This document shows positions 1 through 64,000 of a DNA stretch of 64,000 nt, piece by piece. The notes beneath the pieces were generated by a model. It ran no database searches, was not told where the DNA came from, and was given only the letters and a program-made list of their open reading frames with translations. Both the position numbers and the translations under genes were made by a program. Positions within the stretch are counted from its first letter, which is position 1. Each line of letters starts with the position of its first letter. The DNA lies in assembly GCA_019637585.1 (NCBI GenBank), contig JAHBVL010000005.1, positions 1 through 64,000 of the forward strand. Direction: 5' to 3'. This stretch comes from Thermomicrobiales bacterium (lineage in GTDB: Bacteria; Chloroflexota; Chloroflexia; Thermomicrobiales; UBA6265).

Positions 1-50
1 TGTATAGACCGGGGACATGGGTAACACTCGTGCGGAGACATAGGTTACAC
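1..50. repeat. Left terminal inverted repeat of the IS481 element
   Basis: Positions 1-50 match the reverse complement of 1243-1290 with a 2-base gap and a few mismatches. The shared core includes GGTAACACT and GTGCGGAGA. It overlaps the 3' end of the transposase gene. Confidence 0.9.
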
Positions 51-1190
51 CTTTGGGTGGTCAGCAAGGTCAATCGTCGCGACCTGCTGGTGACAGTAGA
101 AGACGGCAAACCGGCCGTCGGTCGTGGTCGGCCGGACCGCGACGTACTGGCCAATCAGCCCTCGTCCGACAAAGAAGGAGTGGTTGCGGAAGGAGATGGC
201 TCCCTGGCTCCGGACCAGGCGAATCGCGCAGTCGGGTCCCTCTGGTCCATAGTCGATGGGTGGGAGGACGGTGGGAAACGACGAGGAGCTCACCTGGTAG
301 CGGGTGGCAGGGACCTGCAGATCGAGCGCCTCGTGGGGACGCTGGTGGTTATAGACGGGACGCCAGTGGTCGAAGGCCGACTGGGCGGCGGCGAGGTCGG
401 CAAAGCGGCGGGTGCGGGTGACCTCGGTGGCCAGGGTGCGATGGAGTCGCTCGATCTTGCCTTGGGTCTGGGGGTGATAGGGCTGCCCATGGAGGACCCG
501 GATCCCCAACCGGATCCACCAGGCTTCCAGGGCAGTCAGACCACCGGCGCCACTGGTGCCCCAGGGAGGACCATTGTCGGTCAGGATCGCCAGCGGCAAT
601 CCATACCGCTGGAAGGCGCTGGTCAGGTGGGTTTGCACCAACTCCCGCTGTTCGTGGGGACAGGCCCACACGCCCAGCAGATAGCGGGAATGGTCATCGA
701 TCAGGGTCAGGGGATGGACCCGGTCGGTGGCCATGGCCAGGTGCCCCATAAAGTCGAGCTGCCACAGATCGTTGGGTCGAGGACGTTCGAAGCGCTGGGG
801 GATGGGCTGCGACGAGGGATGCGCCGGATCGATCAGGTCATGGCGGTGCAGGATGTCGGTGATCGTGCTGGGAGCCGGCACGGTCTCCACCCCCTGATCG
901 CGCAGCCACTGGTGCAGTTTGCGACCACCCCAGGCTGGATGCGCCTGCCGCGCCGCCACGACCCGTGCTTCGACGTCGGCCGCCGTTCGCCCGGGCGAGC
1001 GGTGTGGTCGTCGCGAGTGATCGGCGCTCCAGCCGGCGCCGCCGCTGTCGGCACGGGCCAGCCATTTGTAGCCGGTTTTGCGGGAGACCCCGAACCGGTC
1101 ACACAGCGCCCGCATGCTGATCGCCTCGCTGGTGGCCAAGGCCACAAATTCTTCTCGTTCCGTCATGCTCGTCTGCTCGCGCCAGGCCAT
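45..1190 (-). CDS. IS481-family transposase
   Basis: This DDE transposase (381 aa) cuts and joins the element's ends. The N-terminus has a helix-turn-helix segment (ISMRALCDRFGVSRKTGYKW). An integrase core follows, with catalytic residues D146 (in LWQLDFMGH), D205 (in ILTDNGPPW) and E247 (in GKIERLHRT). I chose the ATG at 1190 because MAWREQTSMTEREEFV is the usual opening of this family. An in-frame start at 1265 exists but lies inside the inverted repeat and adds 25 unlikely residues. No frameshift is visible. Long open frames on the opposite strand here are shadows. Confidence 0.93.
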   Translation of the reverse strand: MAWREQTSMTEREEFVALATSEAISMRALCDRFGVSRKTGYKWLARADSGGAGWSADHSRRPHRSPGRTAADVEARVVAARQAHPAWGGRKLHQWLRDQGVETVPAPSTITDILHRHDLIDPAHPSSQPIPQRFERPRPNDLWQLDFMGHLAMATDRVHPLTLIDDHSRYLLGVWACPHEQRELVQTHLTSAFQRYGLPLAILTDNGPPWGTSGAGGLTALEAWWIRLGIRVLHGQPYHPQTQGKIERLHRTLATEVTRTRRFADLAAAQSAFDHWRPVYNHQRPHEALDLQVPATRYQVSSSSFPTVLPPIDYGPEGPDCAIRLVRSQGAISFRNHSFFVGRGLIGQYVAVRPTTTDGRFAVFYCHQQVATIDLADHPKV

Positions 1191-1242
1191 GCTTGGGATT
1201 CCTCCTCGGTACCCTCGTCGGATCCCAAGCATGGCAAATGCT

Positions 1243-1290
1243 GTGTCACCCATCTCTCCGCACAAGTGTTACCTATGTATCCGGTACACA
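1243..1290. repeat. Right terminal inverted repeat of the IS481 element
   Basis: This is the partner of 1-50 and lies upstream of the transposase start. The terminal bases read as TGTGTACCGG on the minus strand, against TGTATAGACCGG at the other end. The transposase promoter must lie in or just beside this repeat. Confidence 0.9.
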
Positions 1291-1337
1291 CACTGCAACT
1301 ACAGGGTGACGGGGAGGTCGGCTTTGTATCACTGCGC

Positions 1338-1376
1338 TTTCCATGGGAGAGCAGACACGGGGGTCTTCAGGTACAG
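1338..1376. repeat. 39-bp direct repeat, copy 1
   Basis: This unit and the one at 1410-1448 share most positions, including GCAGACACGGGGGTCT and a closing ACAG. The repeats start 72 bases apart. They lie in the 277-bp gap between the IS element and the end of the dynamin-like gene, where I see no gene. The core AGACACGGGGGTCT is nearly palindromic. Confidence 0.7.
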
Positions 1377-1409
1377 AGGGTTGAGGCGCTGAGTGATGGA
1401 TGATCATCG

Positions 1410-1448
1410 TTTCCCATGGGAAGCAGACACGGGGGTCTGCGGCTACAG
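1410..1448. repeat. 39-bp direct repeat, copy 2
   Basis: Second copy of the unit at 1338-1376. A weaker resemblance (TTTCCCGCGAGATTCGGGGG) follows near 1479 and could be a decayed third copy. Function unknown; it may be an intergenic repeat family that the insertion sequence landed beside. Confidence 0.7.
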
Positions 1449-1567
1449 GATGATGCGGAGGTGGCCAATGAAAACGTCGTTTCCCGCGAGATTCGGGGGT
1501 GACTGAAGGTGACGTGGTTCCGATGCGGAAGCAAGCCAGAGACTATGAATGGGAATGCAATTTCGCT

Positions 1568-3409
1568 CTACTCACCCTGGGTGAGCGCTGGTGTCTTCTG
1601 TGTTTCGCCGGTGATCTGGTGGCGGAGTGACCGAAGCTCGGCCATGACCTCTTCCAGGTCCGACTTCGTGACGGTCAGCACGCCGTGTTGATCGCGAACG
1701 AAGCGGGTGTATGGCGCCAGGGCGGATTCGATTCGCTGGACCGACCGCTGAAGCTCGATATCGAACTGCTCGGTCATCACGGCGATGAGGCTTCGCTCCA
1801 GATTCTCCGATCGCGCCCGAAATTCCTGCCGCGCCTGCTTTCGCTTGCGAGGGAGGATGACAAGGCCGATCCCGGCCAGCACACTCGCAGCAAAGATGCC
1901 GGTCACGTCGACCGCCACCGTACTCGCCGCAGCCACGACCAACGCCCCCAGACCGATTGCGCCCGCTTCGGCCACCGCGACCTGCGCCACGGCGTTGCGA
2001 ACCGACTGTGACAGCTCATACCCGGCGCGGTCGGCGTCATACCGGTCGACTTCCTCGCGAGCCCGTCGCGTGACCGAATCGAGCAGCGCTTTCCGGTCGT
2101 ACCGGAACTGGCTGCTCACTTCGCCAACCATCTGGCCTTCGTAGTTCTGCAGGCGACGGCGATCGAGATAGCCGTTGATCGCCTCCCAGGTGCGGAGATC
2201 CTGTTCGACCATCCAGTCGATCAACTCCTGGATGGCATCGTCGATTTCCGCTTCGGCATTGCCGACAACCTGTTCCTCGAACTCAGCGCGGATCCGGTCG
2301 CTCTTGATCAGATCGAAAATACGGCCGATGCGGATCGTTTCCTCGAAGTAGTCGTCGCCCCGTGTCGTCATCCGGCTGATGATGTTCTCGATGCGTCCCA
2401 GGTGGAAATCGAGCTGCTTGCGCATGTCCTCCTGATAGAGGGCCAGTTGCCGCTCGATGGAGTGAATCGTCTCCAGGTCCTCCGCAAGAACGGTGAGCCG
2501 GGAATTGGTGATTTCGAGATACCGGTTGCCCAGATACTCTGCCGTGCCGAGCGGCGAAAGAAGCTTGAGCTGAATCCGCCCCTGCTCGTCCAGGATCGAG
2601 TAGATGTACTCCTCGAGCGCGCCGAACCGGCTCTCGGTCCAGAGCCGGTTTCCTTCCTGAGGGTTCCGGACGGAAAGCTCATTCGCCTGCTGCGCCTGCA
2701 TCGCCGAAACGGGAAAGACCACCGGTTCGAAACCGAGCAGGCGGGCGATGTTGTCCTCCACAAAGGTCGTGACCTCGCGAACATCCGCATCGGCGCGAAG
2801 CAGGTCGATCTTGTTCACGATGACGACGATCTTCTTGCCCCACTCCCGGATGTCCTCCATGAAAGCGCGTTCACTCTCGGTGAAAGGACGGTCCGCCGAT
2901 GTCACGAAAAAGACGATGTCGGCGTTGGGCACGAAATGCTGCGTCAGCGCTTCATGTTCGCGGACGATGGCGTTGGTGCCGGGGGTGTCGACAACGGTGA
3001 TGTCTTCCAGAAAGGCGGCCGGATAGGTGCGCTCGACCGAGCCGTCCGCCAGCATCCGCTCACTCTGCTTTTCGCCATAGGTGAGCAGGTTGATCAGCGC
3101 GGTCGTCGGCGTCACCCCTTCGGGCATGATGTCCGCGCCAATCAGGGCATTGATGAACGCAGATTTGCCCGAGTTGAACTCGCCGGCGATGACCAGGAGA
3201 AAGAGCGACTCCAGGCGCATCTTCGCGTCAGCGATCCGCTCGCGGTCTTCATCGGTGGCCGGAAATGCATCGAGCAGAATCGAGAGACGATCGAGCGCGG
3301 CCAGCTCACGGATGGCCAGATCGTGCTCGCGGTCACTGAGCACAGGACTGGCGTTTTCGGCCGTTCCTGGTTGCCCTCGCTTGCGTTTGAAGAGATCTCT
3401 CAGACCCAT
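1568..3409 (-). CDS. Dynamin-like GTPase with C-terminal membrane segment
   Basis: A bacterial dynamin-family GTPase (613 aa), likely acting at the membrane in remodelling or stress protection. G1 is GEFNSGKS at residues 76-83, a threonine-rich G2 segment lies near 99-103, G3 is DTPGTN from 141, and G4 is NKID at 199-202. A long helical middle part follows. A hydrophobic stretch at about 480-530 (GAIGLGALVVAAASTVAV onward) ends in the basic run PRKRKQ and probably enters the membrane. The gene starts 6 bp after the phosphofructokinase stop, so the two are co-transcribed. The pairing with a glycolytic enzyme has no obvious explanation. The GTPase call is firm; the cellular role is inference. 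Confidence 0.88.
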   Translation of the reverse strand: MGLRDLFKRKRGQPGTAENASPVLSDREHDLAIRELAALDRLSILLDAFPATDEDRERIADAKMRLESLFLLVIAGEFNSGKSAFINALIGADIMPEGVTPTTALINLLTYGEKQSERMLADGSVERTYPAAFLEDITVVDTPGTNAIVREHEALTQHFVPNADIVFFVTSADRPFTESERAFMEDIREWGKKIVVIVNKIDLLRADADVREVTTFVEDNIARLLGFEPVVFPVSAMQAQQANELSVRNPQEGNRLWTESRFGALEEYIYSILDEQGRIQLKLLSPLGTAEYLGNRYLEITNSRLTVLAEDLETIHSIERQLALYQEDMRKQLDFHLGRIENIISRMTTRGDDYFEETIRIGRIFDLIKSDRIRAEFEEQVVGNAEAEIDDAIQELIDWMVEQDLRTWEAINGYLDRRRLQNYEGQMVGEVSSQFRYDRKALLDSVTRRAREEVDRYDADRAGYELSQSVRNAVAQVAVAEAGAIGLGALVVAAASTVAVDVTGIFAASVLAGIGLVILPRKRKQARQEFRARSENLERSLIAVMTEQFDIELQRSVQRIESALAPYTRFVRDQHGVLTVTKSDLEEVMAELRSLRHQITGETQKTPALTQGE

Positions 3410-3415
3410 CGACGC

Positions 3416-4633
3416 TCAATTCATCCCGCCGGCTCGCGATTGGCCAGACACATCGCGTTCGCGCTCCAGACGTAAGTATGCGGGAAAGGGGTTCTCTCCC
3501 AGCAGGGGAAGCGCGAATGCGCGGAATTCGTCCGTGACGGAATGACCATCGGCACCGATATACCCATCCTCCAGCACTCTGGCTCGATTGGCTACGAGCC
3601 TCAGATCGACCGGATGATGAGACACCGCCAGCGGCTCCGTACTCTCCACCCGCAACCCGGTCATGACCCCTGTATGTCCTTCCTCCAGCATGCGCACAGT
3701 CGCCACACCAGCACGCTCTGCTTCGACTCGATCGACCACTGAGGCCCGGGTCATTCTCAGAAATGATCCCGGCCGTTCGAATCGCGCCTGGATTCCCAGG
3801 CGAGCAGTCAGGTCAGCAGCCAGCGAGACCGCTGGAGGGACCAGATAGGGATGTCCGAATGGATCGACATAGGCGGGAGTATCGCCACTCAGATGACGGC
3901 CTCCGGCATCACGCATCGTTTCCGGCAGGACACAGACCGCCCACCCACGCTGTGCCAGACGTTGCTCGACGAGGTCGAGCACCTCGGTAGCACCGGCCGG
4001 CGGGCGCTCGGGCAAGATCAGCAGCGGTTGCAGATCGGTTTCGTCGTCGCCAAATGCCAGCGACGCAGCGGCGGTCAACCACCCGGCATCCCGGCCCATG
4101 GCGTCGATGAATTTCACAGGGTAGAGATCAGGGGCGGCCAGGGAGTCCCAGGTGGCATTGCGAACGACTGTGGCGAACATGCTCGCGGCGGAGGGATAGC
4201 CGGGACAGAAGTCGGTGCCGGGCAGATCATTGTCGATCGTTTTCGGCGCCAGGCACGCGCGCAATCGCGGATCGGCGTCATGCAGACGGAGCACGGTATC
4301 GGCAGAGTCATTGCCCCCGATGAGCACCAGATCGGCGCAGGATTGTTTCGCCAGCTGGTGCGCCGCCTCTTCGATCTGCTCGTCGGTCAGCTTGATTCTG
4401 GACGTGCCCAACGCGGCGGACGGCGTTCCGGCCAGTTGATCGAGCTGGCGGGCGGTGAGCGGGGTCAGATCGAAAAAGTCATCGCTGAGCAGACCGCGCA
4501 ACCCGTGGCCCATTCCTCGGATTTGTCCGAACGCGCCAGACTCCTGCGCTGCGCGGACGATCCCGGCCAGGGTGGCGTTGGTCACCGCTGTTGCGCCGCC
4601 GGACTGGCCGACAATGAGCGTTCGCCCGGTCAT
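3416..4633 (-). CDS. 6-phosphofructokinase, probably pyrophosphate-dependent
   Basis: This enzyme (405 aa) phosphorylates fructose 6-phosphate in the cytosol. The N-terminus GQSGGATAVTNATLAG is the nucleotide/PPi loop. The catalytic motif is PKTIDND at residues 130-136, and MGRDAGW is the sugar-phosphate loop. Two diagnostic positions favour pyrophosphate as donor: Asp in GGNDS (106-110), where ATP enzymes have Gly, and Lys in PKTIDND, where ATP enzymes have Gly. The first Asp of the usual GGDDS is Asn here, which is a small oddity. The gene is the middle one of a three-gene minus-strand run with the regulator upstream and the dynamin-like gene 6 bp downstream. PPi use is inferred from sequence. 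Confidence 0.87.
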   Translation of the reverse strand: MTGRTLIVGQSGGATAVTNATLAGIVRAAQESGAFGQIRGMGHGLRGLLSDDFFDLTPLTARQLDQLAGTPSAALGTSRIKLTDEQIEEAAHQLAKQSCADLVLIGGNDSADTVLRLHDADPRLRACLAPKTIDNDLPGTDFCPGYPSAASMFATVVRNATWDSLAAPDLYPVKFIDAMGRDAGWLTAAASLAFGDDETDLQPLLILPERPPAGATEVLDLVEQRLAQRGWAVCVLPETMRDAGGRHLSGDTPAYVDPFGHPYLVPPAVSLAADLTARLGIQARFERPGSFLRMTRASVVDRVEAERAGVATVRMLEEGHTGVMTGLRVESTEPLAVSHHPVDLRLVANRARVLEDGYIGADGHSVTDEFRAFALPLLGENPFPAYLRLERERDVSGQSRAGGMN

Positions 4634-4655
4634 CGATTATTCCCTGCGTCTGTCA

Positions 4656-5255
4656 TCAACCGGCAACCGGTTCACCGAGAAGATGGGTGCGTGGCCCCTC
4701 CAGGAGCCAGACAGCATAGGGCGCTCGCTGGGCGACGCGCGATTGCCAGTCCTCCGGCAGGTAGTAGACCGCTTCGATGCGCCCTGTGGGAAGTCCAAGC
4801 ATGTCAGCGACACGGCTCTGCGCGGCGTCGATCTCTTCGAGCGGGATGTCGCCGACCAGCACGAGGGGAATGGTGGCGGTCGACTCGACGATGAGCTCGT
4901 CGTCCAACGGCAACGCAGCGGCGATGAACGCCGATTCCAGCGTCTGGACATGCTCGAGCGTCGCCTGAAGCGATGCTTTCTGCCCCAATGCGCCAACGAT
5001 CAGCGCCGTCAACTCGCGGCGGAGAGGAAAATCGGGATTGACCGAATACCGCCGGGACGATCCCTCCCGGTGCGATATGAGAATGCCGATCCGCTCCAGC
5101 TTGTAGCACTCATGCTGCAAACTGCTGATCGGCAGATCGAGATTGCGGGAGAGCTCGGTAAGAGAATAGCCACGATGCGGCCTGGGCACGACGAACCCGA
5201 GCACCGCGGCCCGCAGCCGGGACGCGAAGAGCTCACTGAGGAATTCCTGCTCCAT
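4656..5255 (-). CDS. Winged-helix regulator with degenerate nucleotidyltransferase-like domain
   Basis: This protein (199 aa) begins with a DNA-binding winged helix at about residues 10-75 (YSLTELSRNLDLPISSLQHE, then a basic wing with EGSSRRYSVNPDFP). That N-terminus is typical of regulators which carry a MNT-type nucleotidyltransferase domain behind it. Here the C-terminal half keeps the hydrophobic pattern but has no GSxxRG and no DxD, so catalysis is unlikely. The gene lies 22 bp upstream of the phosphofructokinase gene and divergent from padR, with palindromes between them. It probably controls this small operon and possibly itself. The domain call is moderately sure; the ligand is unknown. 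Confidence 0.65.
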   Translation of the reverse strand: MEQEFLSELFASRLRAAVLGFVVPRPHRGYSLTELSRNLDLPISSLQHECYKLERIGILISHREGSSRRYSVNPDFPLRRELTALIVGALGQKASLQATLEHVQTLESAFIAAALPLDDELIVESTATIPLVLVGDIPLEEIDAAQSRVADMLGLPTGRIEAVYYLPEDWQSRVAQRAPYAVWLLEGPRTHLLGEPVAG

Positions 5256-5303
5256 CAGTCAGTCGCCTCGGGTTGTACGAATTGCACCGAAACTCCCCCG
5301 TAC

Positions 5304-5320
5304 TTACGATGCAATCGTAA
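5304..5320. promoter_or_regulatory. Perfect palindrome between divergent regulators (7-bp arms)
   Basis: TTACGAT, a 3-base spacer and ATCGTAA form a perfect inverted repeat about 50 bp in front of the minus-strand winged-helix gene. It shares the half-site ATCGTAAC / GTTACAATCG with the palindrome at 5347-5363. It is probably an operator for one of the two regulators that flank it. Confidence 0.6.
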
Positions 5321-5346
5321 CATGATGTCAACCTTTCGCGATCCAT

Positions 5347-5363
5347 GCGATTGTTACAATCGC
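5347..5363. promoter_or_regulatory. Perfect palindrome in front of padR (8-bp arms)
   Basis: GCGATTGT, one base, and ACAATCGC form a perfect inverted repeat 30 bp before the padR start. Its position suggests autoregulation by the PadR-family protein, a common arrangement in that family. Confidence 0.62.
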
Positions 5364-5392
5364 GCGAACGAACGAAGTGCAGGACTGAAACC

Positions 5393-5914
5393 ATGCCTCC
5401 TCGGGAACGACCAGCGGAATACGCGATCCTCGGATTGCTGGCTACAGAGGAATCCGGCAGTCATGGATATGACCTGGCCCGCTCCTTTTCCGAGGGCGAG
5501 CCGCTGGCCGAGATACTGCGGCTCGAACCGGGGATGCTCTATCACCACCTGAAACGGCTGGAACGCGCCGGGGCGGTATCGCAATCGACCATCCAGACGG
5601 GAAGCCGCCCTCCGCGCCAGATCTATCAACTGACAGAATCAGGCAGGGAACGACTCATCTCCTGGCTGCAATCCCCCGTCGAGCACACCCGCGAAATCAG
5701 ACTCGAATTCCTGGTCAAGCTCTACTTTGCCCGGCAGCTGGCGCCCGATCTCGCTGCGAAGCTGATCGAGATGCAGTTGAGCACATTGCGCGAGCTGCGA
5801 GAGAGCCTGGGCCAGCGAGAGCCGGCCGATCCTTTTCTGACCTCTGTGACAGAGCTTCGGCAGAGCCAGACAGATGCCGCCATCCGCTGGCTCGAGTCGC
5901 TGCAGCCGGTCTGA
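5393..5914 (+). CDS. PadR-family transcriptional regulator
   Basis: A dimeric winged-helix repressor (173 aa). The PadR domain covers about residues 1-90: the opening EYAILGLLATEESGSHGYDL, the recognition segment PGMLYHHLKRLERAGAV and the wing ending YQLTESGRERL. The rest is the helical dimerisation part of the Vir_act_alpha_C type. I chose ATG 5393, because the upstream in-frame ATG at 5345 lies next to the palindrome and adds nothing family-like. The ilvE-type gene follows after about 107 bp and may or may not be its target. The inducer is unknown; in this family it is often a small phenolic or a drug. Confidence 0.85.
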   Translation: MPPRERPAEYAILGLLATEESGSHGYDLARSFSEGEPLAEILRLEPGMLYHHLKRLERAGAVSQSTIQTGSRPPRQIYQLTESGRERLISWLQSPVEHTREIRLEFLVKLYFARQLAPDLAAKLIEMQLSTLRELRESLGQREPADPFLTSVTELRQSQTDAAIRWLESLQPV

Positions 5915-6021
5915 AAACCGGGGAAAACCAGCCGCCATGGTGTGCAATAATCGGCGGGTACGCGTTCTGTTCGGCGGTGGATGACCGAAACCGCCAGCTT
6001 CGATCGAAAGGAAATCTCGCG

Positions 6022-6966
6022 ATGAGTCACGGCATGCTCGATATTGCATTCTTCCAGGGCGAGTATGTGCCGTTCTCCGAAGCCAACATCAGCATCGGAA
6101 CGCACTGCGTGCAGTACGGCACCGGCGCGTTTGCGGGTATTCGTGGCTATCTCGATCGAAGTGGCGAGTCCGTCAATATCTTCCGCCTTCCCGATCACGC
6201 CCGGCGGCTGATGAACTCAGCGCGACTGCTCCGCGCCGAGCTGCCCTACACGCCGGACGACGTCGTCACCATCATCAGCGGCCTTGCCGAGCGAAACAAT
6301 CACGTCGGCGATGTCTACATCCGGCCATTTGTCTACAAACCGGCGGTGCAACTGACGCCGCGCCTGCGCGGTATCGGCGACGAGCTCGCTGTCTACATGT
6401 TGCCCCTGGGCGACTATCTGAAGCTCGATCGCGGCCAGACTGCGATCATCTCCTCCTGGTTCCGCATTCCGGACAATGCCATTCCGAGCCGGGGCAAGCT
6501 CTCGGGCGCGTATGTCAATTCCGCGATGGCCAAAGACGAAGCGGAGGAAAAAGGAGCCGATGAAGCGATCATGCTCAACACAGATGGCAAGATCGCCGAA
6601 GGCAGCGCCTGCAACCTCTTCATCGTGCGGGATGGCGTGCTGATCACACCCCCATTCTCCAGCGACATCCTGGAAGGCATTACCCGCCGGTCGGTGCTGA
6701 AAATGGCCGAGGATGCCGGCATTCCAACCGAGATTCGCGAAGTCGACCGGACCGAGCTCTATCTCGCCGACGAGGCATTCTTCTGCGGCACCGGGGTGCA
6801 GATCGCCTGGATCGGGACGGTCGATGGCCGGCCAATCGGCCGTGGGACCGTCGGACCAATCACCAAGCAGATCCAGGAGATCTTTTTCGCCGCCGTGCGA
6901 GGAGAGTCGGACCAGTACGCCGAATGGCTGACCCGGATTCCGCTCAAGGTGCCCGCCGGCGCCTGA
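6022..6966 (+). CDS. ilvE: Branched-chain amino acid aminotransferase (class IV PLP enzyme)
   Basis: This cytosolic PLP enzyme (314 aa) transfers the amino group between glutamate and branched-chain 2-oxo acids. Fold-type IV features are clear: an early YGTGAFAGIRGY strand, the likely PLP lysine in GKLSGAYVNS, the EGSACNLFIV signature and GITRRSVLKMA in the cofactor-phosphate region. The length is normal for IlvE. Start ATG 6022 is preceded by GAAAGGAAA. A D-amino-acid or aminodeoxychorismate enzyme of the same fold is possible but less likely. It stands alone, convergent with the TlpA-type gene. Confidence 0.87.
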   Translation: MSHGMLDIAFFQGEYVPFSEANISIGTHCVQYGTGAFAGIRGYLDRSGESVNIFRLPDHARRLMNSARLLRAELPYTPDDVVTIISGLAERNNHVGDVYIRPFVYKPAVQLTPRLRGIGDELAVYMLPLGDYLKLDRGQTAIISSWFRIPDNAIPSRGKLSGAYVNSAMAKDEAEEKGADEAIMLNTDGKIAEGSACNLFIVRDGVLITPPFSSDILEGITRRSVLKMAEDAGIPTEIREVDRTELYLADEAFFCGTGVQIAWIGTVDGRPIGRGTVGPITKQIQEIFFAAVRGESDQYAEWLTRIPLKVPAGA

Positions 6967-6993
6967 CGCCTCCCTGCCACACTTGCCGATCGA

Positions 6994-7638
6994 TCAGCCG
7001 GCAGCTGCTTCCAGATAGTCCTGAATCGTTTCCTCGGTCATCTCACCGATGCGCACAGCGAAGACTGTGCCGTCGGGCCGCAGGAAGACCGTTGTCGGGT
7101 AGGTGGTGACCCCAAACGCCATCTCGACCGGTCCGCGCTTGGGATCGTCGCCGGCGGTGTCAAAGCCGATCGGATAGGTGATCCCCAGCGCATCGATCAT
7201 CTCCAGGGCATTCGCTTCGTAGTCGTTTTTGATGCCGACCCCGATCACCCGCGCTCCGCTCCCCGCCGTCGCCTGGTATACCGCATCGAGCGCGGGCATT
7301 TCTTTCTCGCAGGGCGCACACCACGAACCCCAGAAGTTGAGGGCGACTGCCGATCCCAGCAGCGACTGATTGTCGAGTGTTGTCCCATCGAGCAGGGTGA
7401 TCTCGAACGCCGGCGCGGGTTTGTCCACGAGCGCGCCGGGCCGGGGCAGGTCGTCTTCAGGGCGCCACTCCCGCCAGCCGACGATGGAGACGATGACGAC
7501 CAACGCCAGCCCGAGAAGCATGGGACTATATCTGGCAAACCCGCCGTACCCGATTCTGCCGTGTTCGGCGTCGTCTAAGGGTTCGGTCGGGTCCACCTGT
7601 TCCGGAGCTTCATTCTGAGTCGCAAGATCGTCAGGCAT
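6994..7638 (-). CDS. TlpA/ResA-type membrane-anchored thiol-disulfide oxidoreductase
   Basis: This protein (214 aa) has an acidic cytoplasmic N-terminus, one membrane helix at about residues 35-55 (SPMLLGLALVVIVSIVGW) and an extracytoplasmic AhpC/thioredoxin domain. The active site is WCAPC in NFWGSWCAPCEKEMP, and the cis-proline loop is in TTYPTTVF. The role is likely disulfide reduction outside the membrane, as in cytochrome c maturation, but no cytochrome genes are near. ATG 7638 lies 4 bp after the stop of the upstream gene, so the pair is one operon. The longer in-frame start at 7689 would overlap that gene. Confidence 0.85.
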   Translation of the reverse strand: MPDDLATQNEAPEQVDPTEPLDDAEHGRIGYGGFARYSPMLLGLALVVIVSIVGWREWRPEDDLPRPGALVDKPAPAFEITLLDGTTLDNQSLLGSAVALNFWGSWCAPCEKEMPALDAVYQATAGSGARVIGVGIKNDYEANALEMIDALGITYPIGFDTAGDDPKRGPVEMAFGVTTYPTTVFLRPDGTVFAVRIGEMTEETIQDYLEAAAG

Positions 7639-7642
7639 GGGA

Positions 7643-8146
7643 TCAGGGTATGGTGGCAACAGCGTCCGCGACTCGCTGCGCCAGATCATCCTCGGTCGCG
7701 GCCATGATCACCGCCACATTGCTGTCAGCGGCAACGGCAAGCGGGCCGGTGATGACCGGATCCCCGAAGGAGTCGGTCACCTCGAGATCGGCCGGTTCGA
7801 GCCCGTCCATCTCCTCCTCGCGTTCATCCGGATCGGCGAACACAAAGACATAGACCGGTTGCTCATTCACGATCAGCTCCTGCCCCACCGGCGTGAAATC
7901 CGCCACCCGGGCGCTGCCCCGGCCGTACTCGACGTCGAGACTCTCGTCGACAAGCGCGTCGTGCACATTTTTCAGCTGCGCTCGCCCGGGTACCGCCGTG
8001 GGGGCTGCAGGTGTGGTTTCCTGATTGCGATCGTCCCAGAAAAGATAAAGAGCAGCGACCAGCAGCACTCCGGCCACGACAAAGAGCAGAGTCGAGAGCA
8101 TGTTTCGCATTGATGAGCGTTGCGTTTTCCTTGCGGTGTCAGGCAC
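7643..8146 (-). CDS. Membrane-anchored protein of unknown function
   Basis: I do not recognise this protein (167 aa). It has a short basic N-terminus, one membrane helix (MLSTLLFVVAGVLLVAALYLFW), a Thr/Pro/Ala linker and a small acidic extracellular domain of mixed strand pattern. GTG 8146 is chosen because GGAGGAG lies 6 bases upstream; a longer in-frame ATG at 8242 has no such support. It is co-transcribed with the TlpA-type gene, so a role in the same redox or envelope process is plausible but unproven. Confidence 0.7.
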   Translation of the reverse strand: MPDTARKTQRSSMRNMLSTLLFVVAGVLLVAALYLFWDDRNQETTPAAPTAVPGRAQLKNVHDALVDESLDVEYGRGSARVADFTPVGQELIVNEQPVYVFVFADPDEREEEMDGLEPADLEVTDSFGDPVITGPLAVAADSNVAVIMAATEDDLAQRVADAVATIP

Positions 8147-8392
8147 GACAGTCTCCTCCTCAGCGGTGAAGTATGCGGGAAGTGACGCAGTTCGTCGCCA
8201 ATGTGCCCGCCGGGCATAGACACGCCCGGCGGTGCATCTCACAGCGATTTCCCAGGAATATTGTTACCGTTAGTGACGCTCAAGTGAGGGTATACAACGT
8301 GGACCATACGGTGATAGACTCCCATTGTCGAGAAGGCGAACGGAGGCGTTCTTCCCGGCATGATCGACAGGCCCCTATCTCAGGAGAAGGAC

Positions 8393-8851
8393 ATGGCTAC
8401 CGGAAAGGCTGCAGCGGCATCAAACGCCGCAGAAGAGTTGCTGGAGATTGTTCCACGGCTCAATCGCTGGGCGGAATCATCCGTTTCCTCCAGTGCCAAT
8501 GAGCTTCGCCTGAGTCTTCGCCAGCTTTCCGCGCTGACGATGATCGAGGACGAGGTTACGACGCTCGGTGATGTCGCCAAGCGACTGCATGTCACACCAG
8601 CGGTCGTCACCGGTTTGATCGACCGGCTGGAACGGCGCGGCTATGTGCGCCGGATCAACAGCACCGACGATCGCCGCCGCGTCATGCTGACACTGACCGA
8701 GAGTGGCCGTGAGGCGTCCAAAATGGCTTCGGAAACGCTGGCCAGCGAGCTGGAGGCGTCACTCGTCAAGCTGGGCATGGATGACCTGCAGATGATCAAC
8801 AAAGCGCTGGAGCGGCTGCAGCCGATCACCACAGAACTGGAGCAGCGCTAA
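8393..8851 (+). CDS. MarR-family transcriptional regulator
   Basis: A dimeric winged-helix regulator (152 aa). The MarR core is seen as LSLRQLSALTMI, then TTLGDVAKRLHVTPAVVTGL with the recognition helix, and the wing RRINSTDDRRRVMLTLTESG, which carries the family's DxRR motif. Start ATG 8393 follows CAGGAGAAGGAC. An upstream in-frame ATG at 8360 is not supported. The gene is divergent from the 7643-8146 gene across about 246 bp, so that operon is a possible target. I see no convincing long palindrome in the gap. Confidence 0.87.
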   Translation: MATGKAAAASNAAEELLEIVPRLNRWAESSVSSSANELRLSLRQLSALTMIEDEVTTLGDVAKRLHVTPAVVTGLIDRLERRGYVRRINSTDDRRRVMLTLTESGREASKMASETLASELEASLVKLGMDDLQMINKALERLQPITTELEQR

Positions 8852-8860
8852 GCGCTACCT

Positions 8861-11020
8861 TCAGCGTCCATCCCCGCCTGACCCGTCATCGACCGTATGC
8901 GGGTCAGGCGTTTTCCTTGCCGTCTCGAACCCGAGATCCCGAACGAGCGACGTCAGCGACTGCAGCTGGTCCTGCGCCAAAACCGGGTCGAGGAGGACGC
9001 GAATACCCTCGTCGCCGCGCTCGACCACCCAGCCGGCTTCCCGCAATGCCAGGATGAGGCGTTCGTCCTGATCCAGACCATCCGGGACGATCTCCGCAAG
9101 GAGTCCTATCCGCACTCGTCGATCGATGCCTGGCCACGATTGAAGCGTCGCCAGCATCTGGGGAGTGAGCATCGTCCCGGTTTCGGCCGCCAGATACCGG
9201 GTGACATCGCTGACCGATGCTCCGGCATCCAGCGCTCGCCGCATGGAGGCAGGAGTCATGCGGTAGATGGCGACAGGGCGCAGCTCCTGCTGATCGGCGA
9301 ACGCCGACAGCGACCAGACCCGCAGCGGCGTTGGATCGATCAGCTCGACGCCCAGATCGTCATGGAGGATCAGCGGCGGACCCGCCGGGGCGGCGAGATC
9401 GTCGACCGGATCGGTGCTTTCCAGGGTGCGCAGCATGTCGGTCGGCCGCAGCACCGCTCGCCCCGCACCATTCGTTCCCGTTTCGACTAGACCGAACCAG
9501 GCGAACGCCGACAGCATCGCCGCTCGCACGACGGCAGCCGAAGCATGCCTGGCCCAATCGTGATGCCCCGTCGGGACATCCAGGGACCCTGCTGTGGCCA
9601 GCGCAGCCCCCTCACCCAAGATGTCGGGATCGACCGATACCACCCATCGGGCGATCGAGCCGGTGTCGTACCACGTCCCCTGCTCCAGACTGGCGAGAAG
9701 CACGAGCAGCTTGCGGCGGAACTGCGGCAAGCCGGCATCGCTGACCGCAACCCCTGAACGCCCGGCGCCTTCGATCCATTCGGCAGACGCGTTCCACCAC
9801 CAGATGAGATGCGAAAACTGATTGGCGAAAGACCGGGATCGCCACTGTTTCCAGGACCGGCCCACCGCCAGCGGGGCATCCCGGTTTTCACCCCCCTCCA
9901 GAACATTCTCCTGCCGTCCCAGCGCCGCCAGGAATGCCAGGTAGGCAGGGAGCGATTCTTCGTCGCTCCGGTTCCAGAGCCGGCCACTGATAGCATTCAA
10001 CCAGGCGCCCGGCGTCTCTTCGAAATGACCGATCGAGGGAGCTCCCGCCGCGGTGATCGCCCGCAGCAGGGTCAGGAGGTCCCATGGAACCGCCCAGGGA
10101 TGGATCCATGCGTCTGGCTCCACGGCCGCGGTATCCACCATCACCGGCGCCGATATCTGCCTCGCCACCTGCCGCGGGGATTCCGCGATCACCCGTTGCG
10201 GGATGAACAGAAACCGCGATTCGTCCGGTCCATAGGTGTGCCAGGCCAGCAAACGTTCCTCGAGCTTGCCGATGGCGGTTCTCCGGCGCTGAGCAAGCGC
10301 CACCCCTTCCCCAGCCATGCCTGCAGCGCCCATCAGATCGTCGAGTCTGGCGGACGCGCCGGCGGTTGAGCTCATCAGATCCCAGACAGTGGCGGCATCT
10401 CCCTTCAGCGACGCCAGAAGCGCCGCTTTCCGGTCGTCGTCGCCGAGCGCGTCGATAACCTGACGCTCCAGATCATCTCGTTCGAGAAGCCCGGGTACGA
10501 CCTCTACTCCCCAATGCCGGGCCGACTCCTCCAGTTCATTGACGTCGAGCAACGCCAGCAGCGCCGGCAGCGGCACGAGCTGCAGCGGACCAGCATCGAT
10601 CTCATCCTGAATGCGCCGAAAGGTCGCCGTCAGCTCTCTGGGCAGCAAGACGCGGGGGAGCTGTCCGATAGGCAGCTCCTCGTCACCTCCCTCCCGGAAG
10701 AGAATCCCCTTGCGATAGAGCGCGATCGCGACGTCGCGGGTCGTTTCTGCATCCCAGCCAAGAGCGGCGGCGATCTCCGGGATCGTCCGGGATGCTCCAT
10801 CCCGCGCATCGTCGAGCGCCAGGAGGTGAATCAGCGCGCGTTCAAGGGCCTCGAGACGCTCCCACACATCACGGGCGCTGCGAGGCTCCCGCATCTCCCG
10901 GTAGAGCTGTCCGACGATGGCATGACGATCGCGCCCGGTCACCACGGTCTGCCAGAATTCCGCGATTCTGGAGAGCTCGGGAATCGTGCGGGCGGTGAGC
11001 CGGCCGGCAAGATTGCGCAT
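8861..11020 (-). CDS. Large protein with XPB/helicase-associated C-terminal domain
   Basis: This protein (719 aa) has no Walker motifs. The last 180 residues (PPLILHDDLGVELIDPTPL, then YRMTPASMRRALDAGASV and the leucine-rich end) resemble the Helicase_C_3 / XPB-Ssl2-like associated domain found in actinobacterial proteins that precede an XPB helicase. Here no helicase gene is adjacent. The N-terminus (residues 1-130) looks like helical or winged-helix bundles. Likely a nucleic-acid-binding protein. The gene is divergent from the FAD oxidase, with 114 bp between. Confidence 0.6.
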   Translation of the reverse strand: MRNLAGRLTARTIPELSRIAEFWQTVVTGRDRHAIVGQLYREMREPRSARDVWERLEALERALIHLLALDDARDGASRTIPEIAAALGWDAETTRDVAIALYRKGILFREGGDEELPIGQLPRVLLPRELTATFRRIQDEIDAGPLQLVPLPALLALLDVNELEESARHWGVEVVPGLLERDDLERQVIDALGDDDRKAALLASLKGDAATVWDLMSSTAGASARLDDLMGAAGMAGEGVALAQRRRTAIGKLEERLLAWHTYGPDESRFLFIPQRVIAESPRQVARQISAPVMVDTAAVEPDAWIHPWAVPWDLLTLLRAITAAGAPSIGHFEETPGAWLNAISGRLWNRSDEESLPAYLAFLAALGRQENVLEGGENRDAPLAVGRSWKQWRSRSFANQFSHLIWWWNASAEWIEGAGRSGVAVSDAGLPQFRRKLLVLLASLEQGTWYDTGSIARWVVSVDPDILGEGAALATAGSLDVPTGHHDWARHASAAVVRAAMLSAFAWFGLVETGTNGAGRAVLRPTDMLRTLESTDPVDDLAAPAGPPLILHDDLGVELIDPTPLRVWSLSAFADQQELRPVAIYRMTPASMRRALDAGASVSDVTRYLAAETGTMLTPQMLATLQSWPGIDRRVRIGLLAEIVPDGLDQDERLILALREAGWVVERGDEGIRVLLDPVLAQDQLQSLTSLVRDLGFETARKTPDPHTVDDGSGGDGR

Positions 11021-11134
11021 ACGTGCCTCGCTTTGATCCCCAGGGATGCGACACTCCCCGCTCCCTGGTGGCCTCCCTGCGATAATACGTGTCCTGCAAG
11101 ATTTGCCGCTAATACGGCGAGTGGATCAGAAAGC

Positions 11135-12349
11135 GTGACCGCCGGCATGCCCAGAGAGTCGTACGACGTTATCGTGGTTGGCGGAGGCGTGCATGGCTGC
11201 TCCCTGGCCTACCGTCTCGCCGTGCGGAAGAAGCGCGTCCTCCTGGTCGAGCAACGTGACATCTGTTCCGGAGCTTCCGGGCGCAATGGCGGCATCACCG
11301 GAGAGGGATCCTCGCTTTTTGCCGGCGCCGGCGATGCGGTCTACGCGCTGACTTCCGAGAATCTGCGCATGATGTCGACCATCGGCGATGAGCTCGGTAT
11401 CGACTTTCAGCTGACCCGGCCAGGTGGTCTCGATGTCGCGACGACCGAGGCGCAGTGGGACCATCTCCAGCAGGCAGTGCCGGTGCAACGGGCCGCCGGA
11501 CTCGATGTGCATCTCCTCGACGCGCATGAAGCCCGCAAACTGGAACCCGCGCTGACTCCCGACATCATCGGCGCCAAGTTCGCCCGCGGCCATGGTCATC
11601 TCTGGCCATTTGGGCTGGTGCACGGTCTCGCCGGCGCCGCTACGAAACTCGGCGCCGAGATTCGGACCAACACAACCGTGTTCAATCTGCTGCGGCGCGG
11701 TGAGCGCGTCTCCGGCGTCACCACCTCCTCGGGCCAGTTCGAAGCCGAGCACGTGGTGCTGGCCACGAATTCGTACACCCCGTTGCTCTTGCCTGAGCTT
11801 CCGGCTGGATCGATTGTTCCAGCTCGCGGCCAGATCCTGGTCACCCAACCGGTGGCCCCGATGCTCAATCACGCCTTTGGCACGAACTTCGACAAGGAAT
11901 ATGGCCGTCAGGTGCCGGGCGGTCCCATTCTCTGCGGCGGATTCCGCCGTCTCGACGAAGACGAAGGGCTCGGGCACTATGAGGAGCGGGTGACCCTGCC
12001 CGTGATCTCCGGCATTGCCGGTTGTTTGACGCAGCTCTATCCGGCTCTGAAGGATATCCAGGTCGTCCGGTGCTGGGCCGGGATCATGGGATTCACCCCG
12101 GATGGCATCCCGCTGATCGGACCGATGGACGGCATGCCCGGACTGACGCTCTCGGCGGGATTCAATGGCGGCGGCTTTTCCTGGGCGCTGATCACCGGCA
12201 AAACGCTGGCCGCCCAGCTCTGCGGCGACACCGTCCCCTTCGACCTCTCACCCTTCCGGCCGGGCCGGTTCGCGGAGAAGGGCACGGCGTGGAACAACCC
12301 GTTTACGGCAGGAGAGGCGTCACGAGCACGCGCCGGACACGAGGTGTGA
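11135..12349 (+). CDS. FAD-dependent oxidoreductase, DAO family
   Basis: This flavoprotein (404 aa) belongs to the D-amino acid oxidase / glycine oxidase / sarcosine oxidase group, which oxidises secondary or primary amines. The dinucleotide fold opens with DVIVVGGGVHGCSLAYRLA, followed by LLVEQRDICSGASGRNGG, the usual FAD contact. Near the C-terminus WAGIMGFTPDGIPLIGP and LSAGFNGGGFSWA complete the FAD site. Two starts are possible: GTG 11135 (preceded by AGAAAG) and ATG 11147. The choice does not affect the domain. The substrate cannot be read from the sequence. Confidence 0.85.
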   Translation: MTAGMPRESYDVIVVGGGVHGCSLAYRLAVRKKRVLLVEQRDICSGASGRNGGITGEGSSLFAGAGDAVYALTSENLRMMSTIGDELGIDFQLTRPGGLDVATTEAQWDHLQQAVPVQRAAGLDVHLLDAHEARKLEPALTPDIIGAKFARGHGHLWPFGLVHGLAGAATKLGAEIRTNTTVFNLLRRGERVSGVTTSSGQFEAEHVVLATNSYTPLLLPELPAGSIVPARGQILVTQPVAPMLNHAFGTNFDKEYGRQVPGGPILCGGFRRLDEDEGLGHYEERVTLPVISGIAGCLTQLYPALKDIQVVRCWAGIMGFTPDGIPLIGPMDGMPGLTLSAGFNGGGFSWALITGKTLAAQLCGDTVPFDLSPFRPGRFAEKGTAWNNPFTAGEASRARAGHEV

Positions 12350-12355
12350 CCAGGT

Positions 12356-13021
12356 TTACCCGACCGCGGTGCCCTCACCAGCGGCTGACGTGAAGATGAT
12401 GCGCACCTCGGCAGGCTGATTGGGGTCGAGGTTGGCGATCAGCCAGCCTTCCGCTGTCTGCCCGTTCGACCCGATCACCGCGCGCGCCGTGGCTCCATCA
12501 GGACCAGTCAATCCTTCCGCCAGCAGCACGTACTGCCCGATCGGGATGTTGAGCCAGGCATACATGCCATCTTCGCCCTGCGATGTTCCTTCGAGCGAGA
12601 AAGTGCGGCCGTCCTCCAGCTTGACCACCGCGTTCATGATCGGTACCGGACCGCCGTCCAGGCATTCGCTCTCGTCGCTGTCGGCTTCCGGGCAGAGATA
12701 GCCGCTCAGCGCCAGACTCCCCAGCTCTTCACCACCCGGTTCTTCGCCGGCCGATTCCGTATTGCCGCTTTCCCCACCGGTGCCGTCTGATGCGGCCACG
12801 GTAGCCGGCGGATTTTGCGAGTCGCCGCCGTCATCGTCCTCGGAGAAGACCGCAATCGCCAGAACGGCGAGCACCGCGACGGTCACGAGACCGGCCAGAA
12901 TCGCGCGCAGGCGCTGGTTCGAGGCTGGAGCATCGGCCTCACCCGGCTGCTCCGCGCCCCCATGGTCACGCTCCGCCAGGTCCTCGTCGCGTATCGGTTC
13001 GGTCTGCTCGCGGTCACTCAT
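12356..13021 (-). CDS. Membrane-anchored secreted protein, function unknown
   Basis: This protein (221 aa) has a 40-residue acidic cytoplasmic head, one membrane helix (LRAILAGLVTVAVLAVLAIAVF), a low-complexity linker rich in Gly, Ser, Asp and Thr, and an outer domain of about 110 residues with a cysteine pair (YLCPEADSDESECL). The outer part reads like a small beta-sandwich of the carboxypeptidase-regulatory or collagen-binding type (MNAVVKLEDGRTFSLEGTS, YAWLNIPIGQYVLLAEG). No confident family. It lies 18 bp downstream of dapF and may be expressed with it. Confidence 0.65.
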   Translation of the reverse strand: MSDREQTEPIRDEDLAERDHGGAEQPGEADAPASNQRLRAILAGLVTVAVLAVLAIAVFSEDDDGGDSQNPPATVAASDGTGGESGNTESAGEEPGGEELGSLALSGYLCPEADSDESECLDGGPVPIMNAVVKLEDGRTFSLEGTSQGEDGMYAWLNIPIGQYVLLAEGLTGPDGATARAVIGSNGQTAEGWLIANLDPNQPAEVRIIFTSAAGEGTAVG

Positions 13022-13039
13022 CGTCGTTCCAATCACTCT

Positions 13040-13924
13040 CTACCAGGTCATCCAGGCGTCAGGCATGACGGAGCCAGTCGTCACCACGCTGGCGACCCCG
13101 CCCAACCGGATCTGGGACGCCCGGTTGCCGATCATCGTAAAGTCAACCGTCAATGTGCGTCCGCTGCTCGTCACAACCCGCACCGGTGTCCCGGCTATCC
13201 CCAGCTGCGCAGCCACAATCGCCGAGGCGACGGAACCCGTCCCACAGGCCAGCGTTTCGGCTTCGACGCCCCGTTCCCAGGTGCGCATGCGGATAGCGCC
13301 GTCCCGCAACGGCGAGATGGCGTTGACATTGACGCCCGCCGGGGCGAAAAGCCGGTGATACCGGATGGCGCGGCCAACAGAATCGAACGACTCCACCGGG
13401 GGCCACGCATCCGCATCGTCAACCGGGATGACGACGTGCGGCACGCCGACTGGCACCGCATGGCCGGCGACCTGGAAGGGGAGGCCGTCGATATCGAGCG
13501 CCATATCGAGCTCGCCTGAATCGGGCATGTTCAGCCAGACCTGTCGATCCTCGAACGCTGCCCGCACCACGCCGCTTTCCGTCAACATCCGAACCGGATT
13601 CGGCGCAATTCCCGTTTCGATGGCGAATCTGGCGCCGCACATGGCGCCATTTCCGCACATCTCCCCTTCGCTGCCGTCGGCATTGAAGTAGCGCCACCGA
13701 ATGTCGGCGTCCGCACCAGCGGGAAGACGTTCGATCAGCACAAGACCATCCGCCCCAACCGCGAGATGCTGGCGCGACACACGCCTGGCCCATTCCCCTT
13801 TCAAGGCTTCCGGAAGGAGGTCGTCCCGATTGTCGACGACGACGAAATCATTCCCCGACCCATTCATCTTCCAGAACGGCACCGGCTCTGTCAGGGATTC
13901 GATCGATTGGTTGGCAATGGTCAC
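13040..13924 (-). CDS. dapF: Diaminopimelate epimerase
   Basis: This enzyme (294 aa) interconverts LL- and meso-diaminopimelate in the lysine and peptidoglycan pathway. FWKMNGSGNDFVVVDN is the family opening. The two catalytic cysteines lie in NADGSEGEMCGNG and in ACGTGSVAS, the usual two-base pair. One conserved residue is unusual: the motif is CGNGxR in most members but reads CGNGAM here, with the arginine replaced by methionine. Length is normal. The start follows a family-like N-terminus, and the divergent NYN gene lies about 390 bp away. Confidence 0.9.
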   Translation of the reverse strand: MTIANQSIESLTEPVPFWKMNGSGNDFVVVDNRDDLLPEALKGEWARRVSRQHLAVGADGLVLIERLPAGADADIRWRYFNADGSEGEMCGNGAMCGARFAIETGIAPNPVRMLTESGVVRAAFEDRQVWLNMPDSGELDMALDIDGLPFQVAGHAVPVGVPHVVIPVDDADAWPPVESFDSVGRAIRYHRLFAPAGVNVNAISPLRDGAIRMRTWERGVEAETLACGTGSVASAIVAAQLGIAGTPVRVVTSSGRTLTVDFTMIGNRASQIRLGGVASVVTTGSVMPDAWMTW

Positions 13925-14315
13925 AACAACTCATCCCCCAATGAGGGGCGGACAGCTCGAGAACGCCCGAAAAGGATACGCGTTCGCCAGCGAGAGGCGA
14001 TTGCGGTCCCGCAAAGCATTCTACCGAAGGAGGGGACAGGAACCGGGCATCCCCGGCAAGCGGCTGTTCGCCGGGCGAGTATCCCCTCCATGCTAGACTG
14101 AACTCGTAAGCGGACAACTAGTTGCATTGTGGTCCGCTTGGACACGGAGCAGAGCATTTTTGTTCCGGCTTGTAATTGGCGTAACGAATGATGCGTACCG
14201 CTGTGATTGTGTTAAATGGTCTCCGACCCTCCTCGGACAGCTGTTTTCCGCGCACAACTGAACGAGCACAGCCCACGGGCGCTTCACCGTTGGTCGTCCC
14301 TGGAGGACCTCCAGC
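13925..14315. promoter_or_regulatory. Divergent intergenic region between dapF and the NYN gene
   Basis: This 391-bp gap holds no credible gene. It contains an inverted repeat, AAGCGGAC (14108-14115) with GTCCGCTT (14132-14139), and just before the NYN start the palindrome at 14300-14314. Promoters for both divergent genes must lie here, but I cannot assign -35 and -10 boxes with confidence. Confidence 0.5.
14300..14314 (+). promoter_or_regulatory. Palindrome enclosing the ribosome binding site of the NYN gene
   Basis: CTGGAGG, A, CCTCCAG is a perfect 15-base inverted repeat that ends two bases before ATG 14316. The Shine-Dalgarno GGAGG is inside it, so in mRNA a 6-bp stem with a 3-base loop could hide the ribosome site. 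It could also be a protein-binding operator. Confidence 0.55.
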
Positions 14316-15242
14316 ATGTCTGACGTTAGCAATAGCCAGACCGATAGTCTGAATGCAGCGGGTCAATCAGCAGAAGTAGCGGCTTTTGTCGACTTCGAAA
14401 ACGTACGGTACTCGACGATCAATTCGATGGGTCGCGAACCCGACCCCCTGACCTGGCGCGACAAAGCGCTTGAGTATGGGTTGATGGCCGTTGCCCGGGC
14501 CTATGCGGATTTCGATCAGCACCCCCAGCAGGTACGCACCAGACTGGACGTGGCCGGATTCGAAGCACAGCATTACCCGGCCAAGCGCACGGTCGATCAA
14601 CAAGGTCGTGAGAAGATCGTCTCCCGTTCCGATCTCAACTTCGCTCTGGATATCATCAACACCGCCCTGGCCCGCCCCGATATCAAGATCTTTCTTCTGT
14701 TCACCGGCGACAAGGATTTCATTCGAGTCGTCACCACCCTGCGCAACCGCCTCGGCAAGCGTGTAGTCATCTGCGGCGTACCCGGTTCGATCAGTCCCGA
14801 TCTGGTGGCGGCGGCAGGCGAGGCCGATCCTCTGGAGCTCGATCCGGTACCGGATGTCGATCTGGAAGTCATTCGGGCTATCGATCGCTACATCCAGCAG
14901 CTTCACGAGGGATTTGTCCCCACGCAGAGCCACATGAGCCGCACGCTCTGGCGTTTCCTCGATCGCAATGTGCTCCCTTCCGAACACATCGAAGCCAAAG
15001 TGATGGAACTCCTCCGCAAAGGAATCCTGACCAAGCGGCAAACGCTCAATGGGCAGAACCAGGAGCTCATCACCACTGAGCTCAATCCGGACCATCCTCT
15101 CGTTCAGGAGGCGCTGCCCGGCTACGGCCAGCAGAATGGCGCCTCGATGCCGATCGACCACGACGCGAACGACCCTGACCTCGATTGGGAAGAGCCTGAA
15201 GCCGAGCCAGTCGAGGGCAGCCCGGTCATGCGGATGCGATGA
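14316..15242 (+). CDS. NYN-domain (LabA/DUF88-like) protein, putative RNase
   Basis: The N-terminal 170 residues are a PIN-like NYN domain: AAFVDFENVRYS carries the first acidic residue, LNFALDIINTALARPD the next, and LLFTGDKDFIRVV the last. That set binds a metal in the family, which acts on RNA. The C-terminal 120 residues are helical and may form a winged helix (SHMSRTLWRFLDRNVLPSE). The total is 308 aa. The stop overlaps the start of the MutS-like gene (ATGA), so the two are translationally coupled. The RNA substrate is unknown. Confidence 0.85.
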   Translation: MSDVSNSQTDSLNAAGQSAEVAAFVDFENVRYSTINSMGREPDPLTWRDKALEYGLMAVARAYADFDQHPQQVRTRLDVAGFEAQHYPAKRTVDQQGREKIVSRSDLNFALDIINTALARPDIKIFLLFTGDKDFIRVVTTLRNRLGKRVVICGVPGSISPDLVAAAGEADPLELDPVPDVDLEVIRAIDRYIQQLHEGFVPTQSHMSRTLWRFLDRNVLPSEHIEAKVMELLRKGILTKRQTLNGQNQELITTELNPDHPLVQEALPGYGQQNGASMPIDHDANDPDLDWEEPEAEPVEGSPVMRMR

Positions 15243-17107
15243 CCGGCGCGACGGTTGAGGCCGCCACATCCGATCCCGAATCCATCTACACATCCCTGGC
15301 CGAAGCGTACGACCAGGTATTCCTCGCACGCTCGTCCGAGGAGCAGCGGCTGTCGAATTTCCGGTTGCTGGCCGGTGCCCTGCTCCTGGCGTCGATCGTC
15401 TGGTTCATCCTGCAATTGCCAGTGGCGGCGCTGGTTGCCGCTCTCGTCAGTGGCGTCGTTTTCGTCTGGCTGATCGTACGGCACCGGCGTGCGGCTAGCG
15501 CGCGGCTCAAAGCGCAGATTCTGCGGGATATCAATCTCGATGCGCTGGCTCGCATCAGCCGGGATTGGGACAATCTGCCGGAATCGGACCTACCCGTCGT
15601 CCCGGCCGATCATCCATTTGCGGCTGACCTGGACATCGTGGGGCACGCGTCCCTCTTTCGCCTGCTGAACACCACCGCCACGGCAACTGGTTCGGCCAGA
15701 CTGTTCGACTGGCTCACCGATCCGGCCCGGCCACCCGAAACAGAGGCACGCCAGGGAGCAGTCCAGGAACTGGCGCCACTCCTGGCATGGCGCCAGCAAC
15801 TGCAGATGCTGGGCACACTGAATCAGGCCGAGCGGCGCGACCCGGCGGCTTTTCTGCAGTGGGCGGAGAGCGATCCAGCGCTGTCGCGCTATGGCTGGCT
15901 GCCATGGTTGGCCAGAATCGGCGCCGCTGCAACAGTGATCGTGGCGCTGCTGGCGCTTGCCCGCATCATTCCGGCTCCCCTGATTGCGGTCCCGCTCATC
16001 GCGAACCTCATGCTGGGTGTCTGGAGCGGCCACGTGGTCGGTGATCGGATCAGCATTGCCCGGGAGCAACACCCTGCCCTGAAATCGTATGGCGACATCC
16101 TGGCCCACATCGATACGCAGCATTTCGCCGCTCCGCTCCTGGGGAATCTGCTCGACGAGCTGGGACGCGGCGACAAACCAGCGCATGAGGAAGTGATCCG
16201 CCTGGGCAAGATCACCTCGTTCGCCGTGCCCCGGTCGGCGATAACCCACTTCGCATTGCAGGCGCTGGGCAACTGGGATGTTCACGTCCTCGATGCGCTG
16301 GAGCGCTGGCAACGGGAAAATGGACAACATGCCCGGCAGTGGCTCGAGGTGATTGGCACGTTCGAGGCGCTCGCGGCATTGGCCGGACTGGCGCATGACA
16401 ACCCGGAGTGGGTTTTCGCATATGTCGGCACGGACTACAGCGCTTTCGATGGTGGGGAGCTGGGTCACCCGCTCATTTCGGAAACGGCGCGTGTCTGCAA
16501 CACGGTTCGTATTGGTCCGCCGGGCACCTTTCTGCTGGTCACGGGTTCGAACATGTCCGGAAAGAGCACGTTGCTGCGCTCGATCGGCATCAATGCGGTG
16601 CTGGCGCTGGCCGGAGGGCCATCCTGCGCCAGGAGTCTGACGCTGCCGCCGGTCGATCTCTGGACCAGTGTGCGGGTCACCGATTCGCTCGAAGCAGGCA
16701 TCTCGTTCTACATGGCCGAACTGCTTCGCCTGAAAGCGGTGCACGAAGCTGCGGTGACAGCTCACCGGGAAGGAAGGCCCTTCCTCTATCTGCTCGACGA
16801 GATCCTGCAAGGCACCAATTCGGCGGAACGGCAGATCGCGGCCCGGCACATCATCGCCCGCCTGGTCGACCTCGGCGCCATCGGCGCCGTATCGACCCAC
16901 GATCTCCACCTGGCCCACGGTCCAGAGCTCGAGACGTCGGCGGTTCCCGTCCACTTTTCGGACGTCTTCACCGACGGTCCGGACGGACCGGTGATGTCAT
17001 TCGACTACCAACTGCGCCCCGGCGTGGCCACCTCGACCAACGCCCTGAACCTGATGAGAATCGTCGGATTCGAGCCGGCCGAGGCGGACCCGAGCGCGTC
17101 ACCCTAA
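15239..17107 (+). CDS. MutS-like ABC ATPase with membrane segments
   Basis: This protein (622 aa) has the MutS C-terminal ATPase: Walker A GSNMSGKST, the signature-like SLEAGISFYMAEL, Walker B FLYLLDEI and the switch GAVSTHDLHLA. It lacks the mismatch-recognition domain. Instead it has hydrophobic pairs near residues 40-82 (LLAGALLLASIVWFILQL, VAALVAALVSGVVFVWLIV) and 225-265, which probably anchor it in the membrane. It belongs to the MutS-related membrane subgroup rather than to repair MutS. It overlaps the NYN gene by 4 bp. An ATPase coupled to a nuclease is the notable context; function unknown. Confidence 0.85.
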   Translation: MTGATVEAATSDPESIYTSLAEAYDQVFLARSSEEQRLSNFRLLAGALLLASIVWFILQLPVAALVAALVSGVVFVWLIVRHRRAASARLKAQILRDINLDALARISRDWDNLPESDLPVVPADHPFAADLDIVGHASLFRLLNTTATATGSARLFDWLTDPARPPETEARQGAVQELAPLLAWRQQLQMLGTLNQAERRDPAAFLQWAESDPALSRYGWLPWLARIGAAATVIVALLALARIIPAPLIAVPLIANLMLGVWSGHVVGDRISIAREQHPALKSYGDILAHIDTQHFAAPLLGNLLDELGRGDKPAHEEVIRLGKITSFAVPRSAITHFALQALGNWDVHVLDALERWQRENGQHARQWLEVIGTFEALAALAGLAHDNPEWVFAYVGTDYSAFDGGELGHPLISETARVCNTVRIGPPGTFLLVTGSNMSGKSTLLRSIGINAVLALAGGPSCARSLTLPPVDLWTSVRVTDSLEAGISFYMAELLRLKAVHEAAVTAHREGRPFLYLLDEILQGTNSAERQIAARHIIARLVDLGAIGAVSTHDLHLAHGPELETSAVPVHFSDVFTDGPDGPVMSFDYQLRPGVATSTNALNLMRIVGFEPAEADPSASP

Positions 17108-17206
17108 ACATCCATGCCGAGACCAGCGCGGCATCAAAGCGACGCGTAGCCTCGCCATGTATGGCGCTTTCGCCTACATCCGTTCGGGCGCCCTTCCGGA
17201 GCACCC

Positions 17207-17310
17207 GTCATCCTGAACGAAGTGAAGGATCTCTCCGTCGTCTCCCACCGCGACGGTCGTCTTCCTGGAGACTGCTGCGGCAGGAGATCCTTCGCTACGC
17301 TCAGGATGAC
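17207..17310. repeat. Long inverted repeat between convergent genes
   Basis: The left arm at 17207-17234 (GTCATCCTGAACGAAGTGAA and on) matches the reverse complement of 17282-17310 (GATCCTTCGCTACGCTCAGG and on) with few mismatches. The type GTCATCCTGAGCGAAGCGAA is a widespread intergenic palindrome in many bacterial genomes. It lies between the convergent MutS-like and M20 genes and may end transcription from either side; GGGGCTTTTT follows on the plus strand. Confidence 0.7.
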
Positions 17311-17384
17311 GGGGCTTTTTCAAGCCGTGCTGATGCCGGCGCCCGGCACGGCGGCTCAGGAAGTCGAAGCAGTCTCGTGGCACG

Positions 17385-18764
17385 CTACGCTCGACCGAGA
17401 CGCTCCAGGTATTCACAGGTCGACACCGTGGCAACCCGAAAATCCTCGAGGCGAAACCACTCGTTGGGAGCGTGGGCATTGCAGTCGGGCAGCGACCAGG
17501 CGAAAAAGATCAGATCGGCGTCCAGCTCCTGCTTGAAGTCCTGGGCGATGGGAATCGTTCCCCCGACGCGGATGATCGCCGGGTCGCTGCCGAAGAGATC
17601 GCGCAATGTCTCCTCCGCGGCGAGCAGGGCAGGGTGCTCGCGGTCGATGGCGTAGGGGAGCGCCGAGCCCTCACGTCCGATGAACTTCAACGTCGCCCCA
17701 GGCGGGCAATTGGCCCGAGCGTGATCCTCCAGGCGGTCCAGGATATCGGCTGGGACCTGATCGGGCACGAGACGACAGGTGATCTTCACCCGAGCCTCGG
17801 ATGGCGTCACCGTTTTCGATCCTGAACCCTGAAATCCACTCCACATGCCATTGATGTCGAGTGTCGGCCGCAGCCACAGCCGTTCCAGTGGATAGAATCC
17901 CGGCTCTCCCCAGAGATCGGAAACGCCGACTGCCCCGAAGTAACGCTCGGCATCGAATGGGACGCGGTCGAGCTCCTCCCGTTCACGATCGGTTGGGTCG
18001 TTGACCTGGTTGTAGAACCCCTTCACCGCCACCCGGCCCGCATCGTCATGGAATGACGCCACCAGCTCGGCCATCGCCTGTGCGGCGTTGCGCACACTGG
18101 CGCCATAGAGCCCTGAGTGCATATCGGTCGATGCGGTGGTCAGAACGATTTCGCACCCGGCGATCCCCTTTGTGGAAATCGTCAGGGCCGGCGTGTTCTC
18201 GTCGAGCATCATGCCGTCGGCGCTGATGACGAAATCGGCTTTCACCTTGCTGGCGTTTTCGCGCAAATAGGGAGCCACCGACGGACTGCTGATCTCCTCT
18301 TCACCCTCGAAGAAAAAGACCAGGTTGATGGGAGGCTGTCCGTCACGGGCGGCCATTGCCTCGACCGCCAGAATCGTGGCCAGGAGACCGGCTTTGTCAT
18401 CGCCCGAACCCCGGGCGTAGATCTTGCCGTCCCGAATCTCCGGTTCGAAGGGGGGCGACTCCCAAAGATCGAGCGGATCGGGCGGTTGGACATCGTAGTG
18501 CGCATAGATCATCGCGGTCGGCTTCGCCAGATCGACCTGCCAGTGGCCGATGACCAGCGGGTGTCCGCCGGTTTCCAGCACCTCGACATCGGGAATACCC
18601 GCCTGGCGCATCCGGTCGGCAATCCAGTTGGCGGCACGTCGCACATCGCTCCGGTGATCGGGAAGCGCGCTGACGCTCGGAATCCGCAGAAAGTCGAAGA
18701 GTTCCGCCAGGTGGGTTTCTTCCCGCTCAGCGAACCAGGAATTCCAGGACGATTCGATCATCAC
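17385..18764 (-). CDS. M20-family dipeptidase / metallopeptidase
   Basis: This metal-dependent peptidase (459 aa) probably cleaves dipeptides or N-acyl amino acids. Zinc ligands and active-site residues are readable: the His in MIYAHYDVQPPDP with the following Asp, the Asp in ARGSGDDKAGLL, the catalytic Glu pair in FFFEGEEEISS, and later FVISADGMM. Near the C-terminus GGTIPIAQDF and FFAWSLPDCNAHAPNEWF fit the dimer/metal region. The lid domain lies in the middle (about 195-350). Length is typical of the M20 dipeptidase group. No signal peptide, so cytosolic. Confidence 0.88.
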   Translation of the reverse strand: MMIESSWNSWFAEREETHLAELFDFLRIPSVSALPDHRSDVRRAANWIADRMRQAGIPDVEVLETGGHPLVIGHWQVDLAKPTAMIYAHYDVQPPDPLDLWESPPFEPEIRDGKIYARGSGDDKAGLLATILAVEAMAARDGQPPINLVFFFEGEEEISSPSVAPYLRENASKVKADFVISADGMMLDENTPALTISTKGIAGCEIVLTTASTDMHSGLYGASVRNAAQAMAELVASFHDDAGRVAVKGFYNQVNDPTDREREELDRVPFDAERYFGAVGVSDLWGEPGFYPLERLWLRPTLDINGMWSGFQGSGSKTVTPSEARVKITCRLVPDQVPADILDRLEDHARANCPPGATLKFIGREGSALPYAIDREHPALLAAEETLRDLFGSDPAIIRVGGTIPIAQDFKQELDADLIFFAWSLPDCNAHAPNEWFRLEDFRVATVSTCEYLERLGRA

Positions 18765-18823
18765 TCACCCTCCTCGGGCGCGTGGCCACGCAACGGTCTC
18801 GCGCGGCCGCAATGCAACGATGG

Positions 18824-19078
18824 TTACTGCAACGCAGTGACGACGATCTGCCGGAGGATCTGGAGTCCAAGAATCAGGATGATGGGGGAAAGATCGATCA
18901 CTCCGGTGTTCGGCAAGAGACTGCGGATCGGCGCCAGCAGCGGCTCGGTGATCTGCACGAGAATCTGGCCGATCGACGTTCGATAGCCTGGATCGAACCA
19001 GGAGAGCAGCGCCCGGCAGAGCACCAGCAGCGTCAAAATAGTGAAGAAGAAGTTGACCAGCGAGGCGAAATCAGACAT
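18824..19078 (-). CDS. YggT-family membrane protein
   Basis: This small protein (84 aa) has two hydrophobic segments: FASLVNFFFTILTLLVLCRALLSW, cut short here, and IDLSPIILILGLQILRQIVV. Between them is the YggT hallmark ITEPLLAPIRSLLP. In other bacteria YggT is linked to division, osmotic tolerance or cofactor assembly, and its exact job is unsettled. It lies 58 bp beyond the coxS stop and about 60 bp before the M20 peptidase start, all on the minus strand. Confidence 0.85.
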   Translation of the reverse strand: MSDFASLVNFFFTILTLLVLCRALLSWFDPGYRTSIGQILVQITEPLLAPIRSLLPNTGVIDLSPIILILGLQILRQIVVTALQ

Positions 19079-19136
19079 TCCCGCTCACCACCGATCGACT
19101 CACGACTCCCGATTCCCTCACGTGCCGCTCCCTGGG

Positions 19137-19649
19137 TTAGTTGCCGGCGACCTGATCGATCGGCGCAGGCTCGGCGCCGCTGGCCAGCAGTTCAGCTGAC
19201 TTGCGCACGGCGTTGACGATGGTGTGATAACCAGTGCACCGGCAGAGATTGCCGTGCAGCTCGTGGCGAATTTCTTCCTCGGTCGGATCGGGATTGCGGG
19301 CGAGCAGCGACGCGGTGGTCATGATCATGCCCGGGGTGCAATAGCCGCATTGCAGACCGTGCTCTTCCCAGAACGCCTGCTGGATGGGATGCAACGTGCC
19401 GAACGGGGCGAAACCCTCGATCGTGGTGACCGACGAACCATCCGCCTGGACGGCCAGAACCGTGCAGCTCTTGGCGCTGACGCCATCGACGAGCACCGTG
19501 CAGGCGCCGCACTGGCTCGTGTCGCACCCGGTGTGCGTACCGGTGAGACCGAGATTGTCCCGGAGGTACTGGACGAGCAGCGTACGCGGCTCGACCTCTG
19601 CAGTTTGCGTCTTGCCATTGACTGTAATCGTTACGGATACCGTGCTCAA
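19137..19649 (-). CDS. coxS: (2Fe-2S) small subunit of a molybdenum hydroxylase (CoxS/XdhC-like)
   Basis: This subunit (170 aa) carries two 2Fe-2S clusters and passes electrons from a molybdenum enzyme. The plant-type ferredoxin cluster cysteines are in [16 protein letters not shown] with a further Cys in AKSCTVLA; the second pair of motifs is [10 protein letters not shown] and [11 protein letters not shown] favour TTG 19649, with GGGGGAAG four bases in front, because translation from an upstream ATG adds 11 unlikely residues. The large and FAD subunits (CoxL, CoxM) are not in this window, so the enzyme's substrate cannot be named. The symbol reflects family only. It lies 38 bp after coxG. 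Confidence 0.85.
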
Positions 19650-19687
19650 CGGTCTTCCCCCAATCCTCTCAGTCCTTCCCAACCCGT

Positions 19688-20131
19688 TTACGAAGCGCCG
19701 CCCGCTTTGCCTGCCAGGCAGCCGAAAAACTGCCCGACGATCTGGCGTGCCGCCGGCTGGATCATCCGGGCGCCGACCCGGGCGATAGTTCCCCGGACGT
19801 TGGCATCGCCGGTGTAATGAACGGTGGTTTTGCCATCAGCCTCAGTCAGAGTGAGTTTGCCAACGCCACTGACCTGCCCCTGTGGGCCACTTCCTTCGAC
19901 TTCCATGGTGAAACTCTCAGGCCCAACCTTATCGGTGATCTTCACTCGTCCACTGAAAGTGCCCTTGATCATCGCGATGCCAATTTTCATCGTTGCCGCG
20001 TACTCATCGTCACCTACCCGATCGAGCTTTTCGCAGCCGGGCAGGCACTGCCGCAGAACCTCCGGGTCGAGCAGAAAATCGTATACCTGCTGACGCGGCG
20101 CATCGAATGTATGCTCGCCAACCAGTTCCAT
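19688..20131 (-). CDS. coxG: CoxG-family SRPBCC protein
   Basis: This protein (147 aa) has the helix-grip fold of the CO dehydrogenase subunit G family: [20 protein letters not shown] at the start, [20 protein letters not shown], a central SGRVKI strand and a long C-terminal helix [18 protein letters not shown]. In Cox systems CoxG is thought to tether the enzyme to the membrane. ATG 20131 is chosen because GGAGGACAGT precedes it. It is upstream of coxS in a two-gene unit that lacks the catalytic subunits. Confidence 0.83.
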
Positions 20132-20274
20132 ACTGTCCTCCAGGAATTGCATTCCAGCGCCGCCGGCGCGTGGCAATGCGACAGTCTAGCACGGCGGTTT
20201 TGCGCACCTACAGAAGAAGCGGGATCGACGTTCCTGCCGATTCCGCCGACGCCGGACCCGAGTTCGGTCAGCGC

Positions 20275-20781
20275 TCAATCCTCAGCTGGCTCGCGGTTCG
20301 CTCCCAGGTGCGCTTCGATGATCGACCGATCATGCACGAATGCCAGCGGAGGAAGCGAGTCGAGGGAAAACCAGCCGATTTCCACAAGATCATCACCAGG
20401 CGCCGGTTCGCCGGCGACCTCGGTCGCCGCGAAGACGAGGAGCACCACCGACTCTCCCTCGTAGGAGACGACATCCTGGATCGCTCCGACCGCCACGTCG
20501 AGCCCCGTTTCTTCCCGAACTTCGCGAACGGCCGCTGCTTCCACGACTTCGCCCCGCTCGACGAACCCCGCCGGCAATCCCCACAGACCCGGCGCTCTGA
20601 CGCCGGGCCCACGTTTGCCCAGCAGCACGCTGTTGTGCCGTTCAATCACCACAGCCACCGCCAGCCGCGGGTCGAACCAGGTCACCCGGCCGCACCGGGT
20701 GCATACCGGCCTCAGGCGTCCATCCCGTTCCTGTTGCTCGGTTTCACCGCCACACTGCTGACAATAGACGACAGATCCCAT
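20275..20781 (-). CDS. NUDIX hydrolase with N-terminal zinc ribbon
   Basis: This protein (168 aa) hydrolyses a nucleoside diphosphate linked to another group. A zinc ribbon is formed by CQQC and CTRC in the first 35 residues. The Nudix box is complete: GFVERGEVVEAAAVREVREE followed by TGL, with the G-x5-E-x7-REUxEExGU spacing. The arrangement resembles NudC-type NADH pyrophosphatase, but this protein lacks the long N-terminal domain and the downstream SQPWPFPxS motif. Substrate uncertain. It stands alone, divergent from the small gene at 20893. Confidence 0.85.
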   Translation of the reverse strand: MGSVVYCQQCGGETEQQERDGRLRPVCTRCGRVTWFDPRLAVAVVIERHNSVLLGKRGPGVRAPGLWGLPAGFVERGEVVEAAAVREVREETGLDVAVGAIQDVVSYEGESVVLLVFAATEVAGEPAPGDDLVEIGWFSLDSLPPLAFVHDRSIIEAHLGANREPAED

Positions 20782-20892
20782 GCCAACTCCAGAATGACCG
20801 AACGCGTCCCTCGGGTCATACTATGACCGATTGGGCGGGCCGCCATGCTGGCCGGCACGCGGGTATGGGTTTTGCCGGATGGGATGTGACGT

Positions 20893-21147
20893 GTGACTGA
20901 TCAGCAGCGAGGGTATGCCGCCTTCTGGAAGCGAATGTCGATCAAGATGGGGCTGAGCGAAGCGGCAAAGCTGATGAGCGGCGGAGTTCGGGGATCGCAT
21001 CTGAGCGCCTTCGAACAGGGGAAGGATCACCCACTGACTCCGGAACAAATCCAGGAGTATCTCGACGTACTGGACAAAGCCGTGGCCGAGAATCCCCCTT
21101 ACGTTCCGGGCGACGACGAGATCGAGCCGATCGAAGACGAGGGGTAA
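20893..21147 (+). CDS. Small putative helix-turn-helix protein
   Basis: This protein (84 aa) resembles a Cro/C1-type DNA-binding fragment: SEAAKLMSGGVRGSHLSAFE with EQGKDHPLTPEQIQEYLDVL following the usual pattern of that fold. It ends in an acidic tail (GDDEIEPIEDEG). The start is GTG 20893 with weak Shine-Dalgarno support. It is convergent with the siderophore-interacting protein gene, 7 bp between the stops. Moderate confidence that it is expressed; the fold is my inference. Confidence 0.55.
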   Translation: MTDQQRGYAAFWKRMSIKMGLSEAAKLMSGGVRGSHLSAFEQGKDHPLTPEQIQEYLDVLDKAVAENPPYVPGDDEIEPIEDEG

Positions 21148-21154
21148 CCGCTCC

Positions 21155-21958
21155 TTACCAGTAGCCGATAGCCGTCACATCGCTGGGGCGAAAACCACGT
21201 TCTCTGCGGAGATACTTGCCGAGCGCCTGCATCGTGCGGAATTCTCCCCCACCCCATGCGTAGCACACACCCTCGGGTATAGCGACAGCGCGCACCGCAT
21301 CGATCAGCGCCTCGCTCTTGCCGGGATGCTCGTTGCCCCGATAGAGCCATGTCACCTCGAGGTCGGCCGGCGACTCGAGCGGATAGATGCATTCCGGTCC
21401 ATCGACCTCGACGATCACTCTGGCCGCCGAACCAGCCGGCAACTGCTCCAGAATGACCGCGATCGCCGGCAGACCCGTTTCGTCGCCGAACAGGAGGTGC
21501 CAGGTGACATTGGGTGGGGGATCGTAGGCGGTGCGCGGCCCCCAGATCGCCAGGGCATCGCCTGGTTCGGCCTCCATGGCCCAGATCGATCCACGCCCCT
21601 CGTCCCCGTGGAGAATCATGTCGACATCGACTTCCAGCACGTCCGGTCTCCACGCCCGAACGGTGTAGTTGCGGGCATGCGGGCGCTCGCTCTCGTCGAG
21701 TTTGAAATAGTCATCCCAGTCGAGGTGTCTCCCGACCGCCGGGCGCTTTCGGTCGCCCATCGGAAAGATGAATGTGATGAACTGGTCGGGAACATCGGTG
21801 ATCCAACCGTCGAATTCGGCGCTCCTGAGCGTGATCCGCCTGACCCGGGGCCGGTACTGCTCGACCCGGACGACCTCCGCGTAGACCACCGACGTCTCCC
21901 GCCTGACCCGGCGGGACCGCCTGGCTGGCTTTTCCGCCACCGCTGCTTCACTCATCAT
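21155..21958 (-). CDS. Siderophore-interacting FAD-binding protein (ferric-siderophore reductase type)
   Basis: This protein (267 aa) belongs to the SIP/ViuB family, which releases iron from imported siderophore complexes by reduction with NAD(P)H. The FAD-binding barrel is seen as RVRRITLRS and HARNYTVRAW; the NAD domain as FGDETGLPAIAVILEQLPAG; and the C-terminal end YAWGGGEFRTMQALGKYLRR, with a closing GYW, is typical. Start ATG 21958 has GAGGCGGG in front; an adjacent ATG at 21955 is equally possible. The basic N-terminal stretch KPARRSRRVRRE is unusual. It is divergent from the permease genes, which supports the iron role. Confidence 0.88.
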   Translation of the reverse strand: MMSEAAVAEKPARRSRRVRRETSVVYAEVVRVEQYRPRVRRITLRSAEFDGWITDVPDQFITFIFPMGDRKRPAVGRHLDWDDYFKLDESERPHARNYTVRAWRPDVLEVDVDMILHGDEGRGSIWAMEAEPGDALAIWGPRTAYDPPPNVTWHLLFGDETGLPAIAVILEQLPAGSAARVIVEVDGPECIYPLESPADLEVTWLYRGNEHPGKSEALIDAVRAVAIPEGVCYAWGGGEFRTMQALGKYLRRERGFRPSDVTAIGYW

Positions 21959-22160
21959 TGTCCCGCCTCGATCAGATTGCTCGGTCCATGGAAGCTCCGC
22001 GCCACCCCCGGAGCGACCTCTTTCGAGCCTGTTTCCACAACAACGGCATCGGGAGCTTCGATTCCAGCCCTGGGAATTTCCGGCAACAACAGACCGCTTC
22101 CGATTCGCGCCCTTGCGAATTCCGACTCGCACAGTCAGAATAAGACTAGTGGCGGCTTCG

Positions 22161-22178
22161 GAACACTGTCAAGTGTTC
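22161..22178. promoter_or_regulatory. Palindrome between the divergent iron genes
   Basis: GAACACT, four bases, and AGTGTTC form a perfect 7-bp inverted repeat in the gap between the siderophore-interacting gene and the permease genes. Its location fits an operator for a metal-responsive repressor, but the bases do not match the Fur or DtxR consensus I know. Confidence 0.45.
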
Positions 22179-22251
22179 GAGTGACCACGTTTCAGTAGAC
22201 CAGAATCTTTCGATTCGGTGTGTACAGCGCCGTCGACCAGCACGCAATGCC

Positions 22252-23337
22252 GTGCGGTTTCCTGTGCCTTCGGAGTGCGGGTTGTCGATATCAATTTCGC
22301 CATCTGAGATACCCAGACTCTCGATCCGGGAACGATGGCTTCCTCACATCTCACGCGGCGCTGGGTTGGTCATCGGCGCCGGGCTGCTGCTGGTCGTGGC
22401 GCTGATCAGTATCCGGTTGGGAACGCACGGCATCTCGACCAGCGACGTCTGGAATGGATTGTTTCACTACGATCCAACCTCATACAATCAGACCCTGGTT
22501 CGGACAATGCGACTGCCCCGCACGGTGATTGCGGTGGGCATCGGCTGCTCGATGGCGGTGGCGGGAGCGGTGATGCAAGGCGTCACCCGCAATCCCCTTG
22601 CCGACCCCTCGATCATCGGGGTCAGTTCCGGCTCGAGCTTTGCGATCGTCGTGGTCGTCTACTACGGTCACCGCACCAGCGCTGCCGAATACTTGCCTTT
22701 TGCCTTTCTTGGCGGCGTGCTCGCTGCGTTCACGGTGATGGCCATTGGCGCGGCCGGCAAAGGGGGGATGAGTCCGGTCAGGCTGGCGCTGGCCGGCATC
22801 GTCATTTCCGCGCTGCTCTCCTCCTGGACGAGCGCGCTCCTTCTTCTCGATCAGAGCACCTATGAACTGGTCCGGTACTGGTTTGCCGGTTCGGTCGCCT
22901 ATCGGGACATCAATCTCTTCTGGCAGCTCTCACCAATTCTGCTCGTGCCAGCGGTTCTCTGCCTGGCGATGGGACACCACCTCAACATCCTCGGCATGGG
23001 AGAGGAAATGGCCCAGAGTCTGGGCATGAGAACCGGGCGGCTCCGGCTTTTCGCCACATCGCTGGTCGTCCTGATGACCGCGGCGGCCGTGGCCATCGCC
23101 GGACCCATCAGCTACATCGGTCTGGCCATCCCCCACATGGTCCGCTCGGTTGTCGGTCCCGATTACCGCTGGGTGCTGCCCTACTCGATGATCTACGGGG
23201 CGATCTTTCTTCTCCTGTCCGACATTCTCGGGCGAATCGTGATGCGGCCGGGCGAGATCGAGGTCGGTATTGTCACCGCGCTGTTCGGTGCCCCCTTCCT
23301 CATCTACCTGGCCCGAAAACGGAGCCTCGCCGGTTGA
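22252..23337 (+). CDS. FecCD-family iron-siderophore ABC permease, first subunit
   Basis: This integral membrane protein (361 aa) has nine or ten hydrophobic segments and the family motifs RLPRTVIAVGIG, AGAVMQGVTRNPLADPSIIG near residue 100 and GPISYIGLAIPHMVR near 285, where the ATPase docks. It imports ferric siderophore or a related metal chelate. The start is uncertain: GTG 22252 is the longest, and TTG starts near 22282 are possible. The first 30 residues are not family-like. The next gene begins inside its stop codon. Confidence 0.87.
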   Translation: MRFPVPSECGLSISISPSEIPRLSIRERWLPHISRGAGLVIGAGLLLVVALISIRLGTHGISTSDVWNGLFHYDPTSYNQTLVRTMRLPRTVIAVGIGCSMAVAGAVMQGVTRNPLADPSIIGVSSGSSFAIVVVVYYGHRTSAAEYLPFAFLGGVLAAFTVMAIGAAGKGGMSPVRLALAGIVISALLSSWTSALLLLDQSTYELVRYWFAGSVAYRDINLFWQLSPILLVPAVLCLAMGHHLNILGMGEEMAQSLGMRTGRLRLFATSLVVLMTAAAVAIAGPISYIGLAIPHMVRSVVGPDYRWVLPYSMIYGAIFLLLSDILGRIVMRPGEIEVGIVTALFGAPFLIYLARKRSLAG

Positions 23338-24398
23338 GTTCCCAGCCTTCTCCGATCAAGCTCACGAGCCAGAAACCGGGGCACATCGTGTTCCGCCGCC
23401 GGTACGTGGCATGGAGGATCAATTTCCGCGTTCTCCTCTTCGCTATTCTCGGCGCGACCGTACTGGTGTTGCTGGCGCTCTGGGCCATGCTCCTGGGCAC
23501 CGCCAACATCTCGGTCGTCGAAGCGGTCCGCGCCTCGTTCGGCAAAGGGGACCCGGACACGATCTTCGTCATGCAGCAGCTGCGGGTTCCGAGGGTGCTG
23601 TGTGCAATCCTTGTCGGTGGATGCCTGGCCATGTCCGGCGCCGTCTTCCAGGGGTTGGTTCGCAATCCGCTCGTCTCCCCGGACATCATCGGCATCGACG
23701 CCGGCGCAACCGCCGCGGCGGTGTTCTGGATTCTGGGAGGTCAGAGCTTCATCTCGCTGCCCGTGGCCGCATTCCTGGGCGCCATGGCCACGGCAGTCGC
23801 CATCTACTTCCTGAGCTGGAAAGGGGGGATCTCCCCCGACCGGTTGATTCTGGTAGGCATCGGCGTCGCCGCCGCTCTGGCGGCGGTCACCACCTTCTTG
23901 CTGATCCGGACACCGCCCAGGGAGGCGCGCCCCGCCCAGGTCTGGACGATCGGTTCGATTTACGGGAGCAACTGGGGTGATATCCAATGGCTTGCCCCCG
24001 TTTTCTTTATGGGGCTGCTCGGATCGGTGATCCTGATGTGGCCGCTTCGTTTGCTGCAGCTGGGAGACGACCTGACGCGCGGGTTGGGCGTTCCGCTGGA
24101 ACGAACCCGCCTCTTGTTGATCGTCGTCGGTTGTCTCCTGGCGGCCACAGCAGTGGCCGTAGCTGGGCCAATCGGTTTCGTGGCATTGATGACCCCGCAC
24201 ATCGTCAAGATGCTGGCCGGACCGCTTTCCGGCAGCGTGATGGTCCTCATCGCCGTGGCCGGCGGTATCTTCCTGCTCGGGGCCGATATGATTGCCCAGC
24301 ACGCCTTACCGGTGAGTCTGCCGGTCGGACTCCTCACTGCTGCGGTCGGCGGTCCCTATTTCCTCTTCCTCCTCTATCGCACGAACGACAGGTCCTGA
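23334..24398 (+). CDS. FecCD-family iron-siderophore ABC permease, second subunit
   Basis: This second permease (354 aa) pairs with the previous one to form the channel. It keeps QLRVPRVLCAILVGGCLAMS, GAVFQGLVRNPLVSPDIIG and GPIGFVALMTPHIVKMLAG, the last being the docking helix for the ATPase. The start is TTG 23334, overlapping the preceding stop (TTGA), which implies translational coupling. The ATP-binding gene starts 2 bp after its stop. Heterodimeric FecC/FecD pairs are normal for this family. Confidence 0.88.
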   Translation: MSSQPSPIKLTSQKPGHIVFRRRYVAWRINFRVLLFAILGATVLVLLALWAMLLGTANISVVEAVRASFGKGDPDTIFVMQQLRVPRVLCAILVGGCLAMSGAVFQGLVRNPLVSPDIIGIDAGATAAAVFWILGGQSFISLPVAAFLGAMATAVAIYFLSWKGGISPDRLILVGIGVAAALAAVTTFLLIRTPPREARPAQVWTIGSIYGSNWGDIQWLAPVFFMGLLGSVILMWPLRLLQLGDDLTRGLGVPLERTRLLLIVVGCLLAATAVAVAGPIGFVALMTPHIVKMLAGPLSGSVMVLIAVAGGIFLLGADMIAQHALPVSLPVGLLTAAVGGPYFLFLLYRTNDRS

Positions 24399-24400
24399 GA

Positions 24401-26041
24401 ATGGTTGCCACAGCCCGCCTCGCCGCAGACAGCGTCACGCTCGGCTATGACGAGCAGACGATCGTCAGTGACGTCTCGCTTGCCATTCCCGATGGGAAGA
24501 TCACGACGATCATCGGTCCGAACGGTTGCGGCAAGTCGACCCTGCTTCGGTCGCTGGTTCGGCTAAAAGCGCCCGATTCCGGTACCGTCATCCTGGACGG
24601 TCAGGCGATCCAGCACTTCCCAACGAAAGAAGTGGCGAAGCGGTTGGGTTTGCTCGCCCAGCAGGCAACGGCGCCAGGGGGCGTAACGGTCGAGGATCTG
24701 GTGATGCGGGGCCGGTTCCCTCACCAGTCGTTTCTCCAGCCACCCAATCAGCAGGACCGGGACGCCGTCGATCGGGCGCTCGATCTGACCAACATGACCG
24801 GTCTGCGAACCCGCCCGGTCGACCAGCTGTCTGGTGGACAGCGACAGCGCGCCTGGATTGCCATGGTGCTGGCCCAGGAAACACCCATCCTGCTTCTGGA
24901 CGAACCGACGACCTATCTGGATATCGCCCATCAGCTGCAGATCGTCGAGCTAGTCCGCCACTTGAACGAAACCGACGGCCGCACGATCGTGCTGGTTCTC
25001 CATGACATCAACGAGGCGATCCGCATCAGCCACAACATCGTGGCGATGAAAGATGGGCAGATTCTGGCCCAGGGATCGCCTGCGTCGATCATCACCAGCG
25101 AGTTGATCGGCGAGATCTACGGCGCCGAATGCGACGTTCTCCTCGCGCCCGGCCAGGACAAGCCATTCTGCATACCACGGGGCAGGCACGCTGCCTCTCC
25201 CGAGTCACGGGAGGCCGCGGCAGCGGTGTTCGAAGTCGACGGATTGCGAACCAGCTACGGCAAGATCAATGTGCTGCATGGTCTGACCTGCGATATGCCA
25301 GCCGGCGCCATCACCGGCATCGTGGGACCCAACGCCTGCGGGAAGTCGACGCTGCTGCGAAGCTGTGGCCGCCTGCTCCGGCCCACAGAGGGACAGGTCC
25401 GGCTTGCGGGACGAGATGTCAACCGGGGCAAGCACAAGGAGCTCTCCCGCAATCTCTCGTTGATGGCTCAGAGTCCGACCATGCCATCCGGATTCCAGGT
25501 CGAGGACCTCGTCTCCCTGGGGCGGGCGCCGCATCAGGGATTCTTCCGCCAATGGCGGGAGGAAGACGAGGAAGCAGTCGAAACGGCGCTCAACCACTGC
25601 AATCTCTGCGAGCTTCGCCGCCGGAGCATCGAAACGCTCTCGGGCGGGCAGCGGCAGCGAGCATGGTTCGGTATGACCCTGGCCCAGGACACCCCGGTGC
25701 TCCTGCTCGACGAGCCCACGACCTTCCTCGACCTGGCGGCGCAGATCGAAATGCTCGATCTGGTGCGGGAGATGAACCAGGCTCAGCAACGGAGCGTGGT
25801 CATGGTGCTGCACGACCTCAACCTCGCCGCTCGCTACTGCGACTACCTGATCGTGATGAAAGATGGGCAGATCGTCACCTCGGGCACACCGCGAGCCGTG
25901 GTCACCGAAGAGATGCTGGCGGACGTTTTCGGGATCGAGGCAACGGTTATGCCCGATCCGGCCAATGGCATGCCATTGGTGATCCCACATCAGGCGATCG
26001 AAGAAATGCACGCCAGCGCCCACGATTCGAACAACGGATAG
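24401..26041 (+). CDS. Double ATP-binding protein of the iron-siderophore importer (two FecE units fused)
   Basis: One chain (546 aa) contains two full FecE/FhuC-type ATPase domains. In the first, Walker A is GPNGCGKST (39-47), the signature LSGGQRQRAW and Walker B LLLDEPTTYLD. In the second, Walker A is GPNACGKST (309-317), with LSGGQRQRAW and LLLDEPTTFLD. Both have the D-loop and switch His (LVLHDINEA, MVLHDLNLA). FecE proteins are normally single and dimerise; here a heterodimer-like pair is tied together by a short linker near residue 265. It matches the two different permeases. No substrate-binding protein gene is in the locus. Confidence 0.9.
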   Translation: MVATARLAADSVTLGYDEQTIVSDVSLAIPDGKITTIIGPNGCGKSTLLRSLVRLKAPDSGTVILDGQAIQHFPTKEVAKRLGLLAQQATAPGGVTVEDLVMRGRFPHQSFLQPPNQQDRDAVDRALDLTNMTGLRTRPVDQLSGGQRQRAWIAMVLAQETPILLLDEPTTYLDIAHQLQIVELVRHLNETDGRTIVLVLHDINEAIRISHNIVAMKDGQILAQGSPASIITSELIGEIYGAECDVLLAPGQDKPFCIPRGRHAASPESREAAAAVFEVDGLRTSYGKINVLHGLTCDMPAGAITGIVGPNACGKSTLLRSCGRLLRPTEGQVRLAGRDVNRGKHKELSRNLSLMAQSPTMPSGFQVEDLVSLGRAPHQGFFRQWREEDEEAVETALNHCNLCELRRRSIETLSGGQRQRAWFGMTLAQDTPVLLLDEPTTFLDLAAQIEMLDLVREMNQAQQRSVVMVLHDLNLAARYCDYLIVMKDGQIVTSGTPRAVVTEEMLADVFGIEATVMPDPANGMPLVIPHQAIEEMHASAHDSNNG

Positions 26042-26063
26042 GTTGTTCCCGCGGTGGCCGGCT

Positions 26064-27533
26064 TCAGCGATCAGCGTCGTCTTCCGGCAGGACGCGGCCG
26101 GAGAGTCCGGCGGCCCGCTGGACTCGTCTCAGCGCTCCGTCCCAATCGAACGATTGGTGAACGGCGGCGAGATTGGCGAACGGCGGCGACTGGGCGAACA
26201 ACTGAAACGTCAGCCGGTGCCCGGCGTAGTCCGAATTAATCAGGTCGCGGCCGAATGCCAGGAGTTTGCGGCGATCGGTGGCGTCCCATGCCTCATTGAT
26301 TGTGTAGAACTTCTCCAGCCACGGCGCTGTCTCCGGGAGATCGAAGGTCGCCAGATCGGGTGTGACGGCAAGCTGACCGCCGCACAGCTCGCGGGCGATA
26401 TGCATCATCTGCGGCAGCTGTGAACTGGCCAGCACCCGCCCTGTGTAGAGGAGCGACTGGTTGGGCATCAGCAGACCGCCGGGGCTGATCTCCGCTTGAT
26501 CGATCGCCGCGGTCAGGTGGGCGTTGATCCCCTCCCGGTAGACCGCCAGCGCCGCAAGCTTTTCCTGGACCGCCTGTTGCCGGTCGAGACCGGTCTGGCG
26601 GACATTGAACAGCGCGGTGCCGATCAGCAGATCGGCGACATGCATGGTTCGCTGGATGAATGGGAAAGCGCTGTAGCGATAGAGGGTCGCCCGAATGTAG
26701 GCGGCGGCCTGCGTGTGACGGTAGAAGAGGACGTTTTCCCAGGGAATCTCGACATCGTCGAACACGACGAGGGTGTCGATCTCATCGAACCGGTTGGCCA
26801 GCGGATAGTCCTCGATCGGGCGCCGGCCCGCGAACCCTGTCCGACAGATGTGCTTCAGACCGGGGTGCCCCATGTCCACGACGAACCCGATCGCATAGTC
26901 CGAGAGTTCGTCATCGCCCCAGTTGGCGATCGTCGGTTTGACAAAAGCCTGATTGGCGTATGCGGCAGCCGTTTCGTACTTCGCGCCGCGAACCACGATA
27001 CCCCGGTTCGTTTCCCGGACGACATGCAAAAGCATGTCAGGATCCTGATCCTGCGGCCGCCTGGAACGGTCACCTTTCGGATCGGTGTTGGCCGACACAT
27101 GAAACGGGTCGTGGTGGACGGCATGAGCCACGTGACGCCGGATGTTCTCCGAGAACGCCGGATCGACCTGATTGAGCAACGATTGCCCATCGTAGAGCGA
27201 CCACATCTCGCCGACGGTTTCGTCCCCTATCCGGGTGACCACACCACCAATGTCATCCAGGATGGCATCGACGGCAGCCCGTTTGGCCCGCCAGTCGTCC
27301 CGGGTATGCGGCAATTTGGGCCCGATGGCATTGACCTCCCCGATCGTCGGATCGAGATAGGTCATGACGCTGCTCAGTTTCGGATCGTGCGCCATGTCGT
27401 AGATGTGCGCACGAACATCGACGATCGGCTTGAACATCGGATGGGAAGGCACGTCGCGCACCCGCTCGCCGTCAATGTAGACCTCCCGGCCGTCGCGAAT
27501 GCTCTCTCGATACTCCTCGCCCGTTCGGATCAT
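26064..27533 (-). CDS. hpaB: 4-hydroxyphenylacetate 3-monooxygenase family oxygenase (HpaB type)
   Basis: This flavin-dependent oxygenase (489 aa) takes reduced flavin from a partner reductase and adds oxygen to a phenolic ring. The family is shown by RTGEEYRESIRDGREVYIDG at the start, the FAD-binding part FHVSANTDPKGDRSRRPQDQ, the loop GLKHICRTGFAGRRP and the C-terminal ARELCGGQLAVTPDL. Length is normal. ATG 27533 overlaps the stop of the reductase gene by 4 bp, so they are one operon. The exact phenol cannot be told; the family also includes chlorophenol and pyoluteorin-type enzymes. A longer in-frame extension to 28235 is a shadow of the reductase gene. Confidence 0.88.
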   Translation of the reverse strand: MIRTGEEYRESIRDGREVYIDGERVRDVPSHPMFKPIVDVRAHIYDMAHDPKLSSVMTYLDPTIGEVNAIGPKLPHTRDDWRAKRAAVDAILDDIGGVVTRIGDETVGEMWSLYDGQSLLNQVDPAFSENIRRHVAHAVHHDPFHVSANTDPKGDRSRRPQDQDPDMLLHVVRETNRGIVVRGAKYETAAAYANQAFVKPTIANWGDDELSDYAIGFVVDMGHPGLKHICRTGFAGRRPIEDYPLANRFDEIDTLVVFDDVEIPWENVLFYRHTQAAAYIRATLYRYSAFPFIQRTMHVADLLIGTALFNVRQTGLDRQQAVQEKLAALAVYREGINAHLTAAIDQAEISPGGLLMPNQSLLYTGRVLASSQLPQMMHIARELCGGQLAVTPDLATFDLPETAPWLEKFYTINEAWDATDRRKLLAFGRDLINSDYAGHRLTFQLFAQSPPFANLAAVHQSFDWDGALRRVQRAAGLSGRVLPEDDADR

Positions 27534-28135
27534 AGATCGAACTCCTCCGCCGGTGGCTCGTCCCAGATCGGCGCGGGCATGGTGGCCAGATGTCCCGCGA
27601 TGTCTGGCAAATGGAGGAGCTCGGCAAATGACCGGCGGCCATAAACCAGCGGCATGCCGGCGCCATTCCCCGCATGTTCGACCCGGCCAATGAAGATGGA
27701 ATGCGTGCCGATCTGATGCGTCGCCACCACATGACAGTCGAGCCAGGCAACGGCGCCAGAGAGCATCGGAACGCCGCTCGGGGCGGCGGTCCAGCTCGAT
27801 GTGGAGAAGTCGTATGGCTCGCCGTCGCTGGGCCGGCCGGCGAAGGTCAATGCCGTGGTCCGCTGGTCTGCCCGTAGCGCGGAGATGACAAACCGGAAAC
27901 TCTCCCGGATGGCCGATTCGATCGGCGTTTTTCGGTTGACGCAGATCAGGACCGTCGGTGGATCGGCGGTCACTGATGTCACGGCGCTGACCGTCAATCC
28001 AAGTCTGCCGCCCGGTCCGTCGGTCGTGGCGATCCACACGCTGGAGGCCACCCGGCTCATTGCTTCCACGAACTCGTGGCGGACATCGTTGTGCTGAAGG
28101 GTCACTGGGGATTCCTGATTCTGGGCGACAGCCAA
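27530..28135 (-). CDS. hpaC: Flavin reductase, HpaC type
   Basis: This flavin reductase (201 aa) supplies reduced flavin to the oxygenase encoded next. The split-barrel domain is visible: FVEAMSRVASSVWIATT, GLTVSAVTSVTADPPTVLIC, VNRKTPIESAIRESFRFVIS and the ending IFIGRVEHAGNG followed by PLVYGRRSF. The stop overlaps the oxygenase start. Together they form a two-component monooxygenase. Start ATG 28135 is acceptable; no strong Shine-Dalgarno is seen. Confidence 0.88.
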   Translation of the reverse strand: MAVAQNQESPVTLQHNDVRHEFVEAMSRVASSVWIATTDGPGGRLGLTVSAVTSVTADPPTVLICVNRKTPIESAIRESFRFVISALRADQRTTALTFAGRPSDGEPYDFSTSSWTAAPSGVPMLSGAVAWLDCHVVATHQIGTHSIFIGRVEHAGNGAGMPLVYGRRSFAELLHLPDIAGHLATMPAPIWDEPPAEEFDL

Positions 28136-28149
28136 TCGACAGGGCAGAG

Positions 28150-28986
28150 TCAGGACTCACCCTGGCCGGAGCGGAACGCATCGATCTCTGCTTTGCGGAT
28201 CGTCCCGACCGCGTCGAGCGATTCCCGCCACGCATCAGTGTATGACTTCAGCGTCTCGATGATCGTTTCGGCGACGGCGATGTCCCGGAACCACTTGCGG
28301 TCGGCGGGGATGACATACCAGGGCGCGTGCTTCGTCGAGCACTTCGCCAGGGCGTCCTCGTACGCCGCCTGATAGGCGTTCCAGGACTCTCGTTCCTTCC
28401 AGTCCCCTACCGACAGTTTCCACGCCTTCTCCACCTCTTCTTCCCGGGCCAGGAGACGTTCCTCCTGCTCGTCCTTGCTGATGTGGAGAAAGAACTTGAG
28501 GATGATCGTGCCGCTGTCGGCGAGGAGCTTCTCGAACGCATTGATATGGTCGTACCGGGCGCGCCACTCCTTGACGGGAACCAGCTCCTTGACGCGGACG
28601 ACCAGGACATCCTCGTAGTGTGAACGATTGAAAATCGCCAGCTGGCCCTTGCGAGGTGTGACGGCATGCACGCGCCAGAGGAAATCGTGCGCCAGCTCGA
28701 GCTCCGTCGGCACCTTGAATGGCCAGGACTTCACGCCCAATGGGTCGACGGAGCGGAAGACACTCTTGATCGCGCCATCCTTGCCGGCCGTGTCCATACC
28801 CTGGAACACCACCAGGAGCGATTGCTCTCCCGCGGCATACAGGAGGTCCTGAAGCTCGTTGATCTCTCCAGAGAGCTCGACCATCCGCGCTTTGCCTTCT
28901 TCCTTGGTCATCCCGCCGTCGGCTGAGGTGGGGATCGACGACAAATCGACCCTGCTCGCGGGCTTGATTCTGATTGCGTGACTCAT
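28150..28986 (-). CDS. ppk2: Polyphosphate kinase 2 family protein
   Basis: This kinase (278 aa) moves phosphate between polyphosphate and nucleotides. Walker A is GMDTAGKDGAI, Walker B lies in IFNRSHYEDVLVVRV, and the lid has REEEVEKAWKLSVGDWKERE. The N-terminal tail (RIKPASRVDLSSIPT) resembles that of the family. ATG 28986 gives the family-like MSHAIRIKP start; a longer in-frame version from 29058 would overlap the EamA gene. Whether it uses AMP, ADP or GDP is not determined. It follows the EamA transporter gene with a gap of 34 bp. Confidence 0.9.
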   Translation of the reverse strand: MSHAIRIKPASRVDLSSIPTSADGGMTKEEGKARMVELSGEINELQDLLYAAGEQSLLVVFQGMDTAGKDGAIKSVFRSVDPLGVKSWPFKVPTELELAHDFLWRVHAVTPRKGQLAIFNRSHYEDVLVVRVKELVPVKEWRARYDHINAFEKLLADSGTIILKFFLHISKDEQEERLLAREEEVEKAWKLSVGDWKERESWNAYQAAYEDALAKCSTKHAPWYVIPADRKWFRDIAVAETIIETLKSYTDAWRESLDAVGTIRKAEIDAFRSGQGES

Positions 28987-29020
28987 GCCGTTGTGTTGCT
29001 CCTTCGTGTTGGATGCCATC

Positions 29021-29935
29021 TTACCGAACGCCGGCTGACCTTCGCGCCAGTGCGACACCCACGAGGGCGAATCCTGCTCCGACCAGTTGATACACCCCGA
29101 TATCGTCCCTCAGAAAGATCACGGAAAACAGCCCGGTGAAGACGGGAATGAGAAAGAGGTAAGGAACCGTGCGCCCCGCGGTCGAGCGGCCGATCGCCCA
29201 GCTCCACAGGGTGTAGGCGACGAACATCGACAGCACGGCCGCATAGAGCACGGCAGTCCAGCCGCGCCACTGCATTCCCTGCCAGTCCTGATCGGTAAGC
29301 GCACCAGCGGTGAATGGCGCGATGGCGACGAACCCGATCAGCGCCGACCAGGCGGTGGTCAGCGGCGCGCCGTTGCGGCGGACGAGGTCCTGCGTTGTCA
29401 GTCCGTATATGGCGAAGCAGACCGCCGCCAGGAGATTCAACAGGTCGCCGGAAGCTGGCAAGCCGTGCAGCAGCTTCTCTCCAACAAAGATCACGATTCC
29501 GACAAAAGCCACGGCGACACCGAGCCATTGGCGCGGGAAGACCCGCTCGATCCCCAAAGCCGACGCGAAGAGGAGGGTGAAGATGGGCGCCGTGGCAATG
29601 AGGATGGCAGCGGAGAACGCCGATGTGCGCGAGAGACCCATGACGAAGAGGAGGTTGTACGCCCCGAAACCCGACACACCCGCGACAACGAAACGGCCAT
29701 AGTCGCTCCGGTCAACGCGCAACGGTTGGCGCCGGATCGCGAGCAAGGCAAAGCTGAGGGTCGAGACAATCAGCAGGCGCAGGAAGACATAGGTGCGGAC
29801 GGTGACGTCCTCTTCCAGAGCCGACTTCGTCAGAACGTTGTTGCCCGCCCAGATGACGATGACCAGCAGCATCACCAGGTCGGCGATGTCGACTGAAGAT
29901 CGTCTGGATTGGGATACCGGGTTCTGGAGGGTCAA
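29021..29935 (-). CDS. EamA/DMT-family transporter
   Basis: This protein (304 aa) has ten hydrophobic segments in two EamA repeats, consistent with a drug/metabolite exporter. The first repeat opens ADLVMLLVIVIWAGNNVLTK; the second begins near residue 155 (GDLLNLLAAVCFAIYGL). It probably exports amino acids or small metabolites. The C-terminus is a short basic tail (RRSAGVR). The direction of transport and substrate are not evident. Confidence 0.87.
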   Translation of the reverse strand: MTLQNPVSQSRRSSVDIADLVMLLVIVIWAGNNVLTKSALEEDVTVRTYVFLRLLIVSTLSFALLAIRRQPLRVDRSDYGRFVVAGVSGFGAYNLLFVMGLSRTSAFSAAILIATAPIFTLLFASALGIERVFPRQWLGVAVAFVGIVIFVGEKLLHGLPASGDLLNLLAAVCFAIYGLTTQDLVRRNGAPLTTAWSALIGFVAIAPFTAGALTDQDWQGMQWRGWTAVLYAAVLSMFVAYTLWSWAIGRSTAGRTVPYLFLIPVFTGLFSVIFLRDDIGVYQLVGAGFALVGVALARRSAGVR

Positions 29936-30002
29936 ACCGACCTGCCGCTCATTCCGCCAATCGCGTCATGACGCAGCATACGGCTTTCAGATGGGATCGA
30001 GG

Positions 30003-30803
30003 TCAGACGACTGGCAAGGTCGCTCCCTCTATCGAGAGGAGCCGTTCCTTGATATCCAGTCCACCCGTGTAACCGCCGAGCGAGTTGTCTGAGCGGACGA
30101 CGCGATGACAGGGCACGATAACCGGCACGGGATTGCGCCCGAGCGCGTTGCCGACGGCACGCGTGGCGTTTGGCTTGCCAATCGAGCGAGCGATATCGCG
30201 ATAGGTCAACAGACGGCCAAACGGCACCTCGGACGTAGCGGTGAGCACCGCTTTGGTGAACGGGGTCACACCGGTCAGATCGACCTGAAGATCGAAAACA
30301 TGGCGCCGGCCACTGAAATACTCCCGTAGCTGGGCGGAGGCGCTTTCGATCGCTTGTTGGTCGGCCACAGCCTCGAATCCACGCCGGTCGAGAAGAGCGA
30401 GAAACTTGTCCGTTCCAGACCGGCCAAAGGAGATCTCGCAGATACCGTCGTCACTGACGGCAATCAACAGATCTCCGAGGGGACTGGGCATCGACCCGTA
30501 GCGGGCCACCTTCTTGTGGACTCGCAGGCGAGGCGCAGTGGGAATGTCCGCTCCGGCGCTGGCGTCGCCGAGATGCTCGAGGAGATCGTCGATCCGCTCG
30601 AACCACTGGAGCTCATTTTTGCAGTAGTTGCACTGCTCGGCATGGCTGTCGATCCACGCCTGGTCGGCGGCGGCCATATCGCCGATGACATAGCCGGGCA
30701 TCGCCTCCAGCGCGATATCACACGGATCGACGTCCGGCTCGGCTGCTTTGCGAGCGAGATGTTCCTCGCGTGGAGTGTGGGTGGGTTCGTATGGTGCCGT
30801 CAT
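30003..30803 (-). CDS. Fusion of zinc-binding anti-sigma domain and O6-alkylguanine-DNA alkyltransferase
   Basis: This protein (266 aa) joins two modules. Residues about 25-90 form a ZAS-type anti-sigma domain: C28, H54, C58 and C61 give C-x25-H-x3-C-x2-C, the spacing of RsrA-like zinc anti-sigma factors (HAEQCNYC, then a helix ERIDDLLEHLG). Residues about 98-266 are a complete methylated-DNA-protein alkyltransferase: GSMPSPLGDLLIAVSDDG, the DNA-binding TYRDIARSIGKPNATRAVG, the active site PCHRV with Cys232, and GGYTGGLDIKERLL. The gene lies 16 bp downstream of an ECF sigma gene. I infer that alkyl transfer to Cys232 alters the hold on the sigma factor. ATG 30803 follows CCGGAGACAGCACG; a longer in-frame start at 30890 is inside the sigma gene. 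Confidence 0.85.
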   Translation of the reverse strand: MTAPYEPTHTPREEHLARKAAEPDVDPCDIALEAMPGYVIGDMAAADQAWIDSHAEQCNYCKNELQWFERIDDLLEHLGDASAGADIPTAPRLRVHKKVARYGSMPSPLGDLLIAVSDDGICEISFGRSGTDKFLALLDRRGFEAVADQQAIESASAQLREYFSGRRHVFDLQVDLTGVTPFTKAVLTATSEVPFGRLLTYRDIARSIGKPNATRAVGNALGRNPVPVIVPCHRVVRSDNSLGGYTGGLDIKERLLSIEGATLPVV

Positions 30804-30819
30804 CGTGCTGTCTCCGGAT

Positions 30820-31332
30820 CTATACCCGGTCTCCGAAGCAGGCCCGCAACTTGCGGAGCGCTTCGTATACGTTTGCTCTTGCCGCTTCATCAGAGCATTT
30901 CAGGACTTCGCCAATCTGGCGATAATCGAACTCCTGATACTTCCTGAGAACCAGTGCCACCCGTTGCTTCTCCGGAAGAGTCTGAATGAATCGTTCGACT
31001 TCGACCAGCAAGTCTCGCGCATCGAGCGATGCCGGCTGGTCCTCCTGAACGGCGGCGAGCTCGCCGTCAGCGGCCACATCGAGCGGACGTTCGCGATTCG
31101 CCTTCCGCTTGGCGCTCAGGAACGTGTTCGTCGCGATCCTGTAAAGCCATGCCCGGTAATTGGCAGACGCGTCCAGCCGGTCGAATGCCTTGTATGCCTT
31201 CAGGAAGGTGTCCTGATAGAGATCGTCGGCATCGGCCTGATTCCGCGTGAGATGCAGCGCATAGCGATAAATCTCACGTTGATGCATATCGACAAGCGTG
31301 TCGAATGACATGAGCGTCGCCGAATCAGTCAT
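30820..31332 (-). CDS. ECF-type RNA polymerase sigma factor
   Basis: This sigma factor (170 aa) has region 2 (FDTLVDMHQREIYRYALHLT, DADDLYQDTFLKAYKAFDRL, YRAWLYRIATNTFLSAKRK) and region 4 (LPEKQRVALVLRKYQEFDYR, QIGEVLKCSDEAARANVYEA). It directs RNA polymerase to a small regulon, presumably including this operon. ATG 31332 is preceded by GAGGGAGCACCGCCG; an in-frame ATG pair at 31389 and 31383 lacks such support. Its direct partner is the anti-sigma/alkyltransferase fusion encoded 16 bp downstream, which suggests a stimulus of DNA alkylation or redox stress. A clear -35/-10 pair of ECF type upstream was not found by eye. Confidence 0.88.
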   Translation of the reverse strand: MTDSATLMSFDTLVDMHQREIYRYALHLTRNQADADDLYQDTFLKAYKAFDRLDASANYRAWLYRIATNTFLSAKRKANRERPLDVAADGELAAVQEDQPASLDARDLLVEVERFIQTLPEKQRVALVLRKYQEFDYRQIGEVLKCSDEAARANVYEALRKLRACFGDRV

Positions 31333-31573
31333 CGGCGGTGCTCCCTCTGTCTGGAGGGTGTGTCGTTCGATCGTTTGCGTCATGATCATCCGAATGGTGC
31401 TGGCAACAAGAAAGCGCTCCGATCATTGAGCTCCTCCTGTTTGCCGCTCGCATCAATGAAACGCTCGACTGCACGCGGTGTGAGATGCGACCGGCAACGA
31501 CATGACAATCTGGCTCGAGCGGGGCGCCAGAGAGAGAGAGTAGAACGTGTGTTCTGTGGTGTCAAGAGGGATG

Positions 31574-31657
31574 GTGCGTAGTTGATGGTGCATAGTTCAT
31601 AGTGCATAGTTCATAGTTGATAGTTGATAGTTGATAGTTTCTGGAAGATAGTTCATG
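31574..31657 (+). repeat. Heptanucleotide tandem repeat array (GTTSATA type), 12 units
   Basis: Twelve consecutive 7-base units run from 31574 to 31657 (for example GTTCATA, GTGCATA, GTTGATA three times). This is the short tandemly repeated heptamer type known from cyanobacteria and other bacteria. It is in the 543-bp gap upstream of the ECF operon. A second array of the same family, inverted, lies at 31751-31813. Confidence 0.85.
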
Positions 31658-31750
31658 GCAGAGGACTGATAGCTTTCTTTGCGAGTCATGAGCGTTCGGA
31701 AGTCTGGGCACTCAGGTTGCAATTGCCAAGGCCCTCCCAATCGCCCCTTC

Positions 31751-31813
31751 GGACTCCGGACTCCGACCCACCATCTACCATGCACTATCAACCATGCACT
31801 ATGCACTCACTCC
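31751..31813 (-). repeat. Second heptanucleotide array, inverted relative to the first
   Basis: Units in phase are GGACTCC twice, GACCCAC, CATCTAC, CATGCAC, TATCAAC, CATGCAC, TATGCAC and TCACTCC. On the minus strand they read GTGCATA, GTGCATG, GTTGATA and so on, the same family as 31574-31657. The two arrays face each other across about 93 bases and could pair as a large imperfect hairpin. No gene is seen between them. Confidence 0.8.
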
Positions 31814-31875
31814 ATTGTACGTACGCACTCTTTCGCTCTATACTCCCCCTACCCCCGCTACGATCGAGAGAAATC

Positions 31876-32424
31876 ATGGATCAGCACGCTCGATTCCGTT
31901 CGCGCGGCGTACGCACAATTGGCCGCCTGGCGACACCTGTTGCCGATGATGTGCTTCTGGCCCAGTGGCCGCAATCTGCGTCCGCTGCGCATCAGCAGCA
32001 GGATGTCGCTGTGGCCAGCGAATGGGGCGCCCGGCGCACGAACATCGCGACGCGCTCGCACCAGGACCATGGCGATCCCGTTCTCCTCTTCGAGTCATAC
32101 CATCAGCATCAGCGCGGTGCTGCGCTACGGCTCCTCGACGCAATCGATGCCGAGCTCTCTGGCAACGGCGACGCTCCCCTCGTTTTCGAGCCTCCCACAA
32201 CGATGCAGAACGAGCTCCTGGCGTTGATCCGGAGCTCGGCGCAGCTGGGACGGCTGCCGGAAACCACCGCACAATCTCTGGAGACACGAACCATCGCCGC
32301 CGGAGAATGGGTGGCCCGCTGCTGGGCACTGATCGAGCTCTACCGGGCCGGTCTGCTCACGGAGAAAGAAGTCCGCCAGAAGCGTGCTCAGCTCGAGCAG
32401 GACATCGCCGCCGCCACTGCCTGA
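31876..32424 (+). CDS. Hypothetical protein with SHOCT-like C-terminus
   Basis: I do not recognise this protein (182 aa). The start ATG 31876 is preceded by GAGAGAAATC. The C-terminal 35 residues (WALIELYRAGLLTEKEVRQK and on) form a short helical pair like the SHOCT domain, which often ends bacterial proteins. The rest is polar, with no membrane segment. Other open frames over the same bases exist on both strands and are weaker. Moderate confidence that it is a gene. Confidence 0.5.
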   Translation: MDQHARFRSRGVRTIGRLATPVADDVLLAQWPQSASAAHQQQDVAVASEWGARRTNIATRSHQDHGDPVLLFESYHQHQRGAALRLLDAIDAELSGNGDAPLVFEPPTTMQNELLALIRSSAQLGRLPETTAQSLETRTIAAGEWVARCWALIELYRAGLLTEKEVRQKRAQLEQDIAAATA

Positions 32425-32660
32425 ATCCCCGCTTCACCTATCGCACACACCACCTGCAGCGCATCCTTCCCAATGGCGGTTGACCGCTAATCGGGGATTG
32501 TGTAGGCTTCCTAACAGCAATTTCGTAACAAAGCGCAAGTCCGGCAACGAAGCCGCGCGAGAACCTCACTTCATCTCAGGAAATCCCTGAATCCGGACGT
32601 CGGCTTCAGCGATTGGCACCGGGGAGCGGCCTCAGTGCAGGTGTACAGGAGGGACCAGGT

Positions 32661-34046
32661 ATGGATCGACTCGAACTGTTGCGCCGGCAGGAAGCGTTCA
32701 TCAAGGAAGCGAGCAAGCGTAAGTTCAGCCGCAGGCAGATCATCAAGGCTGGAACTGCGCTGGGCATCTCCGCGCCCATGCTCGCCGGACTCGCTCGTTT
32801 CGCCGCTGAGCCAGTTGCCGCTCAGGACGGACCGCTGACGATGGTCGGGTGGGGCTACTCCCCCGAAATCGTGGAAGACAATGTCAACAACTTCATGGCC
32901 CTCTACGAGGAAGATGTCGACTATCAGCTGACAACTGGCGGCAACTACCACCAGATCGTGGAGACCAAATTCCTCGGTGGCCAGACCCCATCGGTCGTCT
33001 ACTCGGAGTCGGAGTACATGTACCGCTGGTGGAGAGCGGGCTTTGTGCAGGACGTCGAAGGGATCGTGGGTCCGGAACCGACGGAGTTCTACAAAGAGGA
33101 GATGCTCCCCTTCGGCGTGGCCAACCTCTCATTGCCCAACGGCAATCTGGCGGCGCTCCCCTACTACTCGGGCTACAACGCATTTATCTACAATCAGGAC
33201 CACCTCGAGCAGGCCGGTCTCGAGCCTCCCACCACCTGGGAAGAGCTCAATGAGCAGTGCCGGCAACTCCAGACCGACGGCATCTCGGAGCATCCGATGC
33301 TGAGCGCCCAGAATCATGAATGGGCTTCGCTCTCGTGGTCGATATTCGCCATATGGTACTCGGAAGGCGAGCCCGTCTTCGACGAGAATTTCGAACCGAC
33401 CTTCGCCGATGGCGGCGTCGCGTTCCAGAAAGTCATCGAGATGCACAAGCAGTGGCTCGATGAGGGGATCACGCCCCCCGACATCATGGTTCACGAACTG
33501 GAATCGACTCCGGCCTGGATGACTGGCAATCACACGTTCATGGTTGTCCATGACTACGACCAGCAAGCCTTCAACGTCGGCGAGACCTCGAACACCAAGG
33601 GAATCGTCGGCAACGCCCTCATTCCGGGCAGCGTCCGCGACACCTTCAGCTGGACTGCCTGCTATCTGCTGGGCGCCCAGGATGTCGACCGCGAGCGGGC
33701 CTGGCATCTGATGGAGTATCTCGGCGGCAAGAACAAGGAAGGCAACTACGTCGGGAACACCCGCTGGGCGCTGGAGAAGGGCCTCGGCAACCCGCACCGC
33801 GAAGTGCTGGAGGACCCGGAGGTCATCGCGTCCTGGGAAACCTGGCGCGACATGGACGTCCATGTGCAGCAGCTCGAGCAATCGAAGGGCCGCGCAGTCG
33901 AGAAAACGATGTGGTTCCCCGAGTGGAACTGGCAGATGATGACGGAAGTGCAGGAGTACATGAGCGGCAACCGCGAAATTGGCGAGGTTATCGACAACCT
34001 GGTCAATCTCGTCGCCGATCTCAAGGAACTCTATCCCGAGGACTAG
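32661..34046 (+). CDS. Sugar ABC transporter substrate-binding protein, Tat-exported
   Basis: This protein (461 aa) is a family 1 extracellular solute-binding protein that captures a carbohydrate. The Tat motif is SRRQIIKAG at about 24-32, followed by TALGISAPMLAGLARFAA and the cleavage region VAAQD. The mature part has the MalE-like pattern: LTMVGWGYSPEIVEDNVNNF, GWTWEE-type loops such as PPTTWEELNEQCRQLQ and the late GNREIGEVI. ATG 32661 follows AGGAGGGACCAGGT, a strong ribosome site. It heads the operon with the fused permease, a dehydrogenase and an ATPase. Confidence 0.9.
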   Translation: MDRLELLRRQEAFIKEASKRKFSRRQIIKAGTALGISAPMLAGLARFAAEPVAAQDGPLTMVGWGYSPEIVEDNVNNFMALYEEDVDYQLTTGGNYHQIVETKFLGGQTPSVVYSESEYMYRWWRAGFVQDVEGIVGPEPTEFYKEEMLPFGVANLSLPNGNLAALPYYSGYNAFIYNQDHLEQAGLEPPTTWEELNEQCRQLQTDGISEHPMLSAQNHEWASLSWSIFAIWYSEGEPVFDENFEPTFADGGVAFQKVIEMHKQWLDEGITPPDIMVHELESTPAWMTGNHTFMVVHDYDQQAFNVGETSNTKGIVGNALIPGSVRDTFSWTACYLLGAQDVDRERAWHLMEYLGGKNKEGNYVGNTRWALEKGLGNPHREVLEDPEVIASWETWRDMDVHVQQLEQSKGRAVEKTMWFPEWNWQMMTEVQEYMSGNREIGEVIDNLVNLVADLKELYPED

Positions 34047-34066
34047 GTTCCGGTCAGCATCTGATT

Positions 34067-34094
34067 GGGATCCGGCGCAGATGCGCCGGATCCC
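34067..34094. terminator. Strong hairpin between binding-protein and permease genes
   Basis: GGGATCCGGCGCA, two bases, and TGCGCCGGATCCC pair perfectly over 13 bp. There is no T-run, so it is more likely an mRNA-stabilising or attenuating stem that raises binding-protein yield over permease than a full terminator. It lies 20 bp after the stop at 34046. Confidence 0.65.
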
Positions 34095-34124
34095 GTTCCG
34101 GACTCACGCCAGGGAGCACCACCA

Positions 34125-36068
34125 ATGTCAACAGTGGACAAGGCCATGCCCGCAACCCAGGCCGGCGGCGAATCGACCACACCCGTGGGACGGCGTGGCC
34201 TGACCCGGCTCGAACGGGGCGAGCGGCGCTTTGCGTTGCTTATGGCGCTACCCACGATCATCGCCGTTCTTGCTGTCATGGGTTATCCCTGGCTCTATTC
34301 GATCTGGCTTTCGCTCCACAACATGAACCTGCTGACCCGCCGTTGGACGTGGGTTGGGCTGGAGAACTACACCAAAGTCATCCAGGGGCAGTCGTTCCAG
34401 GACTCCATGGTCCGGACCCTCTGGTTCAGTTTCATGGTGGTGGCCGGCGGCACGATTCTCGGTCTGCTGATGGCTCTTGTTCTCAACGAGACCTTTCGGG
34501 GCCGTGGCGTCATGCGAAGTGTGATGCTGCTGCCATGGGCCATTGCTCCCGTGGTGGTCGGCAAAGTGTTCGCTCTGATCTACAGCGGGCAGTACGGCAC
34601 GTTGAACGGAATCCTCTACCAATTGGGACTCATCGATTCCTACGTCCCCTGGATGACCCAAGCGGGGCGGGCGCTCATTTTGCTCGCAATCGCGTCGATC
34701 TGGCAGAGCGCTCCACTCAGTGGGCTCCTTCTGCTGGGCGCGATGCAATCGCTGCCATCGAATCTGTTCAACGCGGCCAAAATTGATGGAGCCAGCGCAT
34801 TTCAGCGATTCCGCAAGATCACACTTCCATGGATACGGCCAACACTCCTGTTCGTCATCATTCTCAATACGATCAACGCCCTTATGACATTCGATCTCAT
34901 CTATGTGCTCACTCAGGGGGGTCCCGGCGAATCGACAACTGTTATCTCCTGGCTCGGCTACATCACGTTCTTCAACTTCTCTCGATATGGCGAGGGAGCC
35001 GCAATTCTCTACATTCTCAGTCTCATCAGCCTGCTTCTTGCCGCCGTCTATTTCGGGATCATGACCTGGAATCGATCGAAGTCGCAGGTCGATGTCTCCG
35101 AAGACGACGCCCCAATCGGAGCCAATCGCGCCAGACTGGCCGAAATCACCGGTTCGCAGCGTTTTGAGACCAAGGAGCCATTGATCCCGCCACACTGGGC
35201 AAAGAAGCTGCGCCGGGTGCTGATCTACGGGTCGGTCGTCGTCATCGCGATCTGGACGCTCTTCCCCTTCTACGTCATGATCAATGCCAGTCTGTCGACC
35301 ACCGAAGGTATTCTGGGGCAGCCTCCTGACTGGATTCCCAACCCACTGACGTGGGAAAACTACGACGCGGCGATTTTCGGCGAGCAGGTTGAAAACTCCA
35401 GCGGGCCCAGCGTCCAGGCCAAGGCGATCATTCTTTCGACAAAGAACAGCATGATCGTTGCGCTCGGCGTCACGCTGATCTGCTTGCTGATCGGCGCTCC
35501 GGCCGGATACGTCTACGCACGGTACCGAAACTTCCGGTTGCTGACCGTGTCCCTCTGGGTTCTGATGATGACGAGAATGATCCCGCCCCTGACGCTGGCC
35601 GTACCCTTCTTTATGCTCTTCCGGCGGGCGGGACTGATCGACACAAAGGTCGGCCTGATCATCGCGTTGACGAGTGTCATCCTGCCACTCATCGTCTGGA
35701 TTCTTCGCGCCTACTTCGAATCACTGCCACCGAACCTCGAGCGGGCGGCCCTCGTCGATGGATGCAGTCGCCTGCAGGCGTTTCGGCGGATTCTGCTGCC
35801 GATCGCGGTGCCTGGTCTTGTGGCGGCAGGAATCTTCGCCTTTCTCGTGGCGTGGAACGAGTTCGTCTACGCAATCTTGCTCACGAGCACGCTCAACTCC
35901 CAGACACTGCCAACTCGGGTCGCTCAATTCGTTTCGGATCAGCGAATCTACAACCCTGGGCTCCTGTTTGCGGCCGGTGTCATGGCGGTGATACCGCCCA
36001 TTCTGATCACACTCGCACTTCAGCGGTTCCTCTTGCGAGGGATGCTCTCGGGGGCAATCAAAGGCTAG
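34125..36068 (+). CDS. Fused sugar ABC permease (MalF-like and MalG-like halves in one chain)
   Basis: One protein (647 aa) holds both permeases that are normally separate. The first half has ALLMALPTIIAVLAVMGYPW, six membrane segments and the ATPase-docking motif NAAKIDGASAFQRFRKITLP. The second half begins near residue 365, after a hydrophilic linker, and has ILIYGSVVVIAIWTLFPFYV-type helices and its own docking motif RAALVDGCSRLQAFRRILLP. Both EAA motifs are intact. ATG 34125 follows AGGGAGCACC; a TTG at 34065 would place the hairpin inside the gene. A sequencing fusion is unlikely because the linker reads cleanly in one frame. Confidence 0.88.
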   Translation: MSTVDKAMPATQAGGESTTPVGRRGLTRLERGERRFALLMALPTIIAVLAVMGYPWLYSIWLSLHNMNLLTRRWTWVGLENYTKVIQGQSFQDSMVRTLWFSFMVVAGGTILGLLMALVLNETFRGRGVMRSVMLLPWAIAPVVVGKVFALIYSGQYGTLNGILYQLGLIDSYVPWMTQAGRALILLAIASIWQSAPLSGLLLLGAMQSLPSNLFNAAKIDGASAFQRFRKITLPWIRPTLLFVIILNTINALMTFDLIYVLTQGGPGESTTVISWLGYITFFNFSRYGEGAAILYILSLISLLLAAVYFGIMTWNRSKSQVDVSEDDAPIGANRARLAEITGSQRFETKEPLIPPHWAKKLRRVLIYGSVVVIAIWTLFPFYVMINASLSTTEGILGQPPDWIPNPLTWENYDAAIFGEQVENSSGPSVQAKAIILSTKNSMIVALGVTLICLLIGAPAGYVYARYRNFRLLTVSLWVLMMTRMIPPLTLAVPFFMLFRRAGLIDTKVGLIIALTSVILPLIVWILRAYFESLPPNLERAALVDGCSRLQAFRRILLPIAVPGLVAAGIFAFLVAWNEFVYAILLTSTLNSQTLPTRVAQFVSDQRIYNPGLLFAAGVMAVIPPILITLALQRFLLRGMLSGAIKG

Positions 36069-36119
36069 GACCCGGGCATGGGCTCGGCGGCCAGTTCGTC
36101 AGGAACGGAGGAAAGAACG

Positions 36120-37148
36120 GTGGCGGAACGACGGGCGAAAACAGCGGTCATTGGCGTGGGTCTGATCGGAGAGCAGCACGCGGAGGCGTATCAGTCCAAT
36201 CCACGTGCTGACCTGACGATGGTGTGCGATCTCAGCGCGGACCGGGCCAAATCAGTCGGCGAGCGGCTCGGCGTTGCCTCGACAGCGAGCCTGGCCGACA
36301 TCGCCAACAGCGATGTGGAGATCGTCAGCGTGGCCACGCCCGATCACGCCCACTACGAGTCGGTCATGGCAATGCTGGAAGCCGGCAAGCATGTGGTCGT
36401 GGAGAAACCGATCGCCACCATCACCAAAGAAGCCAAAGCGATGGTCGAGCTGGCCGAGGCGAAGAACCTGAAAATGACCGTCAATCTCGGCAACCGGTGG
36501 AATCCCAACTACCTCTCGATTCGGGATAGCGTGCAGTCCGGCGAGATCGGTGACCCGGTGATGACCTACTCCAAGACGAGCGACACCATCTGGGTGCCCA
36601 GAACCATGCTCTCCTGGGCGGGGAAATCGGGACCTCAATGGTTCCTCTTCGCTCACACCATGGACATGGTCCGCTGGATTCTCGGGCAGGAAGCGCTCGA
36701 GGTCTACGCCATCGGCCAGAAGAAGATTCTGAAGAGCGAGGGAATCGACGCCTTCGACGCCATCCAGGCGCTCGTCCGGTTCGAGAACAGCTTCGCCACA
36801 TTCGAGACGTCGTGGATCGTCCCGGAAGCCTATCCGCATATCGTGGAGTCACAGCTGACGATCAATGGCAGCACCGGCCGGCTCAACTTCGAAGGCGCGA
36901 CGCAGGGCTTCCAGATCTCGTCCGACACGGTCGGGAAGCATATGTACGCTCGCCCTTCGCTCTGGACCTATTTCAAGCTGTCGCCATCCTGGTGGGGAGC
37001 GTTGCACAACATGGTCGATTGCGTGCTCGATGGAGGCGAACCGGCCATCGCCGCCCGGGACGGGATGCAGGTGACGGCCATGATCGAGGCCGCCGAGATA
37101 TCGATCGCCGAGGGGCGTTCGGTGGAAATCGCTTCATTGCTGAACTGA
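36120..37148 (+). CDS. Gfo/Idh/MocA-family oxidoreductase
   Basis: This protein (342 aa) is an NAD(P)-dependent sugar or inositol dehydrogenase of the Gfo/Idh/MocA family. The Rossmann start is TAVIGVGLIGEQHAEAY; the motif VVVEKPIATITKEA contains the EKP used for cofactor binding and catalysis, and PQWFLFAHTMDMVRW carries the likely active His. GTG 36120 is supported by CGGAGGAAAGAACG in front; the ATG at 36078 is less good. It lies in the sugar ABC operon, so it probably acts on the imported sugar or a derivative. Confidence 0.88.
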   Translation: MAERRAKTAVIGVGLIGEQHAEAYQSNPRADLTMVCDLSADRAKSVGERLGVASTASLADIANSDVEIVSVATPDHAHYESVMAMLEAGKHVVVEKPIATITKEAKAMVELAEAKNLKMTVNLGNRWNPNYLSIRDSVQSGEIGDPVMTYSKTSDTIWVPRTMLSWAGKSGPQWFLFAHTMDMVRWILGQEALEVYAIGQKKILKSEGIDAFDAIQALVRFENSFATFETSWIVPEAYPHIVESQLTINGSTGRLNFEGATQGFQISSDTVGKHMYARPSLWTYFKLSPSWWGALHNMVDCVLDGGEPAIAARDGMQVTAMIEAAEISIAEGRSVEIASLLN

Positions 37149-37165
37149 CGAGAGGGCAGGTCGCT

Positions 37166-37238
37166 TAGCGCAACTCGGGCCTATGGCGTAATTCGGGCAT
37201 CTTGTGGCCGCGGCGTAGTTCGGGCACCTGTGGCCCGC
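37166..37238 (+). repeat. 27-bp direct repeats between dehydrogenase and ATPase genes
   Basis: Two full units, 37185-37211 and 37212-37238, begin GGCGTARTTCGGGCA and end TGTGGCC-CGC; a partial copy with GCAACTCGGGCC lies at 37166-37184. They are tandem and sit in the 113-bp gap inside an otherwise tight operon. Function unknown. Confidence 0.8.
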
Positions 37239-37261
37239 AGAGAGACGGAACGGGAGAGTCG

Positions 37262-38344
37262 ATGGCACGTGTCACCCTTCGAGAACTGAACAAGACCTTT
37301 GCCGATGTCACGGCAGTTCGAAGTCTCTCTCTGGATATCGACGACGGCGAATTCGTCACGTTGCTCGGTCCTTCCGGCTGCGGCAAGAGCACGACTCTCG
37401 CCTGTATCGCCGGTCTCGAAGACCCGACCGGAGGCGACATCCTCTTCGACGACAAAGTCGTCAACGATCTCTCACCCCGCAACCGTGACATCGCCATGGT
37501 GTTCCAGGACTACGCACTCTATCCGCACATGACCGTCTACGAGAACATGGCTTTCGGTCTGTCCCTGCGGAAGATGCCCAAGGCTGAGGCTGATGCCGCT
37601 GTGCGCCGGGTTTCGGAGTTTCTGGGGCTCGCCAAGCTCCTCGACCGCAAACCCGGCCAGCTCTCCGGTGGTCAGCGGCAGCGCGTCGCTCTTGGCCGCG
37701 CGATCGTTCGAAACCCGGCTGTCTTCCTGATGGACGAGCCGCTCTCCAATCTCGACGCGGCGCTGCGTGTTTCGACTCGTTCCGAGATCAAGCAGCTTCA
37801 ACAGGATCTGGGCACGACGACGATCTTCGTCACTCACGATCAGGAAGAGGCGATGGTGTTATCGGACCGGATCGCCATCATGCATGGAGGAGTGCTGCAG
37901 CAGTTCGACGCGCCGAAGGTGATCTACAACGAGCCGATCAATCTCTTTGTGGCCACCTTCATCGGCAGCCCGAAGATGAACATCATGACCGGTGCGGTGC
38001 AGCAAACTGGCAACGGCCGGGTCATTCTTCCGGCGGGCGACGCGATTGCCGTGCCCGTTCCGGACTCGCTCCCCACCCCGGCATCCGGCACGCTGACGGC
38101 TGGCGTTCGCCCCGAGCATGTGCGCTTGTCGCGCGACGGCGAGGGACTGGCTAAGGGCGCGATCACACTCGTCGAGCCAGTCGGCGCCGTCACCTATGTC
38201 GATGTCTCGCTGGGTACGTCGCACCTCAAAACCAGCACCGACCCCGCTCTGGATTTCCAGCCCGGAGAGACCGTATCCGTCGATTTCACCCCGGGGCGGA
38301 CGCTGTACTTCGATCCCGAATCGGGTGAACGGGTCACCGCCTAG
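37262..38344 (+). CDS. ABC transporter ATP-binding protein, UgpC/MsmK type
   Basis: This ATPase (360 aa) energises carbohydrate import. Walker A is GPSGCGKST, the signature LSGGQRQRVALGRAI, Walker B FLMDEPLSNLD and the switch VTHDQEEAM. The C-terminal 130 residues form the OB-type regulatory domain typical of UgpC and MsmK (SPKMNIMTGAV, GVRPEHVRLS). ATG 37262 follows CGGGAGAGTCG. Such ATPases can serve several importers, so it may also drive the second system near the end of the window, which shows no ATPase here. Confidence 0.92.
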   Translation: MARVTLRELNKTFADVTAVRSLSLDIDDGEFVTLLGPSGCGKSTTLACIAGLEDPTGGDILFDDKVVNDLSPRNRDIAMVFQDYALYPHMTVYENMAFGLSLRKMPKAEADAAVRRVSEFLGLAKLLDRKPGQLSGGQRQRVALGRAIVRNPAVFLMDEPLSNLDAALRVSTRSEIKQLQQDLGTTTIFVTHDQEEAMVLSDRIAIMHGGVLQQFDAPKVIYNEPINLFVATFIGSPKMNIMTGAVQQTGNGRVILPAGDAIAVPVPDSLPTPASGTLTAGVRPEHVRLSRDGEGLAKGAITLVEPVGAVTYVDVSLGTSHLKTSTDPALDFQPGETVSVDFTPGRTLYFDPESGERVTA

Positions 38345-38662
38345 CTAGGGACTGATGACCCCAGTCCAGTCAACGCGCTCTGGGTGCTGAGCTTTATGCA
38401 GAATTCGGATGATGCGAAGGACGCTATCGTCAAATCGAAAATAGACAATATGCTGCTCGATTGGCAGTGAGAAGAGTCCGGGAGAAACCTCATCGCGACG
38501 GGTGCCTCTTCCCGGAAATCTCGCGAGGAGCTCCATTCCGGCATTCAACTTCTCGCTGTAGGCCACTTGCTGACCCTCACCCCAAGTATCCAACGTGTAG
38601 GACAGCAGTTCTTCGAGATCGTTGACAGCATCCGAGCTGAATCTCAGCTCACGGTTTGACAT
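38345..38662 (-). CDS. parE: ParE/RelE-type toxin
   Basis: This protein (105 aa) has the RelE/ParE fold: LRFSSDAVNDLEELLSYTLD, FPGRGTRRDEVSPGLFSLPI, then QHIVYFRFDD and LRIIRILHKAQHP, the usual C-terminal strands. ParE members poison gyrase and RelE members cut mRNA; which one this is cannot be told. It overlaps the antitoxin gene by 14 bp, a normal layout for such pairs. It is convergent with the UgpC-type gene, whose stop is adjacent. Confidence 0.87.
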   Translation of the reverse strand: MSNRELRFSSDAVNDLEELLSYTLDTWGEGQQVAYSEKLNAGMELLARFPGRGTRRDEVSPGLFSLPIEQHIVYFRFDDSVLRIIRILHKAQHPERVDWTGVISP

Positions 38663-38927
38663 GATCGGAAACCGGCAAACCCAGCCGGGAGCGTTCGCGA
38701 GCTCTCTCCAGAATCTCGTGCATGGAGTTTTCCGTCCAAACGTAGTAGTCGCCCCGCTTGTATGCCTCGTCCCCCTCCGCGATCAGCTCTCTCAGCCGCT
38801 CGAATTTCTGCTGGTCAGACAAGAGCGCCACTGCCTGAGCCACAACGGCATTGGCATCCTCGAACTGCCCTGACTCCACGAGCTGGCGGATTTGCTCTTC
38901 AGTTTCTGGAAGAAGCTTGACACTCAT
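38649..38927 (-). CDS. parD: ParD-type antitoxin
   Basis: This protein (92 aa) is the antitoxin of the pair. It has a short ribbon-helix-helix-like N-terminus (MSVKLLPETEEQIRQLVESG), QFEDANAVVAQAVALLSDQQ as the typical linker helix and an extended C-terminal tail that should wrap the toxin. ATG 38927 follows GGAGGCCACC. A longer in-frame start at 38972 would reach into the heptamer array. It probably represses the operon; no operator was recognised. Confidence 0.85.
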   Translation of the reverse strand: MSVKLLPETEEQIRQLVESGQFEDANAVVAQAVALLSDQQKFERLRELIAEGDEAYKRGDYYVWTENSMHEILERARERSRLGLPVSDHVKP

Positions 38928-38968
38928 GGTGGCCTCCGTTCGTGAACATCCCAATTCTACGTCCGCAG

Positions 38969-39003
38969 TCAACCATGCCCTATGTCCTATGCACTATGCC
39001 CCG
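38969..39003 (-). repeat. Short heptanucleotide array at the end of the GMC gene
   Basis: Five 7-base units (TCAACCA, TGCCCTA, TGTCCTA, TGCACTA, TGCCCCG) run from 38969 to 39003. They belong to the same family as the arrays at 31574 and 31751. The array overlaps the last codons and stop of the GMC oxidoreductase gene and lies in front of parD. Confidence 0.7.
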
Positions 39004-40549
39004 AGCCCCTCATCTCATCCGCCATCTTCTCAGCCATCATGATCGTCGTGAAGTTGGTGTTGGCCCGGGGGTTGTCGGGCATGGCGGAGGCGTCGATAAC
39101 GCGCAGATTCTCGACGCCGATCACCCGGCAGGAGGGATCAACGACGCTGCGAGGATCATCGGCGGCACCCATGCGGCAGGTCGATGTCGGATGTTGCGCA
39201 TCATGAATCTCGTGCAGGAGCAGATGATCGATTTCGGCATCGCTTGGCAGCGTTGTCAGCGTTTCGCCGGTGACCGAACCGTAGACCCGCTCCGCGATGC
39301 GCTGAACGGCATCGTGCTGGGCGATCTCGAAGAGCCGTTTGAACCCGTCGCGCATGCGGATCAGGTCGCGCTCGTCGCTCAGCATCTCCAGCTCGATGAC
39401 CGGGTGGACGTGGGGATCGGGTGATTCCAGCTCCAGGTGACCCCTGGAGTAGGTCTGGAACGTATCGACGATCAGTTTGCCCACGCCGCGGCCAGCGTCA
39501 TCCATCGTCCAGATGTTCATCGAGATGATGATCATGTCGTTGGCGCCGGCGCCAGTCATCCCTGACGAATAGCGAAGACAGCAGTTCGTGTGCCGGAAAC
39601 CGATATCCTGGACCTGATGTTCCGGTTTGATCGCTACATCGATCCAGACCCCGCCATGTTCGACCAGGTTCTCCCCGACCGGCAGATCGGCGACGACATC
39701 AATGCCAAAGGCCCGTAGCTCACTTGCTTTCCCGACGCCGGACCGCATGAGAATCGGTGGTGTATGGATAGCGCCGGCGCTCAGGATCACCTCCCGGGCG
39801 CTGATCTCCTCGACCTGACCATCGGCAATCGCGCGGACACCGATCGCTTTCTTTCCTTCGAAGTTCACCCGATCGACGGTGACGCCGCTACGAATCGTCA
39901 GGTTGGGCCGGGAGCGGGCAGGTTCCAGGTATGCGTCGTTGACCGAAACCCGCTCCCCATCGGTACTGCAGATCGGGTAGGGCGAGACACCGGTCGAGCG
40001 GGGCGCATTGACATCTGCCGCCCAGGGATAGCCGAGATCGATTCCCGCTTCGCGCAGCGCTTTGTCCACCGGTCCCCACGTGTCGACCGGGGCTCGATAC
40101 ACCGGCAGCGGGCCGTCGGCGCCGTGGTAGGGCTTGTCCCCAAAGTCGACGTCATCCTCGAGCTTGTTGAAATAGGGCAGGACTTCGTCCCATCCCCAGC
40201 CGGTGCATCCCCAGGCAGCCCAGTCGTCGAAATCCTCGGGCACGCCTCGAATGGCGATCTGGCCATTCATCGTCATGCTGCCGCCGACCCCCCGGCCGCG
40301 CCAATAGACCCGCGGTTCCTGATATCTGTTGGCCCGGGCCATCAGATCGTCATACCGGTAATCGGCGAACTCGGGCATCAGAATGATGCCGAAAGGATTG
40401 GGCGACAACATCTCGACCGGCCGCTCGTTCTTTCGGTAGTCCGGTCCCGCTTCGAGAAGGAGCACGGTCGTCCCAGAGTCTTCCGAGAGGCGGGCGGCAA
40501 TCACGGCTCCCGCTGAACCTGCGCCGACGATCACATAGTCGTATGTCAT
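38987..40549 (-). CDS. GMC-family oxidoreductase (choline-dehydrogenase-like)
   Basis: This FAD enzyme (520 aa) oxidises an alcohol group. The Rossmann start is YVIVGAGSAGAVIAARLSED, the first signature RGRGVGGSMTMNGQIAIRG, the second EVILSAGAIHTPPILMRSGV, and the C-terminal substrate region STCRMGAADD followed by NTNFTTIMMAEKMAD. Length is normal. The substrate is unknown; choline, glucose and polyalkoxyalcohols are handled by relatives. The last few residues are encoded in the heptamer array. Confidence 0.88.
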   Translation of the reverse strand: MTYDYVIVGAGSAGAVIAARLSEDSGTTVLLLEAGPDYRKNERPVEMLSPNPFGIILMPEFADYRYDDLMARANRYQEPRVYWRGRGVGGSMTMNGQIAIRGVPEDFDDWAAWGCTGWGWDEVLPYFNKLEDDVDFGDKPYHGADGPLPVYRAPVDTWGPVDKALREAGIDLGYPWAADVNAPRSTGVSPYPICSTDGERVSVNDAYLEPARSRPNLTIRSGVTVDRVNFEGKKAIGVRAIADGQVEEISAREVILSAGAIHTPPILMRSGVGKASELRAFGIDVVADLPVGENLVEHGGVWIDVAIKPEHQVQDIGFRHTNCCLRYSSGMTGAGANDMIIISMNIWTMDDAGRGVGKLIVDTFQTYSRGHLELESPDPHVHPVIELEMLSDERDLIRMRDGFKRLFEIAQHDAVQRIAERVYGSVTGETLTTLPSDAEIDHLLLHEIHDAQHPTSTCRMGAADDPRSVVDPSCRVIGVENLRVIDASAMPDNPRANTNFTTIMMAEKMADEMRGSGHSA

Positions 40550-40710
40550 ATCGCCCTCCTCGTAGAACTGGTCGCTGCCTGATATGGATTCGCGTCATTC
40601 TCCCTGATTCGATATCGATTTGCTCGGACGAAACCATCCACCCACGCAAGCCGTTTGAACGAACAGCAAGGGTGGCGCGTGGTACCATCGCCACGGCTGA
40701 GGTCAATCTC

Positions 40711-43281
40711 GTGATACCGTCGGCCTTCCCCCGCTCAACCGAGGATGTGGACGTTTTTCGCGTGAGTCAGGGCAGCTTCTCCCGTACATTCATTCCAGGA
40801 CGCCCAACCGCTCCGCTCAATCCGCGGATTCGGACGAATCGCCGTTCGCGCAATGGGAAAAAGCTGCCGCCGCACCTGCTGCCCGGTACATCACGACATC
40901 GCCTCCGGGGCGGCAGCCGGCAACGCAGCGGATTCCTCATCGTCGGCGGCCTCATCTTTCTTGGCCTCTTTGTCACAGTGATGCTGTCGATCGTGGTTTC
41001 CACGGTGGCCGGAACCGCCGCCACCGTGGAGGCCTACCGTCAAGTCAATGCCGATCTGCCCAACGCCGCGGCGGTCACCACCAGCACCTTCCAGACCTCC
41101 CGCATCTACGACCGCAATGGCGTCCTTCTCCAGGAAATCGAGGCGCCGGACAGCGGCTGGCGAACCTTTGTCACCCTCGATCAAATCAGTCCATACCTGA
41201 TCGATGCAACGATCGCTGCCGAAGACGCGACCTTCTGGTCGCATTTCGGCGTCGAACCGATGGCGATCGTGCGTGGCGCGCTGATCAATGCCAGCGGCTC
41301 CGGTTCGTCGGGCGGTTCGACGATCACCCAGCAGCTGGCGCGTGGGCTCTATCCCGAACAAATCGGCTTCGATATCTCTGTCACGCGCAAATTCAAGGAA
41401 GCGATGGCGGCTATCGAGCTGGACCGGCAATTTTCCAAGCAGGACATCCTGACGATGTACCTGAACCAGATCTTCTACGGGCAGCGCTCGTATGGGATCG
41501 AAGCGGCGTCGCAGACCTATTTCCAGAAGCACGCCAGCGAGCTGACGCTGGCCGAAGCGTCGCTGCTGGCGGGATTGCCGCAAATGCCGTCGTACTACGA
41601 TCCGACAATTCGCCTCGATCAGGCCAAGATTCGCCAGCAGTACGTGCTCGATCAGATGGTCAAGCTCGACTACATCACCCGGGCGGAAGCCGATGCCGCG
41701 CGGGCTGAACCGCTCACCCCCACCACGCGCACCAGTGAGATCAAAGCGGCGCCGCACTTCACCGAATATGCCAAGGACTATCTCCGCCAGCACTACGGCT
41801 CAGACATTCTCGTCACCGGCGGTATCGAGGTCTACACGACGATCGACGTCGAGCTACAAGCAGCCGCCGAGGCGATCGTCAAGGAAAACATGCCGTTCCT
41901 CAACGCCTACCGGCGCAACAACGCCGCGATGGTGGCCATGGTGCCGTACACCGGGGAAGTGCTGGCCATGGTCGGCTCCGCCGATTTCAACGACGCCTCG
42001 ATCGGTGGTCAGATCAACTATGCGCGAGCCAACCTGCAAACCGGTTCGTCGATCAAGCCGGTGGTCTACGCCGCGGCATTCCAGAACGGGTGGAATCCGG
42101 GCACGGTGGTGATGGACATCACCCTCAGGGAACCGACGCCGGGAGCGCCTGAGCCCTACTACGAACCGAACAACTATTCCGGACGGTTCTACGGCGCGGT
42201 CACCGTCCGTGACGCACTGGCGAACTCCCTGAACATCCCGGCGGTGAAAGCGGGGCGATTCGCCGGCATCGACGAGGTCTACGATCTCTACCGGCGGATG
42301 GGCATCCAGACAGGCATGACCGAAGGGTGGGAGAACTACGGCCTCTCGCTGTCACTGGGTTCCGCCGAGGTGCCACTCCTCGAGCACACGAATGTCTACG
42401 CCACCTTTGCCAACAACGGGAAGTACGTTCCGGCCACGCCGATTCTGAAAATCACCGACGCCAATGGCAACATCCTCTACGAGCTCGACCGGGAGAAGAC
42501 GCTTTCCGAAGCCGACCAGGCGTTGAAGGCCGAATACGCCTATCAGATCACCTCGATCCTGACCGACAACGAAGCCAGATCGATGGTCTTCGGCCGCGGC
42601 AATCTTTTCGAGAACACCGGCGACCGTCTGGGCCGGCCAGTCGCGGCGAAATCAGGCACAACCGATAGCTGGAAAGACATCTGGACCATGGGCTACACGA
42701 CCGACCTCGCGGTCGGGGTGTGGACAGGACAAACCTCGCAAACCGGCAGCGCCGAAATCGAGCTGCCTGTGCTCGACGGCATCCAGGGAGCCGGACCGAT
42801 CTGGCAGGAGATGATGGAGCTGATGCACAGCGATCCCCGCTGGGCCTCCTATCTCTATGGACCCAATGGCCAGCCTCTGCCCGAACAATTCCAGCAACCG
42901 TCAGGGTTGAGCTCGGGAAGCGTCTGCAGCGCAACCGGGCACCAGGCGAGCAACAGCGGCAGCAACCACACTGAGCTCCTCGTGCAGGGCGAGGGCCCGG
43001 CGCTCTCCTGCAATCAGCTTTCCGCGCTCGAACGCAAAGAGCTCGAGCTGGCGTTGGAAGACATCCGGAAAAACAGTGGCAAGTACTCCGAAGGCGCCAT
43101 CGACAGCATCCGCCGCTACGCCAGCGCCGTCGGAGCCTCATCCAGCAGCGTCGACTTCGATGACGACGATGACGATGGCGAATCTGTGCAGATCCAGCCA
43201 GTCAACGGGGGCGATGCTGAGGAAGATGAAGGCGACTTCGACAGCGGAGGCAATTCCCCGCCAATCGAATCCAGGGACTAG
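40711..43281 (+). CDS. Class A penicillin-binding protein (transglycosylase and transpeptidase)
   Basis: This bifunctional peptidoglycan synthase (856 aa) has a basic N-terminus, one membrane helix (GFLIVGGLIFLGLFVTVML), a GT51 domain with EDATFWSHFGVEP and GGSTITQQLARGLYP, and a transpeptidase domain with SSIKPV (SxxK), the SLN of ANSLNIPAVK (SxN) and AAKSGTTDSW (KTG-type). The tail is acidic with a run of Asp (residues about 805-815). The start is uncertain: GTG 40711 has GAGG upstream, and GTG 40747 or 40762 are shorter options. It is divergent from the GMC gene. Confidence 0.9.
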   Translation: MIPSAFPRSTEDVDVFRVSQGSFSRTFIPGRPTAPLNPRIRTNRRSRNGKKLPPHLLPGTSRHRLRGGSRQRSGFLIVGGLIFLGLFVTVMLSIVVSTVAGTAATVEAYRQVNADLPNAAAVTTSTFQTSRIYDRNGVLLQEIEAPDSGWRTFVTLDQISPYLIDATIAAEDATFWSHFGVEPMAIVRGALINASGSGSSGGSTITQQLARGLYPEQIGFDISVTRKFKEAMAAIELDRQFSKQDILTMYLNQIFYGQRSYGIEAASQTYFQKHASELTLAEASLLAGLPQMPSYYDPTIRLDQAKIRQQYVLDQMVKLDYITRAEADAARAEPLTPTTRTSEIKAAPHFTEYAKDYLRQHYGSDILVTGGIEVYTTIDVELQAAAEAIVKENMPFLNAYRRNNAAMVAMVPYTGEVLAMVGSADFNDASIGGQINYARANLQTGSSIKPVVYAAAFQNGWNPGTVVMDITLREPTPGAPEPYYEPNNYSGRFYGAVTVRDALANSLNIPAVKAGRFAGIDEVYDLYRRMGIQTGMTEGWENYGLSLSLGSAEVPLLEHTNVYATFANNGKYVPATPILKITDANGNILYELDREKTLSEADQALKAEYAYQITSILTDNEARSMVFGRGNLFENTGDRLGRPVAAKSGTTDSWKDIWTMGYTTDLAVGVWTGQTSQTGSAEIELPVLDGIQGAGPIWQEMMELMHSDPRWASYLYGPNGQPLPEQFQQPSGLSSGSVCSATGHQASNSGSNHTELLVQGEGPALSCNQLSALERKELELALEDIRKNSGKYSEGAIDSIRRYASAVGASSSSVDFDDDDDDGESVQIQPVNGGDAEEDEGDFDSGGNSPPIESRD

Positions 43282-43499
43282 TCGCCGACCAGGAGCACGA
43301 CCTCGTTGCCCCCTTCCGCCACTCCTCGCAGCGACGTGGAGAGATCGCGCGCCTGATCGCCACTCATGCTGAAGCTGACCAGAGGAGGACCATCGGCCGG
43401 TCCGAAATCGAGACGAATCTCGCCGGTCTGGGAGGTACGAATCACCACCGCGCCAATCACGCGGATCGTTTCCTCGCCATCATTGATCTCGAGCCGCAT
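43278..43499 (-). CDS. Small conserved-looking protein, function unknown
   Basis: This protein (73 aa) has an alternating hydrophobic pattern (MRLEINDGEETIRVIGAVVI) that suggests a small all-beta fold with one C-terminal helix (GDQARDLSTSLRGVAEGGNE). ATG 43499 follows GGAGGGGACTAC, a good ribosome site. Its stop overlaps the penicillin-binding protein stop by 4 bp in convergent arrangement. No family recognised. Confidence 0.6.
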   Translation of the reverse strand: MRLEINDGEETIRVIGAVVIRTSQTGEIRLDFGPADGPPLVSFSMSGDQARDLSTSLRGVAEGGNEVVLLVGD

Positions 43500-43669
43500 G
43501 TAGTCCCCTCCACACACAACGACAGGCCAGCACGTCCAAAGTATGCATGTTGCTCGTGGATCACCGGTCGTTTATCTGACCAGTGCATTCCGTGCGTCCA
43601 AATCCCTGCGCGGAACGTATGCCAGAGAGACACCTGTTGTCGGCGCACGTTGACAATCGAGGGAAGGAT

Positions 43670-43697
43670 TCAGAACCACATTCTGTGGATTTTCTGA
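43670..43697. other. Two-step hairpin in the intergenic region
   Basis: TCAGAA pairs with TTCTGA, and inside it CCACA pairs with TGTGG around a TTC loop. It lies in a 548-bp gap (43500-44047) with no credible gene. It may be a terminator-like stem or part of a leader RNA. Confidence 0.45.
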
Positions 43698-43845
43698 CAC
43701 TCGCACCACTATTGCAGTCAGTGGTGAAGGTGATCGACCACCGGCGGCGCTAGCCTGCCGCCACCCGTATCAACCTCGGATTCTCCTCACATTTGCGGAT
43801 TACATCCGCCCCTTCCTCTTCAGACCCCTAACGCTGGTTGGCCTT

Positions 43846-43929
43846 GCCGGTTGCGGCCACAGCGCACTCCTCTGGCAGCAACCGGCCGATGAAACGCCTG
43901 GCTCAGTTCTGACACTGACCAGGCGTTTC
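43846..43929 (+). other. Two consecutive stem-loops upstream of the zinc-ribbon ketoacyl synthase
   Basis: GCCGGTTGC (43846-43854) pairs with GCAACCGGC (43878-43886), and directly after it GAAACGCCTGG (43891-43901) pairs with CCAGGCGTTTC (43919-43929). They end about 118 bp before ATG 44048. The pair could be a structured leader or a terminator for a transcript from upstream. It matches no riboswitch class that I know. Confidence 0.5.
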
Positions 43930-44047
43930 GCCGTTATGCGGCAATGGCTATACTTGCCGTGCAATGCACGCTGACGTTTCCACACCGCATTCCTCTGCGT
44001 GAAATGCGTTTCGCTCCATCTGTGTTCCGGTGAACGAGGTCCCGCGT

Positions 44048-45451
44048 ATGTCCAACCCCACTTCCCAGACATGTCCCTCCTGTCGCAACACGGCTCCGCC
44101 CGAGGCCCGGTATTGCAGTCACTGCGGCGCCCGCCTCACCACGGGCGAACCTTCCCACCGGCGGCGCGTGGTCGTGACCGGAGTGGGCGCCCTGACATCG
44201 GTTGGCATGTCGGCTCCCGAATCGTGGCGGGCTATTCTGGCGGGGAAGAGCGGCATCGTCAGCGATCCCGTGCTCGAAGCACTGAACCTGCCTTCGACCT
44301 TGCGCGGCGCAGTCGATCACAGCAGCGTCGTCAACCACTGGCTCGATCCCAAAACCGCACGCAACACCTCGGCATTCTCGTTGTGGATGCTCGAAGCGGC
44401 CGGGGAAGCGATGATCGACGCTGGATTGATCGATGGCGACCTCCAGCCAACGATCGATTTCACGGCTGGCGGCGCGACGATCGGCACCTGCGTCGGTGGG
44501 ATGTACGACGACATTCTGCCCGCGTACGACACGTTCACGACGCGTGGCGCGGACCGTATTTCGCCCCACCTCCACGTGAAATTTCCGCTGAACATGGCGG
44601 GGTACACCGTGCAGTGGCGGTTTGGGTTGACGGGTCCATCGAGCACTGTTTCCACAGCCTGCGCCACCGGAACGCAGGCAATCGGGGAAGCCTTCCACGC
44701 CGTTGCCAGCGGTCACGCGCCGGTGATGGTGGCGGGCGCCACCGAATCGACGAGCAATCCCCTGGGCACCGCCGGATTTGCGGCGATGCGCGCGTTGGTC
44801 ACCGACTCGAACGACGATCCAGACGCGGCCTTGCGGCCGTTCGATGCCTCTCGTGCCGGATTCGCACTGGGCGAAGGCGCAGGAGCGGTCATTCTCGAGG
44901 ATCTGGAGTTCGCACGGGCTCGCGGCGCAACGGTCTATGCCGAGATTCTCGGCTTCGCTTCCAGCAACGATGCCTATCACCCCATCGCTCCGAACCCCGA
45001 AGGTTCGGGTGCGGCTCTGGCCATGCGAGACGCACTGGCCGATGCCGGGCTGGAACCGGAGGACATCGGGCATATTCAGGCGCACGCCGCCTCCACGCCC
45101 GCCGGCGATGTGGCCGAGAGCAAAGCGATCATGCTGGTCTATGGCGAGCGTGGCGCGGAGATTCCGGTCATGTCGGTCAAGGGAGCGATCGGCCACTGCA
45201 TGGGTGGTGCTGGCGCGATCGAGTCGGTGATGGGGATGTATTCGATCGCCGGGCAGATCATCCCGCCGACGCGCAATTTCGCCAATCGCGACCCGGAAAT
45301 TCCGCTCGATGTGGTGCACGGCGCTCCCCGCCGGCACACGTTCACCGCGATGGCCAAACATGGGTTCGGGCTTGGGGGCCAGAATGCCTGCCTGATCATC
45401 GGCAAGGCGCCCGAGGAACTCCCGGAGCGGAAGATCGCTCTCGATGTCTAG
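44048..45451 (+). CDS. Beta-ketoacyl-ACP synthase (FabF-like) with N-terminal zinc ribbon
   Basis: This condensing enzyme (467 aa) has the Cys-His-His triad: Cys in SSTVSTACATGTQA, His in QAHAASTPAGD, and His in VKGAIGHCMGGAGA with its partner Lys. In front of it a 30-residue zinc ribbon (CPSC at 9-12, CSHC at 23-26) is fused, which FabF proteins do not have. ATG 44048 follows GAGGTCCCGCGT; GTG 44030 is an alternative. An overlapping 568-residue frame is a shadow. Substrate chain length is unknown; its distance from the fabD-fabF pair suggests a specialised role. Confidence 0.86.
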   Translation: MSNPTSQTCPSCRNTAPPEARYCSHCGARLTTGEPSHRRRVVVTGVGALTSVGMSAPESWRAILAGKSGIVSDPVLEALNLPSTLRGAVDHSSVVNHWLDPKTARNTSAFSLWMLEAAGEAMIDAGLIDGDLQPTIDFTAGGATIGTCVGGMYDDILPAYDTFTTRGADRISPHLHVKFPLNMAGYTVQWRFGLTGPSSTVSTACATGTQAIGEAFHAVASGHAPVMVAGATESTSNPLGTAGFAAMRALVTDSNDDPDAALRPFDASRAGFALGEGAGAVILEDLEFARARGATVYAEILGFASSNDAYHPIAPNPEGSGAALAMRDALADAGLEPEDIGHIQAHAASTPAGDVAESKAIMLVYGERGAEIPVMSVKGAIGHCMGGAGAIESVMGMYSIAGQIIPPTRNFANRDPEIPLDVVHGAPRRHTFTAMAKHGFGLGGQNACLIIGKAPEELPERKIALDV

Positions 45452-45478
45452 GCTTGTCGCCGCAGGCATTCAGCGCGG

Positions 45479-45889
45479 ATGACCGATCAGACACCCAGCG
45501 CCGGCCAGCACGGCACGAATCTGTCCCTCGTCCAGGGGCTCATCCGGTTGCTGCTCGAGCTGGGCATGCTCGGATGCCTGGCGTTCTTCGGCTACAACCT
45601 GTCGGAAACGACGCTGGTCCGTCTCGTGCTGGCGATACTCCTGCCGGTCATCGCCATGGCTCTCTGGGTCGTGTTCCGCACCCCCGGCGACGAAAGCGCC
45701 GGTAAGGACGGTATGGTCCCCACCCCGGGCTGGATACGCTTTCTGATGGAGATCAGCCTCTTCCTGATCGCCGCAGCCGGCGCCTGGTGGGCGGGTTCAC
45801 GGATCGCAGCCGAAACGCTGCTGACCTTCACCGCATTGCACTACCTCGTCACCTGGCAACGAGTGCGCTGGTTGCTGACAGGCAAGTAG
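45479..45889 (+). CDS. YrdB/DUF2568-family membrane protein
   Basis: This protein (136 aa) has four hydrophobic segments. It opens NLSLVQGLIRLLLELGMLGC, has the central WVVFRTPGDE motif after LVLAILLPVIAMAL, and ends with a last helix and a short basic tail. This matches the small YrdB family of unknown function. It starts 27 bp after the ketoacyl synthase and is probably co-transcribed. Confidence 0.75.
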   Translation: MTDQTPSAGQHGTNLSLVQGLIRLLLELGMLGCLAFFGYNLSETTLVRLVLAILLPVIAMALWVVFRTPGDESAGKDGMVPTPGWIRFLMEISLFLIAAAGAWWAGSRIAAETLLTFTALHYLVTWQRVRWLLTGK

Positions 45890-45960
45890 ACGACCCGGGA
45901 GTCAGCGCAGTAGCCGGCCGTCCGCGGCCAGAAATCACTATCGGACGCCGCTCCCCACAC

Positions 45961-46009
45961 CTTTGCCCATCGCCTTTGCCTCTTGCCCTTTGCCCTTTGC
46001 CTATTCCGG
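45961..46009 (+). repeat. Heptanucleotide array (TTTGCCY type), 7 units
   Basis: Units CTTTGCC, CATCGCC, TTTGCCT, CTTGCCC, TTTGCCC, TTTGCCT and ATTCCGG run in one phase. The unit differs from the GTTSATA arrays but has the same 7-base period. It abuts the stop codon of the secreted-protein gene at 46001, with the final unit inside the coding end. Confidence 0.8.
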
Positions 46010-46564
46010 CGGATTGAGCATGATCACGATCACGCCACTGCCCGGCGCTGTGCTCCGTGAAATGAAGGTGGCGCTGCCGGTAAAGCCCTGGTAGGGACCA
46101 GCAGTCGCTTCGACCTGGATCACCAAAGTGGCCGGCCGCAATGCGCCGTCACCTTCCGGATAGGTCCAGCGGAACATCGTGCTCTCGTCTCCGGCAATCG
46201 CCGGTACGCCCTGGAACACGCTGTCGCCCATGGTGATTTCAGGAACCCCATCGTCCTCCGGCCCATCGAAATCGGCGCGACCGGTCAACGCATTCGTCGA
46301 ATCGCCAGGACCGGCGATCAATTGGTCGTTCGATGCCAGTGGCCCGACCTGAATGAAGTCGCCCGAGGCATCGGTCTGGTACCAGGCAACCAGCGTGATC
46401 ACCCTGATCGGCTGAGCGATGGGCGTGGCGTCTGAAGAGGGCGCCACCGGTGTACCCGCCGCCTCCGGTGTTCCGGAGTCCTGGGCGCCGGCTGGCGCAG
46501 CGAGTCCCATGGTGAGCAACCCGGCGATCGCCAGAAAAAGCGCCAGCATGCGTGGATGTTTCAT
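46001..46564 (-). CDS. Secreted protein of unknown function
   Basis: This protein (187 aa) has a signal peptide (MLALFLAIAGLLTMGLAAPA followed by GAQD), a Ser/Pro/Thr-rich stretch and a beta-rich domain (PIRVITLVAWYQTDASGDFI, VIQVEATAGPYQGFTGSATF). ATG 46564 is preceded by AAGGAGTGTTCG. No family recognised. The last codons overlap the heptamer array. Confidence 0.7.
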   Translation of the reverse strand: MKHPRMLALFLAIAGLLTMGLAAPAGAQDSGTPEAAGTPVAPSSDATPIAQPIRVITLVAWYQTDASGDFIQVGPLASNDQLIAGPGDSTNALTGRADFDGPEDDGVPEITMGDSVFQGVPAIAGDESTMFRWTYPEGDGALRPATLVIQVEATAGPYQGFTGSATFISRSTAPGSGVIVIMLNPPE

Positions 46565-46748
46565 CGAACACTCCTTGTGCGTATCCCGACCCTCGCCGCC
46601 GGGGCTTCTATCATAGCCCTGCATGATCCGGTCCTACGCCAGCGGTCGCTCGGGGCAGCCGCCCGGGCATTCCGGTGCTATCTACACCAACGCTTCCTGG
46701 CGAAGTTCGGTTTCCACGCCGCGCGCCATGCTCCATCTTCGGAGAGTC

Positions 46749-46782
46749 CGATTGCGCCCGATGCTATGATCGGGCGCAATCG
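46749..46782. promoter_or_regulatory. Perfect 14-bp palindrome in front of fabD, containing a -10-like TATGAT
   Basis: CGATTGCGCCCGAT and ATCGGGCGCAATCG are perfect inverted arms with a GCTATG spacer. TATGAT at 46765-46770 fits a -10 box, so a protein bound here would block the promoter. A repressor of fatty acid synthesis is an obvious candidate. A -35 box was not found at 16-18 bp. Confidence 0.65.
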
Positions 46783-46817
46783 ACCAATTGCCTCAGACGA
46801 ACGACATGGAGAATTCA

Positions 46818-47795
46818 ATGAGCGAATCGAGCATCCCCGCCGGTCCCGTGACGCTCGTCTTTCCTGGACAGGGCAGCCAATTCGTCGGCATGGGCACCCC
46901 GCTCGCCGCCGCATCCCCCGCCGCAGCCGCCATTCTGGCCGAGGCGGACGAAATTCTCGGCACCCCACTGACCGCGCTGATGGCGGAAGGTCCAGCCGAA
47001 ACGCTCGAGGACACCTGGAACGCGCAGCCGGCCATTCTGGCGGTGAGTGTGGCAGCGCTGGAAGCGATGCGAACGGCCCTGACCTCGAACGGATCGGCCG
47101 TCGACGTCCGCTTTGTCGCCGGTCACTCACTGGGAGAGTTCAGCGCGCTCGTCGCCACCGGATCGCTCACCTTTGCCGAGGCATTGACACTCGTCAGAGA
47201 ACGGGGCCGGTTGATGAAAGAAGCGGGAACGACGAGTCCGGGGGGCATGGCCGCGGTGCTGGGACTGGACGACGAGGCCATCGCCTCAGTTTGCGCGGCA
47301 GCGTCGGCCGGCGGCGGCGTCGTTGTGCCGGCAAACCGCAACTGTCCCGGCCAGATTGTCTTTTCCGGCGATGTGGAGACGCTTGAACGAGCCATGGAGC
47401 TGGCGAAGAGCGCCGGCGCCAGGCGTGTGGCCCGGCTCGGGGTCAGCATCGCGTCCCATTCGCCACTGATGGCCGAGGCCAATGCCGCGTTCGGCGCCGT
47501 GCTGGATGAGGTCGACCTGGTGGCGCCCGTTGTCCCGGTGATCGGCAATGTCTCCGCACACGCCATATCCTCGGTCGACGAGCTGCGCGACGAGCTGCGA
47601 CTGCAAATGGAACGGCCAGTCGACTGGACGGGAACGGTGCAGGCCGCGATCCGGGAAGGCACGCAGGCGTTCATCGAGCTTGGTCCGGGCAACGTGCTCG
47701 GTGGGTTGTCCAAGCGAATCGACCGGAATGTGCCAACGCTGACGATCGGTTCGTTGGGGTTGGGGCTGCCGGACACACTGCCATCGGCTCCCTGA
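46818..47795 (+). CDS. fabD: Malonyl-CoA:ACP transacylase
   Basis: This enzyme (325 aa) loads malonate on acyl carrier protein for fatty acid synthesis. It opens with TLVFPGQGSQFVGMG; the active Ser is in VAGHSLGEFSAL and the partner His in GVSIASHSPLM. ATG 46818 is preceded by GGAGAATTCA; ATG 46806 is also in frame. It is followed by fabF after 133 bp. The usual fabG and acpP are not between them, so those genes must lie elsewhere. Confidence 0.92.
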   Translation: MSESSIPAGPVTLVFPGQGSQFVGMGTPLAAASPAAAAILAEADEILGTPLTALMAEGPAETLEDTWNAQPAILAVSVAALEAMRTALTSNGSAVDVRFVAGHSLGEFSALVATGSLTFAEALTLVRERGRLMKEAGTTSPGGMAAVLGLDDEAIASVCAAASAGGGVVVPANRNCPGQIVFSGDVETLERAMELAKSAGARRVARLGVSIASHSPLMAEANAAFGAVLDEVDLVAPVVPVIGNVSAHAISSVDELRDELRLQMERPVDWTGTVQAAIREGTQAFIELGPGNVLGGLSKRIDRNVPTLTIGSLGLGLPDTLPSAP

Positions 47796-47928
47796 TTCAA
47801 CGCAGGTGCCGCGTCTCTCGTACACTTTCGGCACGATGAGGTGCGGCATTTGCATTGCATCCGGCTTTTTTGGAGCGAGCCGCGCCACAATACACAACAC
47901 CAGAATTTGATGAAGGCAGGAGTCGACC

Positions 47929-49170
47929 GTGGGACGGGTCGTGGTAACGGGAGCGGGAGCACTTTCACCGCTCGGCATCGGGGCTGAAACGCTCTGGCAG
48001 GAAATGCTGGCCGGCAAGTCCGGCATCAAACAGATCGAGAACTTCGATGTCTCCGATCTCGAGGTGCGCATCGGTGGCGAAGTGCGCAACTTCGACCCGA
48101 AGGACTATATCGATGCCAAGCTGGCCAAGCGGATGGACCGCTTTTCCCACTTTTCGGTGACAGCCGCCTCTGAGGCATTGAAGAACGCCCAATTCGAGAT
48201 CACCGACGACAACCGGGAGCGGGTCGGTGTCATCGTCAACACGGGCGGCGGCGGCATCCCGGTGATGGAAGTCGAAGTCGAGCACATGCTGGAGAAGGGA
48301 CCGAAATGGGTTCACCCTCTCCTGATCGCGCTTTTTGCGCCGAATATGGCCAGCTGCCAGGTGTCGATGGTCTTCGGGATTCACGGTCCGACGGTCACCT
48401 CATCGGCAGCCTGCGCGTCGGGAATCCAGGCGTTCGTCCAGGGCTACCAGATGCTGGAGCGCAACGAAGTCGATCTGGTCATTGCCGGCGGATCGGAAGC
48501 CGGTCTGCGGCGAACCTCGGTCACCGCCATGGCCAACATGGGCGCGCTCTCCAAGCGGAATGACGATCCTGAAGGCGCCAGCCGGCCGTTCGATCTCGGA
48601 CGGGATGGGTTCGTGTTCGCCGAAGGGGCCGGTTTGCTGATCCTGGAGCGAGAGGAACACGCGCTCAACCGGGGCGCTCCCATTTTGGCCGAACTGACCG
48701 GCGGGGCGTTCACTTCCGACGCCTTCCATATCACCGCTCCGAACCCGGACGGCGTGCACGCTGGGCGAGCGATGAGTCTGGCCATCGAGCGGTCCGGCCT
48801 GCTTCCTTCCGATATCGATTACGTTGCCGCTCACGCCACCGCCACGCCGCTCGGCGACATCGCCGAAACCGACGCGGTGAAGCGCGCCTTTGGCGACCAT
48901 GCCTACAAACTCGCGCTCTCGGCGAACAAGTCGATGGTGGGTCACCTGCTCGGCGCGGCCGGCGGGGTCTCCGCGATTGCCTGCGTCTACGCCATTCGCG
49001 ACGGTATCGTGCCGCCAACAATCAACCTGACCGATCCTGACCCGAAGTGCGACCTCGACTATGTGCCCAATGTCGCCCGGAAAATGACCGTCGATGCGGC
49101 GCTGGCCAACGGGTTCGGTTTCGGTGGACAGAATGCCGTCGCGGTGTTCAAGCGATACGAGGCAGCCTGA
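47929..49170 (+). CDS. fabF: Beta-ketoacyl-ACP synthase II
   Basis: This elongating condensing enzyme (413 aa) has Cys in SSAACASGIQAF, His in HATATPLGD and His in KSMVGHLLGAAGG. Length and order of motifs are standard. GTG 47929 follows GGCAGGAGTCGACC. It is distinct from the zinc-ribbon synthase at 44048, whose triad is less canonical. It probably acts with FabD in the main cycle. Confidence 0.92.
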   Translation: MGRVVVTGAGALSPLGIGAETLWQEMLAGKSGIKQIENFDVSDLEVRIGGEVRNFDPKDYIDAKLAKRMDRFSHFSVTAASEALKNAQFEITDDNRERVGVIVNTGGGGIPVMEVEVEHMLEKGPKWVHPLLIALFAPNMASCQVSMVFGIHGPTVTSSAACASGIQAFVQGYQMLERNEVDLVIAGGSEAGLRRTSVTAMANMGALSKRNDDPEGASRPFDLGRDGFVFAEGAGLLILEREEHALNRGAPILAELTGGAFTSDAFHITAPNPDGVHAGRAMSLAIERSGLLPSDIDYVAAHATATPLGDIAETDAVKRAFGDHAYKLALSANKSMVGHLLGAAGGVSAIACVYAIRDGIVPPTINLTDPDPKCDLDYVPNVARKMTVDAALANGFGFGGQNAVAVFKRYEAA

Positions 49171-49227
49171 CCCATCGAGCAGATCAGCCCCCGATAGCCA
49201 GTCCGGACGCTCGTTTCACAGGAAATT

Positions 49228-49245
49228 CACAGGCTCCCACCTGTG
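49228..49245. promoter_or_regulatory. Small inverted repeat upstream of the surface-protein gene
   Basis: CACAGG, six bases, CCTGTG. A third CACAGG lies at 49217-49222 and TACAGT follows at 49247. It may be an operator or promoter element, but the support is weak. Confidence 0.3.
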
Positions 49246-49309
49246 GTACAGTGGCAACGTCCCCGCACGTGTTACGCCCCAGTCTCACGTGCTGTCGCAT
49301 GTGAGGGAC

Positions 49310-52261
49310 ATGCGTCACCGGGCTTCGATGGTGGAGCTCAGAAGGGTGTTCTCGAGGATGCAGGTGGCTCCTGCGAGATGGTGTTCGTTCCATTTGGCGC
49401 GGTTGCATCGGACCATCGCGGTTGGGGCAGTGGTTGCGCTGCTGCTTTCCGTGGTGCTCGGCATGCCGGTCGGCGCCCAGACCTCCACCCCCACCAGCAC
49501 CCATACCGCGACTCCCACCCAGACACCAACAAGCACCCCCACAGCAACGGCGACTCCTTTTCCCTGTCCGCGTGATTCGAGCGGCATGGTCGGTGGCTAC
49601 GCCGACGTGCACCGCTGGAATTCGGTCATCCTCCAGGTCGCGAACGAAACCGGGGTCCCGGTCAACGTGATCAAAGCGATCATGTGGGTCGAGTCGGGCG
49701 GGCAGCTCAATGCCAGATCACCGCTGACATCCAGTGGTTACTACTTCGGCTTGATGCAGGTCGGAGCCACATCCTCACTCCCCGCCCAGATGAAGGACGT
49801 GATGTGGCTCTGCGACAGCGCATACCGCCAAACGCTCGCTGGCGCGACTGAGATGGTGAACAAATCGGTCGCCATCGGAACCCGGCAATGGGATCTCGTG
49901 GCCGGCGCCTATTTCGGCTATGGCGTCGACGTCAATGGCACGTCGACCAGTTCCTACATGAACATGTTCCGCAATCACCTCCTCGCGCTCACCGGAACAA
50001 CGCCGGGCGGTGTGGACTGGATCCTTCCACCAACGCCGACGCCCGGACCGACGAACACCGCCATTCCCACGGGCCTCGTCGTCGGACAGCAGGTGCAGGT
50101 TGGAGCGGACCGCATCAACTTCCGGTCGACTCCCAGCCTGAGCGGAACCGTGATCGGCATCCTCGAACCGGGGATGACCGCCACGATTCTGGCTGGTCCG
50201 ACACAGGCCAACAGCTACGAGTGGTATCAGATTCGAACCGCGGCCAACGTCACGGGATGGGTGGCCGGTCAGTTCCTCGTCGCATCGGGCAGTCCGCCTC
50301 CACCCACCGGCACCGCCACCCGGACCCCAACCCGGACGCCGGTGGCAACTGGTGGATTCGCCCAGGGCGACACGGTGCGGGTCAACGTCGCGCGTCTGAA
50401 CATGCGGCAATCGCCAAGCCTGACCTCGAATGTGCTGACTGTGCTCGATCGCGGGAATACGGGCGCCGTGACTGGGTCGCCAGTCGTCTCCGGATCGACG
50501 ATCTGGCTTCCAGTCACTATCAGTGGCCGCGGTTCGGGCTGGGTGTCCGCCCAATACGTCGTGAAAACGACGCCGGCGGCAACAAGCACGTCAACCCGTA
50601 CCCCGACCCGCGTCGCGTCGGCGACACCATCGCGAACTGCAACCACGTCAGCGTCATCGCCATTCCAAAGCGGCGATGGCGTCCGCGTTGCCGTGCCACT
50701 GCTGAACCTCCGCTCCACCGCCAGCATGTCGGCGGGTGTCGTGGTTGTCCTGAGTGGGGGGACAACGGGAACGGTCACGGGCACACCCGTTTCTGCCAGC
50801 GGCTATCTCTGGATACCGGTCACGATGCAGGGGAATCGGTCGGGCTGGGTCGCGTCTCAATACATCGCCAAAACGACCAGCAGCTCCGCCACCCTGACAC
50901 CAACCCGGACCCAGACGGCTGTGTCCGGACCGGGCCAAACACAATCGGTCTATCAGGTGAATGTGCCGATCCTCAATTTCCGGGCGTCGCCATCGACCAG
51001 CGCGACCGTCATCGCTAAGCTGACCCGCGGACAGCAGGTCACCTATCTCGGCCAGTCCCAGATCGTGTCGGGGACAACGTGGATCCGCATTCAAGCGGGG
51101 ACCCAGACCGGCTGGGTGGCATCGCAATATGTCGTCCGTGTGGCCCCGACGCCCACGCCGACCGCTTCTCCGACCCGCACTCCCACATTGGACCCAGCGA
51201 TCCTGGCTGCGGGTGAGAGCTTCCGGGTGTCGGACGGCCCGCTCAACATGCGGACGAGCTTTGGAACGACCGCCACGATCATCCGGACACTGCCGCTCGG
51301 TACAACCGGCTCGATTCTTGGTGGTCCTCAAACAGCCTCCGGCTACGTCTGGTATCGCGTTTCCACCCTCTTTGGCGAGGGATGGGTCGTCGGGGAGTAC
51401 ATTCAGCGGGTGGCGGTCTCGGCGGCGAGTGTGGGAGAGGCCCCGGGTCTGACCGCCAGCCTGACACCAGAATCCGCGACGGCGACAGCTCCGGCGGATA
51501 GCGTCGAAAGTCCGGCTGCCACAGCAACACCGGAGCCGGAGCCAACCGGCGAGACGATCCCAGAAACCGGGGAATCTCCGACAGCCGAGCCTGCGAACAC
51601 CCTGGCGCCAGAGCCCACGCCGACTGCGACGGCAACCGCAACCGAAACACCCCTACCCGACGCAGATGGCGACGGAGTCGAGGACGAGCTCGACGCTTGC
51701 CCTGGCGTCGCGGACGCAGGTATCGATTCCGATGGTGATGGCGCCGACGACGCTTGCGATCCAACGCCGCTCGGCGAGCCCACAGCGCCGCCAGTCGTGG
51801 AGTTCCAGGTATCGGCCTCTGCATCGGCGGACACCAGCGTCAGCGCCATCGATCCATCAGCCGTTCAGCCTGGCGATCAAACCGGCGGGCTGCCGGTGGG
51901 AGGCGCTACGGGCGACATCGCCTATGTGACCTTCTGGGTCGAAGGGGTCGGCGCGGCACAGGTGAGCAACGCCACGCTCTTCCTGCCTGTGGCCTCGGGG
52001 AGCGGCACGGTCACGGTCTCCGTCATGCCCGGTCAGGCGATCGACGAGTGGTCGCTGACCTACGGATCGGCGCCAGCCGGAGCGGTCGCGATCTCGGTCT
52101 GGGCCGAGGGCGGTTCCGAAATAGCGATCGACCTGACCGGATGGATCACTGCCGACGGTGCGGTGACCATCGCCGTTTCCGGCGCTGTCGATCCAGCAGT
52201 TGTCCTGGGGAGCAAAGAAGGCGGCTGGCCAGCCCGTTTGGTCCTCACCGCCGCCGGATAA
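49310..52261 (+). CDS. Secreted modular protein: SLT lysozyme-like domain, five SH3 domains, calcium repeats, DNRLRE-like end
   Basis: This long exported protein (983 aa) has a signal peptide (IAVGAVVALLLSVVLGMPVG), a Thr/Pro linker, a transglycosylase-like domain with VIKAIMWVESGGQLNARSP and YFGLMQVGATS, then five SH3b units, each with a LNxRxxPS-type core (INFRSTPSLS, LNMRQSPSLT, LNLRSTASMS, LNFRASPSTS, LNMRTSFGTT), Thr/Pro linkers between them, a thrombospondin-type stretch DADGDGVEDELDAC with DSDGDGADDACDP, and a 150-residue beta domain like DNRLRE/CBM96 (AYVTFWVEG, LFLPVASGSGTVTVSV). It probably binds and cuts cell wall. Start ATG 49310 is one of several; 49328 and 49358 are alternatives. 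Confidence 0.82.
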   Translation: MRHRASMVELRRVFSRMQVAPARWCSFHLARLHRTIAVGAVVALLLSVVLGMPVGAQTSTPTSTHTATPTQTPTSTPTATATPFPCPRDSSGMVGGYADVHRWNSVILQVANETGVPVNVIKAIMWVESGGQLNARSPLTSSGYYFGLMQVGATSSLPAQMKDVMWLCDSAYRQTLAGATEMVNKSVAIGTRQWDLVAGAYFGYGVDVNGTSTSSYMNMFRNHLLALTGTTPGGVDWILPPTPTPGPTNTAIPTGLVVGQQVQVGADRINFRSTPSLSGTVIGILEPGMTATILAGPTQANSYEWYQIRTAANVTGWVAGQFLVASGSPPPPTGTATRTPTRTPVATGGFAQGDTVRVNVARLNMRQSPSLTSNVLTVLDRGNTGAVTGSPVVSGSTIWLPVTISGRGSGWVSAQYVVKTTPAATSTSTRTPTRVASATPSRTATTSASSPFQSGDGVRVAVPLLNLRSTASMSAGVVVVLSGGTTGTVTGTPVSASGYLWIPVTMQGNRSGWVASQYIAKTTSSSATLTPTRTQTAVSGPGQTQSVYQVNVPILNFRASPSTSATVIAKLTRGQQVTYLGQSQIVSGTTWIRIQAGTQTGWVASQYVVRVAPTPTPTASPTRTPTLDPAILAAGESFRVSDGPLNMRTSFGTTATIIRTLPLGTTGSILGGPQTASGYVWYRVSTLFGEGWVVGEYIQRVAVSAASVGEAPGLTASLTPESATATAPADSVESPAATATPEPEPTGETIPETGESPTAEPANTLAPEPTPTATATATETPLPDADGDGVEDELDACPGVADAGIDSDGDGADDACDPTPLGEPTAPPVVEFQVSASASADTSVSAIDPSAVQPGDQTGGLPVGGATGDIAYVTFWVEGVGAAQVSNATLFLPVASGSGTVTVSVMPGQAIDEWSLTYGSAPAGAVAISVWAEGGSEIAIDLTGWITADGAVTIAVSGAVDPAVVLGSKEGGWPARLVLTAAG

Positions 52262-52366
52262 GCCCCGCCGGGGCGCGACGATCCCCCTAATCCGATATCA
52301 TCGACCAGACAAACCGCCTCGTTCTCGACCGGAGGCAACGTGTCCGCCTGCCAGGAAGGGGTTTCC

Positions 52367-53176
52367 ATGTCGTCGGCAACCGAAGCGCTCGAATCGCAGA
52401 TTCACGACCTCGAGGTCGAACCCGGCACCGTCGGGCTGGTGTGGCTCGGCCAGGCGAGCTATATCCTGAAATCACCGAGTGGCGTGATCGTGATGATCGA
52501 TCCCTACCTCTCCGACTGGGCCGAACAGCAGTGGGGATTGATACGGGTCATCGACCCGCCGGTCGACCCGGCAACATTTCAGCCCGATATGGTGCTGATC
52601 AGCCACTGGCATGAGGATCACCTCGACGCGCCCGTGATCAAGCAATGGGCGGCGGATGGCATCGACGCCGTCTTCGTCGGACCAGACACCTGCACCTGCC
52701 GGGCCGAAGTCTGGGGCTGGACTCCGGAGAGTATCGTCACGGTGGAATCAGATGACGAAGTCGAATTCGAAGACGTGGTCATCGTCCCGACGTTCGCGCG
52801 ACACGAGACGAAGAATGCCCCGACCGGTGATGCGTTCGGCTATCTCGTGATCGTCGATGGCGTCAAGATCTGGTATGGGGGCGATACCGAGTACGACGCT
52901 CGCCTCCGGCCGATGCGAGACGAGGAGGTCGATGTCGCCCTGATACCGATCAATGGCGTCGGCGGCAACCTCGACGCTGATGAGGCGGCGATGCTGATGT
53001 ACAAGGTTGCGCCGAAAATCGCTGTACCCATGCACTACAACATGTGGGCACCGGAGGGGTTCGGAGCCGGCGCCACACTCGATCCGCAACAATTCGTCCA
53101 GACTCACACCAAACTTGAAGGAAGCGCGGAGGTGAAAATCCTCGAGGTCGGGAAGATCGTCACGTTCGGGAAGTAG
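52367..53176 (+). CDS. Metallo-beta-lactamase-fold hydrolase, UlaG-like
   Basis: This enzyme (269 aa) has the HxHxDH metal motif as HWHEDHLD, preceded by WLGQASYILKSPSGVIVMID and followed by ARHETKNAPTGDAFG and YGGDTEYDARL, and a final His in VPMHYNMW. It resembles UlaG-type lactonases and phosphodiesterases. ATG 52367 follows AGGAAGGGGTTTCC. The substrate is unknown. It precedes the cupin gene in the same direction, with 21 bp between. Confidence 0.85.
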   Translation: MSSATEALESQIHDLEVEPGTVGLVWLGQASYILKSPSGVIVMIDPYLSDWAEQQWGLIRVIDPPVDPATFQPDMVLISHWHEDHLDAPVIKQWAADGIDAVFVGPDTCTCRAEVWGWTPESIVTVESDDEVEFEDVVIVPTFARHETKNAPTGDAFGYLVIVDGVKIWYGGDTEYDARLRPMRDEEVDVALIPINGVGGNLDADEAAMLMYKVAPKIAVPMHYNMWAPEGFGAGATLDPQQFVQTHTKLEGSAEVKILEVGKIVTFGK

Positions 53177-53197
53177 TTCATACGCACCAGGAGAGGA

Positions 53198-53626
53198 ATG
53201 CTGATGTCATCGTCGCCAACAACGTCTGCCCCATGTCAGCTGGTCCGCGCCAACTCGACATACGACGGAAAACAGGGATTCACCTATTTTCAAGGCATCT
53301 CCACGGAAACCACGGGGTCGAAAGCGATCTGCATGCATCTGCTCCGGATCCCACCCGGCGGAGCCGCCAAGACACACTTGCACGAGGCTCATGAAACGGC
53401 GATCTACATCATTTCGGGGTCGGGTCGCATGTGGTGGGGAGAGAACCTGGAAGAGATCATGGACTTCGGCCCGGAGGACATGGTCTATATCCCGGCCGGC
53501 GTCCCACACCTCCCCGCGAACACCAGCGACACCGAGGAATGCGTCGCCATCCTGGCGCGAACCGATCCGAACGAGCAGGAGAGTGTGGTGCTCCGCCCCG
53601 ACCTGGACGCGCTGAACGTCCGGTAA
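53198..53626 (+). CDS. Cupin-domain protein
   Basis: This small protein (142 aa) is a single cupin barrel. Metal ligands of motif 1 are in HLHEAHETAIYIISGSG and of motif 2 in YIPAGVPHLPAN. Members bind a metal and act as isomerases, dioxygenases or sugar epimerases. ATG 53198 follows AGGAGAGGA. It lies 67 bp before the PucR regulator, so it may share its regulon. Confidence 0.85.
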   Translation: MLMSSSPTTSAPCQLVRANSTYDGKQGFTYFQGISTETTGSKAICMHLLRIPPGGAAKTHLHEAHETAIYIISGSGRMWWGENLEEIMDFGPEDMVYIPAGVPHLPANTSDTEECVAILARTDPNEQESVVLRPDLDALNVR

Positions 53627-53692
53627 AACGGGCAGCAGGCAGGGAGCAGAGGGGACTCGCGTGGACATCGCCATCGCCCGGGATCATATGGA

Positions 53693-55015
53693 GTGACATC
53701 GATCCAATCCCCTGAATCGACGATCGCCGACTCCACGCGATTGCGGGCTGGGGCATTGCAGAATGAGCTGATCGACCTGTCACTGGCGCAGGCGCCCTTG
53801 GCGGAGCTCGTCGCCTGCCTCTCGGCCCGGATCGGCAATCCGGTGGCGCTTGCCGATCCACTCTTTCATCTGCTGGCCAGCGCACCGGCTGCGGCGCATG
53901 GAGACGCCCACCGCCGGGAATCAGTCGAACGACGCGGCACGCCTCGTTCGGTGCTCGATGACCCGGTGGCCGGCGCCAAGTTCCGGGAAGTCGTCGAAAC
54001 TCGCCATACCGTTCACTTTCCGGCATACCCGGAACATGGAATGGATCTCTCCCGGATGATGACGCCGGTGCTGGCCGGAGAGGAAATCCTGGGGTTCATC
54101 ACCGCACTTGAGGAAACGCGCTTCGAGCCAGACCTCGCGTTTCTCCTCGAACAGGCGGCCAAAGTCATCGGTCTGGACCTCCTCCAGAAACGAGCTGCCG
54201 TCGAAACCGAGCGGCATCTGGTCACCGATTTTCTGGGAGATCTGCTGTCCGGGCGCATCGGCGACCGTGATTCGCTCGTTCGCCGGGCTGGTTACCTGGG
54301 TATCGATCTCTTCCGGTCGTGGACCCTCCTGGTGATCGAAGCAGACGACCTCGAATGGCTGACGTCGGCAACTCGCGCGCCAAACCCTGTCATTGCCGTC
54401 CATCATCTGGTCGATGTCGTGAGCCGGGTGGCGCGCCAATCGAACCGGCGGGCCATCGTGGTCGTGCAGGGCGACTCAGCCGTCGTCCTGATGCCAGAGC
54501 GATCCAGAGAGCGCGACCCCATTGCCGCGGCCTCACAGCTCCAATCGGACATCGCATCCTTTCTCGGCGCGTCCACCGTGTCGATTGCCGTCAGCGCTCC
54601 CTGCGCCACCATCGATGACTTTTCTGTTCGCTATGCCGAGGCTCGCCGGGCGCTCGATATCTCCCATGCACTGAAACGCACCGCGGCAATCGTCACGCTG
54701 GAGGAGTTCGGTCTGTACGGGCTCCTGTTTCGCCGCGACGACCAGGATTACCTCGACCGGTACATCGACAGACTTCTTGGTCCGCTTAGCAGACCCGGCA
54801 ATGAGCGGGAGACCACCCTCCTGCAAACACTCACCGCCTATCTGGAAGAAGGAGGCGCGTTCCGGGCCACAGCGAGGAGACTCGACATCCATCCCAACAC
54901 CCTGCGCGGTCGCCTCTCCCGCATCGAAGAGTTGACTCAGCTCGACCTGCACGATCCCCGCACCCGGACCGAGTTGTCGATCGCTGTCGAACTGCGCTCA
55001 GTCAGCCGAACCTGA
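53693..55015 (+). CDS. PucR/CdaR-family transcriptional regulator
   Basis: This regulator (440 aa) has an N-terminal sensory part (residues about 20-200, GAF-like), a middle domain near 200-350 with LVIEADDLEWLTSATRAP, and a C-terminal helix-turn-helix: LTAYLEEGGAFRATARRLDI then HPNTLRGRLSRIEELTQLDL. Such proteins control catabolic genes for purines, amino acids or glycerate. Start GTG 53693 is weakly supported. It sits at the front of the hydantoinase-type cluster and is the best candidate for its regulator. Confidence 0.85.
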   Translation: MTSIQSPESTIADSTRLRAGALQNELIDLSLAQAPLAELVACLSARIGNPVALADPLFHLLASAPAAAHGDAHRRESVERRGTPRSVLDDPVAGAKFREVVETRHTVHFPAYPEHGMDLSRMMTPVLAGEEILGFITALEETRFEPDLAFLLEQAAKVIGLDLLQKRAAVETERHLVTDFLGDLLSGRIGDRDSLVRRAGYLGIDLFRSWTLLVIEADDLEWLTSATRAPNPVIAVHHLVDVVSRVARQSNRRAIVVVQGDSAVVLMPERSRERDPIAAASQLQSDIASFLGASTVSIAVSAPCATIDDFSVRYAEARRALDISHALKRTAAIVTLEEFGLYGLLFRRDDQDYLDRYIDRLLGPLSRPGNERETTLLQTLTAYLEEGGAFRATARRLDIHPNTLRGRLSRIEELTQLDLHDPRTRTELSIAVELRSVSRT

Positions 55016-55189
55016 GCCCATCGATGCAGCCCAGCAATCCAGGTTCGCTGTCACTTTGTCACTCACCATCGATTTCCAACTGCCACAAACGCACATTGAG
55101 CGCTGATCGCTGGTTTCGTACTATGCAGTGAGCTTCCTGTTTCGAGATGCCGGCGTCGGCCGAAGATTCACGCGAAAACCGGAGGAGCG

Positions 55190-56860
55190 ATGCGCCAGCA
55201 CGTCAGAATCCAACACGATCTGCCGATTCCCATGAGCGACGGCGTCAATCTCTCCGCCGACCTCTACCTGCCACCAGATGGGACCACCTTTCCGACGGCG
55301 CTCTGCCGAACGATTTATGACAATCAACAAGATCGCTATGTCGACTGGGCAGTGGAGTTCGCCAGCAACGGGTACGCCGTCGTTCTGCAGGACTGCCGGG
55401 GCCGGTACGACTCCGAAGGGGTTTGGGAACCCTACGTCTGCGAAGCACGCGACGGTTACGACACACAGCAATGGATCGGTCAACAACCCTGGTGCGACGG
55501 AAACATCGGCATGTTCGGCATCTCCTATGTCGGGTTCACCCAGGTTCTCCCGGCGCCCTATCGCAGCCCCTACGTCAAGGGGCTCGTTCCCTGTGCAAAC
55601 CAGGAGGACAACTTCGGTCACTTCTATGTCGACGGTGTGTTTCAGCTGCAGAATGCCGTGAATCTGGGTTGGATCGGCAGGCGAAGCAACCGGAACACCA
55701 GCTGGCCCTATGTCGATCGCCGTTCCCTCTACGAACGTCTGCCGTTGAGCTCGGCGCTGGACGGCGTGACTGACATGCCGACCTACCAGCTCTTCCTGCA
55801 ACATCCCACCTTCGACGACTACTGGAAGTCGTACAGCCTGAAGGAGCGGTATGAGGAGATCGATGTACCGGCCATGTTCCTCACCGGCTGGTACGACAAT
55901 CTGGTCCACGAGCAGTTCAAGTGCTTCACTGGCTGGAGCCAGCGCGCCAAATCAGACAACGCCCGCAGGAAAACAAAGATCGTCTGCGGTCCCTGGCCTC
56001 ACAAGCCGATGGGATCGACCAGGGAGTTCCACGACGTCGATTTCGGCCCTGATGCCGAATGGGATATCCCCAAACTCCATATGCGCTGGTACGACCAGCA
56101 GCTCAAGGGGATCGACAACGGCATCGACGATGAGCCGGCCCTTCACCTTTTCGTCATGGGGGAGAATGTCTGGCGGTTCGAGTCGGAATGGCCGCTGGCT
56201 CGAACCGAGTGGACCAGCTACTACCTGCATAGTGATGGCAACGCCAATTCACGACTCGGCGATGGTCTGCTCCTGACAACGCCGCCAGCCAGCGAGACTC
56301 CCGATTCGTATGTCTACGATCCAGCCAATCCGGTGCCGACACTGGGTGGACAGAGCATGTTTCTCGAGAACTGCGGTCCTCTCGATCGCAGCGAACTGGA
56401 GCAGCGCGACGACATTCTCGTCTACTCGACCCCTCCATTGGAGCGGGATACCGAGGTGACCGGTCCGATCAAGCTGATGCTCTATGCATCGACCGATTGC
56501 GTCGACACCGATTTCAGCGGCACGCTGATCGATGTCCATCCGGACGGAAAAGCGATCAACCTCTGCGAAGGCATCGCTCGGGCGCGGTATCGCGAGTCTC
56601 TCGAATCGCCCACGTTGATCGAACCTGGCCAAACGTATCAGTACACCATCGACCTGTGGGAAACCAGCAACCTCTTCAAAGCCGGACACCAGATCCGGGT
56701 GGAGATATCGAGCAGCAATTTCCCCCGGTTCGCCAGGAATCTCAACACAGGTGGCGATATCGCTTCAGAAACCGAGATGCGGGTGGCCAATCAGACGATA
56801 TTCCACGACGCTGCCCGCCCTTCACATCTGATCCTGCCAGTGATTCCACGGGGAGAGTAA
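55190..56860 (+). CDS. CocE/NonD-family hydrolase (X-Pro dipeptidyl-peptidase-like)
   Basis: This alpha/beta hydrolase (556 aa) has the nucleophile in MFGISYVGFTQ (GxSYxG), an Asp in VPAMFLTGWYDN and the likely His in VCGPWPHKPMG. The N-terminal strand and cap DGVNLSADLYLPPDGTTFPT and the C-terminal jelly-roll (PTLIEPGQTYQYTIDLWETS and on) match the CocE group of acylases and esterases. Cytosolic or exported is unclear; no signal peptide is seen. It probably acts on an ester or amide related to the following genes. Confidence 0.87.
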   Translation: MRQHVRIQHDLPIPMSDGVNLSADLYLPPDGTTFPTALCRTIYDNQQDRYVDWAVEFASNGYAVVLQDCRGRYDSEGVWEPYVCEARDGYDTQQWIGQQPWCDGNIGMFGISYVGFTQVLPAPYRSPYVKGLVPCANQEDNFGHFYVDGVFQLQNAVNLGWIGRRSNRNTSWPYVDRRSLYERLPLSSALDGVTDMPTYQLFLQHPTFDDYWKSYSLKERYEEIDVPAMFLTGWYDNLVHEQFKCFTGWSQRAKSDNARRKTKIVCGPWPHKPMGSTREFHDVDFGPDAEWDIPKLHMRWYDQQLKGIDNGIDDEPALHLFVMGENVWRFESEWPLARTEWTSYYLHSDGNANSRLGDGLLLTTPPASETPDSYVYDPANPVPTLGGQSMFLENCGPLDRSELEQRDDILVYSTPPLERDTEVTGPIKLMLYASTDCVDTDFSGTLIDVHPDGKAINLCEGIARARYRESLESPTLIEPGQTYQYTIDLWETSNLFKAGHQIRVEISSSNFPRFARNLNTGGDIASETEMRVANQTIFHDAARPSHLILPVIPRGE

Positions 56861-56921
56861 ACGGGCGACGGCAGAACAAACGACTGAGACAATCGCATCG
56901 CGTGCCGGGACGTCCCCGGTA

Positions 56922-59054
56922 TTGACGGAACATGGGCAGAACGCACCAGGAGAGACTCCGATTTCCACCCAGAACATCCCTTCGAATTTCCGGGCGGGGG
57001 CCGATATCGGCGGCACCTTCACCGATGTCATCCTCCTCGCGCCGGACGGGTCGTACCGTTCCCGCAAGGTACTCTCCACGACGGACGACTACTCGCGCGG
57101 CATCGTCGACGCACTGACTGAGCTCACCAGCCAGGCCAGCGCGGCGCCAGATGCAGTCGATCAGATCGTTCACGGCACCACGGTGGCCACGAATGCGATT
57201 CTGGAGAATCGTGGCGCCCGGACCGCGTTGATCACCACGCAAGGGTTTCGCGATGTCCTGGAGCTTCGCCGCTTGCGAACGCCCCAGCTCTACGACCGCT
57301 TCTACGAACCGCCGAAGCCGATCGTCGAGCGGCGCCTGCGAGTGGAAGTCACCGAACGCGTCGATGCCGATGGTTCCGTCCTGATCGAGCTCGACGAAGC
57401 GTCAGTCTACGCTGCGCTCGACCGGATCGAAGCCGAAGAGGTCGAGGCCATCGCCGTTTCGCTCATTCACGCCTGGCGCAATCCCGAACATGAGCGGATC
57501 GTGGGCGGCATCGTTCGCCAGCGGCTCCCTGATACCTTTCTCTCCCTGTCATCCGATGTCCTGCCAGAGATTCGGGAGTACGAACGAACCTCGACAACGG
57601 TGCTCAATGCGTTCATCGGTCCGGTCGTGAAGCAGTACATCTCCTCGCTCGATCGCCGCCTGAAAGGGGCGGGATCAGCGGGAGAGCTGTTGATCATGCA
57701 ATCGAATGGCGGCGTGATGGCCGCCGATGCGGCGGCTCTGGCGCCAGCCAACATCGTGGAATCGGGACCAGCAGCCGGCGTGATTGCCGCCCGGGAGTTG
57801 GGATTGCGGGCCGGGTTCGCCGATCTGATTTCCTTTGACATGGGAGGCACCACAGCCAAGGCGTCGCTGATCGAAAAGGGTGTCGTGGCCCGGACTACTG
57901 AGTACGAAGTCGGCGCCGGCATCAGCCTCTCGGCCCGGTTAGTGAAGGGAGGGGGACACGCGCTCAAGCTGCCGGTCATCGATATCGCCGAAGTCGGCGC
58001 CGGTGGGGGCAGCATTGTCTGGATCGACAAAGGGGGCGCGATGAAAGTCGGTCCTCGCAGTGCCGGAGCCTTTCCCGGTCCCGCCTGCCACAACGCAGGG
58101 GGCGAGGAACCGACGGTGACCGACGCGAATGTGCTGCTCGGCTACGTCAACCCGTTGGGTCTCGCTGGCGGGGAAATCCCGGTCTATCCCGACCTGGCCG
58201 AGAAAGCGTTTGCGCAGTCCATCGCTCCGCGGCTGGGATTGCCGGTGCTCGACGCCGCCTGGGGAGCGCACACCGTGGCCAACGCGACGATGATCCGGGC
58301 GATCAAAGCGGTCACCACCTACCGGGGCAGAGATCCTCGCGATTTCGCCCTGATGGCTTTCGGCGGCAATGGCCCGATCCACGCCTCCGGCATGGCGGCC
58401 AGCCTCGGTATCGGAACGGTGATCGTTCCGCCGGCTCCGGGGCTTTTTTCGGCGATCGGGTTGCTCGAAGCCCAGCAGGAACGGCACTACACCCAGACTC
58501 TCTTCGGGTCGTTGTCCGGTCTGCCGTCCGAAACGATCGAATCGGCTTTCCGGCTCCTCGAAGACCGGGCGCGTTCGGAAATCGGCGAAGCCGATCTGAC
58601 GATCAAGCGGAGCGTCGATCTGCGCTATGCGGGTCAGGGATTCGAGCTGACGATCGATGTTGCCGGTTCGCCCGAATCTCCCACATGGATCGCCTCGGTG
58701 ACCGATGCATTCACCGCGGAGCACGAGCGCACGTATGGACACAGCGCCGCGGACGAACCGCTGGAGCTGGTGAATGTCCGCATCATCGCCGCATCCGGGA
58801 AAGCGCACGTCCGTCCGGCAACGTTGATCGCCGAGCGCTCCGGCTCGAACGCAGGCGACCGAACCATTTACTTCGGTTCGACGGGACAAGTGCAGGCGCC
58901 AATCATTGGACGAGGCGATCTCGATGCGGCGCCACAGCATGGACCGCTGATCGTCGAGGAGTACGACTCGACCACGATCGTGCCGCCCGGATCGACCGTC
59001 CATCTCGATGACTTCGGCAATATCGTCATGACCATGCCTAACGCCAATGCCTGA
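56922..59054 (+). CDS. hyuA: Hydantoinase/oxoprolinase subunit A
   Basis: This ATP-using subunit (710 aa) opens cyclic imides such as hydantoins or 5-oxoproline together with HyuB. The actin-like ATP site is seen in RAGADIGGTFTDVIL, the second phosphate motif in ISFDMGGTTAKASLI, and the metal/ATP region GGGSIVWIDKGGAMKVGP then SAGAFPGPACH. The start is uncertain: TTG 56922 is the longest; an ATT at 56958 has AGGAGAGACTCCG just upstream. HyuB is not next, since an amidohydrolase gene lies between. Its last 8 bases overlap that gene. Confidence 0.87.
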   Translation: MTEHGQNAPGETPISTQNIPSNFRAGADIGGTFTDVILLAPDGSYRSRKVLSTTDDYSRGIVDALTELTSQASAAPDAVDQIVHGTTVATNAILENRGARTALITTQGFRDVLELRRLRTPQLYDRFYEPPKPIVERRLRVEVTERVDADGSVLIELDEASVYAALDRIEAEEVEAIAVSLIHAWRNPEHERIVGGIVRQRLPDTFLSLSSDVLPEIREYERTSTTVLNAFIGPVVKQYISSLDRRLKGAGSAGELLIMQSNGGVMAADAAALAPANIVESGPAAGVIAARELGLRAGFADLISFDMGGTTAKASLIEKGVVARTTEYEVGAGISLSARLVKGGGHALKLPVIDIAEVGAGGGSIVWIDKGGAMKVGPRSAGAFPGPACHNAGGEEPTVTDANVLLGYVNPLGLAGGEIPVYPDLAEKAFAQSIAPRLGLPVLDAAWGAHTVANATMIRAIKAVTTYRGRDPRDFALMAFGGNGPIHASGMAASLGIGTVIVPPAPGLFSAIGLLEAQQERHYTQTLFGSLSGLPSETIESAFRLLEDRARSEIGEADLTIKRSVDLRYAGQGFELTIDVAGSPESPTWIASVTDAFTAEHERTYGHSAADEPLELVNVRIIAASGKAHVRPATLIAERSGSNAGDRTIYFGSTGQVQAPIIGRGDLDAAPQHGPLIVEEYDSTTIVPPGSTVHLDDFGNIVMTMPNANA

Positions 59055-60648
59055 CATCATCATCCGCTCCGGAACGGTGGTCGATGGCTCGGGCGCGCCG
59101 GGTCGGATCGCCGACATCGCCATCGAAAACGATCGCATCACTCGGATTGGTGACCTGTCTGAAGCGGAGGCAGCAACAGTCATCGATGCGCGCGGCCTGG
59201 TGGTTGCACCGGGATTCATCGACATTCACAGTCACTCCGATTTCACCTTGCTTGTCGATCCCCGGGCTCAGAGCTCGATTGCCCAGGGTGTGACCACCGA
59301 GGTCATCGGAAACTGCGGGCATGGTTGCGCCCCCATCGTCGATCCGGCATTGGTCACGGGCAACATCTATGGCTACACGAAGGAGATTCCTCTCCATTGG
59401 AACACGACCGCTGGCTATCTGGAGCGGCTGGAGCTGGCTGAACCGGCGGTGAACGTGGTGGCCATCGTGCCAAACGGCAATCTCCGGATCGCCGCCATGG
59501 GTCTGGAGGATCGCCCGTCCACCCCGGATGAACGGGCGGTGATGACCAGTCACCTCGAAGAAGGTCTGGACGCCGGAGCATTCGGTTTTTCGACCGGTCT
59601 CGAGTATCCATCCGAGCGGGCCACGACGGTCGAGGAAACCATCGATCTCTGCCGGGTGACGCTCAAAGCCGGAGGCATTTACACCACACACACCCGCAAC
59701 CGGGATGCCGGGGCAGTCGAGGCAGTCGAGGAAGCGCTGACCGTGGCCAAAGAGTCGGGGATTCCGCTCCAGATCTCCCACATCACCCCGCGAAAAGGCG
59801 GACCACCGGACACCGCCAGGCGGGCGATCGACGCAGTGGACACCGCATTGCGGGATGGCCTCGACGTCGCGTTCGATATGCATACGCGCCTCTATGGATT
59901 CACGAATCTCAGCGCCGCGCTGCCGCCGTCTCTGGCACGTGGCTCAGCCAGCGAGATCGCCGGGCGACTGCGGACCCGCGGGGCCCGGGAAGAGGTTCGC
60001 CACTTCGACAGTCTCATCGCCAGCTTCGGCAAGGCCGGCTGGCAGAATGTGGAGCTCTTCTCCTACCCAACCCAGCCCGAGCTGGCCGGACGCTCGATTG
60101 TCGACCTGGCTGGTCCGGGTGGCGATCCGATGGACACGATTGTCGAGCTCCTCGCTGGTGCGGCGGAGGATTTGCATGCGCCGATGTGCGTCTGCCACAG
60201 CTACACCGAGGATGAGCTGCTGGAAACCTACCAGCATCCAGCCTGCACCCTGGGATCGGACGCGACAGCGCTGGCCGTCGACGGTCCCCTCGCCCAATCG
60301 GCCTTCCCGGGCGCGTTTACCTGGGCGTCGTGGGCCTTCCGGCGATTCGTGCGAGAGCGTCAGGTGTTCACAGTCGAAGAGATGGTGGCCAGATTCACCT
60401 CCCAACCGGCCCGGCGATTTGGGTTGCGCGGCCGGGGCACAATCACTACGAACGCCTATGCCGACCTGGCGATTTTCGATCCGGGCACATTTGGCGAGCG
60501 GGGCACGATGTCCAATCCCAACCAGCTGGCCGCCGGTATGCGGCATGTCCTGGTGAATGGCGTGGTGACCTGGTCGGACGGAACGCAAACCAGCGCCCGA
60601 GGGGGCAGAGTCCTGCGCCGGCAGACAGATGGTGGGTATCAGGCATGA
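59047..60648 (+). CDS. D-aminoacylase-like amidohydrolase
   Basis: This amidohydrolase (533 aa) probably removes an acyl or carbamoyl group from an amino acid. It has the family start IIRSGTVVDGSGAPGRIADI, metal ligands in FIDIHSHSDF, GFSTGLEYPSERA and THTRNRDAG, IPLQISHITP and an Asp near the end (TLGSDATALA). The size and the GFSTGL motif fit the N-acyl-D-amino-acid deacylase group. It overlaps hyuA by 8 bp and ends inside the ATGA shared with the long hyuB start. That places it firmly in the pathway. Confidence 0.88.
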   Translation: MPDIIIRSGTVVDGSGAPGRIADIAIENDRITRIGDLSEAEAATVIDARGLVVAPGFIDIHSHSDFTLLVDPRAQSSIAQGVTTEVIGNCGHGCAPIVDPALVTGNIYGYTKEIPLHWNTTAGYLERLELAEPAVNVVAIVPNGNLRIAAMGLEDRPSTPDERAVMTSHLEEGLDAGAFGFSTGLEYPSERATTVEETIDLCRVTLKAGGIYTTHTRNRDAGAVEAVEEALTVAKESGIPLQISHITPRKGGPPDTARRAIDAVDTALRDGLDVAFDMHTRLYGFTNLSAALPPSLARGSASEIAGRLRTRGAREEVRHFDSLIASFGKAGWQNVELFSYPTQPELAGRSIVDLAGPGGDPMDTIVELLAGAAEDLHAPMCVCHSYTEDELLETYQHPACTLGSDATALAVDGPLAQSAFPGAFTWASWAFRRFVRERQVFTVEEMVARFTSQPARRFGLRGRGTITTNAYADLAIFDPGTFGERGTMSNPNQLAAGMRHVLVNGVVTWSDGTQTSARGGRVLRRQTDGGYQA

Positions 60649-60659
60649 ACGGAGCAGCA

Positions 60660-62387
60660 ATGACGAACGCAATCACCACGATCGATCCAATCACCATGGA
60701 AGTCATTCAAAACGGTCTGGGCTCGATCGTGGACGAGATGGCCCTGACCGTCATGCGCACCGCCTACTCCGGTGTGGTCAAAGACGCGCTCGACTACTCG
60801 ACCGCGTTCTGCAACGCCGAGGGAGAGGTCATCGCCCAGGGGTTGACGATCGTCGTTCATCTCGGTTCCTTTCCCAGTGCGGTGAAAAGCATTCTTCAGC
60901 AGTTCGAGGGCCGGATCGAACCGGGAGACATGTTCATCTCCAACGACCCCTACACGGCCGGCGGCATTCATCTGCCGGACATCTATGTGATCAAACCGGT
61001 CTTCGATGACGGCACCCTGCAGGGGTTCGCCTGCGTCGTGGCCCATCACACCGATGTCGGCGGACTGGTGCCCGGCAGCAACTCAACCCAGGCGACGGAG
61101 ATCTACCAGGAAGGCCTCTGTCTGCCGGCGATGAAGCTCTATGAGCGCGGCGAACCCGTCGAGTCGATTTTCAAGATCATCGAGCGCAATGTGCGAGTGC
61201 CGGACAAAGTTCTGGGCGACCTTCGCGCCGAGATCGCGGCGGCGCACATCGGCGAGCGGTCGTTTCTCTCGCTCTTGCGGCGGTATGGCGCCGAAACGTT
61301 TCGCGACTACTGCAACGCGCTGCTCGACTACTCGGAGCGGCTGGCCAGAGCGGAGATCGCCGCGCTTCCGGATGGGGAATACGAAGCCACTGGTCACATC
61401 GATGGCGACAGCATCGAATCCGGGCCGGTGACGATCAAGGTCAAAATCACGATTTCCGGAGAAGAGCTGAACGCTGATTTCAGCGGCTCATCATCGCAGG
61501 TCAAAGCGGGGATCAATTCACCGATCGCTTTCACCCGCTCCGCGGTCTACGGCGCCGTCCGCTTGATTCTCGATCCGTCTGCGCCAAACTCCGCGGGCTA
61601 CTTCCGGCCGATCACGGTGACCGCACCGGCCGGCACCGTGGTCCATCCTGTTCTGCCCGGCGCGTGCGGCGCTCGCGGCATCACCGGGTTCCGGATCATG
61701 GACACGGTCGCCCACGCGCTGGCAGCAGTCGCGCCGGACCGGGTGCCCGCCGATGGGGAGGGTGGCAACACCATCCTCAGCATGGGCGGCTACGACGCGG
61801 ACTTCAACCCGTTCGTCTATGTCGATCTCATCGCCGGAGCCCGGGGTGGCGCTCCGTGGGCTGACGGTGCGGCCGGTATTCCTCACCCTGGTTCGAACAT
61901 CGCCAACACGCCGATCGAAATCGCGGAAGTCGAGCTGCCAATTCGTATCGAGGCCTATGGATTCGCCCAGGATTCAGGCGGCGCGGGCAAATTCCGCGGC
62001 GCTCCCGGCCAGATCCGCCAGGTTCGGTTGCTTGCCGACGAAGCCATTCTCCAGATGCGGTCAGACAAGCGCCGCTTTTTGCCCTACGGTCTGCATGGTG
62101 GTCTGGAAGGAACGCCATCCATGACGATTCTCAACCCGGGCACCGACGATCGCGAGCTGCCGACTCAGGGAATGACCCCTATCCGCAAGGGTGACGTCGT
62201 CTGGCACACCCTGGCCGGCGGGGGAGGATGGGGCGATCCGGCAGACCGCGACCCCGAAGCCGTGCTGGCCGATGTCCGGAACGAGCTGTTGAGTATCGAA
62301 GCGGCTGAGCGCTTCTACGGGGTCATCATTCAACCCGGGACACTCACCATCGACCAGGAACGAACGGCGGCTCACCGGTCGAGCTGA
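60660..62387 (+). CDS. hyuB: Hydantoinase/oxoprolinase subunit B
   Basis: This subunit (575 aa) is HyuB-type: DPITMEVIQNGLGSIVDEMA at the start, DALDYSTAFCNAEGEVIAQG, MFISNDPYTAGGIHLPDIYV and the C-terminal RKGDVVWHTLAGGGGWGDPA. It works with HyuA. ATG 60660 has GGAGCAGCA in front; ATG 60645 overlaps the amidohydrolase stop and is also possible. The intervening amidohydrolase suggests a linear product is processed at once. Confidence 0.9.
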   Translation: MTNAITTIDPITMEVIQNGLGSIVDEMALTVMRTAYSGVVKDALDYSTAFCNAEGEVIAQGLTIVVHLGSFPSAVKSILQQFEGRIEPGDMFISNDPYTAGGIHLPDIYVIKPVFDDGTLQGFACVVAHHTDVGGLVPGSNSTQATEIYQEGLCLPAMKLYERGEPVESIFKIIERNVRVPDKVLGDLRAEIAAAHIGERSFLSLLRRYGAETFRDYCNALLDYSERLARAEIAALPDGEYEATGHIDGDSIESGPVTIKVKITISGEELNADFSGSSSQVKAGINSPIAFTRSAVYGAVRLILDPSAPNSAGYFRPITVTAPAGTVVHPVLPGACGARGITGFRIMDTVAHALAAVAPDRVPADGEGGNTILSMGGYDADFNPFVYVDLIAGARGGAPWADGAAGIPHPGSNIANTPIEIAEVELPIRIEAYGFAQDSGGAGKFRGAPGQIRQVRLLADEAILQMRSDKRRFLPYGLHGGLEGTPSMTILNPGTDDRELPTQGMTPIRKGDVVWHTLAGGGGWGDPADRDPEAVLADVRNELLSIEAAERFYGVIIQPGTLTIDQERTAAHRSS

Positions 62388-62505
62388 GGACAGGGCTTTG
62401 CCTCAGCAACTGTGACCGCGACTGACGGGTCTGGACGACGCTGATACCATCGGGCCGCATCCAAATCTCTGGATCGAAGTCATGATGACCAGGAGGAATT
62501 CAGGC

Positions 62506-63774
62506 ATGCCCGAATGGAATGACCGTGTCAATGTTGTGTTCAGCCGCCGCGATCTGCTCAAAGGGGCGGGAGCCGCGGGAACAGCGATCGCCGTCGGCAA
62601 CCTGCACTTTGGCGCTGCCGGCGCGCAGGAAAACGTGACACTGACGATCTGGACCAATCATCCTGAGTGGCTCGGCCCGCTGAACAGCTTGCTGTCCGCG
62701 TTTTCGGCCACGACTCCCCATGTCGCCTTCGAGCTCACCGGTGTTCCGGGACCGGATTACTTCGCCAAGCTCCAGACTGCGCTGGCGGGCGAGCAGGTGT
62801 CGGATATCGTTGGACTCGTCGAGGGGTATCTCCTCTCCCAGGGTCCCGCGGCCTTCCCGATCAAGGACCTGACCGGTATCGTCGATCCCAATCTGCTGAT
62901 CGACAGCGCCCGCACCCAGGTCGAGATCGATGGATCGGTCTGGGCGGTGCCACTGGCCTCGTACACGGTCGGTCTGGCTGTTCAGAACCCGATCGTCGCT
63001 GAGAACAACATCACCCTCCCGACGACCTGGGATGAGCTCAAGGCGACCTGCCAGACACTGGTCGACGCCGGCGTCACGCCGCTCATTCTGGGCGGTAAGG
63101 ATGGCGTCCACACCTTCTTCATCTACGCTGGTCTCGTTTCGACCATTCTCGGTCCGGAAGGATTCGAAGAGCTGCGGGCTGGTACGCGCAAGCTCACCGA
63201 TCCCGATCTGCTCGAAGCCGCCCAGCTGCTGAAGGACCTGCAGCCCTATTACAACGAAGGCTTCGAGGCGACGGACTATGTCACCGCCAAAGCGCTCTTC
63301 GCTCAGGGACTCGGCGCCATGATGGTGGCCGGCACCGCCGACTTCACCGGGTTCAAGCAGGAGAATCCGGATGCGGATCTCGGCTTCATCCCCTGGCCGG
63401 GCAAGGAAGTCGGGCTGCATTCGACGAACACGGGCATGGAGCTGCTCTATGCCGTGAACAACACGATGTCGGCCGAGAAGCAGGACGCAGCGGGGCAGTT
63501 CGTGGCCTGGCTGGCGACCGCGGAAGCACAGACGATCGTTGCCGAATCGATCGCACTGCCGATCAACAACCAGGTCACCGAGCTGTCCGACCCGATCAAG
63601 GCCGGCACACTGGAAGTGCGCGACCGGGACGTCATCGTCTGGTACGACGTGCCGGAAACGGCCAACACGCTGACGGCGGTAACCGAGGTTTCCGGCCAGC
63701 TCTGGACCGGCGATATCACTCCGGAAGAGTTCGCCCAGTACGTGCAGGACAACCTCGCGGGGCCGGCCTCCTAG
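62506..63774 (+). CDS. ABC transporter substrate-binding protein, Tat-type signal
   Basis: This extracellular solute-binding protein (422 aa) has the twin-arginine motif FSRRDLLKGAG followed by a hydrophobic stretch and GAAGAQEN. The mature part is family 1: LTIWTNHPEWLGPLNSLLSA, LPTTWDELKATCQTLVDAGV and the late ITPEEFAQYVQDNL. ATG 62506 follows AGGAGGAATTCAGGC. It is paired with the permease that begins downstream. Its ligand may be the compound used by the hydantoinase genes, or an independent sugar. Confidence 0.88.
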   Translation: MPEWNDRVNVVFSRRDLLKGAGAAGTAIAVGNLHFGAAGAQENVTLTIWTNHPEWLGPLNSLLSAFSATTPHVAFELTGVPGPDYFAKLQTALAGEQVSDIVGLVEGYLLSQGPAAFPIKDLTGIVDPNLLIDSARTQVEIDGSVWAVPLASYTVGLAVQNPIVAENNITLPTTWDELKATCQTLVDAGVTPLILGGKDGVHTFFIYAGLVSTILGPEGFEELRAGTRKLTDPDLLEAAQLLKDLQPYYNEGFEATDYVTAKALFAQGLGAMMVAGTADFTGFKQENPDADLGFIPWPGKEVGLHSTNTGMELLYAVNNTMSAEKQDAAGQFVAWLATAEAQTIVAESIALPINNQVTELSDPIKAGTLEVRDRDVIVWYDVPETANTLTAVTEVSGQLWTGDITPEEFAQYVQDNLAGPAS

Positions 63775-63792
63775 AGCACAGAAGGATCACTC

Positions 63793-64000
63793 TTGCCTCA
63801 CACGTCCGGGCAACCGACGGACAGCGGCAAGGAGCGCAATGGGAGCACGGATACGTTCCGTGCTCCCGGCATCTCCGGCGGCGAATCTGTCCCGCTTGCT
63901 GTTCCACATCCAACCAGGCATCTCTGGAGCCGTCATCCCTGGCTCTGGTTCATTCTGCCTGCCATCATCGGCTACGCGATTCTCTTCATCTATCCCACGG
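63793..64000 (+). CDS. ABC sugar-type permease, N-terminal fragment (runs off the window)
   Basis: The frame from TTG 63793 (GAAGGATCAC in front) continues to the window end. The visible part is polar for about 45 residues and then has HPWLWFILPAIIGYAILFIY, the first membrane helix of a MalF-type permease. The frame is the same as that of the preceding binding protein, separated only by the TAG at 63772. The rest of the gene is outside the window, so whether it is fused like the 34125 gene is unknown. Confidence 0.65.
   Translation, partial: MPHTSGQPTDSGKERNGSTDTFRAPGISGGESVPLAVPHPTRHLWSRHPWLWFILPAIIGYAILFIYPT
63841..63867. other. Perfect hairpin behind the second binding-protein gene
   Basis: GGGAGCACGGA, five bases, and TCCGTGCTCCC pair over 11 bp. 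It lies inside the proposed start region of the permease, 67 bp after the binding-protein stop, and mirrors the hairpin at 34067-34094 behind the first binding-protein gene. Confidence 0.65.

What the first reader, a model, noticed from the sequence alone, without database searches (positions are those of the whole stretch)
30003..31332. ECF sigma factor coupled to a single anti-sigma/DNA alkyltransferase fusion: a possible alkylation-sensing switch
Seen: an ECF sigma gene ends 16 bp before a gene whose protein has a zinc anti-sigma module (C28, H54, C58, C61, spacing C-x25-H-x3-C-x2-C) joined in frame to a full O6-alkylguanine-DNA alkyltransferase with PCHR and the usual DNA-binding region. 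Known: ZAS anti-sigma factors hold ECF sigmas, and Ada uses self-alkylation to become an activator. Inference: alkyl transfer to Cys232, or zinc-site oxidation, could release the sigma factor, giving a repair enzyme that reports its own use. I do not recall a described system of this form.
Basis: partly seen in the sequence, partly recalled or inferred. Interest (0 to 1): 0.88.

Follow-up and report, generated by a model that had tools for sequence, protein, structure and literature searches.

The report
Anti-sigma factor fused to DNA alkyltransferase
In Thermomicrobia-type bacteria, a self-sacrificing DNA repair enzyme is built into the protein that appears to hold back a transcription factor, so that using up the enzyme could switch on its own replacement; the gene arrangement and its promoter are real and conserved, but the switch itself is untested.

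Summary
On the minus strand an ECF sigma gene (31332..30820) is followed after 16 bp by one open frame (30803..30003) that joins a zinc anti-sigma (ZAS) module to a complete O6-alkylguanine-DNA alkyltransferase (MGMT). It is no artefact: 24 genomes in two families of one order carry the fusion, all behind an ECF sigma gene, with C-x25-H-x3-C-x2-C and PCHR invariant. One is the cultured type strain Sphaerobacter thermophilus. The sigma belongs to a clade tied to MGMT: 24 of the 25 best sigma matches in 400 phylum genomes sit directly before an MGMT gene. Most of those, and pairs in Acidobacteriota and Actinomycetota, have a plain MGMT without the zinc module. A conserved ECF-type promoter, TCTCACA-N15-CGTT, lies before the sigma gene in fusion loci, and related forms precede many plain pairs. 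In 32 family genomes the strict motif occurs 27 times and its reversed control never. In Sphaerobacter it occurs once, before this operon. Best reading: an autoregulated loop that replenishes a suicide repair enzyme, with the ZAS-MGMT protein holding the sigma. Whether release follows Cys232 alkylation or attack on the zinc thiolates is undecided. I found no description in the papers I could search.

The parts
31460..31485 (-). candidate autoregulatory ECF promoter TCTCACA-N15-CGTT upstream of the sigma gene
   Evidence: Exact or near-exact element upstream of 22 of 23 fusion operons with upstream sequence; [CT]TCAC[AG]N14-17[CG]GTT in 16 of 23 fusion and 13 of 30 plain-pair upstreams against shuffled means of 0.04 and 0.06; 27 hits in 32 family genomes against 0 in the reversed control.
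30820..31332 (-). ECF sigma factor (170 aa); start may be ATG 31389
   Evidence: Pfam Sigma70_r2/r4_2; nearest solved relatives SigH of M. tuberculosis and SigR of Streptomyces; member of a sigma clade tied to MGMT.
30003..30803 (-). ZAS anti-sigma / O6-alkylguanine-DNA alkyltransferase fusion (266 aa)
   Evidence: Pfam domains; 24-member alignment A1; invariant residues.
30621..30722 (-). zinc anti-sigma motif C28-x25-H54-x3-C58-x2-C61 within the fusion
   Evidence: Identical spacing in 24 of 24; N-terminal profile best matches in PDB are anti-sigma factors DdvA and RsiW and chain 3hug_B, E 1e-4 to 4e-4.
30024..30503 (-). alkyltransferase domain, acceptor Cys232 in PCHR
   Evidence: PDB profile best match OGT 4bhb E 8e-42; AlphaFold2 pLDDT above 90 over most of this part.
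29021..29935 (-). EamA/DMT transporter, downstream gene on the same strand (67 bp), possible operon member
   Evidence: PF00892 E 1.8e-47; homologue next to the fusion in several other family genomes.
28150..29058 (-). polyphosphate kinase 2, overlapping the EamA gene end; conserved neighbour
   Evidence: PF03976 E 7e-71; homologue near the fusion in L236, L238, L241 and L242.

Best explanation
The operon is a self-contained control loop for a suicide repair enzyme. The N-terminal zinc module of the fusion protein holds the ECF sigma inactive in the cytoplasm while the alkyltransferase is unused. When the protein is spent (alkyl transfer to Cys232, which in other alkyltransferases destabilises the protein and leads to degradation), or when alkylating or thiol-reactive agents attack the zinc thiolates, the sigma is released. 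It then transcribes from the TCTCACA-N15-CGTT promoter before its own gene, making more sigma and more anti-sigma/alkyltransferase until free unused protein again captures it. Shown: the architecture, its conservation, the sigma clade, the conserved promoter motif. Inferred: binding of the two proteins, promoter activity, the release step and its trigger. I put binding plus autoregulation at about 0.85, and release mainly through Cys232 alkylation at about 0.4.
For: 24 fusions, all behind the ECF gene, with invariant zinc ligands and invariant catalytic residues, so both halves are under selection together. The N-terminal profile matches anti-sigma factors best; zf-HC2 in 20 of 24. 24 of the 25 best sigma matches in the phylum sit next to an MGMT gene, and 52 of 53 paired sigmas fall together in the tree, 93/92 support. 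The promoter motif is far above shuffled expectation in both fusion and plain-pair operons, has zero control hits, and in the complete Sphaerobacter genome occurs only before this operon. Literature: alkylated OGT proteins are destabilised by 17-35 degrees and degraded (PMC5751216, PMC10779285). The ZAS factor RsrA releases SigR on thiol oxidation, and benzoquinone forms adducts on its cysteines (PMC5288332).
Against: No binding, expression or alkylation data. Most relatives in the sigma clade pair with an MGMT that has no zinc module and no separate anti-sigma gene directly downstream, so the sigma can evidently be controlled, or be harmless, without this module. In the window's own genome the motif also precedes an MFS transporter, an ABC ATPase and a DinB-family gene, not an AlkA-type gene, which fits a drug or electrophile response as well as DNA alkylation. 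Seven of 21 fusion genomes in the family also carry a full Ada domain, so it does not simply replace Ada (Fisher p 0.28).
Confidence: 0.45

Rival explanations
1. RsrA-like switch with a passenger. The ZAS module senses thiol-reactive or alkylating electrophiles directly at its zinc cysteines and releases the sigma; the alkyltransferase is only an effector fused in so that it is made in step with the anti-sigma.
For: The spacing C-x25-H-x3-C-x2-C is invariant in all fusions. The nearest solved sigmas are SigH and SigR, partners of redox-sensing ZAS factors. RsrA is inactivated by disulphide formation and modified by benzoquinone (PMC5288332). The C. glutamicum SigH regulon includes a putative MGMT, cg0186 (PMC3489674). 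Motif-bearing genes in the own genome include an MFS transporter, which recurs behind the motif in G023.
Against: Plain pairs in the same sigma clade keep the MGMT and lack the zinc module, so the constant partner of this sigma is the alkyltransferase, not the thiol sensor.
Confidence: 0.33
2. The MGMT domain, or a short helix before it, is itself the sigma-controlling part throughout the clade; the zinc module is an addition in Thermomicrobiales-type genomes.
For: Sigma-MGMT pairs with 4-bp overlaps are common across Chloroflexota families and pairs also occur in Acidobacteriota (L070) and Solirubrobacterales (L079, L086), with short MGMT N-termini; in family f37 these contain a conserved EARERLxxRAxREGL stretch. 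No separate anti-sigma gene was seen directly downstream. L045 has a cysteine-containing N-terminus without the histidine, like a decayed or alternative module.
Against: No structural or binding evidence that MGMT or that helix contacts a sigma; plain pairs could be held by a regulator elsewhere or be controlled by transcription alone.
Confidence: 0.3
3. Simple co-regulation: the sigma is activated by an unrelated signal and MGMT is merely the first gene of its regulon; the zinc module has lost anti-sigma function.
For: Adjacency and co-transcription alone are explained; the single-sequence zf-HC2 score is below cut-off.
Against: All four zinc ligands and their spacing are invariant in 24 sequences that share only about 37-54% identity with the window protein, which a dead module would not keep.
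Confidence: 0.1

Closest known systems
SigR/RsrA (Streptomyces), SigH/RshA (Corynebacterium, Mycobacterium)
   Same: ECF sigma followed by a soluble ZAS anti-sigma with the H-x3-C-x2-C motif; autoregulated operon; SigH and SigR are the nearest solved sigma relatives.
   Different: RsrA and RshA are small and carry no enzyme (own knowledge); here an alkyltransferase is the C-terminal domain. In C. glutamicum an MGMT is a regulon member, not the anti-sigma (PMC3489674).
Ada adaptive response (E. coli Ada)
   Same: Alkyltransferase joined to a zinc-cysteine module, with self-alkylation as the plausible signal and induction of the enzyme's own gene.
   Different: Ada is a DNA-binding activator with an AdaA (PF02805) domain; the own genome has no PF02805 hit. 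Here the partner would be a sigma factor and the logic release from inhibition.
Class I anti-sigma domains (ASDI) fused to various C-terminal domains
   Same: An ASDI/ZAS domain at the N-terminus with a further domain behind it.
   Different: The text of the classification paper PMC7406223 contains no mention of a methyltransferase; the alkyltransferase as the attached domain appears new within what I could search.

Membership tests
ECF sigma factor | sigma regions 2 and 4 only | tested here: met
   Pfam Sigma70_r2 and Sigma70_r4_2, 170 aa
ECF sigma factor | assignment to a numbered ECF group | not testable with these tools
   ECF group models not held; the classification paper (10.1093/nar/gkaa1229) is not in the library
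ZAS anti-sigma | H-x3-C-x2-C with upstream Cys at conserved spacing | tested here: met
   24 of 24
ZAS anti-sigma | sequence match to anti-sigma families | tested here: met
   zf-HC2 in 20 of 24; top PDB profile matches are anti-sigma factors; weak for the window protein alone
ZAS anti-sigma | helical anti-sigma fold | tested here: inconclusive
   AlphaFold2 shows helices but pLDDT about 43-55 over the zinc part
ZAS anti-sigma | binds and inhibits its sigma | not testable with these tools
   needs experiment
O6-alkylguanine-DNA alkyltransferase | PCHR acceptor motif and catalytic residues | tested here: met
   invariant in 24; best PDB match OGT 4bhb
Ada | AdaA zinc/phosphotriester domain PF02805 | tested here: not met
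   No PF02805 hit in the own genome; no such domain in the fusion

The most novel reading that the evidence does not exclude
A repair enzyme as its own consumption gauge: each alkyltransferase molecule that is spent frees one sigma factor, giving stoichiometric feedback that replaces exactly the used-up suicide enzyme; and in the plain pairs of other lineages the alkyltransferase does this without any zinc module.
Probability: 0.35. Interest if true: 0.9.

Novelty: new variant of a known kind. Interest (0 to 1): 0.77.

Why it matters
It would be a second, independent solution to the problem Ada solves: sensing DNA alkylation through the protein that repairs it, but through release of a sigma factor. 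It also points to a sigma clade found in at least three phyla that is tied to alkyltransferase genes and has its own recognisable promoter, which makes the regulon testable in a cultured organism (Sphaerobacter thermophilus).

Tried and rejected
Frameshift or assembly artefact: rejected by 24 independent genomes. Ordinary Ada or Ogt: rejected, no AdaA domain, and the paired MGMTs separate largely from solo MGMTs in the tree. Replacement of Ada: not supported statistically. A separate anti-sigma gene directly downstream of plain pairs: none seen. AlkA as a general neighbour: only one plain pair, L041, is followed by an HhH-GPD glycosylase, and the motif hits in the own genome do not include the HhH-GPD genes found there. 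The genome-contig scan with the single protein gave only alkyltransferase-domain relatives, no further fusions, so the distribution outside Chloroflexota is barely sampled. Plasmids: no record covers 80% of the fusion. L069, a weak sigma match next to an MGMT, falls outside the clade and is treated as a separate case; with it included, one clade is rejected at p 0.028.

Full report
Observation. On the minus strand of the window an ECF sigma gene (31332..30820, with a possible earlier ATG at 31389) ends 16 bp before an open frame (30803..30003) of 266 aa. That frame joins a zinc motif C28-x25-H54-x3-C58-x2-C61 to a full O6-alkylguanine-DNA alkyltransferase with PCHR at 231-234. For the window protein alone the zinc module scores below Pfam's cut-off (zf-HC2 E 0.014), so conservation had to decide.

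Is it more than chance? Yes. A search of 32 genomes of the same family finds the full fusion in 20, and a class-wide search adds four genomes of another family of the order. All 24 have an ECF sigma homologue directly upstream, with gaps from -13 to +90 bp. In all 24 the zinc spacing is identical, and the four ligands and the residues Y201, R215, N224, C232, H233, R234 and E259 are invariant, although overall identity to the window protein is only about 37-54%. Twenty of 24 match zf-HC2, the best at 1.6e-9. A profile of the N-terminal part finds anti-sigma domains first among solved structures: DdvA 1e-4, RsiW 1.8e-4, 3hug_B 4e-4. The alkyltransferase part is closest to the OGT of entry 4bhb. 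One carrier, G372, has two contigs of 2,741,033 and 1,252,731 bases, which add up exactly to the 3,993,764 bp, two-replicon genome of the Sphaerobacter thermophilus type strain (PMC3035262), so a cultured organism is available. Its operon lies at about 2,426,209-2,427,470 of the larger replicon.

A wider sigma-alkyltransferase pair. Searching 400 genomes of the phylum with the sigma protein alone, 24 of the 25 best non-own matches are directly followed by an MGMT gene (tallied). Most of these MGMTs carry no zinc module: the two genes usually overlap by 4 bp and the MGMT begins after a short N-terminus. Such pairs occur in many Chloroflexota families, in an Acidobacteriota genome (L070) and in two Solirubrobacterales genomes (L079, L086). 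In a sigma tree 52 of 53 paired sigmas fall together apart from the sampled other ECFs (support 93/92); only L069 lies outside, and its sigma match is weak. In the alkyltransferase tree paired and solo proteins separate largely, with a few exceptions, some at contig ends or on long branches. No anti-sigma gene was seen directly downstream of the plain pairs. Two plain pairs (family f47) group with the zinc-fusion sigmas in the sigma tree but not in the MGMT tree, so the order of gain and loss of the zinc module is unsettled.

Promoter. Upstream of the sigma gene nearly every fusion locus has [AG]TCTCACA, then 15 bases, then CGTT or a close variant: 18 exact and 4 near-exact -35 elements in 23 upstream regions. 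A looser form of the whole motif is found in 16 of 23 fusion upstreams and 13 of 30 plain-pair upstreams, against shuffled means of 0.04 and 0.06. In 32 family genomes ATCTCACA-N15-CGTT occurs 27 times and the reversed control never; about half the hits are the sigma operon itself. In the window it is at 31485..31460 on the minus strand. In Sphaerobacter the f2-type motif occurs once in the genome, before this operon. In the window's own genome a looser pattern has 10 hits against 2 in the control; those followed by plausible genes include an MFS transporter, an ABC ATPase and a DinB-family protein. The MFS gene recurs behind the motif in G023. This is the signature of an autoregulated ECF sigma with a small regulon; activity is not shown.

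Surroundings. Downstream in the window follow an EamA transporter and polyphosphate kinase 2, then a flavin reductase and an HpaB-type monooxygenase. EamA or PPK2 homologues recur next to the fusion in several family genomes, and G024 has the whole order. In one plain pair (L041) the next gene is an HhH-GPD DNA glycosylase, which fits alkylation repair. The own genome has no AdaA domain (PF02805), but 7 of 21 fusion genomes in the family (counting one fusion cut by a contig end) have a full one, so the system does not simply replace Ada (Fisher p 0.28).

Mechanism. Established knowledge: ZAS factors such as RsrA hold ECF sigmas and let go on thiol oxidation, and benzoquinone forms adducts on RsrA cysteines (PMC5288332). 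Alkyl transfer to the active-site cysteine destabilises alkyltransferases strongly and leads to their degradation (PMC5751216, PMC10779285). The C. glutamicum SigH regulon, under the anti-sigma RshA, contains a putative MGMT (PMC3489674). Put together, the most likely reading is a replenishment loop: unused ZAS-MGMT holds the sigma; spent or chemically attacked protein frees it; the sigma transcribes its own operon until unused protein has been restored. Shown are the parts, their conservation and the promoter motif; inferred are binding, release and trigger. I cannot decide between Cys232 alkylation and zinc-site attack. The plain pairs argue that the alkyltransferase is the constant partner, which favours sensing through it or a role independent of the zinc module.

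Novelty. Paper searches for anti-sigma or sigma factors with alkyltransferase, methylated-DNA, Ada or alkylation damage found no such system, and the 2023 alkyltransferase review does not contain the word sigma. The main ECF classification paper is not held, so a listed ECF group with MGMT neighbours may exist. I rate it a new variant of a known kind: known ECF/ZAS control joined to a known suicide enzyme, in a combination that would be an independent counterpart of Ada.

Noticed in passing
L035, L042, L046, L051 (downstream of plain sigma-MGMT pairs in family f37): A YCII/DGPF-type protein gene follows the pair; from my own knowledge DGPF proteins are also partners of other ECF groups, so these operons may mix two kinds of ECF target.
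   Followed up: partly
window 26064-29935 and L236: HpaB monooxygenase, flavin reductase, PPK2 and EamA genes are kept in the same order behind the fusion in G024, perhaps a detoxification cluster.
   Followed up: partly
L045 (G224), MGMT N-terminus: N-terminus with a Cys and a CxxC but no histidine at the expected place: a decayed or alternative anti-sigma module.
   Followed up: no
G023:C132:898 (L224) and G000:C2:41253 (L213): Closely similar DHA2-type MFS transporters lie behind the same ATCTCACA-N15-CGTT motif in two genera; in G023 no fusion gene was found, possibly because the genome is incomplete.
   Followed up: partly
L175, L178 (family f47): The sigma nests with the zinc-fusion sigmas but the MGMT lacks the module and, in L175, its PF02870 part is weak; a sugar-isomerase-like gene follows in L178.
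   Followed up: no
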